A stretch of 64,000 nt of DNA from Shimia sp. SK013 (GTDB taxonomy: Bacteria > Pseudomonadota > Alphaproteobacteria > Rhodobacterales > Rhodobacteraceae). Below the pieces are notes generated by a model. The model saw only the letters and a list, made by a program, of their open reading frames with translations. It searched no databases and had not been told where the DNA came from. The DNA is taken from contig NZ_LAJH01000021.1 of NCBI RefSeq assembly GCF_001292625.1, positions 1-64,000 on the forward strand, in the 5' to 3' direction. The translations under genes were made by a program, and so were the position numbers. Of the stretch, positions 1-64,000 are shown one piece after another (the first letter of the stretch is position 1; each line of letters opens with the position of its first letter).

Positions 1-1
1 A

Positions 2-145
2 GGCGGGCATTCGTCTGGCAAGGATCACCCGTCATGGCGGCATGGAATGCGGTCGAGGGAATGGATCGAGACAAGAGCGGAGATCAACGATCTGGTGCGA
101 GAGGTTAATAAGTACGAACCATTGGCATTCGGCGATCCGGAATGA
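2..145 (+). CDS. C-terminal fragment of a small unknown protein (5' end outside window)
   Basis: An open frame enters from the left edge and stops at a TGA at 143-145, giving about 47 residues. It reads as a basic stretch with HGMRSREWIETRAEIND, followed by LVREVNKYEPLAFGDPE. The HGM-x-S-x-E-x-x-x-x-R spacing recalls a family of short alphaproteobacterial proteins with a KHG-x-[YR]-[ST]-x-E motif before an arginine-rich helix, but this is recognition by eye and no function is implied. The beginning of the gene lies outside the window. It is the leftmost trace of the accessory segment that carries the ATPase/protease pair. Confidence 0.4.
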   Translation, partial: GGHSSGKDHPSWRHGMRSREWIETRAEINDLVREVNKYEPLAFGDPE

Positions 146-520
146 ACCGACTGCTGGTTCAGAAATCGAGGAGCTGGAGCGAGTCGCTTTTTTTACGTTG
201 GTGGTTTTGCGCGACTATCTTGTTTGGGCTGCCTGCCGTCATCTGGCGGCAGGGTCTGGGTACCGCTTTGCAGCAATATTGCTGCCGCGCCGCCGCAAGT
301 CGGCTATCAGCCTAAATATGACCAATGCTGCCTCATCCCTCGACGACAGCTATGCGCAGGAGGTGACCTTTGCAAAGCATGGCGAACGGCCCCAACCTTA
401 CATTGACCGTGTCACATTTTCTGCGATGCAGCACCACGAAAGTGGCGCGCAATCCCTCCATATTGAACTGGGCTGCCATGCGAAAGTTCTGCGGAAGTCA
501 CATTTTTTTGGTATATTTTT
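146..520. other. Intergenic stretch without a recognised gene
   Basis: A 173-residue frame crosses this stretch (42-563, plus), but its protein sequence has no recognisable domain, has a composition typical of non-coding frames, and has no ribosome-binding site before its ATG. The DNA becomes strongly A+T-rich after about 495, as expected ahead of a promoter. It may hold decayed mobile DNA, but no inverted repeats or transposase motifs could be shown. Confidence 0.4.
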
Positions 521-548
521 TTGGCCTATGGTGCGATCTCTGTATAGT
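521..548 (+). promoter_or_regulatory. Candidate sigma-70-type promoter of the ATPase/protease pair
   Basis: TTGGCC at 521-526 and TATAGT at 543-548 are separated by 16 bases, within a T-rich tract and about 50 bases ahead of the ATPase ATG at 597. The -10 match is good and the -35 match moderate. This is a sequence-pattern call only. Confidence 0.3.
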
Positions 549-596
549 GTGTACTCATTGTAAAACGACATATTGTTGAGACAAGCAGTAGGGCCG

Positions 597-1679
597 ATGG
601 CATCCGCACAACAACTCATTGGGCTTGTAAAAAGCCATGCAGAGGGAGACGCTGATCGATTTTTTGATCTGGCTATGCAACTCTCTGCGAGTGAAGAGCA
701 GAAGGGACACACCCGTCTTGCGGAACAATTGCGTCAATGGGCCGAGGCGGGTCAAACGGCTCCCACGTCGCGCGTACCGGAAGTTACGCCTTTAGCAGCA
801 CCTCGTGGAGATCTAGCAGAATTTCTAGCCGCCAGTTATCCGACCGAACGGCTGAATGATTTAATCCTACCTGCGAGCATCGAAGGTGAGCTTGCGCATA
901 TTGTCGTTGAGACGAAGATGCGCGAAAAATTAGAAGAAAAAGGTCTAAAGCCTCGTCGCCGCGTTCTCCTATCGGGCCCGCCTGGGACCGGTAAATCGAT
1001 GAGCGCATCTGCATTGGCTGGTGAGCTACAATTTCCGCTTTTTTCTGTCATGCTTCATGGGCTGATCACGAAGTTCATGGGTGAGACAGCTCAAAAGCTG
1101 AAAATGGTTTTTGATGCAGTTAAGACAACGCGGGGTGTCTATCTTTTTGATGAAATCGATGCGCTTGCCGCCGCCCGAGAAGGCGGAAACGACGTTGGCG
1201 AAGCCCGCCGAGTTCTAAATTCGTTCCTCCAGTTTCTCGATGAGGACACTGGTCCTTCTATCATAATTGCGACAACAAATTTACCAGGTATCTTGGATCG
1301 CGCTGTTTTGCGGCGCTTTGACCTCGTACTGCCTTATGAAATGCCTGACGCTGCGTCAATTCGCGAGGCCATTGAACGCCGTTTGATCGGTTTCAAAACT
1401 GGCGATATGGCTTGGAGAAAAATTACAGATAGTGCCTTGAGCTTATCGACAGCTGACGTTGTTGCGGCAGCCGAGGACGCAGCACGCCGCGCGGTATTAG
1501 CGGACAAAGAAACAATTGCGACACAGGATTTGATGGATGCCCTTGAACGCCGTCGTTCGCTGCAAGAATTAGGGACGGACGCCTATGGCACGGGACAAGC
1601 TACATTTTCATCTTCGAAACCTCGGGACAGCGCACAGGTTCCGAGAAAAGCGCGGGGGCGGAGGAAGGCAAGTAAGTAA
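597..1679 (+). CDS. ietA: AAA+ ATPase, IetA-like component of an IetAS-type system
   Basis: A 360-residue AAA+ ATPase. The N-terminal 100 residues are helical and unassigned. Then come Walker A GPPGTGKS (about residues 127-134), Walker B VYLFDEID (181-188), a sensor-1-like IIIATTN (223-227) and an RRFD arginine-finger region (239-242), followed by a C-terminal AAA lid and a basic tail. A TTG at 573 would add eight residues; the ATG at 597 is preferred. The end of the gene overlaps the start of a subtilisin-like protease gene by 95 bases. That pairing is the hallmark of IetA/IetS, first described as a stability and incompatibility module on an Agrobacterium Ti plasmid and later found among anti-phage systems. 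Presumably the ATPase restrains or delivers substrates to the protease. Family pairing is clear; activity here is inferred. Confidence 0.75.
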   Translation: MASAQQLIGLVKSHAEGDADRFFDLAMQLSASEEQKGHTRLAEQLRQWAEAGQTAPTSRVPEVTPLAAPRGDLAEFLAASYPTERLNDLILPASIEGELAHIVVETKMREKLEEKGLKPRRRVLLSGPPGTGKSMSASALAGELQFPLFSVMLHGLITKFMGETAQKLKMVFDAVKTTRGVYLFDEIDALAAAREGGNDVGEARRVLNSFLQFLDEDTGPSIIIATTNLPGILDRAVLRRFDLVLPYEMPDAASIREAIERRLIGFKTGDMAWRKITDSALSLSTADVVAAAEDAARRAVLADKETIATQDLMDALERRRSLQELGTDAYGTGQATFSSSKPRDSAQVPRKARGRRKASK

Positions 1680-4050
1680 TGTTCTCAACCGAGCAGCACA
1701 TGCACAAGTTCTCCTACAAGCAATCGATGCGTTGCCTGATATCCAAGCAGACGGCCTCCCAGGCGTCTATTTGGAGGTTACTGCACCCGCAAATGAACCA
1801 CTAAAGAAAGACAGCCTCAATAAGAGCGATCTAACGCTTTTGCATTATGACGAAGGTGCACGCAGTCTGACCAACCAAGAGACAGCGACAGTCTACGCAA
1901 CCGCCTCAGCAATCGGAAAATTACGCACCAAAGTCACGCAGTTTGAGACGGAAGACACCCCGGATCGTGAAAAAGACGGTCAAATCATTCCAGGCCGGCC
2001 AAAGAACGCGGATCTTATTCAAAGCATTGCGACACTCACAGAGGCGGGATTACGCGCCCTATGGCGCAGCCCTGACGATAAGTTCCCACAAACGCAAACA
2101 GCAACAAACTGGGAACTATGGCTAGACCGAGAAGCTGCTGACGCATTTGTCCTTGGAGCCCAAGCCTACGATGTTGCCATTGGCGAAGAACAGCTTGAGT
2201 TCCCCGAAGATATTGTCGTCATTGCACATGGAACCCGTGACGCCCTTGCGAACGCTATCCGACATCTGCGCGGTGTTAAAGCCATGGCAGCGCCAACGAT
2301 CACAGCAGACTTTTTCGCTGGGGGCGATGTCATCGAGCAAGCGCAATGGGTTGACGAGTTGCGGAATCGAACAACGTACCCGGCCCATGCAGACCCGGGA
2401 TATGTGACACTTTTAGACACGGGCGTTAGTCGGGCACATCCATTGGTGCAACCAGCCCTTGAGGTCGCCGATCGCCACGCCGCCAATCCCGCGTGGGGAC
2501 TAGAAGACATTCGCGGTCACGGCACACATATGGCTGGACTGGCACTATTAGGGGATCTTACCTCCTGCCTCCATCAAACAAACCCCGTCACCGTATCAAA
2601 TCGCTTAGAATCTGTTAAACTGAAACCAGATACTGGCGAGAACCCTCATCACCTGTTTGGTGCCGTCACACGTGGCGGGGTGAATACAGTTGAGCAGACT
2701 CATCCACGTCGTCGGACTTTCACCATGCCGATCACCACCGGAGCAGACACGCCCCATGACGGTGCTCCCACGTCATGGTCCAGCGAAATAGATCAATTGG
2801 CGTCAGGAGCATCTGGTAATCGTGATCTCAAACGGCTTATGCTCATTTCAGCAGGGAACACCGACAATTTCAGTTTCGGCGCAGGGCAATATCTTGACCG
2901 ATGCGATCATGAAGATAACGAAATTCAGTCTCCTGCCCAGGCGTGGAACGCTGTCGCAGTTGGTGCATTTACGGAGAAAACGGTTCTCCCCGACAACGAA
3001 GCAGCAACGGCTTTAGCTCCATTTGGAGACTTGTCGCCGTCCTCTCGTACCGCATCTTGGACATCATATTGGCCATTAAAACCTGATGTTGTGCTTGAAG
3101 GTGGCAACTGGGCAAGCAGCGCGTTTCCACCACCAATGAGACATGGGTATCTGTCGCTATTGTCGACCCATCACAACTATCCTGTCCGCTCTCTTACCTT
3201 CACATACGATACTAGTGCGGCAACTGCATTGGCCGCAAAGGGCATTACGGAGCTATGGTCTGACTATCCCGATCTGTGGCCCGAAACGATCCGAGGCTTG
3301 TACGTCTCTTCTGCAAGATGGACCCCGCAAATGCGATCGCATTTGCCCGTCGCGCATAACAAGGGCAATTATGCCCCCCTATTTCAACGCTATGGGTACG
3401 GCGTCCCTAACCTTAAACGTGCGCGGCGCAGTGCGTCCAACGCACTAACACTGATCGTCGAAGATACAATTACCCCCTATGGCTTGTCTGACGACGGCAA
3501 ACGAGGCGTCGACAATGAGATGAAACTATTCACCCTTCCATGGCCTGTCGAAGAACTACGTCGGCTTGGAAATACGGACGTCACTTTGCGTGTGACCTTG
3601 AGTTCTTTCATTGAGCCCAATCCATCAGAAGCGGCCAGAGGGTCGCGCTATCGCTATGCCTCTCATAATCTGCGTTTCAAACTAAACCGTGCAGATGAAG
3701 CCGCCCCTCACTTTATGGCGCGCATCAGTAAATTGGCGGCACAACCCGCTGGCCCAGCAAGCAATGAATCCGATGGGTGGGACTACGGGAGCGACCGCCG
3801 CGACGTCGGATCTCTCCACATTGATCAACTTACCTGCCGCGCATCCGATCTTGCTCGTCGCAACCTCATCGCCGTGCATCCGGTGAATGGATGGTGGAAA
3901 ACAAAGTCGCTTTTGAACGGAGACCCGCCATCAGTGCGCTTTGCGCTTATCGTTGAGATTGATGCGGAACACATTGAAGCTGAACTCCACGCTGAAGTTC
4001 AATCGGCAATTGCAGCTTCGGTTGCGACGCAGACTGTTATCGCGCTGTAG
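1585..4050 (+). CDS. ietS: Subtilisin-like S8 serine protease, IetS-like component
   Basis: An 821-residue cytoplasmic-type S8 peptidase with no signal peptide. The triad can be read as Asp278 in LLDTG, His312 in GHGTHMAG and Ser544 in YDTSAATALAAKG; the usual GTS before the serine is DTS here. The oxyanion Asn lies in LISAGNTDN. A variable N-terminal domain of about 270 residues precedes the catalytic domain, and about 220 residues of unassigned C-terminal domain follow. The start at 1585 lies inside the ATPase gene in another frame; it is kept because the N-terminal residues (a beta-like FHL segment followed by a glycine-rich turn) resemble the usual start of this family. The 95-base overlap implies translational coupling. 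In known IetAS pairs the protease is regarded as the toxic or effector partner. Confidence 0.78.
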   Translation: MARDKLHFHLRNLGTAHRFREKRGGGGRQVSNVLNRAAHAQVLLQAIDALPDIQADGLPGVYLEVTAPANEPLKKDSLNKSDLTLLHYDEGARSLTNQETATVYATASAIGKLRTKVTQFETEDTPDREKDGQIIPGRPKNADLIQSIATLTEAGLRALWRSPDDKFPQTQTATNWELWLDREAADAFVLGAQAYDVAIGEEQLEFPEDIVVIAHGTRDALANAIRHLRGVKAMAAPTITADFFAGGDVIEQAQWVDELRNRTTYPAHADPGYVTLLDTGVSRAHPLVQPALEVADRHAANPAWGLEDIRGHGTHMAGLALLGDLTSCLHQTNPVTVSNRLESVKLKPDTGENPHHLFGAVTRGGVNTVEQTHPRRRTFTMPITTGADTPHDGAPTSWSSEIDQLASGASGNRDLKRLMLISAGNTDNFSFGAGQYLDRCDHEDNEIQSPAQAWNAVAVGAFTEKTVLPDNEAATALAPFGDLSPSSRTASWTSYWPLKPDVVLEGGNWASSAFPPPMRHGYLSLLSTHHNYPVRSLTFTYDTSAATALAAKGITELWSDYPDLWPETIRGLYVSSARWTPQMRSHLPVAHNKGNYAPLFQRYGYGVPNLKRARRSASNALTLIVEDTITPYGLSDDGKRGVDNEMKLFTLPWPVEELRRLGNTDVTLRVTLSSFIEPNPSEAARGSRYRYASHNLRFKLNRADEAAPHFMARISKLAAQPAGPASNESDGWDYGSDRRDVGSLHIDQLTCRASDLARRNLIAVHPVNGWWKTKSLLNGDPPSVRFALIVEIDAEHIEAELHAEVQSAIAASVATQTVIAL

Positions 4051-4126
4051 ACCATACATTATGAGTATATGTATGGTGTTGCTCAGTTTTAGGCAAATCA
4101 CCGAATGTTAATTAGGCAAAGAACTT

Positions 4127-4579
4127 TTGACAAAAACAGCCGTCATAGGCCAATTGTGTTCAGATTTCCACCGCACGTTGTGGTTTCTGAATAACAACGC
4201 CCGAGCTTCCCGGTTGCCGTGGCTCAACTCATTTCCAAGAAACAGCTGTGAGGCTGCATCGTCATATTTAGCTAGGGCTTTGGAAAAACGGCACCCTGAG
4301 CTCAAAATATCGGTCTTGAAAGGAAGTGGCTCAAGAGGAATTCACTTCTGGGTAGAAGCAGGGGAATACGTGATGGACCTTACTGTCGACCCATTTGATG
4401 AGAACAGGCTCCCTTTCTTTGATTTTGCGCCACACCCTTCTCAAGAGTTATTTACCGAGCTTGAGCGTATGAGCCCTGAGACAGCCTGGGTAAATCTGGG
4501 CACTGGTTGCCAAGTCTTTTTGGACTCGTTGCTGCAAAGTCTTTTGGGATCAAATCAACTTATTGATCAACGGGATTAG
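4127..4579 (+). CDS. Small transglutaminase-like (Cys-His-Asp) protein, function unknown
   Basis: A 150-residue protein. The order FPRNSCEAAS (Cys41), then a helix, a spacer and GIHFWVEAGEYVMDLTVDPFD (His73, Asp84 or Asp88) fits the papain/transglutaminase-like fold, in which a Cys at a helix start is followed by His and Asp on adjacent strands. No signal peptide or membrane segment is seen, so it is probably cytoplasmic. The start is uncertain: a TTG at 4127 is the only early in-frame start codon after a stop at 4109, and no strong ribosome-binding site precedes it. It follows the ATPase/protease pair on the same strand after 76 bases, so it could be an added component of that module or simple island cargo. 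Some members of such families occur in conflict systems, but no specific substrate can be assigned. Confidence 0.55.
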   Translation: MTKTAVIGQLCSDFHRTLWFLNNNARASRLPWLNSFPRNSCEAASSYLARALEKRHPELKISVLKGSGSRGIHFWVEAGEYVMDLTVDPFDENRLPFFDFAPHPSQELFTELERMSPETAWVNLGTGCQVFLDSLLQSLLGSNQLIDQRD

Positions 4580-4861
4580 CCTAACAAAAGGAAATGAACG
4601 CGATTTCAGCGAAGATCTCCTTTCCGCCCGACCTTCATAAAAGTCTATGTTCGATTCGAACTGCTTTGGGCTTGGTTGTCTGCGTGCTTTGCAATGGTCG
4701 CTGATAACCATCGCCGCCCTTAGTAGTGCACTGTAGCGTAGGTGGGCTTCCCGCCCCCATTGGGCAAACTGATCAAGTCCGCTTTGAGCGGGCAGCTGAC
4801 GTCAAAGGAGCTCGCCGGCACCACTCGGCTTAAACCTGACCAAGAAACAAGTTCTTAGCTA

Positions 4862-5287
4862 TTATGTAATTGCAATGACTATGCTGACCACTCCCAAAGC
4901 CAAAGAGACGAGCGCTAGGCATGCGGAGACTCTGATAAGTGGATCGGAAACCGTAAGGTACCAATACAGGATGCTTATTGGTCCACATTTTACTACTTCA
5001 ATTAGAGCTTCCTGTTCGGCCTTAAGGTTCAAATGCTTCCGCAGATCGTAGTCCAATTTGATAATGGACTCGTCATCATAGTGACCAACAACGGCCGCGT
5101 ATGCCGTTAATCCTTCGGGCGCTGTCAGCCGGACTATTTGAAAGCGTTTTGTTCCATCTCGCCTTTTATAGTTGATGAGCGCACGTCCCCGTCCAGCGTG
5201 TTTGTCTGGACATTTCTTTACAGTGAACCTGTAAGTTTTGTCGTGTTTCACAATTACTCCTGGAAAAAAATCTGGCACGTTTCCCAT
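4862..5287 (-). CDS. Small C-terminally membrane-anchored protein of unknown function
   Basis: A 141-residue protein read from the ATG at 5287, chosen because TAGGAG lies eight bases ahead; an upstream ATG at 5338 lacks such a site. The first 100 residues are soluble and rich in charged residues, with a basic GRGRALINYKRRDG segment and an acidic YDDESIIKLDYDLRK segment. The last 34 residues contain a hydrophobic stretch (ACLALVSLALGVVSIVIAIT) that should form one membrane helix at the extreme C-terminus, preceded by a short amphipathic segment. I recognise a loose resemblance to unnamed alphaproteobacterial proteins ending in a similar anchor, but no domain name. It is convergent with the Cys-His-Asp gene. 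In a defence setting a tail-anchored small protein could be an effector, which is speculation. Confidence 0.5.
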   Translation of the reverse strand: MGNVPDFFPGVIVKHDKTYRFTVKKCPDKHAGRGRALINYKRRDGTKRFQIVRLTAPEGLTAYAAVVGHYDDESIIKLDYDLRKHLNLKAEQEALIEVVKCGPISILYWYLTVSDPLIRVSACLALVSLALGVVSIVIAIT

Positions 5288-5781
5288 GCAACGGTCTCCT
5301 ACGCTCCATGATAGCTCGCATCCAAGAAGGTCTAGCAACCATAGATCTAATCGATTTCTTCACAAGTCACATAATAATACCCAATTTCCTCAATAGATCT
5401 TCGAAGGACATGGCTCGCCTAGATTTAGCGAGCCGCCACCGAGCTCTCAGATTTTGCAATCCTCTGGCGTTGGCCATGACCGCTTCAGGCTGGGAGCAGA
5501 CACTTGACGTGATCTTTGCAAAGTCGTCGTGATAGTTGGAGCTACCGCGTTTGCCCGGGCTAGGTGGTGCAGTGAAGGCGATTAGATACCGATCCCTGGT
5601 GTTACAACTTCTGTCGCGACGGGCTGCACTCGGCCAAAGCCATGCTCAATTCCAAATATAGCCTTCCAGTGAATACGCTAAAACACTGACCCACCATGGG
5701 TGTTAAGGGCGATATTTGGGGGGATATCAATCGACTTAATCTTAAATTATCATTCAAATTCAGTAGATTATATCATACTTA
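5288..5781. other. Gene-poor junction between the accessory segment and tRNA-Thr
   Basis: About 490 bases with no convincing gene. A 74-codon plus-strand frame at 5308-5532 overlaps the 5' region of the membrane protein and has no recognisable motif or ribosome-binding site. Fragments around 5570-5700 look like decayed coding DNA with several in-frame stops. The stretch from 5740 on is A+T-rich and directly abuts the 3' end of the tRNA, where an integrated element would be expected to end. No second copy of the tRNA 3' end was found in the window. Confidence 0.4.
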
Positions 5782-5857
5782 TGGTGCCTCAAGAGGGACT
5801 CGAACCCCCGACCTTGTCCTTACGAAGGACCTGCTCTACCAGCTGAGCTATTGAGGC
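5782..5857 (-). tRNA. tRNA-Thr (anticodon CGT)
   Basis: Read on the minus strand, the 76-base sequence folds as a cloverleaf: a perfect seven-base-pair acceptor stem GCCTCAA/TTGAGGC, a D arm with AGCTGGTAGA, an anticodon loop TTCGTAA giving CGT, a T arm with TTCGAGT between GGGGG and CCCTC, and an encoded CCA end. The first anticodon-stem pair looks like a G-A mismatch. CGT reads ACG threonine codons. Its 3' end points toward the accessory segment at 1-5.7 kb, the side at which integrases insert DNA. Confidence 0.93.
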
Positions 5858-5931
5858 GCTGGAGCGCTATATAGACGCGGTTTTTGGGCAGTACAAGACT
5901 ACTGGGGCGCGATAAGCGTTCCCTTGCTTTG

Positions 5932-6666
5932 CTAGTTTTGGGGCTCTAAGGCCACACGTCCTTCAGGCATAAGCTGCCAAACCTTGCCGTTTTCAAACAC
6001 CGCTGCACAGAGCGGTCGTCCGTAGGCTGCGCCTCCGTCAAGGTCGATGCGGTTTCCAAAATGGGTGGCTTTTTCCAGCGCGGTATGGCCGTGCACCACC
6101 AGCCAAGGGTGGCGTCGGGAATCGTCGATAAACCCCTGCCTGATCCAGACCAAATCATTTTCATGCTGATCCGCCAAAGCCACGCCGGGTCTGATTCCTG
6201 CGTGCACAAACAACAGGTCGTCGTGTTGGTGATAGATGTGCAGGGATTTCAGGAAATCGACATGCGCTTGCGGCACTGCGTCTTTGGCGCGTTTGTGAAC
6301 GGTAAATAGGCGGTCTTCATACGGCACGTCGATGCCGTAGCTTTCCAGAGTTTGAACGCCGCCGAGCCGCTTGTGCAGCCAAAAGAAATCTACCAACAAG
6401 TGTGGATCATGGCGTGGAGTGTCCTCCATGAACCATTCAAACATCCGGTCATGGTTGCCTTTGAGACAAATCCAGTTGCGTCCCGCTGCGAGCCCCGCGC
6501 GCAGGCGTTCAATCACGCCTTGGCTGTCGGGGCCGCGATCAACGTAATCGCCAAGGAAAACAATCTGGGCATCCGGTCCGCCGTCGGCTTCGATGCGTGC
6601 AAGCATATCGTCGAGCTGGTCAAGATGGCCGTGAATGTCGCCAATGGCGTAGATGGGAGTGGTCAT
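5932..6666 (-). CDS. Metallophosphoesterase, Ser/Thr protein phosphatase or ApaH type
   Basis: A 244-residue calcineurin-like phosphoesterase. All metal-site motifs are visible: GDIHGH (residues 9-14), GDYVDRGP, GNHDRMF, VHAGIRP and VHGHT. Length and motif order fit the PrpA/PrpE/ApaH group, which removes phosphate from phosphoproteins or splits diadenosine polyphosphates; sequence alone does not separate these. The ATG at 6666 is preferred over a TTG three bases earlier because AGGA lies about eight bases upstream. It is soluble and cytoplasmic. It follows serA on the same strand but is separated from it by a strong terminator, so it is probably transcribed on its own. Confidence 0.85.
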   Translation of the reverse strand: MTTPIYAIGDIHGHLDQLDDMLARIEADGGPDAQIVFLGDYVDRGPDSQGVIERLRAGLAAGRNWICLKGNHDRMFEWFMEDTPRHDPHLLVDFFWLHKRLGGVQTLESYGIDVPYEDRLFTVHKRAKDAVPQAHVDFLKSLHIYHQHDDLLFVHAGIRPGVALADQHENDLVWIRQGFIDDSRRHPWLVVHGHTALEKATHFGNRIDLDGGAAYGRPLCAAVFENGKVWQLMPEGRVALEPQN

Positions 6667-6701
6667 CAAAGAATTCCTGCGTCAGTCACTGGCTCATTAA
6701 A

Positions 6702-6731
6702 CAAAAAACGCCGCCCCAAACAGGGGCGGCG
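6702..6731 (-). terminator. Intrinsic terminator after serA
   Basis: CGCCGCCCC at 6709-6717 and GGGGCGGCG at 6723-6731 form a perfect nine-base-pair stem with a five-base loop. On the minus strand the stem is followed by TTTTTTGT. It lies 25 bases past the serA stop codon and is a textbook Rho-independent terminator. Confidence 0.9.
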
Positions 6732-6755
6732 TGTGAAAATCTTGTGATAGACGCC

Positions 6756-8351
6756 TTAAGCGACGTCAAACGCCAGCGGTTTCACCTGACGGAACATGTC
6801 GGTGGCGCAGAGTTTATCGACGATCGGTGCGGGCACTTGTGCGTCCACATAGAGCAGCGCAATCGCTTCGCCACCGACATCGGCGCGGCCAAGGGTAAAG
6901 TTGGCGATGTTCACGCCGTTTTCGCCCATGGTTTGACCCAAGGTGCCGATGATGCCCGGCACGTCTTCGTTGGTGGTGTACAGCATGTTGGCACCGACCT
7001 CGGCATCGATGTTGATGCCTTTGATCTGGATAAAGCGCGGTTTGCCGTCGCTGAACACTGTTCCTGCAACCGAACGCTCACGCTTGTCGGTCACCACGGT
7101 CACTTTGATATAGCCGTCAAAGGTGCCCGATTTGTCTTGGTTGGTGGTCGAGATCTTGATGCCGCGCTCTTTGGCGACAACAGGTGCGGACACCATGTTC
7201 ACGTCTGGGTTGGCTTTCTTCATGATGCCAGCCACAACCGCACAGTTCAGCGCGGCGAGGTTCATATCCGAGACCACACCATCGTAAAGGATGTTGATAG
7301 CCTTGATCGGCTCGTCGGTCATCTGACCCGAGAACGCACCAAGGTGTTCGGCCAGTTTGATCCACGGGCCCATGACTTTGGCTTCTTCTGCGGTCACGGA
7401 CGGCATGTTCAACGCGTTTTCCACAGCACCGGTCAGCAGATAGTTCGACATCTGCTCGGCCACCTGAAGCGCCACGTTTTCTTGGGCTTCGGTTGTGGCC
7501 GCGCCAAGGTGCGGTGTGCAGACGACGTTGGGCAGGTTGAAAAGCGCGTTTTCTTTGGCGGGCTCTTCTTTGAACACGTCAAAGGCGGCACCAGCAACGT
7601 GGCCGGATTTCAACAATTCAGCCAGCGCTTCTTCGTCGACCAGACCACCGCGGGCACAGTTGATGATGCGCACGCCTTTTTTGGTTTTGGCGAGGTTTTC
7701 AGCCGACAGGATGTTGGCTGTGGCGTCGGTGAACGGCACGTGCAAGGTGATGAAATCGGCGCGTGTCAGCAGCGCGTCCAGCTCGACCTTCTCAACGCCC
7801 ATTTTGTCGGCTTTTTCCTCAGACAAGAAGGGGTCATAGGCGACCACTTTCATCTTCAGGCCACGCGCACGGTCACATACGATGCCACCGATGTTGCCTG
7901 CACCGATCACGCCGAGGGTTTTGTTGGTCAGCTCAACGCCCATGAATTTGGACTTTTCCCATTTGCCGGCGTGTGTGGACTCGGACGCTTCGGGGATCTG
8001 GCGTGCCACGGCGAACATCATTGCGATGGCGTGCTCGGCGGTGGTGATCATGTTGCCGAACGGCGTGTTCATGACGATCACGCCTTTTTTCGACGCGGCC
8101 TCTTTGTCGACGTTGTCGGTGCCGATGCCGGCGCGGCCAATGACTTTGAGGTTGTCGGCGTTCTCCAGCAGTTTCGCAGTGGCTTTGGTGGCCGAGCGGA
8201 TCGCAAGACCGTCGTATTGGCCGATCACTGCGGCCAGCGCGTCTTTGTCTTTGCCAAGGTCGGGCATGAAATCAACGTCGATGCCACGGTCGCGGAAGAT
8301 CTGAACAGCGGTTTCGCTGAGTTTGTCGGAGACGAGTACTTTGGGAGCCAT
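6756..8351 (-). CDS. serA: D-3-phosphoglycerate dehydrogenase
   Basis: A 531-residue long-form enzyme that oxidises 3-phosphoglycerate to 3-phosphohydroxypyruvate with NAD, the first step of serine synthesis. Visible features are GRAGIGTDNVD, the nucleotide-binding GAGNIGG, the catalytic Arg in CARGGLVDEE, Glu in FKEEP and His in PHLGAATTEAQ. A middle domain and a C-terminal ACT domain (about residues 455-531) follow; in this family the ACT domain binds serine for feedback control. It lies downstream of serC on the same strand with a 124-base gap, and ends at a strong terminator. Confidence 0.97.
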   Translation of the reverse strand: MAPKVLVSDKLSETAVQIFRDRGIDVDFMPDLGKDKDALAAVIGQYDGLAIRSATKATAKLLENADNLKVIGRAGIGTDNVDKEAASKKGVIVMNTPFGNMITTAEHAIAMMFAVARQIPEASESTHAGKWEKSKFMGVELTNKTLGVIGAGNIGGIVCDRARGLKMKVVAYDPFLSEEKADKMGVEKVELDALLTRADFITLHVPFTDATANILSAENLAKTKKGVRIINCARGGLVDEEALAELLKSGHVAGAAFDVFKEEPAKENALFNLPNVVCTPHLGAATTEAQENVALQVAEQMSNYLLTGAVENALNMPSVTAEEAKVMGPWIKLAEHLGAFSGQMTDEPIKAINILYDGVVSDMNLAALNCAVVAGIMKKANPDVNMVSAPVVAKERGIKISTTNQDKSGTFDGYIKVTVVTDKRERSVAGTVFSDGKPRFIQIKGINIDAEVGANMLYTTNEDVPGIIGTLGQTMGENGVNIANFTLGRADVGGEAIALLYVDAQVPAPIVDKLCATDMFRQVKPLAFDVA

Positions 8352-8475
8352 GATGTAGGTCCTTATATCGGGGGCCGGATGTGCGATTAGGGCAGCGACC
8401 GGCCGAGGGAGGGTGCGAAGCGCCCGCCCGTGGGGGCGGTTGGGCGCTGCCCGGTCTAACGACCAGGCGATTCAA

Positions 8476-9624
8476 TTAGGAAACTTGCGCTGCGATTTCG
8501 GCTTCAAAAGCCCATGCAAGCCACGGCAGCATCGCGTTGATGTCAGCGGTTTCCACCGTGCCACCACACCAGATGCGCAGGCCGGCTGGCGCGTCGCGAT
8601 AAGCACCGATGTCCAGCGCGATGTCTTCAGCTTCCAAACGTTTCGCAACGGCTTTGGCAAAGGCCGCGCCGTCTTGAATGCGTGCGTCAGTGAACTTCAG
8701 ACAGACCGAGGTGTTGGAGCGTGTCGCATCATCCTCGGCCAGATTTGCGATCCAGTCATTGGCATCGCAGAAATCAAACACGGCCTGCGCGTTGGCGTCA
8801 GCCCGCGCGATCATGCCTTTCAGACCACCCACCGAACGGGCCCAGTCCAGTGCAAAGAGGTAATCCTCAACTGCCAGCATCGACGGCGTGTTGATGGTCG
8901 CGCCGGTAAAGATGCCTTCGATCAGCTTGCCGCCTTTGGTCATGCGAAAGATTTTCGGCAGGGGCCATGCAGGGGTGTAGCTTTCCAGACGAGCGACAGC
9001 ATGTGGCGACAGAACAATCACACCGTGGGCCGCTTCGCCGCCCAGAACCTTCTGCCAAGAGAAGGTGGTGACATCCAGCTTGTCCCAATCCAGATCCATC
9101 GCGAAAGCCGCCGAAGTGGCGTCACAAATTGTCAGGCCGGTGCGGTTTGCGTCGATCCAGTCGCCGTTTGGCACGCGCACACCCGAGGTGGTGCCGTTCC
9201 ATGTAAAGACAACGTCGTTGTTGAAATCCACAGAGGCAAGATCAACAATCTGGCCATAGTCGGCGGTGTTGGCCACGGCGTCGATCTTCAGCTGTTTGAC
9301 CACGTCGGTGATCCAGCCTGCGCCGAAAGATTCCCATGCCAGCATCTCAACCTTGCGTTCGCCAAGCAGCGACCACAGAGCCATCTCAACCGCGCCAGTG
9401 TCAGACGCAGGAACGATGCCGATTTTATAGTCAGCGGGGATGCCCAGAACTTCGCGGGTGCCTTCGATGGCACCCTTCAGCTTGGCTTTGCCAACAGCTG
9501 CGCGGTGGCTGCGACCCAATGGGGCGTCGGCCAGTTTGGACAATTCAAATGTGGGGGGTTTGGCACATGGGCCAGAAGAAAAACGCGGATTTGCCGGCCG
9601 CGTTGCCGGTTGCTGAGTAGCCAT
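8476..9624 (-). CDS. serC: Phosphoserine aminotransferase
   Basis: A 382-residue class V PLP aminotransferase that converts 3-phosphohydroxypyruvate and glutamate to phosphoserine. The N-terminal segment [13 protein letters not shown] is typical of the alphaproteobacterial branch, and [13 protein letters not shown] holds the PLP-binding lysine. The start at 9624 is supported by AAGGA eight bases upstream and by the family N-terminus; an earlier in-frame ATG at 9708 would run through the structured leader. It is first of the serC-serA pair, so the candidate leader RNA could control both genes. Confidence 0.96.
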
Positions 9625-9638
9625 TGATGCTATCCTTA

Positions 9639-9735
9639 CAGATATCTGCCCTTCGTTGGGGAAGGGTGTCCCACCGCCGGACATACGGGGGATGCTGCGG
9701 TCGCACAACCGTCAAATTCGCCGCAGACGACAGAT
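9639..9735 (-). ncRNA. Candidate serC-motif leader RNA
   Basis: Between the upstream region and serC the minus strand can fold into a series of short helices: CTGCGG/CCGCAG (9695-9700 with 9721-9726), GTCC/GGAC (9668-9671 with 9679-9682), CCCTTC/GAAGGG (9649-9654 with 9661-9666) and the self-complementary CAGATATCTG (9639-9648) just before the ribosome-binding site. A conserved structured leader called the serC motif is known upstream of serC in Rhodobacterales from comparative genomics; position and helices agree with it. Its ligand or mode of action is not known to me. Confidence 0.6.
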
Positions 9736-9849
9736 TGTGACTCAAATACGACCTGTTCTGTCTCCTATCGGAAACTCTATTTCACGGGCTTTCAAACAGG
9801 CCCAAATTGGCGCAGTTTAGCGCTGAACGTCCTGAAGTGAGCGCGGCAG

Positions 9850-10719
9850 ATGCCCGGAGTGATCGAAAAAATACAATACCTTCTGCGTGACCCTTACGTC
9901 GGTTTGCCGTCGGAGGTGACAGATTTACCAAGTACGTACCCTGACAAGCGATACGTCGTTTTTTTCACGCCTCGCAGCGGCAGCACGCGGCTGACCAACT
10001 TGATCAGGAGGGCCGGTGGCTTGGGGCGTCCAGACGAATGCTTTAACCCCGATATTGTACCCGCGCTGGCCAAAAAATTGGGCGCAGACAGTTTGGAGAC
10101 CTACACTGACCGTCTTTTACGAGCGCGGCAGGATGGCAAGATTTTCGGGTGCGAAGTCACCTATTTACAGATAATGATTTTGTTCAAATCGGCGCGTCGT
10201 TTTCGGAGGGCCGTCAATCCGACCGACCTGATATGGTTGATCAGAGAGGACCTTGTGGCGCAATCTGTGTCTGCGAGCAGAATGGTGCAAACCGGAGTGT
10301 CCCAGTCGGTTTTTTCCAGCCCAAAGGAATTGGCGCAGGCGGATAAGGATTTTGTCTATGACGCGCCCGCCATTCGAAGCGCCATGCTACGTATGCTTGT
10401 TCAGGAATGGCGCACCGAGGCCGTTCTGGCTCAAATGCCTCACAAGCCGCTTCGATTGAGCTACGAGTTGGTCAATGCCTTTCCGCCGCAGAGTGTCCTT
10501 ACACTCATACGTGACCATCTAAAAACCGAGCCGAAAGATGATTCGCGGGTGTTTTCTACCCATAAGAAAGTGTCCGGGACCAAAAGTTTAGAGATGTCAG
10601 AGCGATTTCGCGCAGAACACGCTGGCTTCGTTGCTTGGGTGGATCGACGTCGCGCAAAAAGAATCGCCGCACTGGACGAGGCACGAGCAGCGTTGAGCGA
10701 ATTGCAGTCGGCGTCGTGA
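9850..10719 (+). CDS. Stf0-type sulfotransferase
   Basis: A 289-residue protein. The N-terminal FFTPRSGSTRLTNLI (about residues 38-52) is the PAPS 5'-phosphosulfate loop of the Stf0 family, followed by GRPDECFNPD, which matches its substrate loop. Stf0 enzymes move sulfate from PAPS to sugars or lipids, as in trehalose 2-sulfation in mycobacteria. The acceptor here is unknown. No signal peptide or membrane helix is present, so the enzyme should be cytoplasmic. It sits between the divergent serC and the co-directional serB, with no evident link to serine synthesis. Start at the ATG at 9850. Confidence 0.8.
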   Translation: MPGVIEKIQYLLRDPYVGLPSEVTDLPSTYPDKRYVVFFTPRSGSTRLTNLIRRAGGLGRPDECFNPDIVPALAKKLGADSLETYTDRLLRARQDGKIFGCEVTYLQIMILFKSARRFRRAVNPTDLIWLIREDLVAQSVSASRMVQTGVSQSVFSSPKELAQADKDFVYDAPAIRSAMLRMLVQEWRTEAVLAQMPHKPLRLSYELVNAFPPQSVLTLIRDHLKTEPKDDSRVFSTHKKVSGTKSLEMSERFRAEHAGFVAWVDRRRAKRIAALDEARAALSELQSAS

Positions 10720-10800
10720 GACAGTCTTGGCTGGCATTGGCAGGCACGCCATGCTCTATGCGGCGCGAGATCGTAACTGACCTATCCAACTGAGGCTGAC

Positions 10801-11679
10801 ATGTATATTGCCACGCTGCTGACTTCCCCGAATTCCGCAACGCTTGAACCATCTTTGGTGGAAAACCTGCGCAATGCGTGGGGAGGCGGCGATGCGCAGT
10901 GGTTGGCGCCGGATGAGGCCGCAGAATTTGCGCTAGACGCGATGCCGGACAATCGGTGGGATGTCTGGGCCGATCTTCAGAGTATGAGCGTCGATCTGGT
11001 GATCCAACCCGCCGAAGGGCGGTGCAAAAAGATGCTGCTGGCGGACATGGACAGCACCATGATCCAGCAGGAATGTATCGACGAGCTGGCGGATGAGGCT
11101 GGCGTCGGCGACCGTGTCAAAAACATCACCGAACGGGCGATGAACGGTGAACTGGATTTTGACGGAGCGCTGACAGAACGTGTCGGTCTGCTCAAAGGCC
11201 TGGATGAGGGAGTGATCTCCAAGGTTCTGGCTGAGCGCATCACACTGATGCCTGGCGGACGCACATTGTTGGCGACGATGAAGGCGCATGGCACTTATGC
11301 CGCGTTGGTGTCGGGTGGATTCACTGCGTTCACGGCCAAGGTCGCGGCGGAACTGGGATTTGATGAAAACCGTGCCAACACGTTGCTTGTCGCGGACGGC
11401 GCATTGACCGGTGATGTGGGCCGGCCAATTCTCGGACGGGAAGCCAAAGTACAAGCCCTTAAGGAAATCACAGCGCGCCTTGGTTTGGCGCATGACGACG
11501 TGATGGCCGTGGGCGACGGGGCCAACGATCTGGGCATGCTGGGACTGGCCGGGGCGGGGGTAGCGCTGCATGCAAAACCCACGGTGGCGGCGGAGTGCGA
11601 CATCCGCATCAATCACGGTGATCTGACAGCGCTGCTTTATATTCAAGGCTACGCCAAGACCGAGTTTGTCGGGATCTGA
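10801..11679 (+). CDS. serB: Phosphoserine phosphatase
   Basis: A 292-residue HAD-family phosphatase that releases serine from phosphoserine, the last step of the pathway begun by serA and serC. LLADMDSTMIQQECIDELA holds the nucleophilic Asp and the DxD motif, VSGGFT holds the second motif, and GDGANDLGML holds the metal-binding aspartates. The first 75 residues form the N-terminal domain usual for longer proteobacterial SerB. The downstream transporter gene begins four bases after its stop, so the two are probably co-transcribed. Confidence 0.96.
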   Translation: MYIATLLTSPNSATLEPSLVENLRNAWGGGDAQWLAPDEAAEFALDAMPDNRWDVWADLQSMSVDLVIQPAEGRCKKMLLADMDSTMIQQECIDELADEAGVGDRVKNITERAMNGELDFDGALTERVGLLKGLDEGVISKVLAERITLMPGGRTLLATMKAHGTYAALVSGGFTAFTAKVAAELGFDENRANTLLVADGALTGDVGRPILGREAKVQALKEITARLGLAHDDVMAVGDGANDLGMLGLAGAGVALHAKPTVAAECDIRINHGDLTALLYIQGYAKTEFVGI

Positions 11680-11682
11680 TAC

Positions 11683-12441
11683 ATGCTTGAATTTGGGCTT
11701 GAGGCTTTGCTGCTGTTGTTGGCAGCCGGGTTTTTCGCGGGCTTTGTGGATGCCATAGCGGGCGGAGGTGGCTTGATCACATTGCCGACGTTGATGATTG
11801 CGGGGGTGCCGCCGGTTCAGGCTTTGGCGACCAACAAAATCCAAGGCATGTTTGGTTCGGGAACGGCCGCCTATTCATATGCCAAAAGCGGGCTGGTGGA
11901 TCTTCGCGAGCAGGCGCTGCCTGCGATACTGGCCGGTGTGGCGTCTTTTGCAGGCGCCTTGCTGGTGTCGGTGTTGCCCACTGATTGGATCCAACTTGTC
12001 CTGCCAATGCTGTTGATTGGCATCGCGATCTTCTTTGCGTTTCGCAAGGATCCCGGTGACCTTGACCAATCAGCGCGAATGTCGCCTCTGGCTTTTACAT
12101 GGACTGCCGTGCCGATGATTGGCGCCTATGACGGTTTGCTCGGTCCCGGTGCTGGCAGCTTTTTCATGATCGCCTTTGTGGCGCTGGGCGGCTACGGCAT
12201 CCTTAAGGCCACGGCCCACACCAAGCTGTTGAATTTCGCCTCCAACGTCGGCGGGCTCGCCGGGTTTATCCTCGTGGCGGAACCGCTGTGGGCGCTGGGG
12301 TTGATGATGGGAATGATGCAAATTGCAGGTGCGCGGCTTGGGGCCAAGATTGCGATGGCCAAAGGTGCAAAGCTGATCAGGCCTTTGTTGGTCGCAACAT
12401 CCCTAGTGCTCGCGGCCAAGCTTTTGTGGGATGTGCTTTAA
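11683..12441 (+). CDS. TauE/SafE-family membrane exporter (YfcA-like)
   Basis: A 252-residue polytopic membrane protein with about seven or eight hydrophobic segments. The first repeat has GFVDAIAGGGGLITLP (about residues 22-37) and the second has GAYDGLLGPGAGSFF (about residues 146-160), the paired signature of the TauE/SafE superfamily. Members export sulfite, sulfoacetate or related anions; YfcA-type proteins have no settled substrate. It follows serB after four bases. Sulfite export would be compatible with a sulfur role, but neighbours do not decide it. Confidence 0.85.
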   Translation: MLEFGLEALLLLLAAGFFAGFVDAIAGGGGLITLPTLMIAGVPPVQALATNKIQGMFGSGTAAYSYAKSGLVDLREQALPAILAGVASFAGALLVSVLPTDWIQLVLPMLLIGIAIFFAFRKDPGDLDQSARMSPLAFTWTAVPMIGAYDGLLGPGAGSFFMIAFVALGGYGILKATAHTKLLNFASNVGGLAGFILVAEPLWALGLMMGMMQIAGARLGAKIAMAKGAKLIRPLLVATSLVLAAKLLWDVL

Positions 12442-12463
12442 ACGCGCTCACGATACCGTCATA

Positions 12464-12483
12464 ATTTAACATTTGTGTTAAAT
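12464..12483 (+). promoter_or_regulatory. Perfect palindrome, candidate ArsR-family operator
   Basis: ATTTAACA at 12464-12471 and TGTTAAAT at 12476-12483 are exact inverted copies separated by TTTG. The site lies 24 bases ahead of the ArsR-type regulator ATG at 12508, where autorepressors of this family bind. It also argues against translation starting further upstream, since that would place coding sequence over the site. Confidence 0.65.
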
Positions 12484-12507
12484 AAAGAATCGCGCAATGA
12501 TCAGATC

Positions 12508-12828
12508 ATGACACACCTGACCACAGCCTTCGCCGCTTTGTCCGATCAAACCCGCCTTGCAATGGTGGAGCGATTGATGGGCGAGGGCGAACTCGCTGCT
12601 GGTGATCTGGTGTCTGACGCCAAAATCAGTGGTCCTGCCATCTCACGCCACCTGAAGGTGTTGCGCACTGCCGGATTGATCCAACAACGCGCAGACGGCA
12701 CCAAACGTTTCTATTCTGTGCGGCCAGAGGCGATGCGGGCCATCGCGGGCTGGACAATGGATCACAAAGCATTTTGGCACGCGGGTCTGGACCGTCTGGA
12801 TGCCTTGTTTGCGGAGGAAAATGAATGA
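12508..12828 (+). CDS. ArsR-family winged-helix repressor
   Basis: A 106-residue regulator with the compact winged helix of the ArsR/SmtB family: FAALSDQTRLAMVERL for the first helices, then GPAISRHLKVLRTAGLIQQRADGTKRFYSV for the recognition helix and wing. There is no CxC metal site, so it belongs to the metal-free branch (SdpR/YczG-like) that commonly accompanies SRPBCC genes. The start at 12508 is preferred because an earlier TTG-type start would lie over the palindrome. Its stop overlaps the next gene by four bases (ATGA), indicating a coupled operon and probable autoregulation. Confidence 0.9.
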   Translation: MTHLTTAFAALSDQTRLAMVERLMGEGELAAGDLVSDAKISGPAISRHLKVLRTAGLIQQRADGTKRFYSVRPEAMRAIAGWTMDHKAFWHAGLDRLDALFAEENE

Positions 12829-13253
12829 CAGACGCCCGATTGGAACGCGACTTTCCAGTGACGCCAGACCGGCTTTATGCGGCGGTGACAAACCCGGCCG
12901 ATCTGTCCCGCTGGTGGGGTCCAGAAGGCATGACATTGGGTGCACACACGCTTGAGTTCACCAAGCTGGGTGCTTGGCATTCCGTGATCCACGGTGATGA
13001 GGGGCGAACCATGAAGATGTCCGGACAGGTCACCAGCTTGGATCCGCCTAAATCGGTTGGCTTCACGTGGGCTTGGCATGACGAAAACGATGCGCGCGGC
13101 CACGAGAGCCATGTCACATTTACGATCGTTGAAACCGCGGACGGCGCCAAGTTGATCATCGATCACCGCGATCTTCAGGACGAGGATCAGGCGCAAGGTC
13201 ACAGCCGTGGCTGGACCAGTACCCTCAACTGCCTCGCGGCGCTTTTTGAATGA
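12825..13253 (+). CDS. SRPBCC/AHSA1-domain protein
   Basis: A 142-residue START-like protein. PVTPDRLYAAVTNPADLSRWWGPEGM near the N-terminus and SRGWTSTLNCLAALFE at the C-terminus are characteristic of the AHSA1 (activator of Hsp90 ATPase homologue) branch, which forms a ligand pocket. The ligand is unknown. The ArsR-SRPBCC arrangement with overlapping ATGA is very common in proteobacteria, and the repressor is expected to control this gene through the palindrome at 12464-12483. Confidence 0.87.
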   Translation: MTDARLERDFPVTPDRLYAAVTNPADLSRWWGPEGMTLGAHTLEFTKLGAWHSVIHGDEGRTMKMSGQVTSLDPPKSVGFTWAWHDENDARGHESHVTFTIVETADGAKLIIDHRDLQDEDQAQGHSRGWTSTLNCLAALFE

Positions 13254-13290
13254 ATTTCACTTAAGACCCTTCACAACAAGGAGACTTTTA

Positions 13291-13605
13291 ATGCCCAAAT
13301 TTATGTTCATCTACCACGGCGGTGGCCGACCCGAGACCCCGGAAGAAGGCGAAAAAGTCATGGCCGCCTGGGGCGCCTGGATGGAAGGCCTCGGCGCCAA
13401 TATGATCGACGGTGGCAATCCGGCGGGCGTGTCCAAAACCGTCAGCGCCAGTGGTGTATCGGATGACGGCGGCGCAAACCCTGTCTCAGGTTACACACTG
13501 GTGAACGCCGCTGACATGGATGCTGCTTGCGAAATGGCCAAGGGCTGCCCGATCCTTGACGGCGGCAAAGGCACAGTGGAAGTCGCAGAAGCGATGGAGA
13601 TGTAA
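13291..13605 (+). CDS. YCII-related protein
   Basis: A 104-residue dimeric alpha/beta-barrel protein of the YCII/DGPF group, with MFIYHGGGRPETPEE at the start, MAAWGAWMEGLGANMIDGGNP in the middle and GYTLVNAADMDAACEMAKGCP before the C-terminus. Start at the ATG at 13291, preceded by AAGGAG. Members are often linked to extracytoplasmic stress responses, but enzymatic activity is unproven. It is probably the third gene of the ArsR-SRPBCC operon, 37 bases downstream. Confidence 0.85.
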   Translation: MPKFMFIYHGGGRPETPEEGEKVMAAWGAWMEGLGANMIDGGNPAGVSKTVSASGVSDDGGANPVSGYTLVNAADMDAACEMAKGCPILDGGKGTVEVAEAMEM

Positions 13606-13641
13606 GGCTCAGCGCAGCTGAGCGACGCCCAACCAAGCGCT

Positions 13642-13659
13642 GGCGCCCCTTGGGGCGCC
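13642..13659. terminator. Short G+C-rich hairpin between convergent genes
   Basis: GGCGCCCC and GGGGCGCC flank two bases between the convergent YCII gene and asparaginase gene. No T-run follows on either strand, so it may be a weak bidirectional terminator or only a stable palindrome. Confidence 0.35.
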
Positions 13660-13684
13660 CGTGATGGGCGGGAGCGCTGCCGAA

Positions 13685-14680
13685 TTAACGCAGCGCAGGG
13701 CCTGCTTTCATCAGACCTGTTTGCAAACCGTCCCAGTTCCGAATTGGCGCATCGAGGTATTTTTTGGCCTCAGGATGTGCGGGATCAAGCGCGCCGAGTT
13801 TGACCAGAATGGCGGCAATCGCGTTCTCCGATGCACGGGTTGCCCCGTCCACGATTTTGAGCGCCACGCCCAGACCTTGTTCCGGTAACATCGCTACGAA
13901 ATAGGCCTCGGCGCCGGTTTTTATCGCAACAGTATGCCCCATCGCGCGCATCAGGTTGGTGCAGGCGCGGCCTTCTCCCGCAACATATTCCGGATGTTTC
14001 GCCATGGCGGTACGCAGCCGTGCGGCGGCGGTTTCGCGGGTGCCGTTGCCTTCGCGCGCACTGGCATAAAACGCCATCGCGCGGGCCATGCCGTGCAGCG
14101 TGCTGGCATGATTGGGAGCAGAGCAACCGTCGATACCGTAACCGGCGCTGTTTTCCTGCGTTAACTCTTCGTGTGCGGCCAGAACCGCTTTTTGCACCGG
14201 ATGGTCGATCTCGCAATACTCCGGGCCTGCGCCAAGGTGTTTGGTCAGCGTTAGAAATCCTGAATGTTTGCCAGAGCAATTGTTGTGCACGCGACAAACC
14301 GGATCGCCACAGCGGATCAAGTCATCGCGGATCGCCAGATCTCGCGGCTCTTGCGGGCCGCACCGCAGATCATCTTCGCCAAATCCCTGTGCCGCCAGCC
14401 AGTCCCGTACCATGTCGTTGTGGATGGCCGACGCATTGTGGCTCGCGCAGGCCATTGCCAGATGTGTCTCGCTCAGCCCCGCCGCATCTGCTGCGCCGCT
14501 TTCAACAAGCGGCAGCGCCTGAATCATTTTTGATGAACTGCGCGGCAATACAACGGCCTCGGGATCGCCCCAAGCGTCCACAATTTCACCTGCGGCGTTA
14601 CAGACCACCGCATGCCCGTGATGCACACTTTCAAGGATGTCTCCTCGCCACATTTCCGTCATCAGCACCGGATCAGTCAT
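13685..14680 (-). CDS. L-asparaginase, rhizobial type II family
   Basis: A 331-residue enzyme that hydrolyses asparagine to aspartate and ammonia. It belongs to the asparaginase family typified by Rhizobium etli AnsA, which is unrelated to the E. coli enzymes: SSSKMIQALPLVESGAAD, ACASHNASAIHN, NNCSGKHSGFLTL and GIDGCSAPNHA are its conserved blocks, with the SxxK serine/lysine pair and the zinc-binding cysteines. The ATG at 14680, with GAGAG ahead, is preferred over ATG codons up to 87 bases upstream. No signal peptide is seen, so it is cytoplasmic. It is divergent from the IalB-like gene. Confidence 0.88.
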   Translation of the reverse strand: MTDPVLMTEMWRGDILESVHHGHAVVCNAAGEIVDAWGDPEAVVLPRSSSKMIQALPLVESGAADAAGLSETHLAMACASHNASAIHNDMVRDWLAAQGFGEDDLRCGPQEPRDLAIRDDLIRCGDPVCRVHNNCSGKHSGFLTLTKHLGAGPEYCEIDHPVQKAVLAAHEELTQENSAGYGIDGCSAPNHASTLHGMARAMAFYASAREGNGTRETAAARLRTAMAKHPEYVAGEGRACTNLMRAMGHTVAIKTGAEAYFVAMLPEQGLGVALKIVDGATRASENAIAAILVKLGALDPAHPEAKKYLDAPIRNWDGLQTGLMKAGPALR

Positions 14681-14849
14681 GATTTCTCTCTTTTTCATGG
14701 GCAAAATCGTGCCAACGGGTCTTTCGCCCAAAGGCCAACATGGGTTAGACTCACCGCATCGAGACAAGAATGTCCAGCCTACAACAAATGGCGAACAAGC
14801 CGGGGCGGACAGTTATTTGAGGCAAGTCACAGCTTGGAGGCTGTTGGGT

Positions 14850-15386
14850 ATGGGATCACATTTGGTGAAAGCCTTGGTTGCGGCGACAGGTCTGTCGCTG
14901 ATTGGGGTTGCCGGTCAGGCACAGGAAAGCAGCGACAATCAGGTTGCGGCAATGACCGACTGGAGCGTCTTTGAACACAAAGACAGCGACAAGCGGGAAT
15001 GCTGGGCGGTGAGCACCGCCAAAGAAAGCGTCAACACCCGCGGCGGGCAGGTGGTTGCGGTAAAGCGCAGCGACATCCTGTTGATGGTGTCGTATCTGCC
15101 GCATCTGAGCGTGACCGGGCAGGTCGGGTTCACCGGCGGGTATCCTTTTGCGTCCGGGTCTCCCGTGAACGTGGATATTGACGGCAAAACCTTTTCGCTG
15201 ATCACCGAAGGTGAATGGGCGTGGCCTGCCTCCGAAGGGGACGACGCGGCCATCGTTGCGGCGATGAAACGCGGCCAATCGGCTGTGTTCTCGGCGCAAT
15301 CCTCACGCGGAACCAAAACCAAAGACAGCTTTTCGCTTTCGGGCTTTACCGCTGCTGTCGAGGATGCCGGAAAACGCTGCCAATAA
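14850..15386 (+). CDS. Secreted invasion-associated locus B (IalB)-like protein
   Basis: A 178-residue protein with a clear signal peptide (residues 1-25, ending near GQAQE) and a mature domain that opens with DWSVFEHKDSDKRECWAVS, the W-to-C spacing seen in IalB-family proteins. A second cysteine lies near the C-terminus (GKRCQ), so a disulfide is likely. IalB proteins are periplasmic or outer-surface proteins first linked to Bartonella invasion but are widespread in free-living alphaproteobacteria, where the role is unknown. The ATG at 14850 has GGAGG nine bases upstream; longer upstream frames would lose the signal peptide. Confidence 0.72.
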   Translation: MGSHLVKALVAATGLSLIGVAGQAQESSDNQVAAMTDWSVFEHKDSDKRECWAVSTAKESVNTRGGQVVAVKRSDILLMVSYLPHLSVTGQVGFTGGYPFASGSPVNVDIDGKTFSLITEGEWAWPASEGDDAAIVAAMKRGQSAVFSAQSSRGTKTKDSFSLSGFTAAVEDAGKRCQ

Positions 15387-15507
15387 CGTGACCGGCCCGC
15401 ACATGCGGACCGTATGACCCCTGCCAGGGTTTAAGACTGCCACATTCGCCACAGGGGGGACGACCGTCGGACAAACCGACGGCGCCCAACAGGAATGAGG
15501 TACAGGT

Positions 15508-16512
15508 ATGGCAGATCCCAATTTTACCGAGATCAAATATCGCGGCGCGGGCTCGCAGGACTTTATCGAGATCGCCGTTGACGCCGGAATGGACGTCTCC
15601 GGCATTCAGGTTGTGATTTATCACGCCAACGGCAATGTGCGCTCGACCAATGGTATCGGCACTTATGACGACACCATGTTTGGTCTGGATGTTTATTCAC
15701 TTGATGCTGCCGTACACAAGAACGGCGCGGTGGCGCTTGTGGTGGATGGTGTGGTTGTCAGCTTTGTCTCTTTTGACAATAGCGTGACACCCAGTTCCGG
15801 CCCCGCTGCGGGAATGACGTCCACCCAGATCGGCTCCACCGGCAACAGCCAAAATCAATCCGTGCAACTTGATCAAAACGGCAATTGGGTCACTGGTCCA
15901 CTGAACGAAGGCACAATCCCGTGCTTTTTAGCTGGCACCAAGATCGCCACGCGACGTGGTGAAGTTTCGGTCGAGGATCTGCGCCCTGGTGATCACGTCA
16001 TGGTGCGCGATGGCGGCTTTGCGCCGATCCGCTGGATTGGTAGCTACACCACAGAAGCGCGCGGTCCGGCTTTTGAGAAAGCGGCTCCGATCAAGATACC
16101 GCGCGGCGCGATGGGCAAAGGACAGCCCAGCCGCGACCTTTATGTGTCCCCAAATCATCGGATCTGGATGCGCGACGCCAGCTTTGAAATGTTGTTTGAC
16201 TCGCGCGAAGTGTTGATCCCCGCCATGCAACTGGTCGGCTGGAACGGCATCACGCAGGTGTCTTACGTGCCGAAGCCGGAGTATTTCCACTTCCTGTTTG
16301 ACCAACACCAGATTGTTTTGTCAGACGGTTTGCTGACCGAAAGCTTTCATCCCGGAGAGGTCACGCTGGATCAGTTCCAACACGAAGCGCGGGACGAGCT
16401 GTTGCGCATGTTCCCCGACCTGATGCAGGTGGCGACCGGCGGTAAAACCGCGCGGCGCTGTTTGAAGTCGTATGAGGCGCCATTGGCGCTGGAGGCGAAA
16501 TCAGTCGCCTGA
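15508..16512 (+). CDS. Hint-domain protein with N-terminal beta-rich domain
   Basis: A 334-residue protein. Residues 1-95 form a beta-rich domain of unknown type, then a low-complexity Ser/Thr/Gln/Asn linker, then a Hint domain from Cys139 (CFLAGTKIATRRGEVSVEDLRPGD), with APIRWIG and SPNHRIWM blocks. This is the Hedgehog/intein-like (Hint_2) family, common in Rhodobacterales and usually attached to secreted adhesin-like modules. The Cys could drive self-splitting by an N-S shift, but most of the protein after it is the Hint domain itself. No classical signal peptide is seen; export by a type I system is possible. Its end overlaps the convergent WYL regulator by 12 bases. Confidence 0.85.
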   Translation: MADPNFTEIKYRGAGSQDFIEIAVDAGMDVSGIQVVIYHANGNVRSTNGIGTYDDTMFGLDVYSLDAAVHKNGAVALVVDGVVVSFVSFDNSVTPSSGPAAGMTSTQIGSTGNSQNQSVQLDQNGNWVTGPLNEGTIPCFLAGTKIATRRGEVSVEDLRPGDHVMVRDGGFAPIRWIGSYTTEARGPAFEKAAPIKIPRGAMGKGQPSRDLYVSPNHRIWMRDASFEMLFDSREVLIPAMQLVGWNGITQVSYVPKPEYFHFLFDQHQIVLSDGLLTESFHPGEVTLDQFQHEARDELLRMFPDLMQVATGGKTARRCLKSYEAPLALEAKSVA

Positions 16513-17196
16513 CGGGTGTTCGGCGTAAAAGCGCAAAAGGTAAGTGGCCAGACTTTTGTCCTCTTCTTCGACGAAGGGCTCGCCTGTGTCCAAACATGTC
16601 TTGATCCGGTCGATCCGAAACACGCGAAAATCCTGTCGCGTCTCGCACCATCCCGTCATGGTCCACGCACGGCCCCAGTATTCCATTTGCAAAGGTCTGA
16701 TCCGGCGGCGCGTGCGGCTGCCATTTAGGGCCAGATACTCGATCGCCAGCACCAGTTGTTCACGAATTGCGCGCCGGATGACTGGCATCAGCTCAAAACT
16801 TGCCTCCACGTCCGGCGCCGCAAAGATTTCTTTGCCAAAGCCGTCCAGCGCACCAAACATCGGGTTGGGCATGGCCTGATCGATTTTGGTCAGAACGCGA
16901 TTGGCGGCGTCTTGCAGCTCTGTATCCGCAGCTTGGCGCACCAGCGCTGCGCCCAGATGCAGCGCTTCAAGTTCCACCTGCGACAACGCCATTGGCGGCA
17001 TAAACACCGGTGCGCGCAGGATGTAGCCGACCCCGCGCTCGCCCTCGACGGGGATGCCGCTGGCCACCAGCGTGTCCATGTCACGATAAATTGTGCGGAC
17101 TGCCACCTCCATGTGCTCTGCCAGATCCGCCGCGCGGTGCAACCGCCCGTCGCGCAGGATCTGGATCAGGTCAAAAAGGCGGTCGGTCCGACGCAT
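16501..17196 (-). CDS. YafY-type HTH/WYL transcriptional regulator
   Basis: A 231-residue regulator with an N-terminal DeoR-like winged helix (MRRTDRLFDLIQILRDGR, then AEHMEVAVRTIYRDMDTLVASG) and a C-terminal WYL domain from about residue 135 (VLAIEYLALNGSRTRRRIRPLQMEYWGRAWTMTGWC). WYL domains bind small or nucleic-acid ligands and control many stress genes. The gene downstream begins one base after its stop, so the two form an operon and the regulator may control that partner. Confidence 0.88.
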   Translation of the reverse strand: MRRTDRLFDLIQILRDGRLHRAADLAEHMEVAVRTIYRDMDTLVASGIPVEGERGVGYILRAPVFMPPMALSQVELEALHLGAALVRQAADTELQDAANRVLTKIDQAMPNPMFGALDGFGKEIFAAPDVEASFELMPVIRRAIREQLVLAIEYLALNGSRTRRRIRPLQMEYWGRAWTMTGWCETRQDFRVFRIDRIKTCLDTGEPFVEEEDKSLATYLLRFYAEHPSGD

Positions 17197-17197
17197 G

Positions 17198-17503
17198 TCA
17201 GGAGGTGCTTCCTTGGACAGTGTAATGGGTCATGCTCATGGAACTTTCGTCCAGAACGGCCACAAGGTCGAGCAGTTCGGGATATTTCTGCGGATCAAAG
17301 GCGTCTGCCACCGCCATTGCACTGGCCATAGTCTCCCACTCGACTTCATCGATCCATTCGCCATCGGCAGTGACAGCAATGCGCCGCGCTACATAGCCGG
17401 ATTGTGCCTCGGCAAAAGGCATGGATTTTTGCCAAGCGGCCAATGCGGCTTCGGGCGTGACACCCTTTTTGACGCGGTAACGAACAATTTCCAATACAGA
17501 CAT
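17198..17503 (-). CDS. Small dimeric alpha/beta-barrel (ABM/EthD-like) protein
   Basis: A 101-residue protein with a ferredoxin-like beta-alpha-beta pattern: VLEIVRYRVKKGVTPEAALAAW, then GYVARRIAVTADGEWIDEVEWETMASAMAVADAF. This fits the antibiotic-biosynthesis-monooxygenase superfamily of dimeric alpha/beta barrels, whose members have varied roles. The start at 17503 has GGAGAGA upstream. Although the first gene in this minus-strand pair, it is separated from the WYL regulator by only one base, so it is the likely regulated partner. No catalytic residue is evident. Confidence 0.72.
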   Translation of the reverse strand: MSVLEIVRYRVKKGVTPEAALAAWQKSMPFAEAQSGYVARRIAVTADGEWIDEVEWETMASAMAVADAFDPQKYPELLDLVAVLDESSMSMTHYTVQGSTS

Positions 17504-17655
17504 GAACTCTCTCCTTTTTGAGGTGCTGATGCCGGCTGTCTGACACAGGCCAACTGACACGGTCTGTCAGTTGCGTGGCCCTGCACGTGTATTATTTGCA
17601 AAATGCCCTATATGGTGTATCTGCATCGCTTGATTTCCCAGATGAGTCCGGACCC

Positions 17656-18855
17656 ATGAGCACCAGCGCGCCAATCACGCAGGACGTGATGACCATTCCC
17701 CGCAAGCTGCCTGAAGGCGGCAAGATCAACCTTGTCGGGTTGACCCGTGACCAGCTGCGCGAGGTTTTGATCGCCAATGGCACGAAGGAAAAGCAGGCCA
17801 AAATGCGGGTCGGGCAGATCTGGCAGTGGATTTATCAATGGGGCGTGCGTGACTTTCACGAAATGACCAACCTGTCCAAAGCGTATCGCGCCGAACTGGA
17901 CGAGATCTTTGAAATCGCAATTCCCGAGGTGATCACCAAACAGGTTTCCGAGGATGGCACACGCAAATATCTGGTGCGCATTGCCGGCGGTCACGAGGTC
18001 GAAGTGGTCTATATCCCCGAAGAAGACCGCGGCACGCTGTGTATTTCGTCGCAAGTTGGCTGCACGCTGACCTGCTCGTTCTGCCACACGGGCACGCAGA
18101 AGTTGGTGCGTAACCTGACATCTGCCGAAATCATCGGTCAGGTGATGATGGCGCGCGATGATTTGAACGAATGGCCGACCCCCGGCACCCGCACCACCGA
18201 GGACAGCCCGCGTTTGTTGTCTAATATCGTGCTGATGGGCATGGGCGAGCCGCTTTATAATTTTGACAACGTGCGCGATGCGATGAAAATCGCGCTGGAT
18301 CCTGAAGGCATCCAGCTGTCACGTCGCCGTATCACCCTATCGACTTCTGGTGTGGTGCCGGAAATCGCTCGCACGGCGCAGGAAATCGGTTGTTTGCTGG
18401 CGATTTCGTTCCACGCCACCACCGACGATGTGCGCGATACACTGGTGCCGATCAACAAGCGATGGAACATCGAGGCGCTGCTGCAATCGCTGGCGGATTA
18501 CCCCAAAGTGTCCAACTCGGAGCGCATCACCTTTGAGTATGTGATGCTGCAAGGCGTGAACGACAGCAAAGAAGACGCGCACCGATTGGTTGATCACATC
18601 AAACGGTTCAACATTCCGGCCAAAATTAACCTGATCCCGTTCAACGAATGGCCCGGCGCGCCGTACAAACGCAGCTCTAATAACCGCATTCACGCCTTTG
18701 CCGACATCATTCATGCGGCGGGCTATTCCAGCCCGATCCGCAAGCCGCGCGGCGAAGACATTATGGCGGCGTGTGGTCAGCTCAAATCCGCAACCGAACG
18801 TGCACGCAAGTCGCGCAAACAGATCGAAGCCGAAGCGGGCGTCAGCAACGGCTGA
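17656..18855 (+). CDS. rlmN: 23S rRNA (adenine-2503-C2)/tRNA (adenine-37-C2) methyltransferase
   Basis: A 399-residue radical SAM enzyme that methylates C2 of A2503 in 23S rRNA and of A37 in some tRNAs. The cluster-binding cysteines are Cys136, Cys140 and Cys143 (CTLTCSFC); Cys129 in GTLC and Cys373 in DIMAACGQL match the extra cysteines needed for the mechanism, the latter being the methyl carrier. The start at 17656 fits the family; the frame extends upstream to a GTG at 17575 but without a good ribosome-binding site. The gene stands alone. Confidence 0.96.
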
Positions 18856-18919
18856 AACGGGTGATTTTTTGACCGAACCAGATTAAGCTGGTCGCAAGTT
18901 TCCTTAGAAAGGTGCGATT

Positions 18920-19303
18920 ATGCCCAAATTTGTTTTGTCCGCCGCCGCGCATTTGCTGGCCAATTTTATCGGTCTTTTGATCGCCAACCTTTTGTTGCCC
19001 GGATTTTCCATTGGTCCCGTTGCGATGTTGATCGTGACCGTCGTGTTTACGGTGGTGTCGATGATCCTGTTGCCGCTGATCCGTAAACTGTCCGAGAAAA
19101 AGATGCCGGAATTGTTGGGCGGGCTGTCCTTGATTGTCACCTTTGTGGGGCTGCTTGTCACCGAGCTTTTGGTCAGCGACTTTACAATTGGCGGGATCTC
19201 CAACCTGCTGGCGGCCACATTGATTGTTTGGCTGGGCGCACTAATCGCGGGGGTTTTGGTGCCGAAATACCTGTTTCCATCTCTGAAAGTGCCAAAATCG
19301 TAA
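18920..19303 (+). CDS. Four-helix membrane protein, holin superfamily IV-like
   Basis: A 127-residue integral membrane protein with four hydrophobic helices at about residues 4-30, 33-55, 72-90 and 96-118. The paired pattern (HLLANFIGLLIANLLLPGFSI and LSLIVTFVGLLVTELLVSDFTI) suggests an internal duplication and fits the PF04020-type, or mycobacterial 4-TMS, holin-like family. That name does not prove phage origin, as such proteins are common chromosomal genes. An AAAGGTG site precedes the ATG. No phage genes lie nearby. Confidence 0.7.
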   Translation: MPKFVLSAAAHLLANFIGLLIANLLLPGFSIGPVAMLIVTVVFTVVSMILLPLIRKLSEKKMPELLGGLSLIVTFVGLLVTELLVSDFTIGGISNLLAATLIVWLGALIAGVLVPKYLFPSLKVPKS

Positions 19304-19404
19304 ACAATGACGGTGTTTGCCTAAAACTTTCCCCAATTGAGGACCAATTGCGCCCCGATCAACAGTCAGTTTCCTAATTGTCAACAAACAGAGAGGACTG
19401 ACAC

Positions 19405-19614
19405 ATGGCACATGCAGATATCGGCGGCGCAATGATCGACGCGCCCGTTCTGGACATTCTGACCCGCGAAAAATCCAACTCGCTGAGCAACCGCGAGTGG
19501 CGTTTCCGCCTTAAGGGCTACGGTTATGCGATCAAAGATGTAGCGGGCGCACAGATTGTGACCAAGCTGCCCCAAGGTGTTGAGCTTGGTGTTTTGCCAG
19601 CCAACTTCCACTGA
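19405..19614 (+). CDS. Conserved-looking small protein, unknown function
   Basis: A 69-residue soluble protein with GAMIDAPVLDILTREKSNSLSNREWRFRLKGYGYAIKDV as its core. AGAGAGG lies eight bases ahead of the ATG, and codon usage matches the neighbouring genes, so it is probably expressed. I do not recognise a domain. It stands alone between a membrane protein and the convergent LOG-family gene. Confidence 0.55.
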   Translation: MAHADIGGAMIDAPVLDILTREKSNSLSNREWRFRLKGYGYAIKDVAGAQIVTKLPQGVELGVLPANFH

Positions 19615-19689
19615 GACGGCGCCGCGCAAACACGCCGCACCAACGCAAGCGCTGCGCCCCGGACACATGCCGGGACGCCAAAGCTCATC

Positions 19690-20523
19690 TCAACGCCCGG
19701 GAAGTGACCCGCGACGGGAGTAATCCTGCCAACCGTTGAGAATACTGACCGCCTCTTCGGCGGTTTCTACAAACTGGAACAGGTCGAGGTCATCGGCCGA
19801 AATGGTGCCCGCATCCGCGAGCGCCTCCCAGTTGATAATTTTCTCCCAAAACGCCCGACCAAACAGCAGGAACGGCACGCGGTCCATGCGCCCCGTCTGA
19901 ATTAGCGTCAGGGTTTCAAACATTTCGTCCAGCGTGCCAAAGCCACCGGGGAAGACGGAGATCGCGCTGGCGCGCATCAGGAAATGCATCTTGCGGATCG
20001 CAAAATAGTGAAAGTTGAAACACAGCTCGGGCGTCACGTATTCGTTTGGCGCCTGTTCGTGGGGCAGCACGATATTAAGCCCGATGGACCGCCCGCCAGC
20101 CTCGACGGCGCCGCGATTTCCGGCCTCCATCACGCCTGGCCCGCCGCCCGTTACAATCACGTTTTTGCGCCCGTCCGAGGCCGCCGTCACAATCTGTGCA
20201 AATTTGCGGGCTTCTTCATAGTACTTGGACAGGTCGGCCAGTGTTTTTGTGCGTGCGGTGTCTTTCTTGGCGGGCTCGGGAATACGTGCGCCGCCGAACA
20301 GCACAACGGTGCTTTCGATGCCGTGTTCGTCCAGCGCCAATTCCGGTTTAAGCAATTCAAGCTGCAACCGCACCGGACGCAATTCTGGCCGACACATGAA
20401 ATCTTCGTCCGCAAAAGCCAGCCGATAAGACGGCGCGCGGGTTTGCGGTGTGTCTGGCACCTGCTCCGCGGCCTCCCGATCTGAGCGGGCATAAGGCAGC
20501 GGATGGGAACGGTTTTCAGTCAT
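19690..20523 (-). CDS. LOG-family (TIGR00730-type) protein, putative phosphoribohydrolase
   Basis: A 277-residue Rossmann-fold protein with GGGPGVMEA and PGGFGTLDE, the signature of the Lonely Guy family, whose members release cytokinin bases from their riboside monophosphates or act as nucleotide 5'-monophosphate nucleosidases. The extra N-terminal 70 residues match the longer form of the family. The ATG at 20523 was chosen because the frame upstream reads across the promoter side of dapD and has low-quality sequence. In bacteria that do not make cytokinins, the role is probably purine nucleotide salvage. Confidence 0.86.
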   Translation of the reverse strand: MTENRSHPLPYARSDREAAEQVPDTPQTRAPSYRLAFADEDFMCRPELRPVRLQLELLKPELALDEHGIESTVVLFGGARIPEPAKKDTARTKTLADLSKYYEEARKFAQIVTAASDGRKNVIVTGGGPGVMEAGNRGAVEAGGRSIGLNIVLPHEQAPNEYVTPELCFNFHYFAIRKMHFLMRASAISVFPGGFGTLDEMFETLTLIQTGRMDRVPFLLFGRAFWEKIINWEALADAGTISADDLDLFQFVETAEEAVSILNGWQDYSRRGSLPGR

Positions 20524-20704
20524 AAAAGAAGTCCTCGTTAGCGCGGTTTGTCGACAGCTAGCGCGTTCTTTGACCGCTGACCAGTGACAGCGCTGTGACC
20601 AGAGTGCCGCGTGCAAAACAGCACATGTCGCTTTGCAAGGTGACGCGGGCGGACGAAGCGGGTAAGAAGCCTGCGACTTTCCCCTGACCGGAGACACAAA
20701 GACA

Positions 20705-21532
20705 ATGTCCAACGCCCAACTGGAAACCGCCATCGAAGCCGCATGGGATGCGCGCGATACCATCTCGCCCGCCACCACAGGCGAAACCCGTGAAGCCATC
20801 GAAGACACGCTGAACGCGCTGGACAGCGGCAGCTTGCGCGTGGCTGAAAAGCAGGAAAGCGGCGATTGGCACGTGAACCAGTGGGCCAAAAAAGCGGTGT
20901 TGCTTGGTTTCCGTATCAAAGACATGGAAATCCAAACCGGCGGCCCACAAGGCGGCGGCTGGTGGGACAAGGTCGACAGCAAGTTCCTCGGCTGGGGTGA
21001 AAACCAGTGGAAAGCCGCAGGCTTCCGCGCCGTCCCGAACTGTATTGTGCGCAAATCCGCCTTTATCGCCCCCGGCGTTGTTTTGATGCCGTCTTTTGTG
21101 AACCTCGGCGCTTATGTCGACGAAGGCACCATGGTTGATACATGGGCCACTGTTGGGTCTTGTGCGCAGATCGGCAAAAACGTGCACCTGTCCGGTGGCG
21201 TTGGCATCGGCGGCGTCCTGGAACCCATGCAGGCAGGCCCGACCATCATCGAGGACAACTGCTTTATCGGCGCGCGTTCTGAGGTGGTCGAAGGCTGCAT
21301 CGTGCGTGAAGGGGCTGTGCTTGGCATGGGTGTTTACATCGGCCAGTCGACAAAAATCGTGGACCGCGAAACCGGCGAAGTGATGTACGGCGAAGTGCCG
21401 CCTTACTCGGTGGTTGTGTCGGGCTCCATGCCCTCCAAAAACGGTGTCAGCCTGTATTGCGCTGTGATCGTCAAGCGTGTGGATGCAAAAACCCGCTCCA
21501 AAACTGGCATCAACGAGCTGCTGCGGGACTGA
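20705..21532 (+). CDS. dapD: Tetrahydrodipicolinate N-succinyltransferase
   Basis: A 275-residue left-handed beta-helix acyltransferase that succinylates tetrahydrodipicolinate in the lysine/diaminopimelate pathway. A helical N-terminal domain is followed by hexapeptide repeats: [53 protein letters not shown]. An A+G-rich GGAGACACAAAGACA tract precedes the ATG. The dapE gene lies 5.6 kb downstream on the same strand, with Hint and channel genes on the other strand between them. The stop codon directly abuts that of the convergent channel gene. Confidence 0.97.
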
Positions 21533-22612
21533 TCAGTTTCGGTAGTTGGCACCAAACCAGCGCTTTAGCAGCGCTTCATAGGTGCCATCTTCACGCAGTT
21601 TCAGCAAAGCCTGATTGATTTCTTCGCGCATCGCGCTGTCAGCCGGCAGCGCGATGCCGTAGTTTTCTGGTTTATAAACACGTTCGATCACCCGCGCCTT
21701 GGATTTGGAATTGGTGCTGACGTGATAGGCCAGAATAGGCCCGTCAAACACCACCGAATCGATTGTGCCGGCGTCAAAGTCCGCCAGCATTTGCTGCGGT
21801 GAAATATACCCGGTGAACCGGATGTCGCGTTGGTTCAGGAAGGTGGCACTGGTGGATCCGACCACCGTTCCAACGTCGCGCCCGTCCAGATCATTGATGC
21901 TGTCCACGCTTTCTTGCAGCGCTTCGACGGTCACAGCAGCGGTGATTGTTGCGACAAAAACCGACACCACGAACAGGCTGGCGACCACGAGTATCACAGC
22001 AAAAAACCGCCCCGGTTTTGTCTGAGGGACGCGTTCTTCAAAGCCACCATTGACCACTAGGTTGAGCGCCCACCAGAACGACGGGAACAGCGCGTCTTTG
22101 GCAGGGCGGTCAAAATATGGCTGGTGATTGCGTTCAAACAGCCACATCAGCATGCCTCCACCAAACAAAAGGCCCAAAGCGATCAAGATAGCAGTGCCAA
22201 TCTCACGTGTCAGAAGGCCACCAACGCGACCCAATGTGCTGCCTTCTTTTGGCATCAGGATCTGAATGCCGCTTTCAAAAATCGGCTGGCTGAAATCCAT
22301 TTCTACCTCACGCGCGGCGGTGATCGAGATATTGGCTATCGCCCCATCCACGGCGTTGGTTTTCACAGCGTCCAACATCGCACTGAAACTTTCAGCCGGG
22401 ACAAAGGTGACCTGCATGCCAAGATCATCTGCGATGGCGCGCATCAAATCGATGCTGAACCCTTCGGGGGCACCGCTGTCAGTTTCAAGCATCGCAAATG
22501 GGGGTCGGTCCACCGTCGCAAAGACCAACCTGTCACCAACTTGTGCAGCGGCGCTGTTTGCCACCGAAAGGATTGTCATGATCGCCAGAGCGACCGCTGC
22601 AAAGAGTTTCAT
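21533..22612 (-). CDS. Glutamate-receptor-like ligand-gated channel protein
   Basis: A 359-residue protein with a signal peptide (residues 1-23), the first half of a family 3 solute-binding domain (27-125), a membrane helix (about 138-158), a pore-loop segment (174-192, LFPSFWWALNLVVNGGFEE), a second membrane helix (200-222) and the second half of the binding domain (240-350). This S1-M1-P-M2-S2 order is that of bacterial ionotropic glutamate receptors such as GluR0. Where the potassium-type members have TVGYGD the loop reads VNGGFEE, so ion selectivity is unlikely to be that of GluR0. Start: ATG at 22612, or one ten codons earlier at 22642. It is isolated and convergent with dapD. A plain transporter-binding protein would not have internal membrane segments. 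Confidence 0.8.
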   Translation of the reverse strand: MKLFAAVALAIMTILSVANSAAAQVGDRLVFATVDRPPFAMLETDSGAPEGFSIDLMRAIADDLGMQVTFVPAESFSAMLDAVKTNAVDGAIANISITAAREVEMDFSQPIFESGIQILMPKEGSTLGRVGGLLTREIGTAILIALGLLFGGGMLMWLFERNHQPYFDRPAKDALFPSFWWALNLVVNGGFEERVPQTKPGRFFAVILVVASLFVVSVFVATITAAVTVEALQESVDSINDLDGRDVGTVVGSTSATFLNQRDIRFTGYISPQQMLADFDAGTIDSVVFDGPILAYHVSTNSKSKARVIERVYKPENYGIALPADSAMREEINQALLKLREDGTYEALLKRWFGANYRN

Positions 22613-22745
22613 GGCAAAGTTGGTCCCGAGTTCAGCATCCATTAGCCCCCGGGCAAGAAATCGGTCAACTGAGATGGTCGGATTACCCTAGGGAAACCAG
22701 TCGAATACACCAAGAAATGTCCAGAAAGTATCAGGAAAACCACGT

Positions 22746-23441
22746 TTAGGCGGCTTGCATCAAAGCTTTGGCTTCTTGGGCGCGCAAGGAAACGCGTGCA
22801 ACCGGTCCGTATCCGTACCCCATGAACTTGTCGGTGTTGGGCATATGCGAAAGGATCTCTTGCTGGGTTGCCGGATCAAAGGAGTCCAGCGTTTCGTGAC
22901 TGGGATGGTAGCTTTCGCAGTCCAATCCGTTTGCGCGCACGATCTCATGCCGGTCAAACAATAGATGCACGTAAGTCACGGGCAATCCATCGTTGCGAAC
23001 GCGGACCGAGGTGTTGTTCACCAGATCACCTGCTTTGATCAACACTTCACTTTCTCCAAACAGCGTTGCCGCCGTGTCCGATTGCACCAGAACCCGGTGG
23101 TTGCGCGAGAACGCGATGGCGTCGTGGTTGCCCAATGCGCCTGCCGAAATTTCAACCGGTGCGTCTTCACCCATTGCCAGTCGGCTGGACCGCCCGATCC
23201 AGCGCAGGGCCTGGTACCCGTTGTCGCGGGTCAGCACGTCGTCTCCGCGTGACAGATCCTCGATCGCAACAAGCCCGGACCGCGTCACAATTAGGGATCC
23301 TGCCACAAAGCAAGGGACGGATGTGGCAGACGTGGTTGTGCCAACCTCGTTTCGGGCCAAAGACGGCACGTGTGTTTTGGTCAACTTCATTCCGCTCACG
23401 ACCGAGCAGGTTCGCGAAATATCGCCGCGTGAGTCCGTCAT
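22746..23441 (-). CDS. Hint-domain protein (short)
   Basis: A 231-residue protein that is nearly all Hint domain: it begins at about Cys44 (CFVAGSLIVTRSGLVAIEDLSRGD) and includes YQALRWIGRSS, FSRNHRVLV, VLIKAGDLVN and YVHLLFDRHEIV. The 43 residues before it carry no recognisable domain. The ATG at 23441 was chosen over an earlier one at 23495. It resembles the Hint parts of the proteins at 15.5 and 25.2 kb, so the three probably arose by duplication. No signal peptide is visible. Confidence 0.82.
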   Translation of the reverse strand: MTDSRGDISRTCSVVSGMKLTKTHVPSLARNEVGTTTSATSVPCFVAGSLIVTRSGLVAIEDLSRGDDVLTRDNGYQALRWIGRSSRLAMGEDAPVEISAGALGNHDAIAFSRNHRVLVQSDTAATLFGESEVLIKAGDLVNNTSVRVRNDGLPVTYVHLLFDRHEIVRANGLDCESYHPSHETLDSFDPATQQEILSHMPNTDKFMGYGYGPVARVSLRAQEAKALMQAA

Positions 23442-23722
23442 AGTGCCCCCGTTTTGGCAAAGAAAACTCGCAGTAAATTTATAGTGCTGCAGCACTGTTG
23501 ATCTTTGGCCCCCCGGCCATTTGGTTTGGCAAAGCCGCCAAAGTGACAGCGCGTGCTGTTTTTGGGCGGCAGGCGGGCTTTGGTCTGTTCTCCAAAGTGC
23601 CCGTCAGGCGTTACCAAGTGATGAGCAACGCGGGTCAGAGTGTCTAAACTTGTCCCTAATTTCCGCCTGCATCGGGGCTGTCAGTTGACGTTGTCCTGCA
23701 TGTCAGGCTAAGGGCTGATCCC

Positions 23723-24100
23723 ATGAGCACATCCAAATCCGCCCCCAAAAAGAAATCGCGCCAGCAGGTTTTCACCCTTCTGGTACAGGTTGGCCGTAAG
23801 GAAGACGACGGTTTGCCCGATCGTGCCACCGGTGGCGCGCTGATGATCTATGCCAGTGGCGTGGACGAGGCCGAAGCCGTGCGCGAAACCGTTGCGATCC
23901 TTAAGCAGGCCGACCTCAATCCTCTGGATGTGACAGGCTACGGCACAGTAGAGGAGCGCGAGGCGCAGGGTCATGAGATCGACACCGACGAGCGCACGCT
24001 GATGCAACGGGCTTTGGATGAGAACTCGGTTGTGGTGGCGCAGCTAACGCCTTTTTACCACGGCGAGGAAAGTGACGGCGACGCCGAACCGCAACACTAA
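23723..24100 (+). CDS. Uncharacterised small soluble protein
   Basis: A 125-residue soluble protein. A basic N-terminus (KSAPKKKSRQQ) is followed by a mixed alpha/beta region, VFTLLVQVGRKEDDGLPDRATGGALMIYASGV then DEAEAVRETVAILKQADLNPLDVTGYGTVEERE, which looks like a small beta-alpha-beta domain, and an acidic tail. I do not recognise a family. It lies between two Hint genes on the other strand and ends one base from the stop of the third Hint gene. Composition and codon use match the surrounding genes. Confidence 0.6.
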   Translation: MSTSKSAPKKKSRQQVFTLLVQVGRKEDDGLPDRATGGALMIYASGVDEAEAVRETVAILKQADLNPLDVTGYGTVEEREAQGHEIDTDERTLMQRALDENSVVVAQLTPFYHGEESDGDAEPQH

Positions 24101-24101
24101 A

Positions 24102-25196
24102 TTATGCGGCACGCTGGGCAGCCAGAGTTAGCGCCTCAAATTCCCGCAGAACCGGATAAGCCGTGCGGGAATGCTCCGGCAGGGTAGAGCGGGTGAATTG
24201 ACCCAGCAAACTGGCCCGCAGCACGTCCTGACGGCGCCGGATACGGCCAAGATCCAGACTTTCCAAATAGGTTCCGGACACCAAAAGCGCATCGTGATCG
24301 GGCAGGATCAGCTGGCAATAGGTCACCAACGGCTCTGTCTTGATCGGTTTGGCGGCCGAGCCATGCAGCAAGTGCCCGGCAGGCACCAGTACAAATTCCG
24401 ACCCAAAGGTGTATTCGACCCGTGAGCCGCCGATCACCAAGCGTTGCGTCGGCCCCACCACTATCGGCTCTTGCAGCCCAAAGAATGGTGCCCTCAGCCG
24501 GATCGGCGTGAATTGTCCTGCCGCAGGCACCGTGCGTTTGATCGCGTTGAGCACAGGCGCGGAGTCGCCTTGTGCCGTGTGAACCAGATCGCCGCGTCGG
24601 AGACTGCCGGCGGGCACATAGCCATTGGACGTCATAACCGGCGTGTCCAAAGTCATCGTCGGGGCAGGCCCGATTGGTTCCACCCGATCGCTCAGCGCAG
24701 CGTAGATCACGTCTGGCGACAACACGCGCGACAGACCGTCATGTACAAATTCGCACATATCCTCGGGGCAAAGCGCAATCGGATTGACCAGTTCTTTGAC
24801 TTCGACGCGGAAGGTGCCGGGGCGTTCCACGGACAGGCGCCCGCGAAACTGTGCCAAATCCCAGCTATAGGTGATGCGGATCACGTCTGCCCGTCCGCCG
24901 GTGTCCAGATTGATCGCGGTATGAAAGGTCTCTGTGCCAGAATTCAACACCAGCACCACACCACCGCCAGGCACCGCCTGCAGCGACAAACGCACGCCGT
25001 TGCGGGTTTGCGGCGCATATCCCATCAACATTTGTGGCTTGTCATAGGGCGAGACGCGAGTTTCCACCACGAGGCTTCCCGTGGGCATCGGTGCGCGCAG
25101 ATCCACCAGATCCTTGCCCTGTTTCTGCCCATACCGCGCCAACCCGTCCAACCGGAACAGGGTGCGTGTTTTGTCGATCAAGGCCAGCCAGCTCAT
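24102..25196 (-). CDS. Hint-like protein lacking the usual first cysteine
   Basis: A 364-residue protein. The first 135 residues look like a beta-sandwich of the LamG/concanavalin type (DLRAPMPTGSLVVETRVSPYD, VVLVLNSGTETFHTAINL). From about residue 180 the pattern LDTPVMTSNGYVPAGSLRRGDLVHT and later VVGPTQRLVIGG, EFVLVPAGHL and LLVSGTYLESL follow Hint proteins, but the Cys that opens the active members is replaced by a TMTLD sequence. If the alignment is right it cannot self-cleave by the usual route. Start at 25196, after GAGGAG. It starts ten bases downstream of the choice-of-anchor L gene and is surely co-transcribed with it. Confidence 0.7.
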   Translation of the reverse strand: MSWLALIDKTRTLFRLDGLARYGQKQGKDLVDLRAPMPTGSLVVETRVSPYDKPQMLMGYAPQTRNGVRLSLQAVPGGGVVLVLNSGTETFHTAINLDTGGRADVIRITYSWDLAQFRGRLSVERPGTFRVEVKELVNPIALCPEDMCEFVHDGLSRVLSPDVIYAALSDRVEPIGPAPTMTLDTPVMTSNGYVPAGSLRRGDLVHTAQGDSAPVLNAIKRTVPAAGQFTPIRLRAPFFGLQEPIVVGPTQRLVIGGSRVEYTFGSEFVLVPAGHLLHGSAAKPIKTEPLVTYCQLILPDHDALLVSGTYLESLDLGRIRRRQDVLRASLLGQFTRSTLPEHSRTAYPVLREFEALTLAAQRAA

Positions 25197-25206
25197 GTCC
25201 TGCTCC

Positions 25207-26775
25207 TCAACTCGCCATCGCCCAATTGGCCATTGCGGCCACTTCAAACGTCTTCAATCCGGGACGCGCCATCTGTCCGTATCCGGTGCCGTCATTGTCG
25301 GTAAGTTCGGGAAACAGCGCACAGAGTTCTGCGACGATCTCCGGATCAAAACTCGCCGAGGTCTGCGGTCCCGGCAGGTAGCTTTCCGTGGCCAACTTTT
25401 CGGAGAACACAATCTGATGGTCGTCAAACAACAGGTGATGATATTCCACAGTGCCGCCATCAAGTTGACGGATGGTTTTGCCATTCACCAGATCGCGCGC
25501 CTTGATCAGCACCTCTTCTTCGCCAAACAACAATTCCGACCACGCGCCGCCGACCATGACGCGATGCAAGGGGGACAAAGTCACGGCGCGGTGGTCGCCA
25601 AAGGTGCCTTCGTCAATCAGGATCGGGGCAAATTTGCCGCGCGCTTCGACGGTGCGGCTGCCATGCCAGCGCACTGGCTGCGGTCCGTTGTCCAACGTTT
25701 CTACAAGGTCATCAACTGCGATATGCTCAACGGGCACCTCGCCGAACGGCGTCTGAATGAAGGTTCCGGCGGCAAAACACGGCGCCTGCGTGATCGTGAT
25801 AAATCCGGTATCTGTTGAACCGGTCGAACTTTCGACCAAATAGGTCAGGTTGACAGTTTCTTCGTCGCCGTCGCCAACAAAGGTAACCGTGCCGTCCGCG
25901 TTCAGCGTGATGATCTGTCCGGACCCGAGCATTATCGGCACGCCAACCGCAACCGGTTGCCCCGCGATGTGCGTGATGGTCAGAGTGCCGCCGGTGGTGT
26001 TGATGTCGTTGCCCAGCAAATCCACCATGGTGGTGCCGTTCAGCGCGACATTCACCGTGTCGGTTTCGGCAACCAGCGCGGTCTGCACCGAATCCGCGCC
26101 GATCAACAACGAGCTGTCATAGCTGCTGTCTGACACGTCGGCGATGATGAACTGAATGGTGTTGATAACGCCCGCGTTGACCGGAATGGTCAACGTCATC
26201 GTCAGGGTAAACCCATCCATTTCGGTGTTGTAGGCGCCACCGGTGTTGTCGATGAACAGGCTTTCGTTTTCGGCACCGTTGATGTTGCCGGGATCCACTT
26301 CGCCATTTCCGATCGCCAGAGGTACAAACTCTCCGTTGATCTGGACGGCCACAAAATCCTGATAGATCGAGTTGACGTATTCCGGGTATTCCTCTGACGC
26401 GAATACGAACTGCATCGTCATCGTGTCGCCCGTGGGAATAAACTGCACCTCCAGAATGGCGCCGTCAAAGGTGTTGGCACCGGCCAACCCGTTCAGCGTG
26501 GAATTGTTGTCAATTCCGTTCATGTTGGAGGACTGGTTGGTGTCTTGGTTTGGGTTGCCGTTTCGGTTGGTGAAATTGCGCACGTTGCCTGTGGACAGGA
26601 TCACTCCGCTGTCGCCGGGAGTCACACCCGGAGAGACCGAGCCGCCATTGGTGTAAACACCGGACGCATTGCCGTCGCCGGTATAGGTTGCGCCGACGAC
26701 TTGAACGCCGTCCCCAAAGATGGTTTCCGCCATCTCCTCCGCGTCTGCACCGCGATCCACTGGTAGTCTTGGCAT
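25207..26775 (-). CDS. Choice-of-anchor L / Hint-domain secreted protein
   Basis: A 522-residue protein. Residues 15-235 match the choice-of-anchor L domain (FASEEYPEYVNSIYQDFVAV, ADVSDSSYDSSLLIGADSV). Residues 236-330 are an Asn/Thr-rich Ig-like module (VDLLGNDINTTGG), and from Cys333 (CFAAGTFIQTPFGEVPVEH) there is a complete Hint domain with RWHGSRTVEA, LSPLHRVMV and LLFDDHQIVF. Low lysine and high Asn/Asp/Gly/Thr content point to a secreted calcium-binding-like surface protein. No N-terminal signal peptide is obvious, so type I export is plausible. The ATG at 26775 is chosen over one 30 codons upstream because the upstream part is Arg-rich and unlike the rest. Confidence 0.82.
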   Translation of the reverse strand: MPRLPVDRGADAEEMAETIFGDGVQVVGATYTGDGNASGVYTNGGSVSPGVTPGDSGVILSTGNVRNFTNRNGNPNQDTNQSSNMNGIDNNSTLNGLAGANTFDGAILEVQFIPTGDTMTMQFVFASEEYPEYVNSIYQDFVAVQINGEFVPLAIGNGEVDPGNINGAENESLFIDNTGGAYNTEMDGFTLTMTLTIPVNAGVINTIQFIIADVSDSSYDSSLLIGADSVQTALVAETDTVNVALNGTTMVDLLGNDINTTGGTLTITHIAGQPVAVGVPIMLGSGQIITLNADGTVTFVGDGDEETVNLTYLVESSTGSTDTGFITITQAPCFAAGTFIQTPFGEVPVEHIAVDDLVETLDNGPQPVRWHGSRTVEARGKFAPILIDEGTFGDHRAVTLSPLHRVMVGGAWSELLFGEEEVLIKARDLVNGKTIRQLDGGTVEYHHLLFDDHQIVFSEKLATESYLPGPQTSASFDPEIVAELCALFPELTDNDGTGYGQMARPGLKTFEVAAMANWAMAS

Positions 26776-27084
26776 ACCGCCTGCCTTTGATCTCTGCCTC
26801 TGTGCCAAAGCAGAACCAAACAGCGCGCGCACCTCCACTGTTGCGGTGCGACTCCTAACCATCACGCGTCATTTTTGACGTCTTTGATGAGGGCCCCTTG
26901 GGGCAAAACTGCTGGTGACCTGCCTCGGTCAATTGTTATTGAAACCAATTAACAGCAAATTTTCTCTTGTGTTAAGGGGGTTGCACTGTTTTCCGGTGCG
27001 ATGCCCACGGATTTGTGGCTTTCCGGTCCTGCCGCCCTATGCGAAACCAGAGACACACCGCTGCAATCACGCCACGAGGACACC

Positions 27085-28230
27085 ATGACCGCCACAGACG
27101 CCGCACAGTTGACCGCCGACCTGATCCGCTGCCCCTCAGTGACGCCGACCGAAGGCGGCGCGCTGGTTTTGCTGGAAAAACAGCTTTCCGCCGCCGGATT
27201 TGACTGCGCCCGCGTGGACCGTGGCGAAGTTTCCAATCTTTTTGCCCGCTGGGGCGACAAAGGCCACGCCAAGACGTTTGGTTTTAACGGTCATACTGAT
27301 GTTGTGCCTGTTGGCGACGAAGCCGCGTGGACAGCGGACCCGTTTGGTGCCGAAATCCGCGACGGCATTATGTTTGGCCGCGGCGCCACAGACATGAAAT
27401 CCGGCGTTGCTGCTTTCGCGGCAGCCGCCATTGATTTTGTCTCTAACACACCGCCAAAGGGGGCAATTATCCTCACCATCACCGGTGATGAGGAGGGCGA
27501 CGCCGTGGACGGAACCACTGCACTCCTTGAATACTTGGACACAGAAAACGAACAGATGTCCGTTTGCCTCGTAGGCGAACCAACGTGCCCCAATGAGATG
27601 GGCGAAATGATGAAAATCGGTCGCCGAGGCTCGCTCACGGCCTATTTCACCTTCGCTGGCATCCAAGGTCACTCGGCTTACCCGCACCGGGCCAAAAATC
27701 CGTTGCCGGCCATGGCGCGCCTGATGGATCGCCTGTCCAGCCACACACTGGATGCCGGCACTGACCACTTTGACGCCTCCACGCTGGCCGTTGTGACCAT
27801 GGACACCGGCAATCCGGCCACCAATGTGATCCCCGCGGAATGCCGCGCTACGGTCAACATCCGTTTCAACGACGTGCACTCTGGCGCGTCGCTCACGGAT
27901 TGGATGCAAGGGCTTGTTGATGAGGTTGCCGCCGACAGTGGCGTCGAGATCGGTATGACCGTGAAAATCTCTGGCGAAAGCTTTATCACGCCCCCGGGGC
28001 CGCTCTCCGATCTGGTCGCCGCCGCCGTGCAAGCTGAAACAGGCCGCACGCCGGAACTCTCGACCTCCGGTGGCACGTCCGACGCGCGCTTTGTCAAAAA
28101 CCACTGTCCGGTGGTGGAATTTGGGTTGGTCGGCAAGACAATGCACAAGGTTGATGAAAACGTGCCGGTTGATCAGATCCATCAACTCAAAGACATCTAT
28201 ACTCGTATCCTGGCAGATTATTTCGCATGA
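27085..28230 (+). CDS. dapE: Succinyl-diaminopimelate desuccinylase
   Basis: A 381-residue M20 metallopeptidase-family enzyme that removes succinate from N-succinyl-LL-diaminopimelate, two steps after dapD. The zinc-site motifs [27 protein letters not shown] and [12 protein letters not shown] are visible, as is the C-terminal [12 protein letters not shown] with TMHKVDENV. Start at the ATG at 27085, with GAGGACACC upstream; the frame runs back to 27001. Its last four bases overlap the next gene. Confidence 0.96.
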
Positions 28231-28649
28231 CATGGGCAATTGAAGTCGTCACCGACTACACGCCATGCGAAGAGTTGCGCCGCATTGTTTTCCAAGGTGA
28301 ACAAGGTGTCAGCGATGAGGACGAATGGGATGGGTTGGATGATCAGGCGGTGCACCTTCTGGCCACGATTGAGGGCCGTCCGGTTGGATCGGCCCGCCTG
28401 CTGACCAAAGGCGGAACCGGCAAAATTTCCCGCGTTTGCGTGCTCAAGGACGTGCGCGGTTCCGGTCTTGGTGCCGCGCTGATCAAGGCTTCTGTGGCGC
28501 ATTTTGAGGCGCAATCAAACGTCGCCCGCTGCATGTTGGGCGCGCAATGCCACGCCATCGGATTTTACGAGGCGCTGGGCTTTATCGCTTATGGGCCGGT
28601 CTATGACGACGCCGGCATCGACCATCGCGACATGGAACGCACCCTGTGA
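28227..28649 (+). CDS. GNAT-family N-acetyltransferase
   Basis: A 140-residue acetyltransferase. The acetyl-CoA-binding motif is [21 protein letters not shown] (about residues 71-91), followed by [26 protein letters not shown], close to the ElaA-type branch. Substrate unknown. The ATG at 28227 overlaps the dapE stop (ATGA), and the stop overlaps the next GTG, so dapE, this gene and the following one form a coupled operon. Confidence 0.87.
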
Positions 28650-29257
28650 GACACCAACACTTGGTGATCATGGTCAAGGAACCGCGCGCTGGGCGCGTAA
28701 AAACCCGCCTCGGACGTGACATCGGCCTGACCACCGCTGCGTGGTGGTTTCGACATCAGTCCGCGTCCCTGATCCGCCGCCTGCGCGACCCCCGTTGGCA
28801 GATCACACTCGCGGTTGCCCCTGACGTCGAAGGTCTCATATCGCGCGTATGGCCTCGTGATGTGCCGCGCGTGCCACAAGGCCCAGGCGATCTCGGTGAT
28901 CGAATGGGTCGGATCATGCGTCATATGCCGCCGGGGCCGGTCTGCATTATCGGCGCCGATATTCCCGACATCACGCGCGCGCATGTACACACCGCTTTTC
29001 GCAGCCTTGGCGCTCACGACGCCTCTTTTGGCCCCGCCACCGATGGGGGTTACTGGCTGGTGGGTCTCAAACGCATTTCCCCACCCCCACCGACGCTTTT
29101 TCAGAACGTGCGCTGGTCCACCGAGCACGCACTGGCCGACACCCGTGCCTCCTTGCCAAACCACCTCATCGCCACCGTCGCAACGCTTTCCGATGTGGAT
29201 ACCGCCAAAGACCTCCCGCCCCTTCGGGTTGGGCCCGGCTCAGCCCTGACGGCCTGA
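28646..29257 (+). CDS. TIGR04282/DUF2064-type glycosyltransferase-like protein
   Basis: A 203-residue nucleotide-sugar-transferase-like protein. The N-terminal MVKEPRAGRVKTRLGRDIGL is the phosphate-binding loop of the DUF2064/TIGR04282 family; GDLGDRMGRIM, IIGADIPDI and FGPATDGGYWLVGL are its other conserved blocks. Members are annotated as arsenosugar-biosynthesis-associated glycosyltransferases, but the activity is weakly supported. The start is a GTG at 28646 that overlaps the preceding TGA, as expected in a coupled operon. Confidence 0.8.
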   Translation: MRHQHLVIMVKEPRAGRVKTRLGRDIGLTTAAWWFRHQSASLIRRLRDPRWQITLAVAPDVEGLISRVWPRDVPRVPQGPGDLGDRMGRIMRHMPPGPVCIIGADIPDITRAHVHTAFRSLGAHDASFGPATDGGYWLVGLKRISPPPPTLFQNVRWSTEHALADTRASLPNHLIATVATLSDVDTAKDLPPLRVGPGSALTA

Positions 29258-29760
29258 GCCTCGCGAATCTCTTCCTTTTGCGAAAAATATCCCGGGGATG
29301 AATTGGGCTGAAAGCCCAAGAAGGGGCAGCGCCCCTTGACGCGATAAGGATGAGGATCATGCGGAGCCACGCTAAGGTTGAAGACGCACGCACTGCTGTC
29401 CGGCGATACTCATCGATGCGATACGCGCGCACCAGACGAAGAAGCATGTAAACAGTGGCGTGCTGGTCGGGAGCGGGGTCACGTTTTATCAGGTCGCATT
29501 TGTCATCTGCCGAGAGGATCAGGTGATACAATGCAATGCCGACAGCACCTGGACGGTCCGAAAATGTCGCGGCTTTTTGCTGCGGAAAGCCGACATTAAC
29601 CGCGAGCTCATTTTGGGTCCGGCTTGCGCATGCAACCTGACATCGCGATGTGACCATGATTTTCTCAAACAAAGCGCGCATCAGTTATGCCAAGCCCTGT
29701 TGGTCAATTTCTTGCGCAGTGACAGACCGGCAATATCCTGTTTTCAATAGATAAATTTCT
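29258..29760. other. Intergenic stretch with hairpins, no recognised gene
   Basis: Just after the operon are two short hairpins in the plus direction: GGGCTGAAAGCCC around 29304-29316 and AAGGGG-CAG-CGCCCCTT around 29320-29337. They may end transcription, though neither has a T-run. A minus-strand frame at 29166-29681 and plus frames here show no domain, lack ribosome-binding sites and are considered chance frames. The remainder separates the dapE operon from the sugar cluster. Confidence 0.4.
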
Positions 29761-29787
29761 CAGATCGCGGGTGCTTCCTCGTGCATT

Positions 29788-29851
29788 ATGTTTTTTATGG
29801 AAAAAAAACATTTGACCGAATCGTGTTGTGTTTTTAATAGATAGAAAAACA
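29788..29851 (+). promoter_or_regulatory. Two inverted repeats ahead of sugar importer operon
   Basis: ATGTTTTTT (29788-29796) and AAAAAACAT (29803-29811) are inverted nine-base copies with a six-base spacer. TGTTTTT (29829-29835) and AAAAACA (29845-29851) form a second, seven-base pair. Both lie in an A+T-rich stretch 37-100 bases before the importer ATPase ATG, where operators of the operon's GntR-type regulator would be expected. T/A-rich repeats can arise by composition, so the call is tentative. Confidence 0.4.
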
Positions 29852-29888
29852 AAGCCTTCTGAAAATGCTTTGTAGATAGGACCAATAG

Positions 29889-30668
29889 ATGGCCAGCCAA
29901 GTCGGCGACAAAACCATTCTGCGCGCCCGCGGCGTTAGCAAGCACTACGGCGGAGTCGTTGCACTCGAAGCCGTAGACCTTGACCTGCGCGAGGGGGAGG
30001 TGCTGGCGGTCGTTGGAGACAACGGCGCCGGAAAATCGACCTTGATCAAAGCCCTAACCGGCGCGATTCCCAAAACCTCCGGCACCATAGAAATGGACGG
30101 CCACGAGGTGCAGATCAATTCGCCAACTGATGCAAAAGCCGCTGGCATTGAAACAGTCTATCAGGATTTGGCGCTGGTCAACGAGCTGTCCATTACCAAG
30201 AACATGTTTCTCGGGCGAGAAATTGTCCGAAATGACATTTTGGGGCGTCTTTTTGGCGCCCTCGACTTCGGCAAAATGGACGCCGAAATCCGCACGTTGT
30301 TTCAAAAACTCGATATTCGCATCGCGGATATTTATCGCGAGGCTGAAGCGTTTTCAGGTGGTCAGCGGCAGGCAGTGGCCCTGGCCAAAACCGTAATGTT
30401 TGGGAAACGAATCGCCATTCTGGACGAACCAACCGCCGCACTTGGCGTGCGGGAAAGCAAAATGGCGATGGATCTAGTGTGCTCGCTGAAAGACCACGGC
30501 CTGTCCGTAATCATGATCACGCATAACATGCAGCATGTCATGAAGTATTGCGACCGTGTCATGGTTTTGCGCCTTGGACGACTGGCGGCTGTGCGCGACG
30601 TAAAAGATGTGGATGGAGATACGCTTGTCGGTTTGATCACTGGCGCATCCGAAGACAAGGCCGCTTGA
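29889..30668 (+). CDS. Sugar ABC importer ATPase (CUT2, FrcA-like)
   Basis: A 259-residue single ABC ATPase with Walker A GDNGAGKST (about residues 43-51), Q-loop TVYQDLAL, signature SGGQRQA, Walker B IAILDEPTAALG and the H-loop MITHN. CUT2 importers for ribose usually have a 500-residue double ATPase; a single-domain form like this resembles FrcA of the rhizobial fructose/ribose importer. It works with the permease starting one base after its stop and with the binding protein that follows. The gene is first in the set A operon. Confidence 0.9.
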   Translation: MASQVGDKTILRARGVSKHYGGVVALEAVDLDLREGEVLAVVGDNGAGKSTLIKALTGAIPKTSGTIEMDGHEVQINSPTDAKAAGIETVYQDLALVNELSITKNMFLGREIVRNDILGRLFGALDFGKMDAEIRTLFQKLDIRIADIYREAEAFSGGQRQAVALAKTVMFGKRIAILDEPTAALGVRESKMAMDLVCSLKDHGLSVIMITHNMQHVMKYCDRVMVLRLGRLAAVRDVKDVDGDTLVGLITGASEDKAA

Positions 30669-30669
30669 G

Positions 30670-31662
30670 ATGACAGATATGATCCAAAACTCTTCGACCC
30701 AGATTTCGACACCCTCCGCCGACGGTTCCAGTTTTGCAGTCTTGAAACATCAGTTCTTGCAGATTTGGCAAGTTTTGGCGGCGCTTGTTCTGATCTACTT
30801 GGTGTTCTTCGTCCTATCTGAACCCTTCAGAAGTCTCGACACTCTTCTATCCATTTTTGGCCAAGCGTCCATTCTTGCCATCCTCGCGTGCGGTACCACA
30901 GTTGTGCTTATCTCCGGTGGCCTTGATCTTTCTGTGGGCTCAATTTTTGCGGTTGTTGGTGTAATCGTGGGTATTGCTTTGGCCGAATACCAATTGCCGG
31001 TGACAATCGCGGTTCTCATTGGCCTCCTGGCAGGGGCCGCAATGGGCGCGCTCAACGGCACCATTCAGGTGTTCACCAAAGTGCCGGCCTTCATTGTCAC
31101 CTTGGGTGGCCTGACGGCCTATAAGGGTATCGCCGAGATCCTTGCAAGCGGACGGGATCTATCGCGCTTTCCCGAGAGTTTTCAAATGTTGGGATCGGGT
31201 TATCTGGTGCCGATGCTCATTATGTTTGGTGTGGCGCTTTTGACGGGTGTGTTCCTGACAAAAACACGGTTGGGCAATCATGCTTTTGCCATTGGCGGCA
31301 ACGAAGAAGTTGCGCGGTTGTCGGGTGTAAATGTCCGCACAAGCAGGATCTATTACTACATGTTTGGCGGCGTGCTCGCGGCAACTGCGGCCATCCTGGA
31401 GGTTTCCAAACTGAACTTTGCAATGCCGGCGCGTGGGCAAAGTTATGAGTTGTTTGCAATCGCCGCTGTGGTGATTGGCGGCACAAGCTTGTTTGGAGGC
31501 CGTGGCGGGGTTGGGAAAACTCTAATCGGAATGTTGATCATGCAAACGATCATCGTGGGGCTGTCCTATCTTGGTGTCGGAACTTCGGTTCAGCGTATTG
31601 CAATCGGTCTCATCATTATTCTCGCGGTCTATTGGGACGTCTGGCGCCGCCCAAGCCGCTAA
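30670..31662 (+). CDS. Sugar ABC importer permease (CUT2, RbsC/FrcC-like)
   Basis: A 330-residue inner-membrane permease with about eight to ten hydrophobic helices. Conserved blocks are GLDLSVGSIFAVVGV, FIVTLGGLTAYKGIAEILA, NEEVARLSGVNVRTSRI and GGTSLFGGRGGV, all typical of the RbsC/XylH/FrcC branch. The first 40 residues are cytoplasmic and polar. A homodimer is expected, coupled to the upstream ATPase. It begins one base after the ATPase stop. Confidence 0.92.
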   Translation: MTDMIQNSSTQISTPSADGSSFAVLKHQFLQIWQVLAALVLIYLVFFVLSEPFRSLDTLLSIFGQASILAILACGTTVVLISGGLDLSVGSIFAVVGVIVGIALAEYQLPVTIAVLIGLLAGAAMGALNGTIQVFTKVPAFIVTLGGLTAYKGIAEILASGRDLSRFPESFQMLGSGYLVPMLIMFGVALLTGVFLTKTRLGNHAFAIGGNEEVARLSGVNVRTSRIYYYMFGGVLAATAAILEVSKLNFAMPARGQSYELFAIAAVVIGGTSLFGGRGGVGKTLIGMLIMQTIIVGLSYLGVGTSVQRIAIGLIIILAVYWDVWRRPSR

Positions 31663-31763
31663 CACAAAGAAAATCAGCAAATTCTGACAGGTGCGGAGGA
31701 GCGCCCGCAGGAAAAGACCGCCCAAATCTCGGGCACTCATAGAAATAAAAGGGAGGAAGACCA

Positions 31764-32675
31764 ATGAAGATCAACACGTTGAAAGGGATGGTGGCATCCG
31801 TTGCGGTATCCGCATTGATGGCAGGGGCCGCGTTCGCAGACGATCTGCGCATCGCCTACACCGGCTATTCGACCGATAATACATTTTGGATTGGCGTGGC
31901 GAAATCTGCCGCGGCTCAGGCTGAGGAAATGGGTGTTGAACTTATTGACCTGACGGCCTCGTCTGCGGACGCTGCCGCGCAGAAAGATGCGGTAGATCGC
32001 GCGATAAACATGGGCGTTGATGGCATCATTATTGGGTCTGTGGACAACCGCGCCTTTGATGCCTCGCTGGATAACGCCAAGCGCAAAGGTATTCCCGTTG
32101 TTGCCGTGGACACGGGCATCGATCACCAGCATGTCGCCAGCCTGGTTCAGACTGACAACCTTGCGGCGGCTTCGATTGCCGGCAGCTATATTGTCGACAA
32201 ACTGGACAGCGGATCGGTCCTGATCCTTGGAGGATCAGCAGGTCACCAGACCGGCAATGCGCGTCGCGACGGTGTCAAAAACGCTGCAGAGGCCGCGGGT
32301 CACGAAGTGATTTTCCAGATCTGCGATTGGCAAGATGCCTGCGCCTATGAAACCACCGTCAACTTCTTGCAGTCCAACCCGGATATCAAAGCTATTTTCT
32401 CGGCTTGGGATCCAGGTGCTCTTGCCGCTGTTTCCGCGGCCACCGAGCTTGGCAAAATTGATGATTTGGTCATCGTTGGCTTTGACGGAAATCCCGCAAA
32501 CCTTGTGTCCATCGAGGCGGGTGAGCAAGCCGCGACGATCAAGCAGGACAACACGCGCATGGGGGCCGAGGCGGTGAATAATCTCATCGGACTGATCAAA
32601 GGTGAAGAGGTTCCGAGTTTCACTCCGATCGATGGCATCTTGATCACCGCCGATAACGTCGGCGACTTCAAATAA
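31764..32675 (+). CDS. Periplasmic sugar-binding protein (RbsB-like)
   Basis: A 303-residue family 2 periplasmic binding protein with a signal peptide (residues 1-25, AGAAFADD). The mature part has the type I fold: FWIGVAKSAAAQAEEMGVELIDL, MGVDGIIIGSVDNRAFDASLDNA, GIPVVAVDTGID and FSAWDPGALAAVSAATELGK. AGGGAGGAAGACC precedes the ATG. Its sugar is unknown; the enzyme set downstream suggests an L-fucose-like aldose or related sugar acid precursor. A strong hairpin follows 15 bases after the stop, likely raising the level of this protein relative to the downstream enzymes. Confidence 0.9.
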   Translation: MKINTLKGMVASVAVSALMAGAAFADDLRIAYTGYSTDNTFWIGVAKSAAAQAEEMGVELIDLTASSADAAAQKDAVDRAINMGVDGIIIGSVDNRAFDASLDNAKRKGIPVVAVDTGIDHQHVASLVQTDNLAAASIAGSYIVDKLDSGSVLILGGSAGHQTGNARRDGVKNAAEAAGHEVIFQICDWQDACAYETTVNFLQSNPDIKAIFSAWDPGALAAVSAATELGKIDDLVIVGFDGNPANLVSIEAGEQAATIKQDNTRMGAEAVNNLIGLIKGEEVPSFTPIDGILITADNVGDFK

Positions 32676-32689
32676 GCTGTTTCAATTTG

Positions 32690-32718
32690 GCCGCCTGCCG
32701 ACGGCAGGCGGCTGTTTT
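32690..32718 (+). terminator. Hairpin terminator/attenuator after binding-protein gene
   Basis: GCCGCCTGCC (32690-32699) and GGCAGGCGGC (32703-32712) form a perfect ten-base-pair stem with a three-base loop, followed by TGTTTT. It sits between the importer genes and the catabolic genes on the same strand and probably causes partial termination or protects the upstream mRNA. Confidence 0.85.
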
Positions 32719-32746
32719 CAAACCAACCCGAAAGACTCCTAAACCC

Positions 32747-33781
32747 ATGCAAGCATTGGCTATCACCTCCATTGGCGAAACTGCCTTCACCACGGTGGAA
32801 ACGCCAGAATTGGGCCCGCAGGACGTCCTCTTGAAGGTCGGGTGTGTCGGTTTGTGTGGCAGCGACCTCAATACATTTCGCGGCTTGAACCCACTGGTCA
32901 CGCTGCCGCGCATTCCTGGCCACGAAATCGGTGGCACAATTGTGCAAACGGGCTGCGATGTGCCAACAGAGTACGCATCCGGTGCCAAGGCCATTGTGAT
33001 CCCCTATACCGCTTGCAAGAGCTGTTCTGCCTGTCGCGCTGGTCGACCAAATGCTTGTCAATTCAACGAAACTCTAGGCGTGCAACGCGACGGTGGGATG
33101 GCGTCTCAACTGATCGTGCCTTATGACCGCCTGATCCTGAACGACCAACTCTCTTTGCGTGAGCAAGCGTTGGTTGAACCGCTGTCGGTTGGGTTTCATG
33201 CAGTGATGCGCGGCGCGATCACCCAACACGACACTGTGGTCATCCTCGGCGCAGGTATGATTGGAATTGGTGCGGTTGTTGGTGCACTGGCACGCGGCGC
33301 TCGTGTGATAGCCGTTGAAATCAGCGATGCAAAACAGGGAACTCTGCGCAGTCTGGGCGTGCACGAGGTCATCAATCCATCAACAGAATCCCTGCCTGCT
33401 CGGGTGGCCGCGCTCACCGATGGGCATGGCGCGGATGTCGTCATCGAGGCGGTCGGGCTGCCTGAAACCTTTCGCAGCGCTGTGGATCTGGCCTGCTTTG
33501 GGGGGCGGGTGGTCTATGTCGGTTACGCAAAATCCGAGGTCAGTTACAACACGTCACTTTTCAACCTCAAAGAGCTCGACATCATGGGATCACGAAATGC
33601 GACACGCAGCGATTTCGAGGCGGTCATTGACCATCTTCAAGCCCAGCCTGGATTGGCCCAAAAACTGATTTCACGTGTCTTTTCTTGGCGAGAGGCTGCG
33701 CAGGCCTTCCCGTTCTGGGAAGCCAACAGACAAGACATCTTTAAGGTAATGATCGACATGCAAGGTAACAGCCATGACTGA
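32747..33781 (+). CDS. Zinc-dependent medium-chain alcohol/polyol dehydrogenase
   Basis: A 344-residue MDR enzyme. The catalytic zinc residues are Cys37 (CGSD), His59 and Glu60 (GHE); the structural zinc cysteines are Cys90, Cys93, Cys96 and Cys104. VILGAGMIGIGAV forms the NAD-binding loop, and VIAVEISDAK suggests NAD preference. Similar enzymes oxidise polyols, threonine or sugar acids (L-idonate, galactitol phosphate). Its role in set A is not settled: it could oxidise a deoxy-keto acid, a lactaldehyde reduction product or a side substrate. The end overlaps the next gene by eight bases. Confidence 0.86.
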   Translation: MQALAITSIGETAFTTVETPELGPQDVLLKVGCVGLCGSDLNTFRGLNPLVTLPRIPGHEIGGTIVQTGCDVPTEYASGAKAIVIPYTACKSCSACRAGRPNACQFNETLGVQRDGGMASQLIVPYDRLILNDQLSLREQALVEPLSVGFHAVMRGAITQHDTVVILGAGMIGIGAVVGALARGARVIAVEISDAKQGTLRSLGVHEVINPSTESLPARVAALTDGHGADVVIEAVGLPETFRSAVDLACFGGRVVYVGYAKSEVSYNTSLFNLKELDIMGSRNATRSDFEAVIDHLQAQPGLAQKLISRVFSWREAAQAFPFWEANRQDIFKVMIDMQGNSHD

Positions 33782-34553
33782 CGCAACTCGTCTCACAGAG
33801 CAATACGGCTTGAACGGGCAAACCGCTTTGGTGACCGGCGGTGGCACAGGATTGGGCAAAGCCATCGCAACAAGCCTCGTTCAAAGCGGTGCCAAGGTGG
33901 TAATTGCAGGTCGACGCGAAGAAGTGCTGCAGGCGGCTTGTGCTGAAATCGGCATGGGTACGCGCTATCAGGTGCTGGATTTGACGGACACTGCGGCTAT
34001 TCCCGCCGCCGCAGCGCAATTGCGCGCTGATCACGGTCCATTTGAAATTCTTGTGAACAACGCGGGCAACACCATAAAAAAACTGTTCATGCAGTCAGAT
34101 CTCGGCGATTTTGACAGCGTGTTCGATGTGCACGTACGCGGTGCTTTGGAATTGAGTCGCGCCGTGATGGGCGACATGTTGAACGCGGGAACCAAAGGGT
34201 CTGTGCTCTTCATTTCCTCGATGACGGCCTACATCGGGCAGCCCAATGTTTCCGGCTACACAATCTCCAAAACCGCGATCAACGGAGTGATCCGCGCCCT
34301 GTCCGCAGAATTTGCGCAAAGTGGTATTCGTGTGAACGGAGTCGCGCCAGGTTGGATCGACACGGATGTCTTCCGCACCGCCACCAAAGGCGATCCCGAG
34401 CGTAAGGCAAAGATTATGGGGCGTATTCCCATGGGCACCCTAGGCGATCCGGAAGACATCGGATGGGCCTGTGCCTTTCTTTGCGCACGAGCCGCGAAAT
34501 ACGTCACCGGGCAGGTGCTGCTTGTAGACGGTGGCGGGGCAACTGGGTTTTGA
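33774..34553 (+). CDS. Short-chain dehydrogenase/reductase, gluconate 5-dehydrogenase-like
   Basis: A 259-residue classical SDR: TGGGTGLG (residues 21-28) for NAD(P), NNAG, the catalytic Ser in SSMTAYIG and Tyr/Lys in YTISK. C-terminal GGGATGF ends the protein. Gluconate 5-dehydrogenase-like SDRs act on sugar acids or on 2-keto-3-deoxy acids. In this operon it might oxidise a 2-keto-3-deoxyaldonate or reduce a keto sugar acid. It overlaps the zinc dehydrogenase by eight bases, so the two are translated together. Confidence 0.85.
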   Translation: MTDATRLTEQYGLNGQTALVTGGGTGLGKAIATSLVQSGAKVVIAGRREEVLQAACAEIGMGTRYQVLDLTDTAAIPAAAAQLRADHGPFEILVNNAGNTIKKLFMQSDLGDFDSVFDVHVRGALELSRAVMGDMLNAGTKGSVLFISSMTAYIGQPNVSGYTISKTAINGVIRALSAEFAQSGIRVNGVAPGWIDTDVFRTATKGDPERKAKIMGRIPMGTLGDPEDIGWACAFLCARAAKYVTGQVLLVDGGGATGF

Positions 34554-34564
34554 GGGGCAAAAAA

Positions 34565-35236
34565 ATGACCGACAAAGAACTGTTTTCAATAATGAAAGAG
34601 AAGCTGTTCACTGCGGTGATCGGCGATGTCCTTGACGTGTTGGGGTATCGCAGGCAGTTTTTGCCGCAATCCATTAAGCCGCTTGTATGTGGCACCAAGA
34701 TCGCAGGGCGCGCAATGACGGTTCTGGAGGCGGATTACCTCGAGGGTAAGGGGCAAGGCCCACTCGCGGAGAAACCGTTTGGCCTCATGTTTGAAGCCTT
34801 GGATGATCTAAAAGAAGACGAAATCTATATCGCTTCGGGTGCATCTTTTGAATTCGCACTTTGGGGAGGCTTAATGTCCACCCGTGCGCTACATCTCAAG
34901 GCTGCGGGTGCAATTTTGGACGGGTTTGTTCGCGATTCCGATGAAATTAAGCGCCTTGGTTTCCCGACATTCTCGCGGGGCACTTTTGCGCAAGATCAGG
35001 GAGTACGCGGCAAGGTTCTTGATTATCGAGTGCCAATTTCCGTTGAGGGCGTCGATGTGCAAACCGGCGATTTAATCTTTGCGGACGACGAGGGCGTGCT
35101 GATCATTCCGCAAGAGATTGAGAGACAAGCTATCGAAGATGCGCTGATCAAAGTCAGAACTGAAAACGACGTCGCCAACGCCATAAAGGGCGGCATGTCG
35201 ACACAAGACGCCTTTGCAACCTTTGGCGTGATGTAG
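34565..35236 (+). CDS. RraA-like / HMG-aldolase-family protein
   Basis: A 223-residue RraA-fold protein. Despite the common name it is not a menaquinone methyltransferase. The block from the second Gly of WGGLMST to RDSDE gives the G-x20-R-D-x2-E pattern that I associate with pyruvate aldolase and oxaloacetate decarboxylase members of this fold. Others inhibit RNase E. In a sugar-acid operon, the simplest reading is an aldolase splitting a 2-keto-3-deoxyaldonate to pyruvate and an aldehyde. Start at 34565, preceded by GAGGGG. Confidence 0.8.
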   Translation: MTDKELFSIMKEKLFTAVIGDVLDVLGYRRQFLPQSIKPLVCGTKIAGRAMTVLEADYLEGKGQGPLAEKPFGLMFEALDDLKEDEIYIASGASFEFALWGGLMSTRALHLKAAGAILDGFVRDSDEIKRLGFPTFSRGTFAQDQGVRGKVLDYRVPISVEGVDVQTGDLIFADDEGVLIIPQEIERQAIEDALIKVRTENDVANAIKGGMSTQDAFATFGVM

Positions 35237-35275
35237 GACAGTCATCTAAGCCTTAAAAACAAACTGAGCCATCTT

Positions 35276-36178
35276 ATGTCACGTGACAATTCAACTTATA
35301 AAGACAGCCTCAACCGCAGCCTGGATTTTGTTGCGGCATTGCCGATCGAGGGCACGTTACCGTCCGAAGTTGAATTGACACAGCGCCTCGGCATCAGCCG
35401 CACCACAGTCCGTGCCGTGCTGACTCAATTGAATGAAAGCGGTATCATTCAATGGTCTGGGCGCACCAAAACAGTGCTGCGCAAACCGGTTCCGTCAGAC
35501 TATTTTGCGCAGGAAGAAACGCTGTCGACCAGCGCGCGTGTTGAAACCTTGTTTATGGAGTTCATCCTTGGTGGTGATCTCAAGCCGGGGACCATTTTAC
35601 ACGAGAGCGAAATGGTGCGGGAGTTTGGTGCAAGCACCTCGGTGCTCCGTGAATGCCTGATTAAGTTTTCCCGTTTTGGGCTGATCGAAAAAGAACCCAA
35701 CCGTCATTGGGTACTACGTGGCTTTACACAAGATTTTGCCATCGAATTGTTTGATGTGCGCGAGATGTTTGAGCTGCGTGCCTTCCAGTCCCTTGTGAAT
35801 GCGGGGCCGGATGCCACCACGTTCACCCAGCTGATCGCCCTTGATAAGGCACATGAGAAAATCATTCGCAATATCGACGCCGAATATCTGAATTTTCCAC
35901 GTCTTGATGAGCAATTTCACCGTATTTTGCTCGACGGCCTCAGCAACAGATTTATCGACGACTTTTTTGAATTGGTCTCTGTGATTTTTCACTACCATTA
36001 TCGGTGGAACAAAAAGGATGAACACGAGCGAAACCTAGTGGCCGCCCAGCAGCACCTAGCAGTGATACGTGCATTGGCCGCTGGCGACAAAGACGGAGCC
36101 ATCGACCTCTTTCAAACGCACTTGAATGCCGCTCGTTCAACGCTTCTTGGCAGCGTGACATGGGACCATGAAACATGA
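35276..36178 (+). CDS. GntR-family (FCD) regulator of the set A operon
   Basis: A 300-residue regulator. An N-terminal winged helix (about residues 15-75: LPSEVELTQRLGISRTTVRAVL and NESGIIQWSG) is followed by a second, partly similar helical segment (LHESEMVREFGASTSVLREC) and a C-terminal FCD ligand-binding domain (about 155-285) with the metal-site histidines. The first 75 residues plus the second helix-turn-helix-like segment suggest a double DNA-binding region, longer than the usual 230-residue FadR/FCD protein. It lies inside the operon and its stop overlaps the next ATG (ATGA). Confidence 0.85.
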   Translation: MSRDNSTYKDSLNRSLDFVAALPIEGTLPSEVELTQRLGISRTTVRAVLTQLNESGIIQWSGRTKTVLRKPVPSDYFAQEETLSTSARVETLFMEFILGGDLKPGTILHESEMVREFGASTSVLRECLIKFSRFGLIEKEPNRHWVLRGFTQDFAIELFDVREMFELRAFQSLVNAGPDATTFTQLIALDKAHEKIIRNIDAEYLNFPRLDEQFHRILLDGLSNRFIDDFFELVSVIFHYHYRWNKKDEHERNLVAAQQHLAVIRALAAGDKDGAIDLFQTHLNAARSTLLGSVTWDHET

Positions 36179-36474
36179 CTGAACACCCAAAGAACGATCC
36201 TCGTATTTTGGTGTTGGCCGACGGCGACAATGTCGCTGTCTTGAAAGCAACAATCGAGGCTGGTGAGCGCATTAACCTGAGTGGGCAACGCGTAGTTGTC
36301 TCGCAAACACTGGGTCTCGGCCACAAACTTGCTGTGAAGCATATCCCTGTGGGGCAGGACATTGTGAAATATGGTTTCCCGATTGGTTTTGCAGAGACCG
36401 ACATCCCATTGGGTGCGCATGTCCATGTCCATAACCTGACCAGCCAATACACCCAAGTCGAGGTGATGGAGTAG
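36175..36474 (+). CDS. UxaA-type dehydratase, small SAF-domain subunit
   Basis: A 99-residue protein matching the N-terminal SAF domain of altronate dehydratase: DGDNVAVLKATIEAGE, LGLGHKLAVKHIPVGQDIVKYGFPIG and IPLGAHVHVHN. In E. coli UxaA this domain is fused to the large catalytic part; here the two are separate, adjacent genes, as also in sulfolactate lyase SuyAB and in the Campylobacter fucose locus. It starts within the stop of the GntR gene and ends immediately before the large subunit's ATG. Confidence 0.87.
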   Translation: MTEHPKNDPRILVLADGDNVAVLKATIEAGERINLSGQRVVVSQTLGLGHKLAVKHIPVGQDIVKYGFPIGFAETDIPLGAHVHVHNLTSQYTQVEVME

Positions 36475-37674
36475 ATGATGACCGCAATGATGGCTTGGCC
36501 GCGCCAAGACGGCCGCAAAGGCATTCGCAACGTCGTGCTGGTCGCATATCTGGTGGAATGTGCGCACCATGTCTGCAAGCAGATTGCCCGACCTTTTCCG
36601 GATAGTGATGTGCAAGTCGTCGGCTTTTCTGGTTGTTTTCCTTCAGACTACGGCCAAGACATGATGGAGGCCCTGTGCACGCACCCCAATGTCGGCGCAG
36701 TTCAGCTCGTGTCGCTTGGGTGCGAAAATTTCAAAAAGATCCAATTGGCGGAGGCGATCCGTGCCTCCGGTCGCCCTGTGGATATCATCACCATTCAAGA
36801 CGTGGGGGGGACGGCCGCGGCTGTTAAGGCTGGGCGAAACTGGGTGAAGCAAGCCCATGCCGAAATTATGGCGACGCCAAAGGTCGAAATGGAAGTGTCG
36901 GAGTTGGTGATTGGCACCATTTGCGGCGGCTCAGATGCAACATCTGGCATCACAGGCAATCCGGCAGCGGGCGTGGCCTTCGACATGTTGGTGCAAGAGG
37001 GCGCGACCTGCATTTTCGAAGAAACGGGTGAATTGATCGGCTGTGAACACGTGATGGCGGAGCGTGCCGCCGATGAGGCGCTGCGCCCTGCGATCATCGC
37101 TTCTGTGGACAAAGCGGCCAAATATTACGCAGCGATGGGATACGGGTCTTTCTCCAACGGCAATGCCACAGGTGGATTGACGACGATCGAGGAGAAATCA
37201 CTCGGGGCCTATGCCAAGTCGGGTCAAAGCAAAATTTCGGGTATTCTTCGGCCCGCCCAAACAGCACCGGCAGGCGGGCTATATCTTTTGGACGTCGTAC
37301 CGGATGGGGCGCCCAAGTATGGCTATCCAAACATCAACGATAATGCTGAAATCATTGAACTGATTTCTTGTGGCGCACACGCGGTGATCTTTGTCACAGG
37401 GCGAGGGTCGGTGGTGGGGTCGGCTATTTCTCCGGTCCTCAAAGTTTGCGCCAATCCCGAAACATATGACCGCATGCCTGGGGACATGGACGTAAACGCC
37501 GGGCGGGTTTTGGATGGTGGCACGACATTGAACGATGTCGGGGCAGAGATTGTGGAAAAATTGGTGGCGCTTGGTCAGGGTCAGAAAACCGCATCCGAAG
37601 ACCTAGGACACGTCGAATTCGTCCTAACATACAAAACCTCGGCTCCTACGGAGCCCGGATGTCATCCCAACTAA
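36475..37674 (+). CDS. UxaA-type dehydratase, large catalytic subunit
   Basis: A 399-residue protein of the altronate dehydratase C-terminal family: GFSGCFPSDYGQDMMEALCTHPNVGAVQLVSLGCENF, TICGGSDATSGITGNPAAG, IFEETGELIGCE and GGLTTIEEKSLGAYAKSG are conserved. UxaA-family enzymes remove water from sugar acids with a metal cofactor. Known substrates include D-altronate, galactarate, sulfolactate and, by gene context in Campylobacter, L-fuconate. Next to a fucose-dehydrogenase-type reductase, lactonase and mutarotase, an L-fuconate or stereochemically similar aldonate is the best guess. It begins one base after the small subunit's stop codon. Confidence 0.85.
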   Translation: MMTAMMAWPRQDGRKGIRNVVLVAYLVECAHHVCKQIARPFPDSDVQVVGFSGCFPSDYGQDMMEALCTHPNVGAVQLVSLGCENFKKIQLAEAIRASGRPVDIITIQDVGGTAAAVKAGRNWVKQAHAEIMATPKVEMEVSELVIGTICGGSDATSGITGNPAAGVAFDMLVQEGATCIFEETGELIGCEHVMAERAADEALRPAIIASVDKAAKYYAAMGYGSFSNGNATGGLTTIEEKSLGAYAKSGQSKISGILRPAQTAPAGGLYLLDVVPDGAPKYGYPNINDNAEIIELISCGAHAVIFVTGRGSVVGSAISPVLKVCANPETYDRMPGDMDVNAGRVLDGGTTLNDVGAEIVEKLVALGQGQKTASEDLGHVEFVLTYKTSAPTEPGCHPN

Positions 37675-37683
37675 GGCAACCTT

Positions 37684-38649
37684 ATGCTCAATGATACGCA
37701 CCGGCTGGCTCTAGGCACAGCGGCGCTCTCTGGCCTTTACCGACCAGTCAGCCAATCTGCCGTTCAAGATGTACTCACCACCGCCTGGGATAACGGCATA
37801 CGGTTTTTTGACACCGCGCCGCACTATGGAAACGGGGCATCAGAAAGTCTGCTTGGGGATTTCTTGCGGGACCGAGACGGCTGGATTCTTTCCACCAAAG
37901 TTGGGCGCTTGCTTACACCGGACAGCCATCCGCCTAAGGTCATCAATGGCTTTCACAATGCCTGGCCATTCAAGCAACATTTCGATTTCACCTACGACGG
38001 TATTATGCGGTCGGTTGAGGACAGCTTTCAGCGGCTTGGATTGAACCGTATCGATATCCTGTTTGTGCATGACATCGGCGACCCTGACGCTGGCACCGAC
38101 ACCAAACATCATCGGTCCCAGTTGTTGGAATCCGGGGTGAAAGCGCTGGAAGAGCTCAAAGCTGACGGCATCGTGAAGGCCGTTGGACTTGGCGTCAATA
38201 CAGTGGAAATCTGTGAGGAACTGGTTGGGCAATTTGCGATGGACCTGATCTTATTGGCAGGACGCTACACCCTGCTAGATCAATCGGCACAACATCGCCT
38301 GTTTCCACTCTTGCGCCAGCATGACGTGCGCCTTGTGATCGGCGGGGTCTTTAACTCAGGGATTTTGGCAACTGGTCCCCGCCCCGGTGCGCATTACAAC
38401 TATGCGCCTGCCCCCACCGAGGTTTTGGAAAAGGTGGCCAACCTCGAAGCCGTGTGCGCACAGCACGATACCGCCCTGCCTGCGGCCGCAATCCAGTATC
38501 CGGATCAGCATCCGCTTGTGGCGTCTACTTTGATTGGCACCACCCAAGCGACGTCCCTCAAGCGCAACATTACTCAATTCAATGCGCCAGCACCTGCCGC
38601 TTTGTGGAAAGATCTCCAGACCCGTGGCATGATTGTGACAGACCAGTGA
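37684..38649 (+). CDS. Aldo/keto reductase, L-fucose/aldose 1-dehydrogenase-like
   Basis: A 321-residue AKR. FDTAPHYGNGASESLLGDFL holds Asp and Tyr of the catalytic tetrad, STKVGRLL holds Lys, and FVHDIGDPD holds His. C-terminal LIGTTQATSLKRNI binds NAD(P). The group is annotated as D-threo-aldose 1-dehydrogenase or L-fucose dehydrogenase, oxidising aldoses with the L-galacto arrangement (L-fucose, L-galactose, D-arabinose) to lactones. Its product would feed the lactonase that begins in its stop codon. A clear paralogue lies at 50.5 kb. Confidence 0.85.
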   Translation: MLNDTHRLALGTAALSGLYRPVSQSAVQDVLTTAWDNGIRFFDTAPHYGNGASESLLGDFLRDRDGWILSTKVGRLLTPDSHPPKVINGFHNAWPFKQHFDFTYDGIMRSVEDSFQRLGLNRIDILFVHDIGDPDAGTDTKHHRSQLLESGVKALEELKADGIVKAVGLGVNTVEICEELVGQFAMDLILLAGRYTLLDQSAQHRLFPLLRQHDVRLVIGGVFNSGILATGPRPGAHYNYAPAPTEVLEKVANLEAVCAQHDTALPAAAIQYPDQHPLVASTLIGTTQATSLKRNITQFNAPAPAALWKDLQTRGMIVTDQ

Positions 38650-39506
38650 TCATCGATGCACATCAGCATTTTTGGAAGCTCGCACGGGGCGATTACCCCT
38701 GGCCAAACGAAACCGTCGCCGACATCTTCTACGATTTTGAACCAGCGGATTTGGCCCCGCTTCTTTGCGCAGCTGGCGTTGATCACACGGTGTTGGTGCA
38801 AGCTACGGATACGGTGGCTGAGACCGAGTTTCTTTTGCAGATTGCGAATAATGTGGAGTGGGTGGCTGGTGTCGTCGGATGGACCGATCTCGAAGCGATT
38901 GACGCAATAGACGTCATTGATAGGCTCCACCAGCATCCCGCGCTAAAGGGGCTGCGTCCGATGCTGCAGAACATCGCGGACACAGATTGGATTTTGCAGG
39001 ACACTGTTGCCCCAGCTTTGTCTCACATGGCCGATTTGGGCCTTTGTTTTGATGCACTTATCCAACCACGGCACCTCGAAGCCATCGAACAAATCGCAAA
39101 ACGGCATCCAACCTTGGCGATCGTGATAGATCACATTGCCAAACCGAAGATGGGCGGCGCGCAGGCACCAGACAACGTTTGGGTGGACGGTATGGCCCGA
39201 CTGGCCGATCTGCCAAATGTGCACTGCAAGCTCTCCGGACTGGTCACCGAGATTGGTCCAACCTGGAAAATGGCCGATCTGGCACCTTTTGCCGGGTATG
39301 TGCTGCAGACTTTTGGTCCGGACAGGGTGCTTTTTGGTAGCGATTGGCCGGTGGTAAACCTTGCCAGTTCCTACACAGGTTGGCGCGAGAGTGTTGACAC
39401 GATTTTGGCCGACTTTTCGCCAGAAGACCGCACCAAGATTATGGGCCGAAACGCGGCGGCCTTCTATGGCCTTTGTGGCCACGACAAAAAGGCAAGCCAA
39501 TGGTAG
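38646..39506 (+). CDS. Amidohydrolase-2 family lactonase (L-fuconolactonase-like)
   Basis: A 286-residue TIM-barrel hydrolase. IDAHQHFWKLARGDYPW is the N-terminal metal-binding HxH block, then VVGWTDLEA, GLRPMLQNI, IDHIAKP and GSDWPVVNLASSY. This is the COG3618 group, which opens L-fucono-, L-rhamnono- and L-galactono-lactones. The start is a GTG at 38646 overlapping the TGA of the reductase, so lactone formation and opening are translationally coupled. A paralogue at 40.0 kb on the other strand belongs to set B. Sequence does not tell which lactone each prefers. Confidence 0.85.
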   Translation: MIIDAHQHFWKLARGDYPWPNETVADIFYDFEPADLAPLLCAAGVDHTVLVQATDTVAETEFLLQIANNVEWVAGVVGWTDLEAIDAIDVIDRLHQHPALKGLRPMLQNIADTDWILQDTVAPALSHMADLGLCFDALIQPRHLEAIEQIAKRHPTLAIVIDHIAKPKMGGAQAPDNVWVDGMARLADLPNVHCKLSGLVTEIGPTWKMADLAPFAGYVLQTFGPDRVLFGSDWPVVNLASSYTGWRESVDTILADFSPEDRTKIMGRNAAAFYGLCGHDKKASQW

Positions 39507-39832
39507 AGCGTATGGGGATGGTGATCGGTATCACTCCTGAAAACATCACAGAATACAAACGTCTTCACGCTGAGGTTTGGCCAGATGTTCTGGCGCAGTT
39601 AAAGCAGTCCAACATCACCAATTACTCGATTTTTCTCCGCGAACCGGAAAACCTGATGTTTAGTTACTGGGAGTATACCGGCACAGACTTTGAAGCGGAT
39701 ATGGCTGCCATTGCTGAGCACAAGGTTATGCAGAAATGGTGGGACGTCTGCGGCCCGATGCAGCGTCCGCTGGACACTCGCGAAGACGGCGAATGGTGGG
39801 CCGGAATGGAGCAGGTATTCTATTTGCCGTAA
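39500..39832 (+). CDS. L-rhamnose/L-fucose mutarotase-like protein (DUF718/RhaM)
   Basis: A 110-residue dimeric alpha/beta-barrel epimerase. MVIGITPENITEYKRLHAEVWPDVL holds the conserved His, and NYSIFLREPENLMFSYWEY and WWAGMEQVFYL are the family's other blocks. These proteins speed alpha/beta interconversion of L-rhamnose or related L-sugars, which supplies the anomer the dehydrogenase uses. It overlaps the lactonase end by seven bases and is last in set A. Its twin at 47.2 kb has the same conserved residues. Confidence 0.9.
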   Translation: MVERMGMVIGITPENITEYKRLHAEVWPDVLAQLKQSNITNYSIFLREPENLMFSYWEYTGTDFEADMAAIAEHKVMQKWWDVCGPMQRPLDTREDGEWWAGMEQVFYLP

Positions 39833-40020
39833 ACCACATCACTCAATCGGCCAATTGATCAGCGCAGGATGCCAACACCAAAGTGATTTGGGAGATGGCA
39901 CTCGGCATTCTCGGCAGCCAAATGCGCAACGTTTGTCACCTTTTTTTATGGGCAATTGCCGGAAAACCTAGCGACTATTCCAACCGGGCGGATGACGGCG
40001 TTTTTACCGGAAGCCGTTCG

Positions 40021-40848
40021 TTAGATGATCGGATTGAGACGCGGATAGGCCCTGTGCACGGAGGTTTCAAAAATGTCTTGTTCATGGTTTTCCACGGCGT
40101 CCTGCACGATGGTCAACCAAGCGTCATAACTGGATGCCAGATTCAGCACTGGCCAGTCGGAGCCATAAACGACACGGGCCGGTGTGAATTCCCGCAGAAT
40201 TTGCGCGATGTATGGCAAGAGGTCCTTTGTTTGCCACTCTGGACTTGCCTCGGTTGTCAGGCCCGACAGCTTGCAAAATGACTGGCTTGTTTTCGCAATC
40301 TGGGTCATGTTTTCGGCCCAAGTTTCAAAATGGCCGTCGCGTATCTCGGGTTTGGCGCCGTGATCAATTACCACCCGCAAGGTCGGATACCTGCCCAGGA
40401 ATGTGAGCAGATGCCCCAAATGATGTGGCATCACCAGTGCGTCAAAGGTCAGGTTATGCGCCACCATAGCCGCCAGCGCCGGGCGCAGATTGTCTTTGAG
40501 CATCCAGGCATCATCCTCGATGTTCTGGATCATAGGGCGGAAGCCGACAAGCTTGGGGTGCCGCGCCATCTGTTCAATTTTTGCAGGTGCATCTGGCGCC
40601 TCCAGATCGGTCCAGCCAACGACGCCCAAGATCCAGTCGTGCGTATCGGCGAGGGACAGGAGGTATTCGGTCTCGGCCTCGGTATCCGCCGCCTGCACAG
40701 CGATGGTTCCATCGATGCCCGCAGCCTTAAGAAGCGGTTTTAAGTCTTTCGGCTCAAAGTCTCGATAGAGTGGTTCCAACTCTGGCGTCAGCCAGCTGTA
40801 GTCGCCGCGCGCGAGCTTCCAGAAATGCTGATGTGCGTCGATTTTCAT
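40021..40848 (-). CDS. Amidohydrolase-2 family lactonase, second copy
   Basis: A 275-residue COG3618 lactonase with MKIDAHQHFWKLARGDYSWL, VVGWTDLEAPDA, GFRPMIQNIED, VIDHGAKP and GSDWPVLNLASSY. It is clearly homologous to the protein at 38.6 kb but not a recent copy. In set B it would open L-fuconolactone made by the reductase at 50.5 kb. It follows the IclR gene on the minus strand after 37 bases, so regulator and lactonase form a small operon divergent from the set B importer. Confidence 0.86.
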   Translation of the reverse strand: MKIDAHQHFWKLARGDYSWLTPELEPLYRDFEPKDLKPLLKAAGIDGTIAVQAADTEAETEYLLSLADTHDWILGVVGWTDLEAPDAPAKIEQMARHPKLVGFRPMIQNIEDDAWMLKDNLRPALAAMVAHNLTFDALVMPHHLGHLLTFLGRYPTLRVVIDHGAKPEIRDGHFETWAENMTQIAKTSQSFCKLSGLTTEASPEWQTKDLLPYIAQILREFTPARVVYGSDWPVLNLASSYDAWLTIVQDAVENHEQDIFETSVHRAYPRLNPII

Positions 40849-40885
40849 GTGCGTGTCCCCGGTAAGTTTCCAGATGTACGATCTG

Positions 40886-41683
40886 CTAGGCCCGCGTTGC
40901 GGTTTCCGGAAGTTTGCCTCCGTAAATTTGCGTCAGTTGCTGCGCCAAGGCACCGTACATCTCGACCGTCTCGTCGAGGCTCGGTACTTCAAGGTCGTCA
41001 ACCCGTTCCAGAAACGGACATGACAGGGCAGCGGCGGCATGGCCGGAGGGGCCAAATATCGGAAAGGCGATATTGGTCACTCCGATCGTGGTTGCGGAGG
41101 GCATTTTCTCGTATCCAATTGTACGAATGCGCAGGATATGGCCATCAAAATCCGCCCGATCCAACTCGGGTTCCCCAACGGCCCGTCGGTGTTGGGAAAT
41201 CAGATCTTCAACGTCTTCGTCAGATCGAAACGCGGCCAAAACCCGTCCCGTTCCGGTGTTCCAGAGGCCCACAACGGTGCCGGTTTTGAGTGCGAGCCCC
41301 CAGTTTCCAGGCGACTCCGCCGATGCCACGATGACCACGTCGCCATTGCTTTCCATGCCCATATGGCAGGACTGCCAGGCTTTTCGTGTGATCGCGCGCA
41401 TAAGCGGCAAGGCGGTTTCGATCACCCGCCCAATTGGTGGGTGGCGCTGGCTGATCGAAAACATTTTGAGGCTTAGTGAGTAGCGGTCGCCAGACAGGGA
41501 GCGGATCACGTATCCGCGCCGTACAAGCGTAGATAGCATACGGTAGATCTCGCTTGGCGAGCGTTCCAGCGCCTTTGCGAGTTCGCCCTGAGTCAATCCT
41601 TCGCCGTGACTGGCAAGGAGCTCGATGATGTCCAAGCCTTTTTCCAGCGCTGGCGCGCGGTACTTGTCGTCTTTTTCAGCCAT
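40886..41683 (-). CDS. IclR-family regulator of set B
   Basis: A 265-residue IclR protein: an N-terminal winged helix (KGLDIIELLASHGEGLTQGELAKALERSPSEIYRMLSTLVRRGYV) and a C-terminal effector domain (about residues 85-255). The ATG at 41683 has GACGGGG upstream; a start 18 bases earlier is possible. It is divergent from the CUT1 importer operon across 180 bases, the usual layout for a local regulator acting on both directions. Fucose-type or aldonate intermediates are candidate effectors. Confidence 0.87.
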   Translation of the reverse strand: MAEKDDKYRAPALEKGLDIIELLASHGEGLTQGELAKALERSPSEIYRMLSTLVRRGYVIRSLSGDRYSLSLKMFSISQRHPPIGRVIETALPLMRAITRKAWQSCHMGMESNGDVVIVASAESPGNWGLALKTGTVVGLWNTGTGRVLAAFRSDEDVEDLISQHRRAVGEPELDRADFDGHILRIRTIGYEKMPSATTIGVTNIAFPIFGPSGHAAAALSCPFLERVDDLEVPSLDETVEMYGALAQQLTQIYGGKLPETATRA

Positions 41684-41865
41684 ACCATACCCCGTCTTCA
41701 AAATTCTTTTTGGCCCGATCTCGGAAGGCCATTACGCCCTTATAAGCGAATTTTGCCGCTGGGGGAGTCGAAGTCAACATTGATTTGCATGTGAATAGAT
41801 GTTTTAAATACGAATATCAGCCGCACAGATGGCGATAAATGGACCTGCGTCAACGGGAGGATACG

Positions 41866-43188
41866 ATGCAAAAATCCAATTTTTTTAAAGGCTTGATGGC
41901 CTGCACGGCCATGGTGGCTGTCAGCGAATCAGCATTGGCAAGTGAATGGGGTAGCTTCGACGGCGTGACCATCGAGGCCAAATTGATCGGTGGTCAGCAG
42001 TACGAAGGGCTTTATGGCCGCATTGCGGACTGGGAGGCCGCAACTGGCGCCAAGGTGGATATCATCTCCAAAAAGAGCCACTTTGAGATCGACAAAGAGA
42101 TCAAGTCGGACATGGCGGCGGGCACCACTGACTGGTGCGTGGGCTCCAATCACTCATCTTTTGCGCCTCAGTATGAAGGGCTTTATACGGACCTGAACGA
42201 TTTGGTGCCTGCGGATGTCGTGGCAGAGTTTGTTCAGGGCAACATCGGAGCTTCTACCGTCGGCGGCGAGCTGTTGATGCTGCCCCGTGCTCAGTTTGAC
42301 GTCTCTGTGCTCTATTATCTGAAATCCAACTATGAAGACGCTGACAAAACTGCGGCCTTCAAGGCGGAATACGGATATGATCTCGCTGTTCCGGAAACTT
42401 GGGAGCAAGTGAAAGATCAGTCGATCTTCTTTGCTGACCCGCCAAATTTCTATGGCACCCAATACGCTGGCAAAGACGAAGCAATTGTGGGCCGTTTCTA
42501 TGAAATGGTGGTCGCTGAAGGTGGCAACTATCTGGACGAAACCAAGAAGCCGATCTTCAACTCCGATGCGGGACAGCGCGCCTTGCAGTGGTTTGTTGAT
42601 CTTTACGAAGCCAAAGCTGTTCCCGCAGGCACGACCAGCTATGTCTGGGATGATCTTGGGCAGGGCTTTGCTTCTGGCACAGTGGCGCTGAACCTGGATT
42701 GGCCAGGCTGGGCAGGCTTCTTCAACGATCCGGAATCGTCCAAGGCCGCAGGCAACGTAGGCGTGGCCGTGCAGCCAATGGGGTCCGTCACACGCACCGG
42801 TTGGTCCGGGCACCACGGTTTCTCGGTTACGAACGACTGCGCCAACAAAGAGGCAGCCGTGTCTCTGGTCAATTTCTTGACCAGCGAAGACAGCCAGTTG
42901 GCTGAAAGCGCCGGCGGCTCGTTGCCAACGCGTTCCGCAGTATGGGAGGCCAATGTGGCCGCTGCGAAGGCGGGCGATGACGCGTTCCGTGCCGAAGCTC
43001 TTGCAGCCTTTGCCGAAGGTGCCAAATACGCCTTTGCCGTTCCACCGATCCCGGAATGGGGCGAAAGCACAAACATAGTGTTCCCAGAATTGCAGGCTGC
43101 GATTGTTGGCGACAAAACTGTGAAGGAAGCATTGGATGATGCGGCAGAGGCCGTGGACGAACTGATGCGCGAGTCAGGCTACTATTAA
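41866..43188 (+). CDS. Sugar ABC importer binding protein (CUT1, family 1)
   Basis: A 440-residue periplasmic binding protein with a signal peptide (residues 1-26, ending SALAS). The mature protein is family 1-like: VTIEAKLIGGQQYEGLYGRIADWEAATGAKVDI, then DMAAGTTDWCVGSNHSSFAPQ, AGTTSYVWDDLGQGFASGTVALNLDWPGW. GGGAGG lies five bases before the ATG, which favours this over a start nine codons upstream. Substrate is inferred from the operon as L-fucose or an oligosaccharide or glycoside that releases it. A long hairpin follows the gene. Confidence 0.88.
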   Translation: MQKSNFFKGLMACTAMVAVSESALASEWGSFDGVTIEAKLIGGQQYEGLYGRIADWEAATGAKVDIISKKSHFEIDKEIKSDMAAGTTDWCVGSNHSSFAPQYEGLYTDLNDLVPADVVAEFVQGNIGASTVGGELLMLPRAQFDVSVLYYLKSNYEDADKTAAFKAEYGYDLAVPETWEQVKDQSIFFADPPNFYGTQYAGKDEAIVGRFYEMVVAEGGNYLDETKKPIFNSDAGQRALQWFVDLYEAKAVPAGTTSYVWDDLGQGFASGTVALNLDWPGWAGFFNDPESSKAAGNVGVAVQPMGSVTRTGWSGHHGFSVTNDCANKEAAVSLVNFLTSEDSQLAESAGGSLPTRSAVWEANVAAAKAGDDAFRAEALAAFAEGAKYAFAVPPIPEWGESTNIVFPELQAAIVGDKTVKEALDDAAEAVDELMRESGYY

Positions 43189-43199
43189 GCCTTCTCCCA

Positions 43200-43232
43200 G
43201 GTTCAAAGGCGGGGTTACTCTGCCTTTGAACC
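43200..43232 (+). repeat. Long hairpin between binding protein and permease genes
   Basis: GGTTCAAAGGC (43200-43210) and GCCTTTGAACC (43222-43232) are exact inverted eleven-base copies with an eleven-base loop. No T-run follows, so read-through is expected. Such intercistronic hairpins stabilise the upstream mRNA and let the binding protein exceed the permeases. Start of the stem is 12 bases past the stop codon. Confidence 0.8.
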
Positions 43233-43259
43233 GACCCTTAACTCAGACAAAGGTGCGAA

Positions 43260-44153
43260 ATGACCCGTCGCCGCTTGCCCGAGTGGTTCGTCTTGCTGTT
43301 GCCTGCGATCATTGTGATTGCCGCAGTGGTGCTGATCCCACTCCTCTTCTCGCTCTATTCCAGCTTTACGCCCTATAAGCTGACCCGCCCGTCGACCCTT
43401 TGGAAATGGGTGGGCACCTACAATTATGAAAAAATCCTGAGCGACGCGAAGTTCTGGGCCGCCTTTGGCCGCACCGTGTTGTTCCTGACCATCGTTTTGA
43501 ACCTGGAACTGCTTTTTGGTCTTGGCATCGCTTTGATGATGAACAAGGTCACTTGGGGGCAGCGCACGCTGCGCACCATTCTGATGTTCCCGATGATGTT
43601 CTCGCCCATTCTTGTGGGCTTTCAGTTCAAATTCATCTTCAACGACAACATTGGCCTCGTGAACAACGTCTTGCAATCCATGGGGTTCAATGTGGCGCTG
43701 CCGTGGTTGGTGGATGCAAAGTTGGCGATGTTCTCAATCATGTTCGCCGAGATATGGATGAGCACGTCGGTGTTTGCGATCCTGATCCTGGCTGGCCTGT
43801 TCGCGATGCCGCGTGATCCGCTAGAGGCAGCCAAAGTGGATGGCTGTACCCCATGGCAAAGCTTTCGCCATATCACGTTGCCGTTCCTGATGCCGTTTAT
43901 CTATATCGCGATGACCATTCGCAGTCTGGATGTCGCCCGTGCCTATGACATCGTGCAGATTATGACGGGTGGTGGCCCCGCGCGACGGACCGAACTTCTT
44001 TGGACGTTGATGAGCCGCACAGGCTATGTCGACGCCCGCATGGGGTTGGCCAATGCGATGGGCTATGTGTCGATCCTGCTGTCGATCCTTTTCACCATCT
44101 ATTTCTTCCGCAAGCTGAGTGCCGCACGCGCTGAGCTGGGCATGGCGGGGTAA
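43260..44153 (+). CDS. Sugar ABC importer permease 1 (CUT1, MalF-like)
   Basis: A 297-residue inner-membrane permease with six helices. The EAA loop reads EAAKVDGCTPWQSFRHITLPFLMP (about residues 197-220), which contacts the ATPase. The first helix is at about 9-33. It pairs with the second permease that begins five bases after its stop. AAAGGTG precedes the ATG. Confidence 0.92.
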   Translation: MTRRRLPEWFVLLLPAIIVIAAVVLIPLLFSLYSSFTPYKLTRPSTLWKWVGTYNYEKILSDAKFWAAFGRTVLFLTIVLNLELLFGLGIALMMNKVTWGQRTLRTILMFPMMFSPILVGFQFKFIFNDNIGLVNNVLQSMGFNVALPWLVDAKLAMFSIMFAEIWMSTSVFAILILAGLFAMPRDPLEAAKVDGCTPWQSFRHITLPFLMPFIYIAMTIRSLDVARAYDIVQIMTGGGPARRTELLWTLMSRTGYVDARMGLANAMGYVSILLSILFTIYFFRKLSAARAELGMAG

Positions 44154-44158
44154 GGCTC

Positions 44159-45022
44159 ATGGACCGCAATCAATCTCACCGCAATCGCCGCCGCGTGCTC
44201 AAGACGCTGCACTTCACCGCTCTCTTCTTGACCATGATGATTATCTGCATCCCCGGCCTGTGGATCGTGTTGAATTCGTTCCGCCCCACAGTGGAGATCA
44301 TGGCCAAACCGCCGGTTTGGGTGCCGAGTTTCACGCTGGATCACTACCGCGCCATGTTTGCAGGCGCTGGCGAAGGCGGCGTGCCGGTCTTTAGCTACTT
44401 CCGCAACTCGTTGATCGTGTCTGTTACCTCAACCCTGATTGCCATTCTGATCGGCATGTCAGGTGGTTATGCCTTTGCCCGCTACCGGTTCAAGGGCAAA
44501 AACGGCTACTTTGTCGGGCTGATGTTGTTCCGGGCCGTACCCGGTGTGGCGCTTTCGCTGCCGCTGTTCATAGTCTTTGCCAAAGTGGGCATCATCGACA
44601 CGCATTTCGGCCTGATTCTGGCTTATGTGGCGATGAACGTGCCCTTCACTATCTGGCTCACAGATGGCTTCTTTCGCCAAATTCCCAAAGAGCTGCACGA
44701 AGCGGCGGAAATCGACGGTTGCACGCGGTGGCAGGCGTTCTGGCAAGTGGAGTTCCCGGTTGCCCGTTCAGGTGTGGCTTCGGCGGCGATCTTTGCCTTC
44801 CTTACCTCTTGGAACGAATTTGCGCTGGCGTCACAGCTGACGCGTTCGGTGGGGTCTAAAACCATGCCGGTTGGCCTGTTGGACTTCACCGCAGAATTCA
44901 CCATCAACTGGGGCGGTATGTGCGCCTTGGCGGTCCTGATGATCGTCCCCGCCCTGATCCTCACCTTTATTGTGCAGAAACACTTGATCGCCGGCCTGAC
45001 CTTCGGCGGCGTCAAAGGATAA
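44159..45022 (+). CDS. Sugar ABC importer permease 2 (CUT1, MalG-like)
   Basis: A 287-residue inner-membrane permease with six helices and the EAA loop EAAEIDGCTRWQAFWQVEFP (about residues 181-200). NWGGMCALAVLMIVPALILTF and QKHLIAGLTFGGVKG at the C-terminus are typical of MalG-type permeases. It forms the membrane channel with permease 1 and is followed after five bases by the ATPase gene. Confidence 0.92.
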   Translation: MDRNQSHRNRRRVLKTLHFTALFLTMMIICIPGLWIVLNSFRPTVEIMAKPPVWVPSFTLDHYRAMFAGAGEGGVPVFSYFRNSLIVSVTSTLIAILIGMSGGYAFARYRFKGKNGYFVGLMLFRAVPGVALSLPLFIVFAKVGIIDTHFGLILAYVAMNVPFTIWLTDGFFRQIPKELHEAAEIDGCTRWQAFWQVEFPVARSGVASAAIFAFLTSWNEFALASQLTRSVGSKTMPVGLLDFTAEFTINWGGMCALAVLMIVPALILTFIVQKHLIAGLTFGGVKG

Positions 45023-45027
45023 CGGAA

Positions 45028-46116
45028 ATGACCGAAGTAACCCTTTCCAAAGTCGTCAAAAAATATGGCGCGCTGCAAGCCGTACACGGCATCGATCTGG
45101 ACATTAAGGACGGCGAGTTTGTTGTGCTGGTTGGCCCCTCGGGCTGCGGTAAATCCACCACTTTACGCATGATTGCAGGGCTGGAGGATATCTCCGGCGG
45201 CGAGGTGGCCATCGGTGGGCGGGTTGTGAACGACCTGCCCCCGCGCGAGCGCAACATCTCGATGGTGTTCCAGAACTACGCGCTATACCCGCATATGACT
45301 GTGCGCGAGAACCTCGGCTTCAGCCTAAAGATTGCCAAAAGGCCGGAGCAGGAGATTGTCAAAGCCGTGGATGAGGCGGCTGGCATTCTGGGGCTCGACG
45401 AATTGATGGACCGCAAACCCGCCGCGCTCTCCGGTGGACAACGTCAGCGGGTGGCCATGGGGCGCGCCATTGTGCGCCATCCGGATGTGTTCTTGTTTGA
45501 CGAACCATTGTCCAACCTCGACGCTAAACTACGTACCCAGATGCGGGTTGAAATCAAAAAGCTGCACCAAAAGGTCGAAAGCACCATCATCTATGTGACC
45601 CACGATCAGGTCGAAGCGATGACACTGGCGGACCGGATTGTGCTGATGCGCGACGGGCACATCGTGCAGGTTGGCACCCCGTTGGAGCTGTTCAACAAAC
45701 CGGTGGATACCTTTGTGGCCACCTTCATCGGCTCGCCGCCGATGAATTTGGTGGATGGGGTGGTTCAGGGCGATTCAATTGTTCTAAACGGCAGTGTCTC
45801 GGTGCCGCTGCCGGTCAGCGCCGGAAAACTCACCAACGGACAAGCGGTCAAATTTGGCTTTCGCGCAGACAATCTTATGCCAATTGGGCATGCGGTCGAA
45901 GAGGAGGGGGCGGCGCACGAGGTGGACCTTTCGGTCACACTCACGGAACCTCTGGGTACCGAGACCCTCCTCTACACCAACATGGCAGGCGTTGAGGTGC
46001 AGGCCAAAATGTTCAACCCGCGTCCTGTGGCACCGGGAGAACAGCTGCATTTCCGCTTGACGCTCGATAAATGCCATGTGTTTGACGCCAAATCCGGCCA
46101 AGCGGTACGGGGCTGA
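45028..46116 (+). CDS. Sugar ABC importer ATPase (CUT1, UgpC/MsmX-like)
   Basis: A 362-residue ATPase: Walker A GPSGCGKST, Q-loop MVFQNYALYPHM, signature LSGGQRQRV, Walker B VFLFDEPLSNLDAK, H-loop VTHDQ, then a C-terminal regulatory OB-like domain (about residues 235-360) as in MalK/UgpC. Start at the ATG at 45028. It ends three bases before the next gene, so importer and catabolic genes share one transcript. Confidence 0.94.
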   Translation: MTEVTLSKVVKKYGALQAVHGIDLDIKDGEFVVLVGPSGCGKSTTLRMIAGLEDISGGEVAIGGRVVNDLPPRERNISMVFQNYALYPHMTVRENLGFSLKIAKRPEQEIVKAVDEAAGILGLDELMDRKPAALSGGQRQRVAMGRAIVRHPDVFLFDEPLSNLDAKLRTQMRVEIKKLHQKVESTIIYVTHDQVEAMTLADRIVLMRDGHIVQVGTPLELFNKPVDTFVATFIGSPPMNLVDGVVQGDSIVLNGSVSVPLPVSAGKLTNGQAVKFGFRADNLMPIGHAVEEEGAAHEVDLSVTLTEPLGTETLLYTNMAGVEVQAKMFNPRPVAPGEQLHFRLTLDKCHVFDAKSGQAVRG

Positions 46117-46119
46117 AAC

Positions 46120-47229
46120 ATGGCAGTGATCACCCATATCGAACTGCGCATGGTGGATCTCGCTCCCAAGGTGGAGCGGGTGGACGCCATTCAATCCTTT
46201 GTCTCGCAAGAAACGCCGATTCTGACGATCTTTGACAGCGACGGCGCGTGCGGCACAGGCTACAGCTACACCATCGGGACCGGTGGCCCGTCGGTTATGG
46301 CGCTGCTGGAACATACGCTGCTGCCACGTCTGATCGGTCAGGACGCAGACCGCATTGACGGTATCTGGCGTGACTTGCTTTATGCCACGCATGCCACGGC
46401 TGTGGGCGCCATCACCTCTTTGGCGCTGGCGGCAATTGACACGGCGCTGTGGGATCTGCGCTGTCGAAAACAAAACCTGCCTCTGTGGAAAGCCGCGGGT
46501 GGCAGTCGCGATCATATCCCCCTTTACTCCACTGAAGGAGGCTGGCTTCACCTCAGTACGGAGACCCTGGTCGAAGACGCGCTTGCCATGCAGGGGCAGG
46601 GTTTCAAAGGGTCCAAGATCAAGATTGGTCGCCCACATATTTCCGAGGACGCCGAACGTCTTGCTGCTGTGCGCGACGCCGTTGGGCCCGGTTATGAAAT
46701 TCTGACCGATGGCAATCAAGGTTTCACCCTGTCCGAGGCCATCCGCCGCGCAAAGATGTTAGAAGAACATGGCGTCGGCTGGTTTGAGGAACCTTTGAAG
46801 GCGGACGATGTGGCCGCGCATCGCGAGTTGGCCGGCCGGACGTCGGTGCCCATTGCGGTCGGGGAGAGCATGTATTCTCTCAGTCAGTTCAAAGATTATC
46901 TGCAGGCTGGGGCGGCCTCAATCGTGCAGGTCGATGTGGCCCGCATTGGCGGTATCACGCCCTGGCTGAAAGTGGCGCATCTGGCCGAAGCCTTCAACGT
47001 TATGGTCTGTCCACATTTCCTGATGGAGCTGCACCTACCGCTGGTTTGTGCCGTGCCAAATGCAAAATGGCTGGAATACATCCCGCAATTGGATGGCATC
47101 ACCGAAGAAACCATGCGGATCGAAAATGGCATGGCGCATGTCAGCAACGATCCGGGGCTTGGTATCACATGGGACTGGGAACGGCTGGATGCCTTGGCGC
47201 AGCCCAAAACGATCAAGGGGGGCGCATGA
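46120..47229 (+). CDS. Mandelate racemase-type enolase-superfamily enzyme, sugar-acid dehydratase
   Basis: A 369-residue enzyme. Acid/base lysines are in KIKIG (Lys166, Lys168), metal ligands are Asp197 (TDGNQ), Glu223 (WFEEP) and Glu249 (VGES), and His299 (CPHF) is the other candidate acid/base. This places it in the mandelate-racemase subgroup, where many members dehydrate aldonates or aldarates. The substrate cannot be read from sequence. It is distinct from the L-fuconate dehydratase at 49.2 kb, so set B may act on a second aldonate as well. Its stop overlaps the mutarotase start. Confidence 0.83.
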   Translation: MAVITHIELRMVDLAPKVERVDAIQSFVSQETPILTIFDSDGACGTGYSYTIGTGGPSVMALLEHTLLPRLIGQDADRIDGIWRDLLYATHATAVGAITSLALAAIDTALWDLRCRKQNLPLWKAAGGSRDHIPLYSTEGGWLHLSTETLVEDALAMQGQGFKGSKIKIGRPHISEDAERLAAVRDAVGPGYEILTDGNQGFTLSEAIRRAKMLEEHGVGWFEEPLKADDVAAHRELAGRTSVPIAVGESMYSLSQFKDYLQAGAASIVQVDVARIGGITPWLKVAHLAEAFNVMVCPHFLMELHLPLVCAVPNAKWLEYIPQLDGITEETMRIENGMAHVSNDPGLGITWDWERLDALAQPKTIKGGA

Positions 47230-47558
47230 TGCAACGCATGGGCATGGTGATCGGGATCAAACCCGAGATGATCGACACCTACAAACTGCTGCACGCCGAT
47301 GTCTGGCCTGATGTTCTGTCGCAGATCAAAGGCAGCAACATTCGAAATTATACCATTTTTTTGCGGGAGCCGGAAAACCTGCTGTTTGGCTACTGGGAAT
47401 ACCACGGTGCGGACTTTGCCACCGATATGGCCGAAATGGCCAAAGACCCCCGTACGCAAGAATGGTGGACCCAAACGGACCCTTGCCAGTCTCCGCTCGC
47501 GACCCGCAACGCCGCGGAGCAGTGGGCGATGATGGAAGAAGTTTTTCACACGGATTGA
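47226..47558 (+). CDS. L-rhamnose/L-fucose mutarotase-like protein, second copy
   Basis: A 110-residue DUF718/RhaM-family protein very like the one at 39.5 kb: MVIGIKPEMIDTYKLLHADVWPDVL, NYTIFLREPENLLFGYWEY and MMEEVFHTD. The start is ATG at 47226, overlapping the TGA of the enolase-family gene; a second ATG follows directly at 47229. The conserved His in LLHADVWP is present. It gives set B its own anomer exchange enzyme. Confidence 0.9.
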   Translation: MMQRMGMVIGIKPEMIDTYKLLHADVWPDVLSQIKGSNIRNYTIFLREPENLLFGYWEYHGADFATDMAEMAKDPRTQEWWTQTDPCQSPLATRNAAEQWAMMEEVFHTD

Positions 47559-47559
47559 G

Positions 47560-48312
47560 ATGATGACAAAGACACAAGGCCGTTTGGCCGGAAAAACCAC
47601 ATTGATTACCGCCGCAGGCCAAGGCATTGGCCGCGCCACAGCAGAGCTTTTTGCCGCTGAAGGCGCGCAGGTGATTGCCAGCGACATCAACGATGCCGCC
47701 TTGGCGGAATTGGACGTAATAGAGGGCGTTACAGCGCTGAAACTCGACGTCACCGATGGTGCTGCTGTAGCGGAGGCCGCCAAAGACCTGCCGGCATTGG
47801 ACGTCTTGTTCAATTGCGCAGGCTTTGTTGCCAACGGCAGCATTCTGGAGTGCCCCGAGACAGACTGGGATTTCAGTTTCGAACTCAATGTGAAATCGAT
47901 GTATCGGCTTATCAAGCTGACTTTGCCCGCGATGTTGGAAAACGGAGGCGGCTCGATCATCAATATTTCCTCGGTGGCGTCCTCCATGCTCGGCGTGCCC
48001 AATCGCTTTGCTTATGGCGCATCCAAGGCGGCTGTGATCGGACTGACCAAAGCGGTGGCTGCCGACTACATCACCAAAGGTGTGCGGTGTAACGCGATTT
48101 GCCCTGGCACCGTGGACAGCCCTTCGATGCACGACAGATTACGTGCCACCGGTGACTATGAGCAGGCGTTGGAAAACTTTATCGCGCGCCAACCGATGGG
48201 GCGGATCGGAACCCCTGACGAAATCGCGGCATTGGCGCTTTATCTGGCGTCTGATGACAGTGCTTTTACCACAGGACAGGCCCTCGCCATCGACGGCGGC
48301 TGGTCAGTATAA
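47560..48312 (+). CDS. SDR, likely 2-keto-3-deoxy-L-fuconate dehydrogenase
   Basis: A 250-residue classical SDR with TAAGQGIGRAT (about residues 15-25) for NAD, NCAG, the catalytic Ser in ISSVASS and Tyr/Lys in YGASK, and the C-terminal GQALAIDGGWSV. In the pathway known from Xanthomonas, an SDR of this kind oxidises 2-keto-3-deoxy-L-fuconate at C4 to the 2,4-diketo acid. Flanking L-fuconate dehydratase and FAH-type hydrolase genes strongly support that role here. It begins one base after the mutarotase stop. Confidence 0.85.
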   Translation: MMTKTQGRLAGKTTLITAAGQGIGRATAELFAAEGAQVIASDINDAALAELDVIEGVTALKLDVTDGAAVAEAAKDLPALDVLFNCAGFVANGSILECPETDWDFSFELNVKSMYRLIKLTLPAMLENGGGSIINISSVASSMLGVPNRFAYGASKAAVIGLTKAVAADYITKGVRCNAICPGTVDSPSMHDRLRATGDYEQALENFIARQPMGRIGTPDEIAALALYLASDDSAFTTGQALAIDGGWSV

Positions 48313-48332
48313 GACTTCAAGGAGAACAAGAG

Positions 48333-49175
48333 ATGAAACTTTTGCGGTATGGCGCGCTGGGCGCAGAGAAACCGGGATTGCTGGACGCAGACGGCAACAT
48401 CCGTGACCTTTCTGGTGTGATTGGGGATGTTGCCGGGGAGGCGCTGAGCGATGAGAGTATCGCAAAGCTGCGAGGATTGGATGTAGCCAGCCTACCGCTG
48501 GTTGAAGGCAGCCCGCGTCTGGGTGCCTGTGTTGGGCACGCGGGTAAATTTATCTGTATTGGCCTGAATTACGCAGATCACGCGGCGGAATCCGGCATGG
48601 CTCTCCCTGAAGAGCCGGTGATTTTCTTCAAAGCCACTTCGGCCATTTGTGGCCCTGATGACGACGTTGAAATTCCGCGCAATTCGGTAAAATCAGACTG
48701 GGAAGTCGAATTGGGCGTGGTGATTGGCAAACCCACTAAATACGTCAGCAAAGAAGAGGCACTGGACCATGTCGCAGGATACTGCGTGGTCAACGACCTC
48801 TCTGAGCGCGACTTCCAACTGCACCGTTCTGGCCAGTGGGTGAAAGGCAAGTCTTGTGACACATTTGGCCCCATTGGGCCGTGGTTGGTGACCCGCGACG
48901 AAGTGTCGGATCCGCAAAACCTGCCGATGTATCTGGAGGTCAACGGCCATCGCTATCAGGATGGCTCCACCAAGACGATGCATTTTGATGTGGCCACTGT
49001 AATTGCCCACCTGTCGCAGTTCATGAGCCTGCAGCCGGGTGATGTGATCTCCACTGGCACACCCCCAGGTGTGGGTATGGGGCAGACTCCTGAAACCTAC
49101 CTCAAGCCGGGCGACAAAATGGAGTTGGGCATCGAGGGTTTGGGCGTGCAAGTACAAACCGTGGTTGCGGGCTGA
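48333..49175 (+). CDS. FAH-family hydrolase, likely 2,4-diketo-3-deoxy-L-fuconate hydrolase
   Basis: A 280-residue fumarylacetoacetate-hydrolase-fold enzyme. The metal ligands Glu124 and Glu126 (DWEVELG) and Asp155 (VVNDLSERD) are present, with FICIGLNYADHAAESG, VIFFKA and STGTPPGVGMG. In the nonphosphorylating L-fucose pathway this type splits 2,4-diketo-3-deoxy-L-fuconate to pyruvate and L-lactate. AAGGAG lies upstream of the ATG. Its stop overlaps the start of the fuconate dehydratase gene by one base. Confidence 0.87.
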   Translation: MKLLRYGALGAEKPGLLDADGNIRDLSGVIGDVAGEALSDESIAKLRGLDVASLPLVEGSPRLGACVGHAGKFICIGLNYADHAAESGMALPEEPVIFFKATSAICGPDDDVEIPRNSVKSDWEVELGVVIGKPTKYVSKEEALDHVAGYCVVNDLSERDFQLHRSGQWVKGKSCDTFGPIGPWLVTRDEVSDPQNLPMYLEVNGHRYQDGSTKTMHFDVATVIAHLSQFMSLQPGDVISTGTPPGVGMGQTPETYLKPGDKMELGIEGLGVQVQTVVAG

Positions 49176-50464
49176 TGGTTCAGATCACTGCGCTGCGTAC
49201 CTACGATCTGCGGTTTCCCACGTCGGACGCGCTCGATGGCTCTGACGCCATGAACCCCGATCCGGATTATTCAGCCGCCTATATGGTGCTGGAAACCGAT
49301 GGGTCTCACGAAGGTCACGGTCTGACGTTCACCATTGGCCGTGGCAACGAGATCTGTGTTGCCGCCATCATGGCGCTGCAGCATCTCGTCGTTGGTGTCG
49401 ATCTTGACTGGATTCGCGATGACATGGGACGCTTTTGGCGTCATGTCACCGGCGACAGTCAGTTGCGTTGGATTGGGCCTGACAAAGGCGCCATCCATCT
49501 GGCCACCGGAGCGGTTGTGAATGCGGTCTGGGATCTGCTGGCAAAGGAAGCCGGCAAGCCCGTCTGGCAACTGGTCGCCGAGATGTCACCGGAAGAGATC
49601 GTCTCACTTGTGGACTTTCGCTACATGAGTGACGCCCTGACCCGCGAGGAGGCATTGGATATTCTGCGCCAAGCAGAGCCCGGCAAGCAGGCCCGCATCG
49701 CCACACTGAAAGCCGAAGGCTACCCGTGTTACACCACGTCTGCGGGTTGGCTCGGCTACTCAGATGACAAGCTGCGCCGGCTGTGTCGCGAGGCGCGGGA
49801 GGCCGGGTTTACGCATACCAAGTTCAAGGTTGGACGTGATCTGCAAGATGACATCCGTCGCCTGACCATTGCCCGCGACGAACTTGGCGATGAGATGAAT
49901 ATCATGATCGACGCCAATCAGGTGTGGGAGGTGGATCAGGCAATTGAGTGGGTCAAAGAACTGGCCTTCGCCAAGCCGCTTTTCATCGAAGAGCCGACAA
50001 GCCCCGACGATGTACTCGGCCACCGCAAAATCCGTGATGGTGTGGCCCCGATCAAAGTGGCCACCGGCGAAATGTGTCAAAACCGCATTCTGTTCAAACA
50101 GTTCATGGCGCATGAGGCAGTTGACTTTGTGCAGATCGACAGTTGTCGACTGGGAGGTCTGAACGAGGTGCTCGCGGTGCAACTGATGGCGGCCAAATTT
50201 GGCTTGCCGGTTTGGCCACATGCAGGTGGCGTCGGGCTGTGTGAATATGTGCAACACCTGTCGATGATCGATTATGTCGCCATCACCGGCGTAAAGGACG
50301 ACAAGCGCATCGAGTTTGTTGACCACCTGCACGAGCACTTTGTTGACCCCTGCGTGGTAAAAAACGGGGCCTATCTGGCACCAAGCAAGCCAGGGTTCTC
50401 GATCGAAATGAAGCCAGAGTCGATTGCCACTTATCGTTTTCAACCTGCGCTGGCCGCGGAATAA
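49175..50464 (+). CDS. fucD: L-fuconate dehydratase
   Basis: A 429-residue enolase-superfamily enzyme that converts L-fuconate to 2-keto-3-deoxy-L-fuconate. Lys216 and Lys218 (KFKVG), Asp246 (IDAN), Glu272 (FIEEP), Glu299 (ATGEM) and His349 (WPHAGG) occupy the positions of the metal ligands and acid/base residues of the Xanthomonas enzyme, shifted by two. The N-terminal TYDLRFPTSDALDGSDAMNPDPDYSAAY and TIGRGNE match this family closely. It may also act on L-galactonate or D-arabinonate. The start overlaps the FAH stop. Confidence 0.93.
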   Translation: MVQITALRTYDLRFPTSDALDGSDAMNPDPDYSAAYMVLETDGSHEGHGLTFTIGRGNEICVAAIMALQHLVVGVDLDWIRDDMGRFWRHVTGDSQLRWIGPDKGAIHLATGAVVNAVWDLLAKEAGKPVWQLVAEMSPEEIVSLVDFRYMSDALTREEALDILRQAEPGKQARIATLKAEGYPCYTTSAGWLGYSDDKLRRLCREAREAGFTHTKFKVGRDLQDDIRRLTIARDELGDEMNIMIDANQVWEVDQAIEWVKELAFAKPLFIEEPTSPDDVLGHRKIRDGVAPIKVATGEMCQNRILFKQFMAHEAVDFVQIDSCRLGGLNEVLAVQLMAAKFGLPVWPHAGGVGLCEYVQHLSMIDYVAITGVKDDKRIEFVDHLHEHFVDPCVVKNGAYLAPSKPGFSIEMKPESIATYRFQPALAAE

Positions 50465-50542
50465 TCGATTGCCGCATTCGGGTTATTCGGGTGCGGCGCC
50501 AATTCAATACCAAACGATTTCAGCTGACCCAAAAGGTGCCCC

Positions 50543-51511
50543 ATGAAGACCAACCGCATTGGCAACACCGACGTGATCGTGACCGAAGTCTCCTTTGGCT
50601 GCGCCAGCATTGGCAACCTCTACCACGCGGTGCCTGACGCCCAAGCACAGGATGTTATTGATACTGCTTGGAAGGCGGGTATTCGCTATTTTGACACGGC
50701 CCCTCACTATGGCCGTGGTCTGTCCGAGCAGCGATTGGGCAGTTACCTGAAAGGCAGGCCACGCGACAGCTACACTCTGTCCACCAAAGTAGGGCGCGTG
50801 TTGTCACCTGGGCAAGCGATGTCGGAGGCGGACGGGTTTGTTGACCCGCTACCTAACGACGTACGCTATGACTATTCCGGCGATGGTATCGAAGCGTCTC
50901 TGGAGGGCAGTTTGGAACGTCTGGGAACCACAATGATAGACATTGCCTTTGTGCATGACCTGGGCCGCTACACTCATGGCGCCGGTAACGACATGCACAT
51001 GGAGGCGTTTCTAGGAAGTGGCCACGAGCGCCTTGTGAAACTCAAGGAAAAAGGCCGTATCCGCGCCTTTGGCCTTGGAGTGAATGAAAACGAAATTTGC
51101 CTGGAGGTCATGCAACACGGTTCGCTGGATGTAATCCTTTTGGCGGGGCGCCTGACTTTGCTGGACCGGTCCGCCGAAAAAGAATTGACGCAGCGCTGCC
51201 GTGAACAAGGCACCAGCCTTGTGCTTGGAGGGGTCTTTAATTCGGGCATATTGGCAACGGGACCGGTGGACGGCGCGACCTATGATTACATGCCGGCAAG
51301 TCCAGAGATTTTGGCGCAAGTGTCTGAGCTACAAGCCGCCGCCGAAACACTGGGCCTTCCGCTTGCCACCGCTGCGCTGCTGTTCGCAAAACAACATGAT
51401 CTGGCAGCCTCGGTTTTGATTGGCACCGCCAAGCCCACGACCTTTCAACGCAACCTGTCGGCTGTGAGCATCGAAGTTCCCGATGGGTTTTCTAAAGCCT
51501 TCCAAATTTGA
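50543..51511 (+). CDS. Aldo/keto reductase, L-fucose dehydrogenase-like, second copy
   Basis: A 322-residue AKR: FDTAPHYGRGLSEQRLGSYL, STKVGRVLSPG, FVHDLGRYTHG and LIGTAKPTTFQRNL carry the Asp/Tyr/Lys/His tetrad and the cofactor site. It is a paralogue of the protein at 37.7 kb. In set B it should oxidise L-fucose to the lactone that the lactonase at 40.0 kb opens. It is the last gene of the operon, 78 bases after fucD. Confidence 0.86.
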   Translation: MKTNRIGNTDVIVTEVSFGCASIGNLYHAVPDAQAQDVIDTAWKAGIRYFDTAPHYGRGLSEQRLGSYLKGRPRDSYTLSTKVGRVLSPGQAMSEADGFVDPLPNDVRYDYSGDGIEASLEGSLERLGTTMIDIAFVHDLGRYTHGAGNDMHMEAFLGSGHERLVKLKEKGRIRAFGLGVNENEICLEVMQHGSLDVILLAGRLTLLDRSAEKELTQRCREQGTSLVLGGVFNSGILATGPVDGATYDYMPASPEILAQVSELQAAAETLGLPLATAALLFAKQHDLAASVLIGTAKPTTFQRNLSAVSIEVPDGFSKAFQI

Positions 51512-51698
51512 AACACCAGATTTGCCGCTCCTAGATTGGTGAATTGGCCGTTTCTTTTGCTGCGGTGTGTACCGTAGCTTGGGTCACTTCTTCATCGGCT
51601 AAGAATGACGCCCAGGTCCGCTTTGAGCTGGAGATCGCCATTTTTCTTCTTTCTCCTAGTACTGTGACTCCCACCAATCACACACATGAGTTCGGGCG

Positions 51699-52601
51699 CT
51701 ATCCAGCCGGCGCGCTGATCTCCGACCCCAGCCTTTCGACGAATTTGTCTATTCGAAGGGAACGCACTGCGCGCGGGTTCAACAAAGCCACGATATCAGC
51801 GTCCGGGAGCGACCATTCTGGCAGCACGCGCACCAGCTTTCCAGCACGCAGATCGGCGGAAACGCTCCATTCAGACCGCTCCACGATGCCGAAACCCTCC
51901 AGCGCCCAGGCACGCAGGACTTCGCCATCGTTGCAGTCAAAGACCGGCCGTACCCGCAGGTTTGTCGCGATGCCGTCTGGGCCAGTCAGCGGCCAAAGCG
52001 ACGCGTCGGCCCGGTTCTCGCGAACCACTCCGATTCTGTGAGTGGATAGGTCCTCCGGGCTCTGCAGCAGCCCGGCGCGATTGATGTAACTCGCCGATGC
52101 CACCAGCACCCTTCGGTTTGGCGCCAGTTTGCGCTGTGTAATGCGCAGGTCCGGCAACCGTCCAACATGGATCAGGACATCCCAGAGCCCGTCGCTCATC
52201 GCGCCTACAGGATCTTCGCTGAGATTGAGTGTTGGATGCAACTCCGGGTTTTCGTCACCAAACCGGGCGAGAACCGGGGCCACACGCAAACGGCCAAAGC
52301 CGAAAGGAGCGATGACGTGCAGGGGGCCCTCGATCCGTCCTGCCCGGGCCGACATTTCGTCCGCAAGGCTTGCAACGTCGTTCAGGATGTCCTTTGCACG
52401 GTTGACCAGATACGCCCCCTCGGCTGTCAACCTTAGGTGCCCGCGACCGCGGTCCATGAGCCGCAACCCTAGCCGGTCTTCTAACAGTGCCAGCCGTTGA
52501 GAAACCGCAGGTGGTGTGACGCCCAGATTGCGCGCCGCCGCTGCAAGGCTTGGTGCAGCGGAGAGGGCCGTTACAAAGCGGAGATCGGACGCATCAAGCA
52601 T
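51699..52601 (-). CDS. LysR-family regulator
   Basis: A 300-residue regulator. The N-terminal helix-turn-helix covers about residues 5-62 (LRFVTALSAAPSLAAAARNLGVTPPAVSQRLALLEDRLG), followed by a substrate-binding domain (about 90-290). The ATG at 52601 was chosen over earlier ones that read into the divergent gene. It is divergent from the DSD1-type aldolase gene across 92 bases, so it probably regulates that operon and itself. Confidence 0.9.
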   Translation of the reverse strand: MLDASDLRFVTALSAAPSLAAAARNLGVTPPAVSQRLALLEDRLGLRLMDRGRGHLRLTAEGAYLVNRAKDILNDVASLADEMSARAGRIEGPLHVIAPFGFGRLRVAPVLARFGDENPELHPTLNLSEDPVGAMSDGLWDVLIHVGRLPDLRITQRKLAPNRRVLVASASYINRAGLLQSPEDLSTHRIGVVRENRADASLWPLTGPDGIATNLRVRPVFDCNDGEVLRAWALEGFGIVERSEWSVSADLRAGKLVRVLPEWSLPDADIVALLNPRAVRSLRIDKFVERLGSEISAPAG

Positions 52602-52693
52602 TAAGGCGTAACTTAATGTGGGCTTCAGATCATGTAAATGTGCCCCGAACATCAACCGTGATAGATCTCGGGTGCCACTGGAGGACGACCCTG

Positions 52694-53821
52694 ATGAATG
52701 AACCTGGTCCGTTGACCCAAAACGATCTGCCCACCCCCGCGCTGTTGCTGGACAAGGCCCGGATGATGCGAAATATCGCGCGGCTGGCAGGGCACGCGGA
52801 GCGCCTTGGCGTGTCGCTGCGACCCCATTTGAAGACGGCAAAGTCCGCCGAGGTCTCGCGCCTCCTAACCGGGGGGACGCCCGGCCCCATTACCGTCTCG
52901 ACCCTGGCCGAGGCCGAAGTGTTCTACAATGCCGGTCACAAGGATATCCTTTATGCCGTCGGGATCGCCCCGCAGAAGCTGGAACGTGTGCAAGCGTTGC
53001 GTGATCGCGGCTGCGACCTGGTGGTGATCCTCGACAGTGAGGCACAGGCGCGGGCCGTCGCGCTGGCAAACGTGCCTGCCCTGATAGAGATCGACAGCGA
53101 CGGCCATCGCGGCGGGGTTCGCCAGAAAGACCCGGCATTGATCCAAATCGGCCGAATTTTGCAAGAACGCACGTGCCTTCGAGGCGTCATGACCCATGCG
53201 GGGGAAAGCTACAATGTGCGCGGCGATGCTGCCCATGCCAAGTTCGCAGAACGGGAGCGACACGCCGCTGTCTCGGCGGCAGAAGCGCTGCGCAATGCTG
53301 GTCTGCTGTGCTCTGTCGTGAGCGTCGGATCGACTCCGACAGCCCATGCCGCGCGGGATCTGACCGGCGTGACGGAGCTGCGCGCCGGAGTTTACATGTT
53401 TTTCGATCTGGTGATGGCCGGAATCGACGTCTGCACCGTCGACGATATCGCGCTCAGCGTGCTGACAACCGTAATCGGACACCAACCTGCCAAGGGCTGG
53501 ATGATGATCGACGCCGGTTGGATGGCGCTGTCGCGAGATCGAGGGACGGCGGCGCAGGATGTGGACCAGGGGTATGGCCTTGTATGCGACGCGGACGGGC
53601 GCGTTCTCACGGATCTCATCGTGAGCAGCGCCAACCAGGAACATGGGATCGTTTCCCTGCGCCCGGGCGCGGATGGGCCGGCGCCGGAGCTGCCCATTGG
53701 TACTCGTCTGCGAATCTTGCCTAACCATGCCTGCGCGACAGCAGCGCAGCATGCCCGTTACCACGTTTTACAGCAGGACAATCGTCCAATGCAGACTTGG
53801 ACCCGCTTCGGCGGCTGGTAA
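52694..53821 (+). CDS. DSD1-type PLP aldolase/dehydratase (beta-hydroxyaspartate or D-threonine aldolase-like)
   Basis: A 375-residue fold-type III PLP enzyme. DLPTPALLLDKARMMRN and LRPHLKTAKSAEVS hold the PLP lysine (K in HLKTAK), and IEIDSDGHRGGV and the C-terminal ILPNHACATAAQHARYHV are typical of DSD1-like enzymes, which include D-threonine aldolase, D-serine dehydratase and beta-hydroxyaspartate aldolase BhcC; HxC near the end is the metal site. GGAGGA precedes the ATG. Together with the next gene it resembles the BhcC-BhcD pair of the beta-hydroxyaspartate cycle, but BhcA and BhcB are absent here. Confidence 0.83.
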   Translation: MNEPGPLTQNDLPTPALLLDKARMMRNIARLAGHAERLGVSLRPHLKTAKSAEVSRLLTGGTPGPITVSTLAEAEVFYNAGHKDILYAVGIAPQKLERVQALRDRGCDLVVILDSEAQARAVALANVPALIEIDSDGHRGGVRQKDPALIQIGRILQERTCLRGVMTHAGESYNVRGDAAHAKFAERERHAAVSAAEALRNAGLLCSVVSVGSTPTAHAARDLTGVTELRAGVYMFFDLVMAGIDVCTVDDIALSVLTTVIGHQPAKGWMMIDAGWMALSRDRGTAAQDVDQGYGLVCDADGRVLTDLIVSSANQEHGIVSLRPGADGPAPELPIGTRLRILPNHACATAAQHARYHVLQQDNRPMQTWTRFGGW

Positions 53822-53831
53822 GGAAACTGAC

Positions 53832-54767
53832 ATGATACTGATTACTGAGGCTCAATCCGCAGCCATCATCACGCCTGAACTCGCTTTCGCGGCGATGCGA
53901 GAGGCCTTTATCGCCGCCGTCGCTCCAGGGGCCGCGAGTTTCCCGGTTGTGATCGCCCATGGCAGCGATCCGCAGAACCGCTTTACAATCAAGTCGGCCT
54001 CGGGGGCGGAATTGGCTGGGTTGAAGGTCGGTGCCTATTTCCCAACCAACGATGCACGTGGTCTGCCTCGGCATGCCTCGACCATCGTGCTGATTGACCA
54101 AACCACGGGACGTATCGGCGCTCTGGTAGAGGGTTCAATGGTTAACTGCTATCGCACCGCCGCAGCGAATGCTGTGGCCACAGATGCTCTTTCGCGTCCG
54201 AATTCCGAGGTCATGACGCTGCTTGGAACGGGCCACCAGGCCGCCTATGAGGCACAAGCCATCGCCCGCGTCCGAAAACTGTCCCATCTTCTGGTGGTCG
54301 GCAGAGATCCTGTCCGCACCGAAACTTTTGTCAAAAAGCTGCGCAGCTCCGGCTTGCCGGCAGAGGTCGCTGCGGCGGAACCCGCTGTCCGTGCTGCTGA
54401 TATTATCGTGACGGCGACGACGGCCACCGCGCCTCTTTTTGAGGCCGCTTGGGTCCAGCCGGGAACGCATATTTCCTCTATGGGATCCGACAGCTTAGGC
54501 AAACAGGAACTACCTGCCGAAATCTTTCAACACGCCAACCTTGTTTGCGATTTGCCGGAGCAGTCAATGCGCATCGGGGAATTCCAGCACGCTGGCCACG
54601 AGGCATCCCCGACTGCAATTGGCGCGGTTCTCACCGGAGACGCACCAGGGCGAAAGGATGACGGAGAGATCACGATTTTCGACAGCTCGGGCATCTCTCT
54701 GCAGGATTTGCATATGGCAGAGGCGATCCTCGACCGGCACGAGGCAAACAGCGCAGCAGAAAGTTAG
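53832..54767 (+). CDS. Ornithine cyclodeaminase/mu-crystallin family reductase (iminosuccinate reductase-like)
   Basis: A 311-residue enzyme with the family blocks FTIKSASGAELAGLKVGAYFP, GALVEGSMVNCYRTAAANAVATDAL and LGTGHQAAYEAQAI (NAD-binding), and HISSMGSD. Members deaminate ornithine, reduce imines, or act as alanine or iminosuccinate dehydrogenases. Position directly after a BhcC-like aldolase suggests an iminosuccinate reductase (BhcD) or a related imine reductase. AAGGAAA precedes the ATG. Ten bases separate it from the aldolase. Confidence 0.83.
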   Translation: MILITEAQSAAIITPELAFAAMREAFIAAVAPGAASFPVVIAHGSDPQNRFTIKSASGAELAGLKVGAYFPTNDARGLPRHASTIVLIDQTTGRIGALVEGSMVNCYRTAAANAVATDALSRPNSEVMTLLGTGHQAAYEAQAIARVRKLSHLLVVGRDPVRTETFVKKLRSSGLPAEVAAAEPAVRAADIIVTATTATAPLFEAAWVQPGTHISSMGSDSLGKQELPAEIFQHANLVCDLPEQSMRIGEFQHAGHEASPTAIGAVLTGDAPGRKDDGEITIFDSSGISLQDLHMAEAILDRHEANSAAES

Positions 54768-54959
54768 GGTGTTGGCTGCGCTATTCGCGTCTTTCGCCGT
54801 TTGGAAATGGGCATTGCCAGCTCTGGGTCAGGATCGCCATTATATTGACCCAGGCAACTGCTTGCGCACGTGGCCCTGACTTGGGGCGAAGTAAATGTGC
54901 AGCTAACGGCTTGGCAAGGCCCCTTTCCCCTGATCCCGCTTGCGTGTTAGGGCAAACCC

Positions 54960-57224
54960 ATGCGTATGCCTTCAAAAGAGGAAGTCCTTGAGTGGATTTC
55001 CGAGAACCCGACCCTCACCTCCAAACGTGACATCGCCAAAGCCTTTGGCATCAAAGGCGCTGCGCGCATTGATCTCAAGCGCGTGCTACGCGAGCTAGAG
55101 GCCGAAGGTCACCTGCAAAAACGCGAAAAAACCTACCGTGATCCGGACAAACTGCCGCCGGTGTCGGTTCTGCAAATCACCGGACCCAACGACGATGGCG
55201 ATCTTTTTGCCCGTCCACTGGAATGGCATGGTGACGGCGAGGCGCCGAACATCCTTGTCATTACCCGCGCCTCTGATCCGGCGTTGGGTCAAGGCGATCG
55301 CATTCTGGGCCGTCTGACCGAAATCCAGGACGAAGAGTACGCCTATGAAGGCCGCCTGATCCGTCGGATCGGCACCAACCCGCGTCGTGTGCTCGGCGTG
55401 TTTCGAAAAACCGCAGAGGGCGGTCGCATCCTGCCAATCGACAAGGGCGACGGCAAGGAGTGGCATGTCATATCCGAGCAGGTCAACGGCGCCAAAGACG
55501 GTGAGTTGGTCGAGGCTGAGCAATCCGGTCCCAAAGGACGCATGGGCCTGCCGCGCGCCAAGGTGGTTGCGCGTTTGGGTGATCCGTCGGCACCCAAGGC
55601 TGTGTCGCTGATTGCGATTCACCAACACGGCATTCCCGATCGCTTTCCTGACAAGGTAATTGCCGAGGCCGACGCCACAAAACCCGCCCCTCTGGGCAAG
55701 CGCGACGATTTGCGGGACATGCCGTTTGTGACAATCGATCCGGCTGATGCGCGCGATCATGACGATGCCTGTTGGGCACATGCCGATGACGATCCGAAAA
55801 ACGCGGATGGTCACGTGCTTTGGGTCGCAATTGCCGACGTTGGCCAATATGTGCGGCCAGACACGGCGCTGGACACCGAGGCCCGCAAGCGCGGCAACTC
55901 CAGCTATTTCCCGGACCGTGTTGTACCGATGCTGCCTGACCGGCTTTCCGGTGATCTCTGCTCGCTGCACGAGGGCGTGCCGCGTGCCGTGATTGCGCTG
56001 CGTGTCCAGATCGACAGCAAGGGTAAGAAGATCGGCCACCAGTTCTGTCGCGCCATGATCCGCTCGATTGCCTCGCTCAACTACGGAGAAGTGCAGCAAG
56101 CGCAGGACGGACATCCGAATGAGACCTGTGCCGGTCTGATGGATGATGTGATCACACCGCTATATGCGGCCTATGATGCGCTCACCAAGGCACGCAATGA
56201 ACGCCAACCGCTTGCGCTTGATCTGCCTGAGCGCAAGATCGAGCTGAATGACGCGGGCGAAGTCACGTCTGTCAATTTCCGGGACCGCTTTGATGCCCAC
56301 AAGCTGATCGAAGAGTTCATGGTGCTGGCCAATGTCTGCGCTGCTGAAACCCTGATTGCCAAGAAATCGTCGCTGCTGTTTCGGGTTCACGAAGAGCCCA
56401 GCCCCGAGAAATTAGATGCCCTGCGCGAAACCGCCCAAACCGCGGGTTATAATCTGGCCAAAGGGCAAGTGCTGCAAACCCGCCACCTCAATCAGCTTTT
56501 GGATGCAGCGGCCGGATCGGATGACGCCGAACTCATCAACATCTCCACGCTTCGGTCGATGACACAGGCCTACTACACGCCGCAGAACTTCGGTCACTTC
56601 GGCCTCGCGTTGCGCGCCTATGCGCATTTCACCTCGCCAATCCGCCGCTATGCCGACTTGATCGTGCACCGCGCGCTGATCACCGCGCACGGCTGGGGCG
56701 ACGATGGGCTGACCCCCGAGATGGCCGAGCGGATGGAAAACACCGGCACACATATTTCCGAAACCGAGCGTCGCTCGATGCTGGCGGAACGAGACACCAC
56801 GGATCGCTACCTTGCAGCCTATATGTCCGAGCGGATTGGCAACGAATTCACGGGGCGCATATCAGGCATTGCCCGATTTGGTGTCTTTGTGAAACTCGAC
56901 GAATCCGGCGCAGACGGTCTCATTCCGATGCGCGAACTCGGGCGCGAGTATTTCCACTATGATCAGGAAACCACCACGCTGATCGGCTCTGACACTGGTA
57001 TTGTTATCGGTCTAGGCCAGCGAGTCACCGCCCGATTGAAAGAGGCCGCGCCGGTCACTGGCGGCATCGCGCTCGAACTGATTTCGCTGGATGGCGAAAT
57101 CGTTAAACGCAAGGGTGGTGGATCGCGACGCGGCAAAAGCGGTGGACCTGCTCGTCGCAAAGCGACCAAAGCCAAGCGCAAGTCTGACAAGGTCAAACGC
57201 AAAGTGTCCCGCCGCCGGACCTGA
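54960..57224 (+). CDS. rnr: Ribonuclease R
   Basis: A 754-residue 3'-5' exoribonuclease for structured RNA. N-terminal winged-helix region (VLEWISENPTLTSKRDIAKAFGI), cold-shock domains, the RNB catalytic region with FVTIDPADARDHDDACW (metal-binding aspartates), and an S1 domain near residues 635-720 (GRISGIARFGVFVKLDE). The C-terminal 35 residues are very rich in Lys and Arg, as usual for RNase R. Start at the ATG at 54960. The stop codon lies inside an intrinsic hairpin. Confidence 0.95.
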   Translation: MRMPSKEEVLEWISENPTLTSKRDIAKAFGIKGAARIDLKRVLRELEAEGHLQKREKTYRDPDKLPPVSVLQITGPNDDGDLFARPLEWHGDGEAPNILVITRASDPALGQGDRILGRLTEIQDEEYAYEGRLIRRIGTNPRRVLGVFRKTAEGGRILPIDKGDGKEWHVISEQVNGAKDGELVEAEQSGPKGRMGLPRAKVVARLGDPSAPKAVSLIAIHQHGIPDRFPDKVIAEADATKPAPLGKRDDLRDMPFVTIDPADARDHDDACWAHADDDPKNADGHVLWVAIADVGQYVRPDTALDTEARKRGNSSYFPDRVVPMLPDRLSGDLCSLHEGVPRAVIALRVQIDSKGKKIGHQFCRAMIRSIASLNYGEVQQAQDGHPNETCAGLMDDVITPLYAAYDALTKARNERQPLALDLPERKIELNDAGEVTSVNFRDRFDAHKLIEEFMVLANVCAAETLIAKKSSLLFRVHEEPSPEKLDALRETAQTAGYNLAKGQVLQTRHLNQLLDAAAGSDDAELINISTLRSMTQAYYTPQNFGHFGLALRAYAHFTSPIRRYADLIVHRALITAHGWGDDGLTPEMAERMENTGTHISETERRSMLAERDTTDRYLAAYMSERIGNEFTGRISGIARFGVFVKLDESGADGLIPMRELGREYFHYDQETTTLIGSDTGIVIGLGQRVTARLKEAAPVTGGIALELISLDGEIVKRKGGGSRRGKSGGPARRKATKAKRKSDKVKRKVSRRRT

Positions 57225-57238
57225 CGACGGGACACTTT
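57201..57238 (+). terminator. Hairpin overlapping the rnr stop codon
   Basis: AAAGTGTCCCG (57201-57211) and CGGGACACTTT (57228-57238) are exact inverted eleven-base copies with a sixteen-base loop that contains the end of the coding region and the TGA. The stem's 3' side ends in TTT, so it probably acts as the rnr terminator and, being symmetric, also as one for the convergent GST gene. Confidence 0.65.
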
Positions 57239-57259
57239 CTGCCTTATTAGAGACTGTTA

Positions 57260-58000
57260 TTAGCTCGCCAAAGCCTGCTTTGGCGCAGCGCAGCCTGTCA
57301 TATTCCCACCTGGGTAAATCGCGGCTCGCACGCGGTTCACATAAGGTGCGAAAGTCTGAATGCTCTCAACAGCCGCGCGCAGATCGGTTTTGGCCGGAAG
57401 CCGCAAAATCATGTCCAGAACAGGGGCAATCGCCGCGTCTGCACCGGTTGGCATGTCGCCAAACAAGAAGGCTTTGTTGCCGAGTTTAGACTCTAACGTT
57501 GCCAAATCACGGCCTAAACGGCGTTTTCGATCTTCCGGCGAGAAGCGTGCAATGCCTTGCGATGTCAGACCTTCACGCACCGGCGCTTGCGCTTGGGTTG
57601 CAACCATTTCGCGGGCCTCAGGCGGCACCTGCGCAAAGAACTCTTCACGCATCACCGGCCAAACGCGGTCGTCCAGCCAGCGATCATGGACCATGCCAAG
57701 AGTCAGGTTGTGCTCCACCATGCTCACCAGAGCATGGGCCACGCCTTTTTCCTCCGCGCTCAGCGTCGGATAAAAATCCGCACCCTCCGAAGTCAAATGA
57801 TCTTCGATGTTGGAACTGTCGGGAATCAAACTGTCGCCCACACGCAAAACGGGCAGTTTTCCCAAAGGCTGCTCCGACACGTCGACGGAAATCTCGGGTT
57901 GCCAATCGGCGCCCGCCATTGCCAGCAGGCAAATGGCTTTCATGCAGAATGGTGAATGGCTGGGCAGGGCGTCATTGCCCGGGAACATAATCAGATGCAT
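57260..58000 (-). CDS. Glutathione S-transferase family protein
   Basis: A 246-residue protein with an N-terminal thioredoxin-like domain (HSPFCMKAICLLAMAGADWQPEISVDV and GKLPVLRVGDSLIPDSSNIEDHLTSEG) and an all-helical C-terminal domain (about residues 90-235). The SPFC pattern and C-terminal order recall the metaxin/failed-axon-connections-like branch. Substrate unknown. GCCAAGGAGTGC lies upstream of the ATG. It is divergent from a WYL regulator, which may control it. Confidence 0.85.
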   Translation of the reverse strand: MHLIMFPGNDALPSHSPFCMKAICLLAMAGADWQPEISVDVSEQPLGKLPVLRVGDSLIPDSSNIEDHLTSEGADFYPTLSAEEKGVAHALVSMVEHNLTLGMVHDRWLDDRVWPVMREEFFAQVPPEAREMVATQAQAPVREGLTSQGIARFSPEDRKRRLGRDLATLESKLGNKAFLFGDMPTGADAAIAPVLDMILRLPAKTDLRAAVESIQTFAPYVNRVRAAIYPGGNMTGCAAPKQALAS

Positions 58001-58083
58001 CTGTGCACTCCTTGTTAAATGATAGGAGTGGTCTACCGAAGCCTCTTGCCAGTTTCTGTCAGTATGACACAGTATCCATCATT

Positions 58084-58788
58084 ATGGCCCGCACCGATCG
58101 CCTCTTTCAGTTGATGCAAGCACTGCGTGACTTGTCCCCGCCCGCAACGGCGCTGGCTTTGGCGCAGGAAACCGGCGTATCGGAGCGCACCATTTACCGC
58201 GACATCGACACGCTGCGCGGCCTTGGCGCCGTGATTGATGGCGAAGCCGGCTTTGGCTTCACCCTGATTGAGGACGCAACCTTGCCACCGCTCGGCTTTG
58301 TCCCCGAGGAAATCGAAGCGCTGGTTGTGGGCTTGACCGAGGTCACGCAAATCGGCGACCCGGCGCTGGCCAAGGCGGCAAGAACGGCTCTAACAAAGCT
58401 GAAATCGCGCCTTCCCGCGGCTCAGGCGCATCGTTTGAAACACGCGGTGCTAACCGCCAAACGCTTCTACAAGCCGCCCAAAATCAGCATCGATGCCAGC
58501 GCCCTTCGCCAGGCTGCTTGGGAGGAGCGCACCATTGCCGTCGATTACGCCGACGTCAAAGGCGCCCGCACCTTGCGCGAGCTTGATCCGCTGACGATCA
58601 CCTTTCTGGATGGCACCCACTGTTTGTTGGCTTACTGTCATCTGCGTCAGGATTATCGCGTGTTCCGCTTGGATCGTATGGTTGATTTCACCGTCACTGA
58701 CCGATCGTTCCGCCCCCGCCGCATTCCGATGTTGCGAGAGTTCAAACAACGGCTGGACGCCGAACCGCCCCGTCATACCCAGACCTGA
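58084..58788 (+). CDS. YafY-type HTH/WYL transcriptional regulator
   Basis: A 234-residue regulator: MARTDRLFQLMQALRDLSPP, then ALAQETGVSERTIYRDIDTLRGLGAVI for DNA binding, and a C-terminal WYL domain (RTIAVDYADVKGARTLRELDPLTITFLDGTHCLLAYC). Start at the ATG at 58084; the frame runs 81 bases upstream. It shares an 83-base gap with the divergent GST gene and resembles the WYL regulator at 16.5 kb in layout but not closely in sequence. Confidence 0.87.
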   Translation: MARTDRLFQLMQALRDLSPPATALALAQETGVSERTIYRDIDTLRGLGAVIDGEAGFGFTLIEDATLPPLGFVPEEIEALVVGLTEVTQIGDPALAKAARTALTKLKSRLPAAQAHRLKHAVLTAKRFYKPPKISIDASALRQAAWEERTIAVDYADVKGARTLRELDPLTITFLDGTHCLLAYCHLRQDYRVFRLDRMVDFTVTDRSFRPRRIPMLREFKQRLDAEPPRHTQT

Positions 58789-58877
58789 TCGGCAAATCCC
58801 CGCGCACATCTTTTGCGGGCTTTGTCAGAATCGCGACCCGCGTTACCATTTGGGCAAAACGAGCAGGGAAACAGGCC

Positions 58878-60215
58878 ATGCGAGCAGCACTTCTGGCACT
58901 GACATTAACCGCAACCACAGCAGTGGCCGAAGCCCCGATATCTTCGCCGCGTCCTGTGATGCGTCCCGAGCTGACCGTGACCAACGTGACGCCAACGGTT
59001 GCCGTGATCGCATCTGCGGGTTCTCTGGCGTCCAAACGCCCGGTCCTGCGTCCCGACGCTGCCGCGTTTGCGCCCGTTCCGGCAAAGGCTGCCACCACGG
59101 CTGGCCTACAGGACTGGATCTCGACCTATCGCGCTCGTGCGTTCAGCGCGGGTATTTCTGGCAGCACCTTTGACCGCGCTTTTGCCAACGTGCGCTATAA
59201 CAGTGACGTCATCAAACGCGATCGCAATCAATCCGAATTTACCAAAACGATCTGGGACTATCTCGACAGCGCCGCCAGCGACCTGCGTGTCAAAAACGGC
59301 AAGGCGGCCTTGGCAAAACACAAAACCAAACTCTCCCAGATCGAACGCAAATACGGCGTCGACAAAGAGGTCGTCGTGGCGATTTGGGGGCTGGAGAGCG
59401 CCTATGGCACCTTTCGTGGCAGCACACCCATCATCGGCGCGCTCGCCACGTTGGCCTATGACGGGCGGCGCGGTGCGTTCTTTGAAGAGCAACTGACCGC
59501 CGCGCTCAAGATCCTGCAGAACGGCGACGTTCGCGTGGCCAGCATGACTGGAAGTTGGGCGGGCGCGATGGGTCACACCCAATTCATGCCGACCTCATTT
59601 CTGTCGTATGCCGTGGATTTCACCGGCGACGGCAAACGCGACATCTGGTCGGACGATCCAACCGACGCGCTGGCGTCGACAGCCGCTTATCTCAAGAATT
59701 CCGGTTGGATCAAAGGCCAGCCTTGGGGCGTCGAAGTGCGCATTCCCGACGGGTTCGACTATACACTGGCCAACCGCGAAACCTTGAAAATGCCAAGCGA
59801 GTGGGCGCGCATCGGCATCCGCGATATGGCGGGTCGCAAGGTGCCCAACCATGGCAACGCGTCAATTCTGTTGCCCGCCGGTGCGCAGGGCGCGGCCTTC
59901 ATGATCTTCAAGAATTTCGATGCCATCGAAACCTACAACACAGCCGATGCCTATGTGATTGGTGTCGGCCACCTGAGCGATCGCATCGGGGGCGCATCCA
60001 AGATCCAAAGCGCTTGGCCGCGTGGCGACCGCGCCTTGACCTATGATGAGCGAATTGAGCTGCAGGAGCGTCTGACCAAAGCCGGTTTTGATACCCAAAA
60101 GATCGACGCCAAGATCGGGCCTCTGACAATCAATGCGGTGCGCGATTATCAATTGGCCCGCGGTATGACTCCGGACGGCTATGCCTCATTGCGTCTGTTA
60201 CAGACTTTGCGGTGA
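58878..60215 (+). CDS. MltB-type lytic murein transglycosylase
   Basis: A 445-residue periplasmic enzyme that cleaves peptidoglycan glycan strands. Signal peptide at residues 1-18; a Pro/Ala-rich linker; an SLT_2 domain with the catalytic Glu in AIWGLESAYGTFRG, plus GSWAGAMGHTQFMPTSFL and WSDDPTDALASTAAYL; a C-terminal peptidoglycan-binding domain (about 375-445, LTKAGFDTQKIDAKIGPLTINAVRDYQ). No lipobox was seen, so it is probably soluble. It is convergent with an L,D-transpeptidase gene, ending next to it. Confidence 0.92.
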   Translation: MRAALLALTLTATTAVAEAPISSPRPVMRPELTVTNVTPTVAVIASAGSLASKRPVLRPDAAAFAPVPAKAATTAGLQDWISTYRARAFSAGISGSTFDRAFANVRYNSDVIKRDRNQSEFTKTIWDYLDSAASDLRVKNGKAALAKHKTKLSQIERKYGVDKEVVVAIWGLESAYGTFRGSTPIIGALATLAYDGRRGAFFEEQLTAALKILQNGDVRVASMTGSWAGAMGHTQFMPTSFLSYAVDFTGDGKRDIWSDDPTDALASTAAYLKNSGWIKGQPWGVEVRIPDGFDYTLANRETLKMPSEWARIGIRDMAGRKVPNHGNASILLPAGAQGAAFMIFKNFDAIETYNTADAYVIGVGHLSDRIGGASKIQSAWPRGDRALTYDERIELQERLTKAGFDTQKIDAKIGPLTINAVRDYQLARGMTPDGYASLRLLQTLR

Positions 60216-60797
60216 TCAGAAGACGGTGACCTTCGTGCCAATCGGCAGCACGGTGTAAAGGTGTTCCACATGCGGGTTGTACATCCGGATGCAGCCGTTT
60301 GACGACGGCGTCCCGATAGAGCCCGGAACATTGGTGCCGTGAATGCGGAACAGCGTGTCTTTGCCATTCTGGTACAAATACAGCGCACGGCTTCCGAGCG
60401 GATTGTTCGGGCCACCTGGCATGCCGTCTTCCCAACGGGCGTAGCCGGGATTGCGTTCAATCATCTCTTGGGTCGGGGTCCAGTTCGGCCATTCCACCTT
60501 GCGGTCGATGCTGGCATCCCCGCGAAAGTTCAGCCCCTCTTTGCCGACCGCCACGCCATACCGGATGGCGGTGCGCTCATCCTGCATGTGATAAAGATAG
60601 AAGGCTTGCAAAGTGACCACGATTTGGCCGGGCTCAAACTTGTGCTTGCGGGCAATCTTCACTTCACGTGGTTTCAGATGATCCATCAGCGTAAACGGGT
60701 CACCAGTCGCTGCGCGAAGAATGTTTGGCGCTGTCAGGGAGGCGCCGGTTGCGGCAGCCGTGCTCAAAAAGGTCCGTCGGTTAATCGATCGGGGCAT
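60216..60797 (-). CDS. L,D-transpeptidase (YkuD family), Tat-exported
   Basis: A 193-residue protein with a twin-arginine signal (NRRTFLSTAAATGASLTAP). The YkuD catalytic block is RIHGTNVPGSIGTPSSNGCIRM, with the nucleophilic Cys in SNGC and His in IHGT. Such enzymes make 3-3 peptidoglycan crosslinks or attach lipoprotein to the wall. The ATG at 60797 was chosen because it gives the Tat signal; a longer frame to 60896 does not. It meets the transglycosylase gene end to end. Confidence 0.9.
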   Translation of the reverse strand: MPRSINRRTFLSTAAATGASLTAPNILRAATGDPFTLMDHLKPREVKIARKHKFEPGQIVVTLQAFYLYHMQDERTAIRYGVAVGKEGLNFRGDASIDRKVEWPNWTPTQEMIERNPGYARWEDGMPGGPNNPLGSRALYLYQNGKDTLFRIHGTNVPGSIGTPSSNGCIRMYNPHVEHLYTVLPIGTKVTVF

Positions 60798-60977
60798 CAC
60801 TCGTCTCCTACTACACGGAGCAAGACTGCCATGACTTGACCTTTCGGGCAAAAAATTTGGGCGCAGGAGGCTCTCCATGCGCCCAAATTCATTCATTTGT
60901 GACCGCCAAGCCGCAATTCAGAACGGCACCGTCGCGATACCGACGGGATACCGATGCAATGCAGACAGGGGATTTGG

Positions 60978-62366
60978 CTACTTATAGAGCCCCTCAGATT
61001 TTAACTGATCAAACGTCTGATCCAGCGCTTTGGTCGCCCGCGCAATCAGCATGTCGATCTCTTCGTGTTTGATCACCAACGGCGGCGAGATGACCATCCG
61101 GTCGCCCACATGCCGCATCACCAGCCCATTGGCAAAGCAATGCTCGCGGCATTTGTATCCAACAGTGCCCTTCTCGGCAGCAAACGGCGCGCGGCTTTCT
61201 TTGTTGGGTGTCAACGCGATGGAGCCCATCATGCCGACGATCTTGGCTTCGCCAACCAAGGGATGGTCGGCCAGCGCCTCCCACTTTTTCTTGAGATACG
61301 GCGCCGTTACGTCGCGCACGGTCTCAACAATCTTTTCTTCTTCCATGATCCGCAGATTTTCCAACGCGACTGCGGAACACACTGGATGGCCGGAGTATGT
61401 ATAGCCGTGGTTGAATTCTGTGGCGTTCACAACCTTGGTAATATCATCGGACACAATCGATCCGCCAATCGGCGCGTAACCCGAGCTAAGTCCTTTGGCT
61501 ATCGTCATAATATCGGGTCGAATGCCGACGGTTTCCGAGCCGAACCAGTTGCCGGTACGACCAAACCCGCAGATCACCTCATCGGCAATCAACAGGATGC
61601 CGTATTTGTCACAGATTCGCTGGATCTCCGGCCAATAGGTGGATGGCGGGATGATAACACCGCCAGCGCCCTGAATGGGTTCACCGATAAAGGCGGCGAT
61701 GCGCCCTTCGCCGTAGAACTCAATGGTTTCTTCCAGTTCCCGCGCCCGCATCAAGCCGAATTCTTCGGGGCTCATGTCGCCGCCTTCGGACCACCAATCG
61801 GGCTGACCAATATGGTGTTTGTCCGGCAAAGGCAGGCCGCCCTGTTGGTGCATGGGAACCATGCCACCAAGGCTGGCGCCACCAAGCGTCGAGCCGTGAT
61901 AGGCATTTTGACGCGAGATGATGATCGATTTCTCCGGCTTGCCCATCGCAGACCAGTAATGGCGCACAAGACGAATGTTGGTGTCGTTGGCCTCGGACCC
62001 GGATCCGGCATAAAATATCGAGTTCAGATTGGGTGGCGCGAGCTGCGCAAGCTTGGCTGACAGCGCGATGACCGGCACGTGTGTCGTCATGAAAAACGTA
62101 TTGTAATAAGGCAGTTCGCGCATCTGGCGCGCCGCCGCATCTGCCAGCTCGTCGCGGCCATATCCGATGTTTACGCACCACAGACCAGCCATACCATCCA
62201 GGATTTCGTGACCTTCACTGTCGGTCAGGGTGACGCCATTTGCGCGGGTGATAACCCGCGCACCGCGTTCTGCCAGCTCGTCCTGCGTGGTGAACGGGTG
62301 CATGTGGTGCGCCGCATCCAGAGCTTGAAGTTCTTCGGTCGGCATGTGGTTCGTGATCACGCTCAT
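60978..62366 (-). CDS. Class III aminotransferase, putrescine-pyruvate type (SpuC-like)
   Basis: A 462-residue PLP enzyme. Lys291 in TIAKGLSSGYAPIG is the PLP lysine; YAGSGSEANDTNIRL and YHGSTLGGASLGG bind the cofactor phosphate; FNHGYTYSGHPV follows. The closest functional group is SpuC and related putrescine/omega-amino acid:pyruvate aminotransferases. AGGTGAG precedes the ATG at 62366. The neighbouring GntR regulator and polyamine binding protein support a polyamine role. Confidence 0.87.
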   Translation of the reverse strand: MSVITNHMPTEELQALDAAHHMHPFTTQDELAERGARVITRANGVTLTDSEGHEILDGMAGLWCVNIGYGRDELADAAARQMRELPYYNTFFMTTHVPVIALSAKLAQLAPPNLNSIFYAGSGSEANDTNIRLVRHYWSAMGKPEKSIIISRQNAYHGSTLGGASLGGMVPMHQQGGLPLPDKHHIGQPDWWSEGGDMSPEEFGLMRARELEETIEFYGEGRIAAFIGEPIQGAGGVIIPPSTYWPEIQRICDKYGILLIADEVICGFGRTGNWFGSETVGIRPDIMTIAKGLSSGYAPIGGSIVSDDITKVVNATEFNHGYTYSGHPVCSAVALENLRIMEEEKIVETVRDVTAPYLKKKWEALADHPLVGEAKIVGMMGSIALTPNKESRAPFAAEKGTVGYKCREHCFANGLVMRHVGDRMVISPPLVIKHEEIDMLIARATKALDQTFDQLKSEGLYK

Positions 62367-62429
62367 CGGCTTTCTCACCTTTGAAAAATTGCACGTAGAG
62401 CCTCGCGGCTCCGGATTTCAATCAGAATA

Positions 62430-62440
62430 TGATCAAATTA
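62430..62440 (+). promoter_or_regulatory. Candidate operator TGATCAAATTA upstream of aminotransferase
   Basis: TGATCAAATTA at 62430-62440, in the 77 bases between the aminotransferase start and the GntR gene end. The same eleven bases occur at 63245-63255 ahead of the binding-protein gene. A site shared by the two target promoters around a regulator gene is the pattern expected of its operator. Confidence 0.45.
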
Positions 62441-62443
62441 TTT

Positions 62444-63178
62444 TTAGTCAATCGCCTCTCTAAAACCCTCGGCATCTTTCAGGGCTTGCAGCAATTGCTC
62501 CATACCCTGAACCACGTCCAGCCGGATGGCTTCCGCGGCGGTTTTGCTGTCCGCGTCACGCAGCGCTTGAATGGCCGTCTTGTGATTGTCAGGCAGGTTT
62601 TGTGTACCCATGCGGCCGCAGACCACCCGCATCGCCGGACCAAATCGCAGCCAAACACCGCCCGCCACATCTGCGAGTATCGGCGCGTCCGCAATGTCGT
62701 TCAGCTTCATGTGGAACGCGTGATTCTGGCGCAAGTAAGCGACGACGTCGCCGCGCGTGATGGCGTCATCAAGTGCCGAATCAATTCGGTCCAACGCCGC
62801 GATGTCGGCCTTTGTCGCCTTTTCTGCCGCGCGCGCAGCCAGTTGAGGTTCAAGGGTTTCTCGCAGAAAAATCAGTTCCTCAATTGCGTCTGGCGTGGGC
62901 ATTGGCACCAACACCCGGCGGTTGCCGCGAAACTCAAGTGCACCTTCACTGGTGAGCCGCCTTATGGCCTCGCGGATGGGGGTCATGCCTGCGCCGGTGC
63001 GTTCAATAAGCCCCTGAATCGTAACAGGCTCTCCCGGCGCCAGCTCCCCAAACAACACCGCCTCGCGCAGCCTTTGATAGACCACCTGATGTGTCGGCAA
63101 GCGTGTTGGTTTTTCTGTGTTTGGTTGTCCTGAGCCGTCTTGAGGCAGGGTGCCTTGCATTTGTGCGTCCTGTTCCAT
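62444..63178 (-). CDS. GntR-family (FCD) regulator of the polyamine module
   Basis: A 244-residue regulator. HTH region YQRLREAVLFGELAPGEPVTIQGLIERTGAGMTPIREAIRRLTSEGALEFRGNRRVLV (about residues 30-90), then an FCD domain (about 95-225) with NHAFHMKLNDIAD for metal or ligand binding. An ATG at 63178 or 63160 is the likely start; the frame runs to 63220. It lies between the aminotransferase and the divergent binding-protein gene. Confidence 0.87.
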   Translation of the reverse strand: MEQDAQMQGTLPQDGSGQPNTEKPTRLPTHQVVYQRLREAVLFGELAPGEPVTIQGLIERTGAGMTPIREAIRRLTSEGALEFRGNRRVLVPMPTPDAIEELIFLRETLEPQLAARAAEKATKADIAALDRIDSALDDAITRGDVVAYLRQNHAFHMKLNDIADAPILADVAGGVWLRFGPAMRVVCGRMGTQNLPDNHKTAIQALRDADSKTAAEAIRLDVVQGMEQLLQALKDAEGFREAID

Positions 63179-63204
63179 TTTGAAAAAGATAAATCCAAAA
63201 ACCA

Positions 63205-63255
63205 TGATCAATATGCACATCTATGTTGCCATATCAAAAAAACTTGATCAAATTA
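63205..63255 (+). promoter_or_regulatory. Candidate operator pair upstream of polyamine-binding protein
   Basis: TGATCAA at 63205-63211 and TGATCAAATTA at 63245-63255 lie between the divergent regulator and binding-protein starts; the second is extended by T to TTGATCAA, a perfect palindrome (63244-63251). The two sites are 40 bases apart, about four helical turns. Confidence 0.45.
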
Positions 63256-63306
63256 ATCTTGCACAACACAACCGGGGCTCGGACCTCGGACCAACGGGAG
63301 ACCACC

Positions 63307-64000
63307 ATGAAAAAAACCCTGCTGACACTCACGGCTGGTGTTGCGATGAGCGCGATGGCCGCAGCCGCAGAAGAAGTACGCGTCTACAACTGGTCGGACT
63401 ACATCGACGAAGATCTGCTGACCAAATTCACAGAAGAGACCGGCATCAAGTTGATCTATGACGTGTTTGACAGCAATGACGTGCTGGAAACAAAAATGCT
63501 GGCCGGCAAATCCGGTTATGACGTTGTTGTGCCGTCAGGCACATTCCTGCAACGTCAGATCTCTGCTGGCGCATTCCAGAAGCTGGACAAGTCAAAACTG
63601 CCGAACGCCGCCAATATGTGGGATGTGATCGAAGCACGCACATCCAAGTATGACCCCGGCAACGAGTATTCGATCAACTATATGTGGGGCACCACCGGCA
63701 TCGGTGTGAACACCGGCCAAGTGACCGAAATTTTGGGTGAGGACGCACCTATTACGTCGCTTGCCTTGATTTTTGACCCCGCGAATGCCGAGAAACTGGC
63801 AGCTTGCGGCATTCACATGCTTGACGCTGCGGACGAGATGATCCCGGCTGCGCTGGCCTATCTGGGCCTGAACCCGGACAGCCACGACACCAAAGACATC
63901 GCCAAAGCCGAAGAGGTTCTGGCAGCGGTTTCCCCGCATATCCAGAAATTCCACAGTTCGGAATACATCAACGGCTTAGCCAACGGCGATATTTGTGTGG
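63307..64000 (+). CDS. Polyamine ABC importer binding protein (PotF-like), cut by window edge
   Basis: The first 231 residues of a periplasmic polyamine-binding protein. Signal peptide at 1-21 (AMAAAAEE); the mature protein starts VRVYNWSDYIDEDLLTKFTEETGIKLIYDVFDSND, then MLAGKSGYDVVVPSGTFL and YSINYMWGTTGIGVN, which are PotF/PotD blocks. PotF members bind putrescine. It is divergent from the GntR gene across 128 bases; an ABC permease and ATPase would be expected beyond the right edge. GGAGACCACC precedes the ATG. Confidence 0.92.
   Translation, partial: MKKTLLTLTAGVAMSAMAAAAEEVRVYNWSDYIDEDLLTKFTEETGIKLIYDVFDSNDVLETKMLAGKSGYDVVVPSGTFLQRQISAGAFQKLDKSKLPNAANMWDVIEARTSKYDPGNEYSINYMWGTTGIGVNTGQVTEILGEDAPITSLALIFDPANAEKLAACGIHMLDAADEMIPAALAYLGLNPDSHDTKDIAKAEEVLAAVSPHIQKFHSSEYINGLANGDICV

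Follow-up and report, generated by a model that had tools for sequence, protein, structure and literature searches.

We identified an IetA-type AAA+ ATPase gene and an overlapping IetS-type subtilisin gene near the start of the window (the whole 64,000-nucleotide stretch of Shimia sp. SK013 DNA analysed here). Very probably, these genes form an ordinary two-gene IetAS module on a probable tRNA-Thr genomic island, and the papain/transglutaminase-like gene beside them is independently acquired cargo. This explanation draws on gene content, catalytic residues, a fixed gene overlap and the island context, all of which are seen in the DNA; the toxicity, control and defence that it attributes to the module are putative.

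The IetA and IetS genes

The open reading frame of IetA spans 573-1679 on the forward strand, and encodes 368 amino acids if read from a TTG codon at 573. The start is likely the ATG at 597 (giving a gene at 597..1679), because most relatives align from residue 9 and two DNA matches from the same genus start at base 598. IetS, an S8 (subtilisin) peptidase of 821 amino acids, is encoded at 1585..4050 on the same strand. The preliminary description reported an overlap of 95 bases between the two genes, and the coordinates (1585-1679) agree. The same length was found in 32 of 33 relatives measured, close relatives included, and the remaining one has an overlap of 92 bases. Position 521, where the displayed piece begins, coincides with a promoter-like site, of a kind that occurs in the sequence at chance frequency (7 found versus 5.4 expected, sd 2.1).

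The earlier assignment of this pair to IetAS is upheld by an adjacent, overlapping arrangement and by matches to the PADLOC models for IetA (3.6e-66) and IetS (3.6e-25), as well as by the presence of the expected motifs. The Walker A sequence GPPGTGKS lies at residue 135 of the 368-residue IetA frame. IetS residues D278, H312 and S544 are retained in all alignment rows that cover each site (46, 46 and 44 of 50 rows, respectively, the other rows not reaching the site concerned). Pfam places the proteins in the AAA (1.9e-29) and Peptidase_S8 (2e-42) families. IetAS systems have anti-phage activity, as is implied by their naming in PADLOC and NCBIfam.

The window pair resembles known IetAS (PADLOC PDLC04232/PDLC02196 for IetA and PDLC02198 for IetS; ietAS of pTiC58) in combining an AAA+ ATPase with an S8 protease, in its overlapping genes and in its mobile location. 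It differs in that both proteins score far under the cut-offs of the NCBIfam equivalogs IteA (189.5 versus 510 bits) and IteS (31.4 versus 900 bits). Thus, we file the pair under the broader PADLOC IetAS family rather than as IteA/IteS. Scores so far below the cut-offs of these models of the anti-phage pair mark the window pair as a divergent member of IetAS, whose function may be different.

Searches with IetS recovered 32 loci on genome contigs at 63-77% identity, 488 plasmid records (mostly below 60% identity) and one locus among viral contigs. IetA accompanies IetS in 38 of the 40 loci that were compared, and the remaining two start inside IetS. Matches to IetS occur in 10 of 295 sampled genomes of the family, including the genome studied here. 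The PADLOC IetS model was matched at E <= 1e-30 in 19 of 398 sampled genomes of the phylum; this genome is not one of them, as its divergent IetS does not reach that threshold. When DNA from 573-5781 was compared with 25 genomes of the genus, matches were found in the source genome and in two others, in which they comprise IetA and most of IetS only. In an uncultured Rhodobacteraceae bacterium (L055, 8001-12877), IetS is split into two matching parts separated by about 2.4 kb.

The small gene and its predicted active site

A gene for a YunG/transglutaminase-like (papain-like) protein of 150 amino acids is located at 4127..4579. It has a TTG start and follows IetS on the same strand after 76 bases, so its description as lying directly downstream was accurate. 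A profile of the family built without the window protein recovers that protein at 9.7e-16 among the frames of the window; thus, the gene is not a chance reading frame.

At E <= 1, the window protein is unmatched in Pfam, PADLOC, NCBIfam and PHROGs alike. Used as a single query, it found no relative among viral contigs, phages or genome contigs, and five weak records among plasmids, from four of which relatives were taken. A scan of viral contigs for the pattern DITADQF returned 61 stretches, and in 42 of these a frame matches a five-member profile (E <= 1e-3). Ten near-identical loci of the family came from a separate scan. Among the 25 aligned members, 21 match phrog_26734 and 20 match YunG (PF24585) weakly (best 1.3e-5). 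The family thus resembles phrog_26734, YunG and the transglutaminase-like superfamily in having conserved Cys, His and Asp in the same order, and the window protein is distinguished by reaching none of these models. Searches of PDB sequences with the family returned nothing meaningful. On this sequence evidence, the small protein is a member of a diverse family found on phage, plasmid and chromosomal DNA.

The small protein has matches in 6 of 295 sampled family genomes and a convincing one in its own genome only. The other five hits (0.0045-0.01) were rejected, as L002-L007 contain no match to the 25-member profile at E <= 1. In the phylum, the family has matches in 7 of 398 sampled genomes, the source genome among them. 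The 51 neighbours of small-family genes are mixed and include no recurrent partner, with no Pfam family found in more than two. Methyltransferases rank first among their PADLOC matches and were seen in two members. One match, in an alphaproteobacterial genome (L025, G670), is broken by a TAG codon. In two similar viral contigs (L110, 2812-3735; L060, 4332-5258), the small-family domain lies at the end of a longer open frame (about 300 residues).

The preliminary description proposed a possible Cys41-His73-Asp84 triad. The residue numbers are right, and the proposal is backed by conservation and by the layout of the model. All three residues are invariant (5/5) in an alignment of five members that were not selected by motif. 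They are also invariant (25/25) in the larger alignment, in which the Asp was pre-selected, since the search pattern contained it for every member except two, and the Cys partly so, as the choice of members required one within a broad range. This pre-selection makes the larger alignment weaker evidence than it appears. Near-duplicates, judged by four-letter words, were left out of the 25, as were three sequences in which no Cys was detected in that interval, one being truncated where its contig ends. Of 30 members listed, the 6 weakest were kept out of the 25-row alignment, so that invariance of the Cys is partly due to choice.

The core of transglutaminase and papain-like proteins has an ordered Cys, His and Asp, with the Cys at the start of a helix and the His and Asp on strands. 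The AlphaFold2 model of the small protein is compact (mean pLDDT 80.8). In it, C41 opens a helix (41-55), H73 lies in a strand (71-78) and D84 ends another (81-84). By the preliminary description, a fold that shows no Cys-His-Asp site would have refuted its proposal, and the model is compatible with such a site. In a Foldseek search with the model, neither the PDB (best E of 0.17) nor a library of viral structures held a match at E <= 0.001. The top PDB entries include MepS (E of 0.17 and 0.23), PSL1a with E64 (0.34 and 0.48) and SpeB (0.97), together with unrelated folds (e.g., a DH-PH-PH domain, 0.48). In the viral library, a phage protein named as a transglutaminase-like cysteine proteinase ranks sixth (0.12), below unnamed or uncharacterised proteins. 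These structural matches agree with a transglutaminase/papain-like fold, short of proof. From alignments and model together, the small protein is probably a small thiol hydrolase or acyltransferase.

Association of the small gene with IetAS

It had been suggested that the small gene, if constant across genomes, would make this a variant three-gene system, and the loci examined did not bear this out. The 25-member profile has no match at E <= 1 in six-frame translations of 64 IetS loci, which include the 32 at 63-77% identity. A profile of the same kind, built without the window protein, does find that protein, so that the comparison could see such a gene. The 64 loci came from the family, genome-contig, viral and phylum searches, and some are partial or duplicate. 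Many extend only about 1.5 kb past IetS. After removal of duplicates and partial matches, 48 loci reach the IetS C-terminus, with at least 200 downstream bases in 47, at least 650 in 44 and at least 4,000 in 17. Outside the 48 are nine loci that repeat the last 300 bases of IetS from an earlier locus, one with no tblastn match (L160) and six whose match ends before residue 700. The frequency with which the small gene follows the protease within 200 bases, the measure on which the three-gene proposal depended, is thus 0 of 64 loci, with 47 of the 48 covering that distance.

The reverse comparison gave a similar result. IetA and IetS were searched against 83 candidate loci of the small gene (68 of which match the small family), and nothing was found at E <= 1e-3. 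Two genomes of the same genus carry IetAS, on the same DNA as two of the genome-contig loci (L037 and L038, which equal L172 and L171). In G1025, 4,641 bases follow IetS and contain no match to the small family; the contig of G1029 stops 266 bases beyond IetS and is uninformative, leaving one informative genome. In the collection of papers searched, we found none linking IetAS, or a AAA/subtilisin pair, to a transglutaminase. The interval between IetS and the small gene has no convincing terminator: a hairpin at 4051-4077 has a z of -1.97 when taken by itself and of -0.88 within a longer segment, and is absent from the terminator scan. In the loci examined, the small gene appears from sequence comparison to lie outside the IetAS module, and a three-gene system is not supported. 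A lack of association with the pair in other genomes was the result that the preliminary description named as refuting its proposal, and it was obtained in both directions here, in the family sample and in the one informative genome of the genus.

The frame nearest after IetS differs among loci. In six, it is a protein encoded on the opposite strand, and the example scanned (L030) is a DUF736 protein. In eight others, a same-strand frame is nearest; we infer that this is a reverse reading of the opposite-strand gene, because both readings overlap in L171. The commonest neighbour of IetS is therefore a convergent gene, probably of the plasmid backbone, rather than a third IetAS gene. A further 16 frames occur once each. 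A frame of 190 amino acids lies 106 bases after IetS in four loci (L028, L040, L041 and L049), and the one scanned has no Pfam match; it could belong to the backbone of a plasmid or be a genuine companion.

Other explanations for the small gene can be weighed against these results. A lineage-specific three-gene IetAS, in which a co-transcribed thiol enzyme would modify or trim IetS, IetA or their target, is in keeping with the shared strand, the 76-base gap with no clear terminator and the intact predicted catalytic site. We nevertheless consider it very unlikely given the lack of small-family matches in the 64 IetS loci, including the close ones, their absence after IetAS of the one informative same-genus genome, and the unrelated contexts that the family occupies. 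Much the same low probability attaches to the idea that, recently and in this lineage alone, an IetAS operon recruited a transglutaminase-like enzyme of phage type, which would modify IetS or its target and change the trigger of the system.

The small gene might instead be a counter-defence or immunity gene that came from a phage or a competing element, was captured next to IetAS and dampens it. Matches to the family in 42 of 61 viral stretches, and to phrog_26734 in 21 of 25 aligned members, would suit a phage origin, but IetA and IetS were unmatched near all 83 candidate loci and the model matches nothing at E <= 0.001 in either structure library (PDB or viral); this explanation is highly improbable. 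A decaying remnant with no function is unlikely rather than remote. The window motif has diverged (DLTVDPF versus DITADQF in most relatives), the start codon is TTG and the GC content is low (0.475 versus 0.569 for 5782-64000); however, the frame is open over its full length, the Cys, His and Asp are kept and the predicted structure is compact (mean pLDDT as given above). An ordinary two-gene IetAS with an independent cargo gene is the explanation that we prefer.

A probable island at tRNA-Thr

Positions 1-5781, with a GC content of 0.512 versus 0.569 for the rest of the window, are probable island cargo at the 3' end of a tRNA-Thr gene (CGT anticodon; 5782..5857, reverse strand). The end of this tRNA (5782-5795) is the likely attachment core and would mark the right end of the island. 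In another genome of the genus (G210), a kinase-like gene, tRNA-Thr and a metallophosphatase-like gene are contiguous (both protein names were read from sequence rather than from a family search). In the genome studied here, the kinase side is on a different contig (C6), which ends 739 bases past the match. There, 77 bases after the kinase stop codon, in the syntenic left flank, is a 14-base sequence identical to the 3' end of the window's tRNA-Thr. Next comes the frame of a tyrosine integrase (Arm-DNA-bind_3, 9.1e-17), which is cut off by the end of the contig. By itself the 14-base match is weak (E of 0.12), but its position, the integrase and the tRNA-Thr of G210, which differs at 7 of these 14 bases, make duplication by integration likely.

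Two contigs share the island between them, and the joining of C6 to the contig of the window (C21) is an inferred step. The integrase and the complete tRNA are at opposite ends of the island, an unusual order. The window's contig opens with a repeat (1..103) that is common to the start of C6, with 101 of 103 bases identical. Near this repeat, C6 has a gene for an NYN-domain protein and a tRNA-Leu within 3.2 kb, possibly a second island.

A further gene of probable cargo, at 4862..5338 on the reverse strand, encodes a CDC48_N-like domain (4.1e-6, below the Pfam cut-off) and a hydrophobic C-terminal segment, identified by eye; no ATPase domain was matched. It was considered as a companion of IetAS and rejected, as it has no match in the frames of the 64 IetS loci.

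One report describes SgiAT (S026-S025), the homologous pair of Salmonella genomic island 1, as a toxin-antitoxin pair with a subtilisin-like toxin and an AAA-ATPase antitoxin, closest to IetAS of pTiC58 (PMC5006074). SgiAT resembles the window pair in joining a AAA-ATPase with a subtilisin-like protein on an integrative element; it differs in that the element studied here is a probable tRNA-Thr island and the toxicity of its pair is putative. A 2023 paper states that how ietAS works has yet to be described, and reports that 91% of positive S. Typhimurium genomes have the reference ietAS together with one integrase (PMC9958689).

By analogy with SgiAT, the IetS of the window would be a subtilisin-type protease whose toxicity is held in check by IetA, the AAA+ ATPase. 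Their action would help to maintain the mobile element in its host cell, and protection from phage is possible, as PADLOC files the pair. The small protein would be an independent thiol enzyme that acts alone, rather than a subunit of IetAS.

These results remove a proposed three-gene defence variant and add an IetAS module with a defined tRNA-Thr island context. The small protein connects a gene of an alphaproteobacterial island to an uncharacterised phage and plasmid family with a predicted thiol active site.
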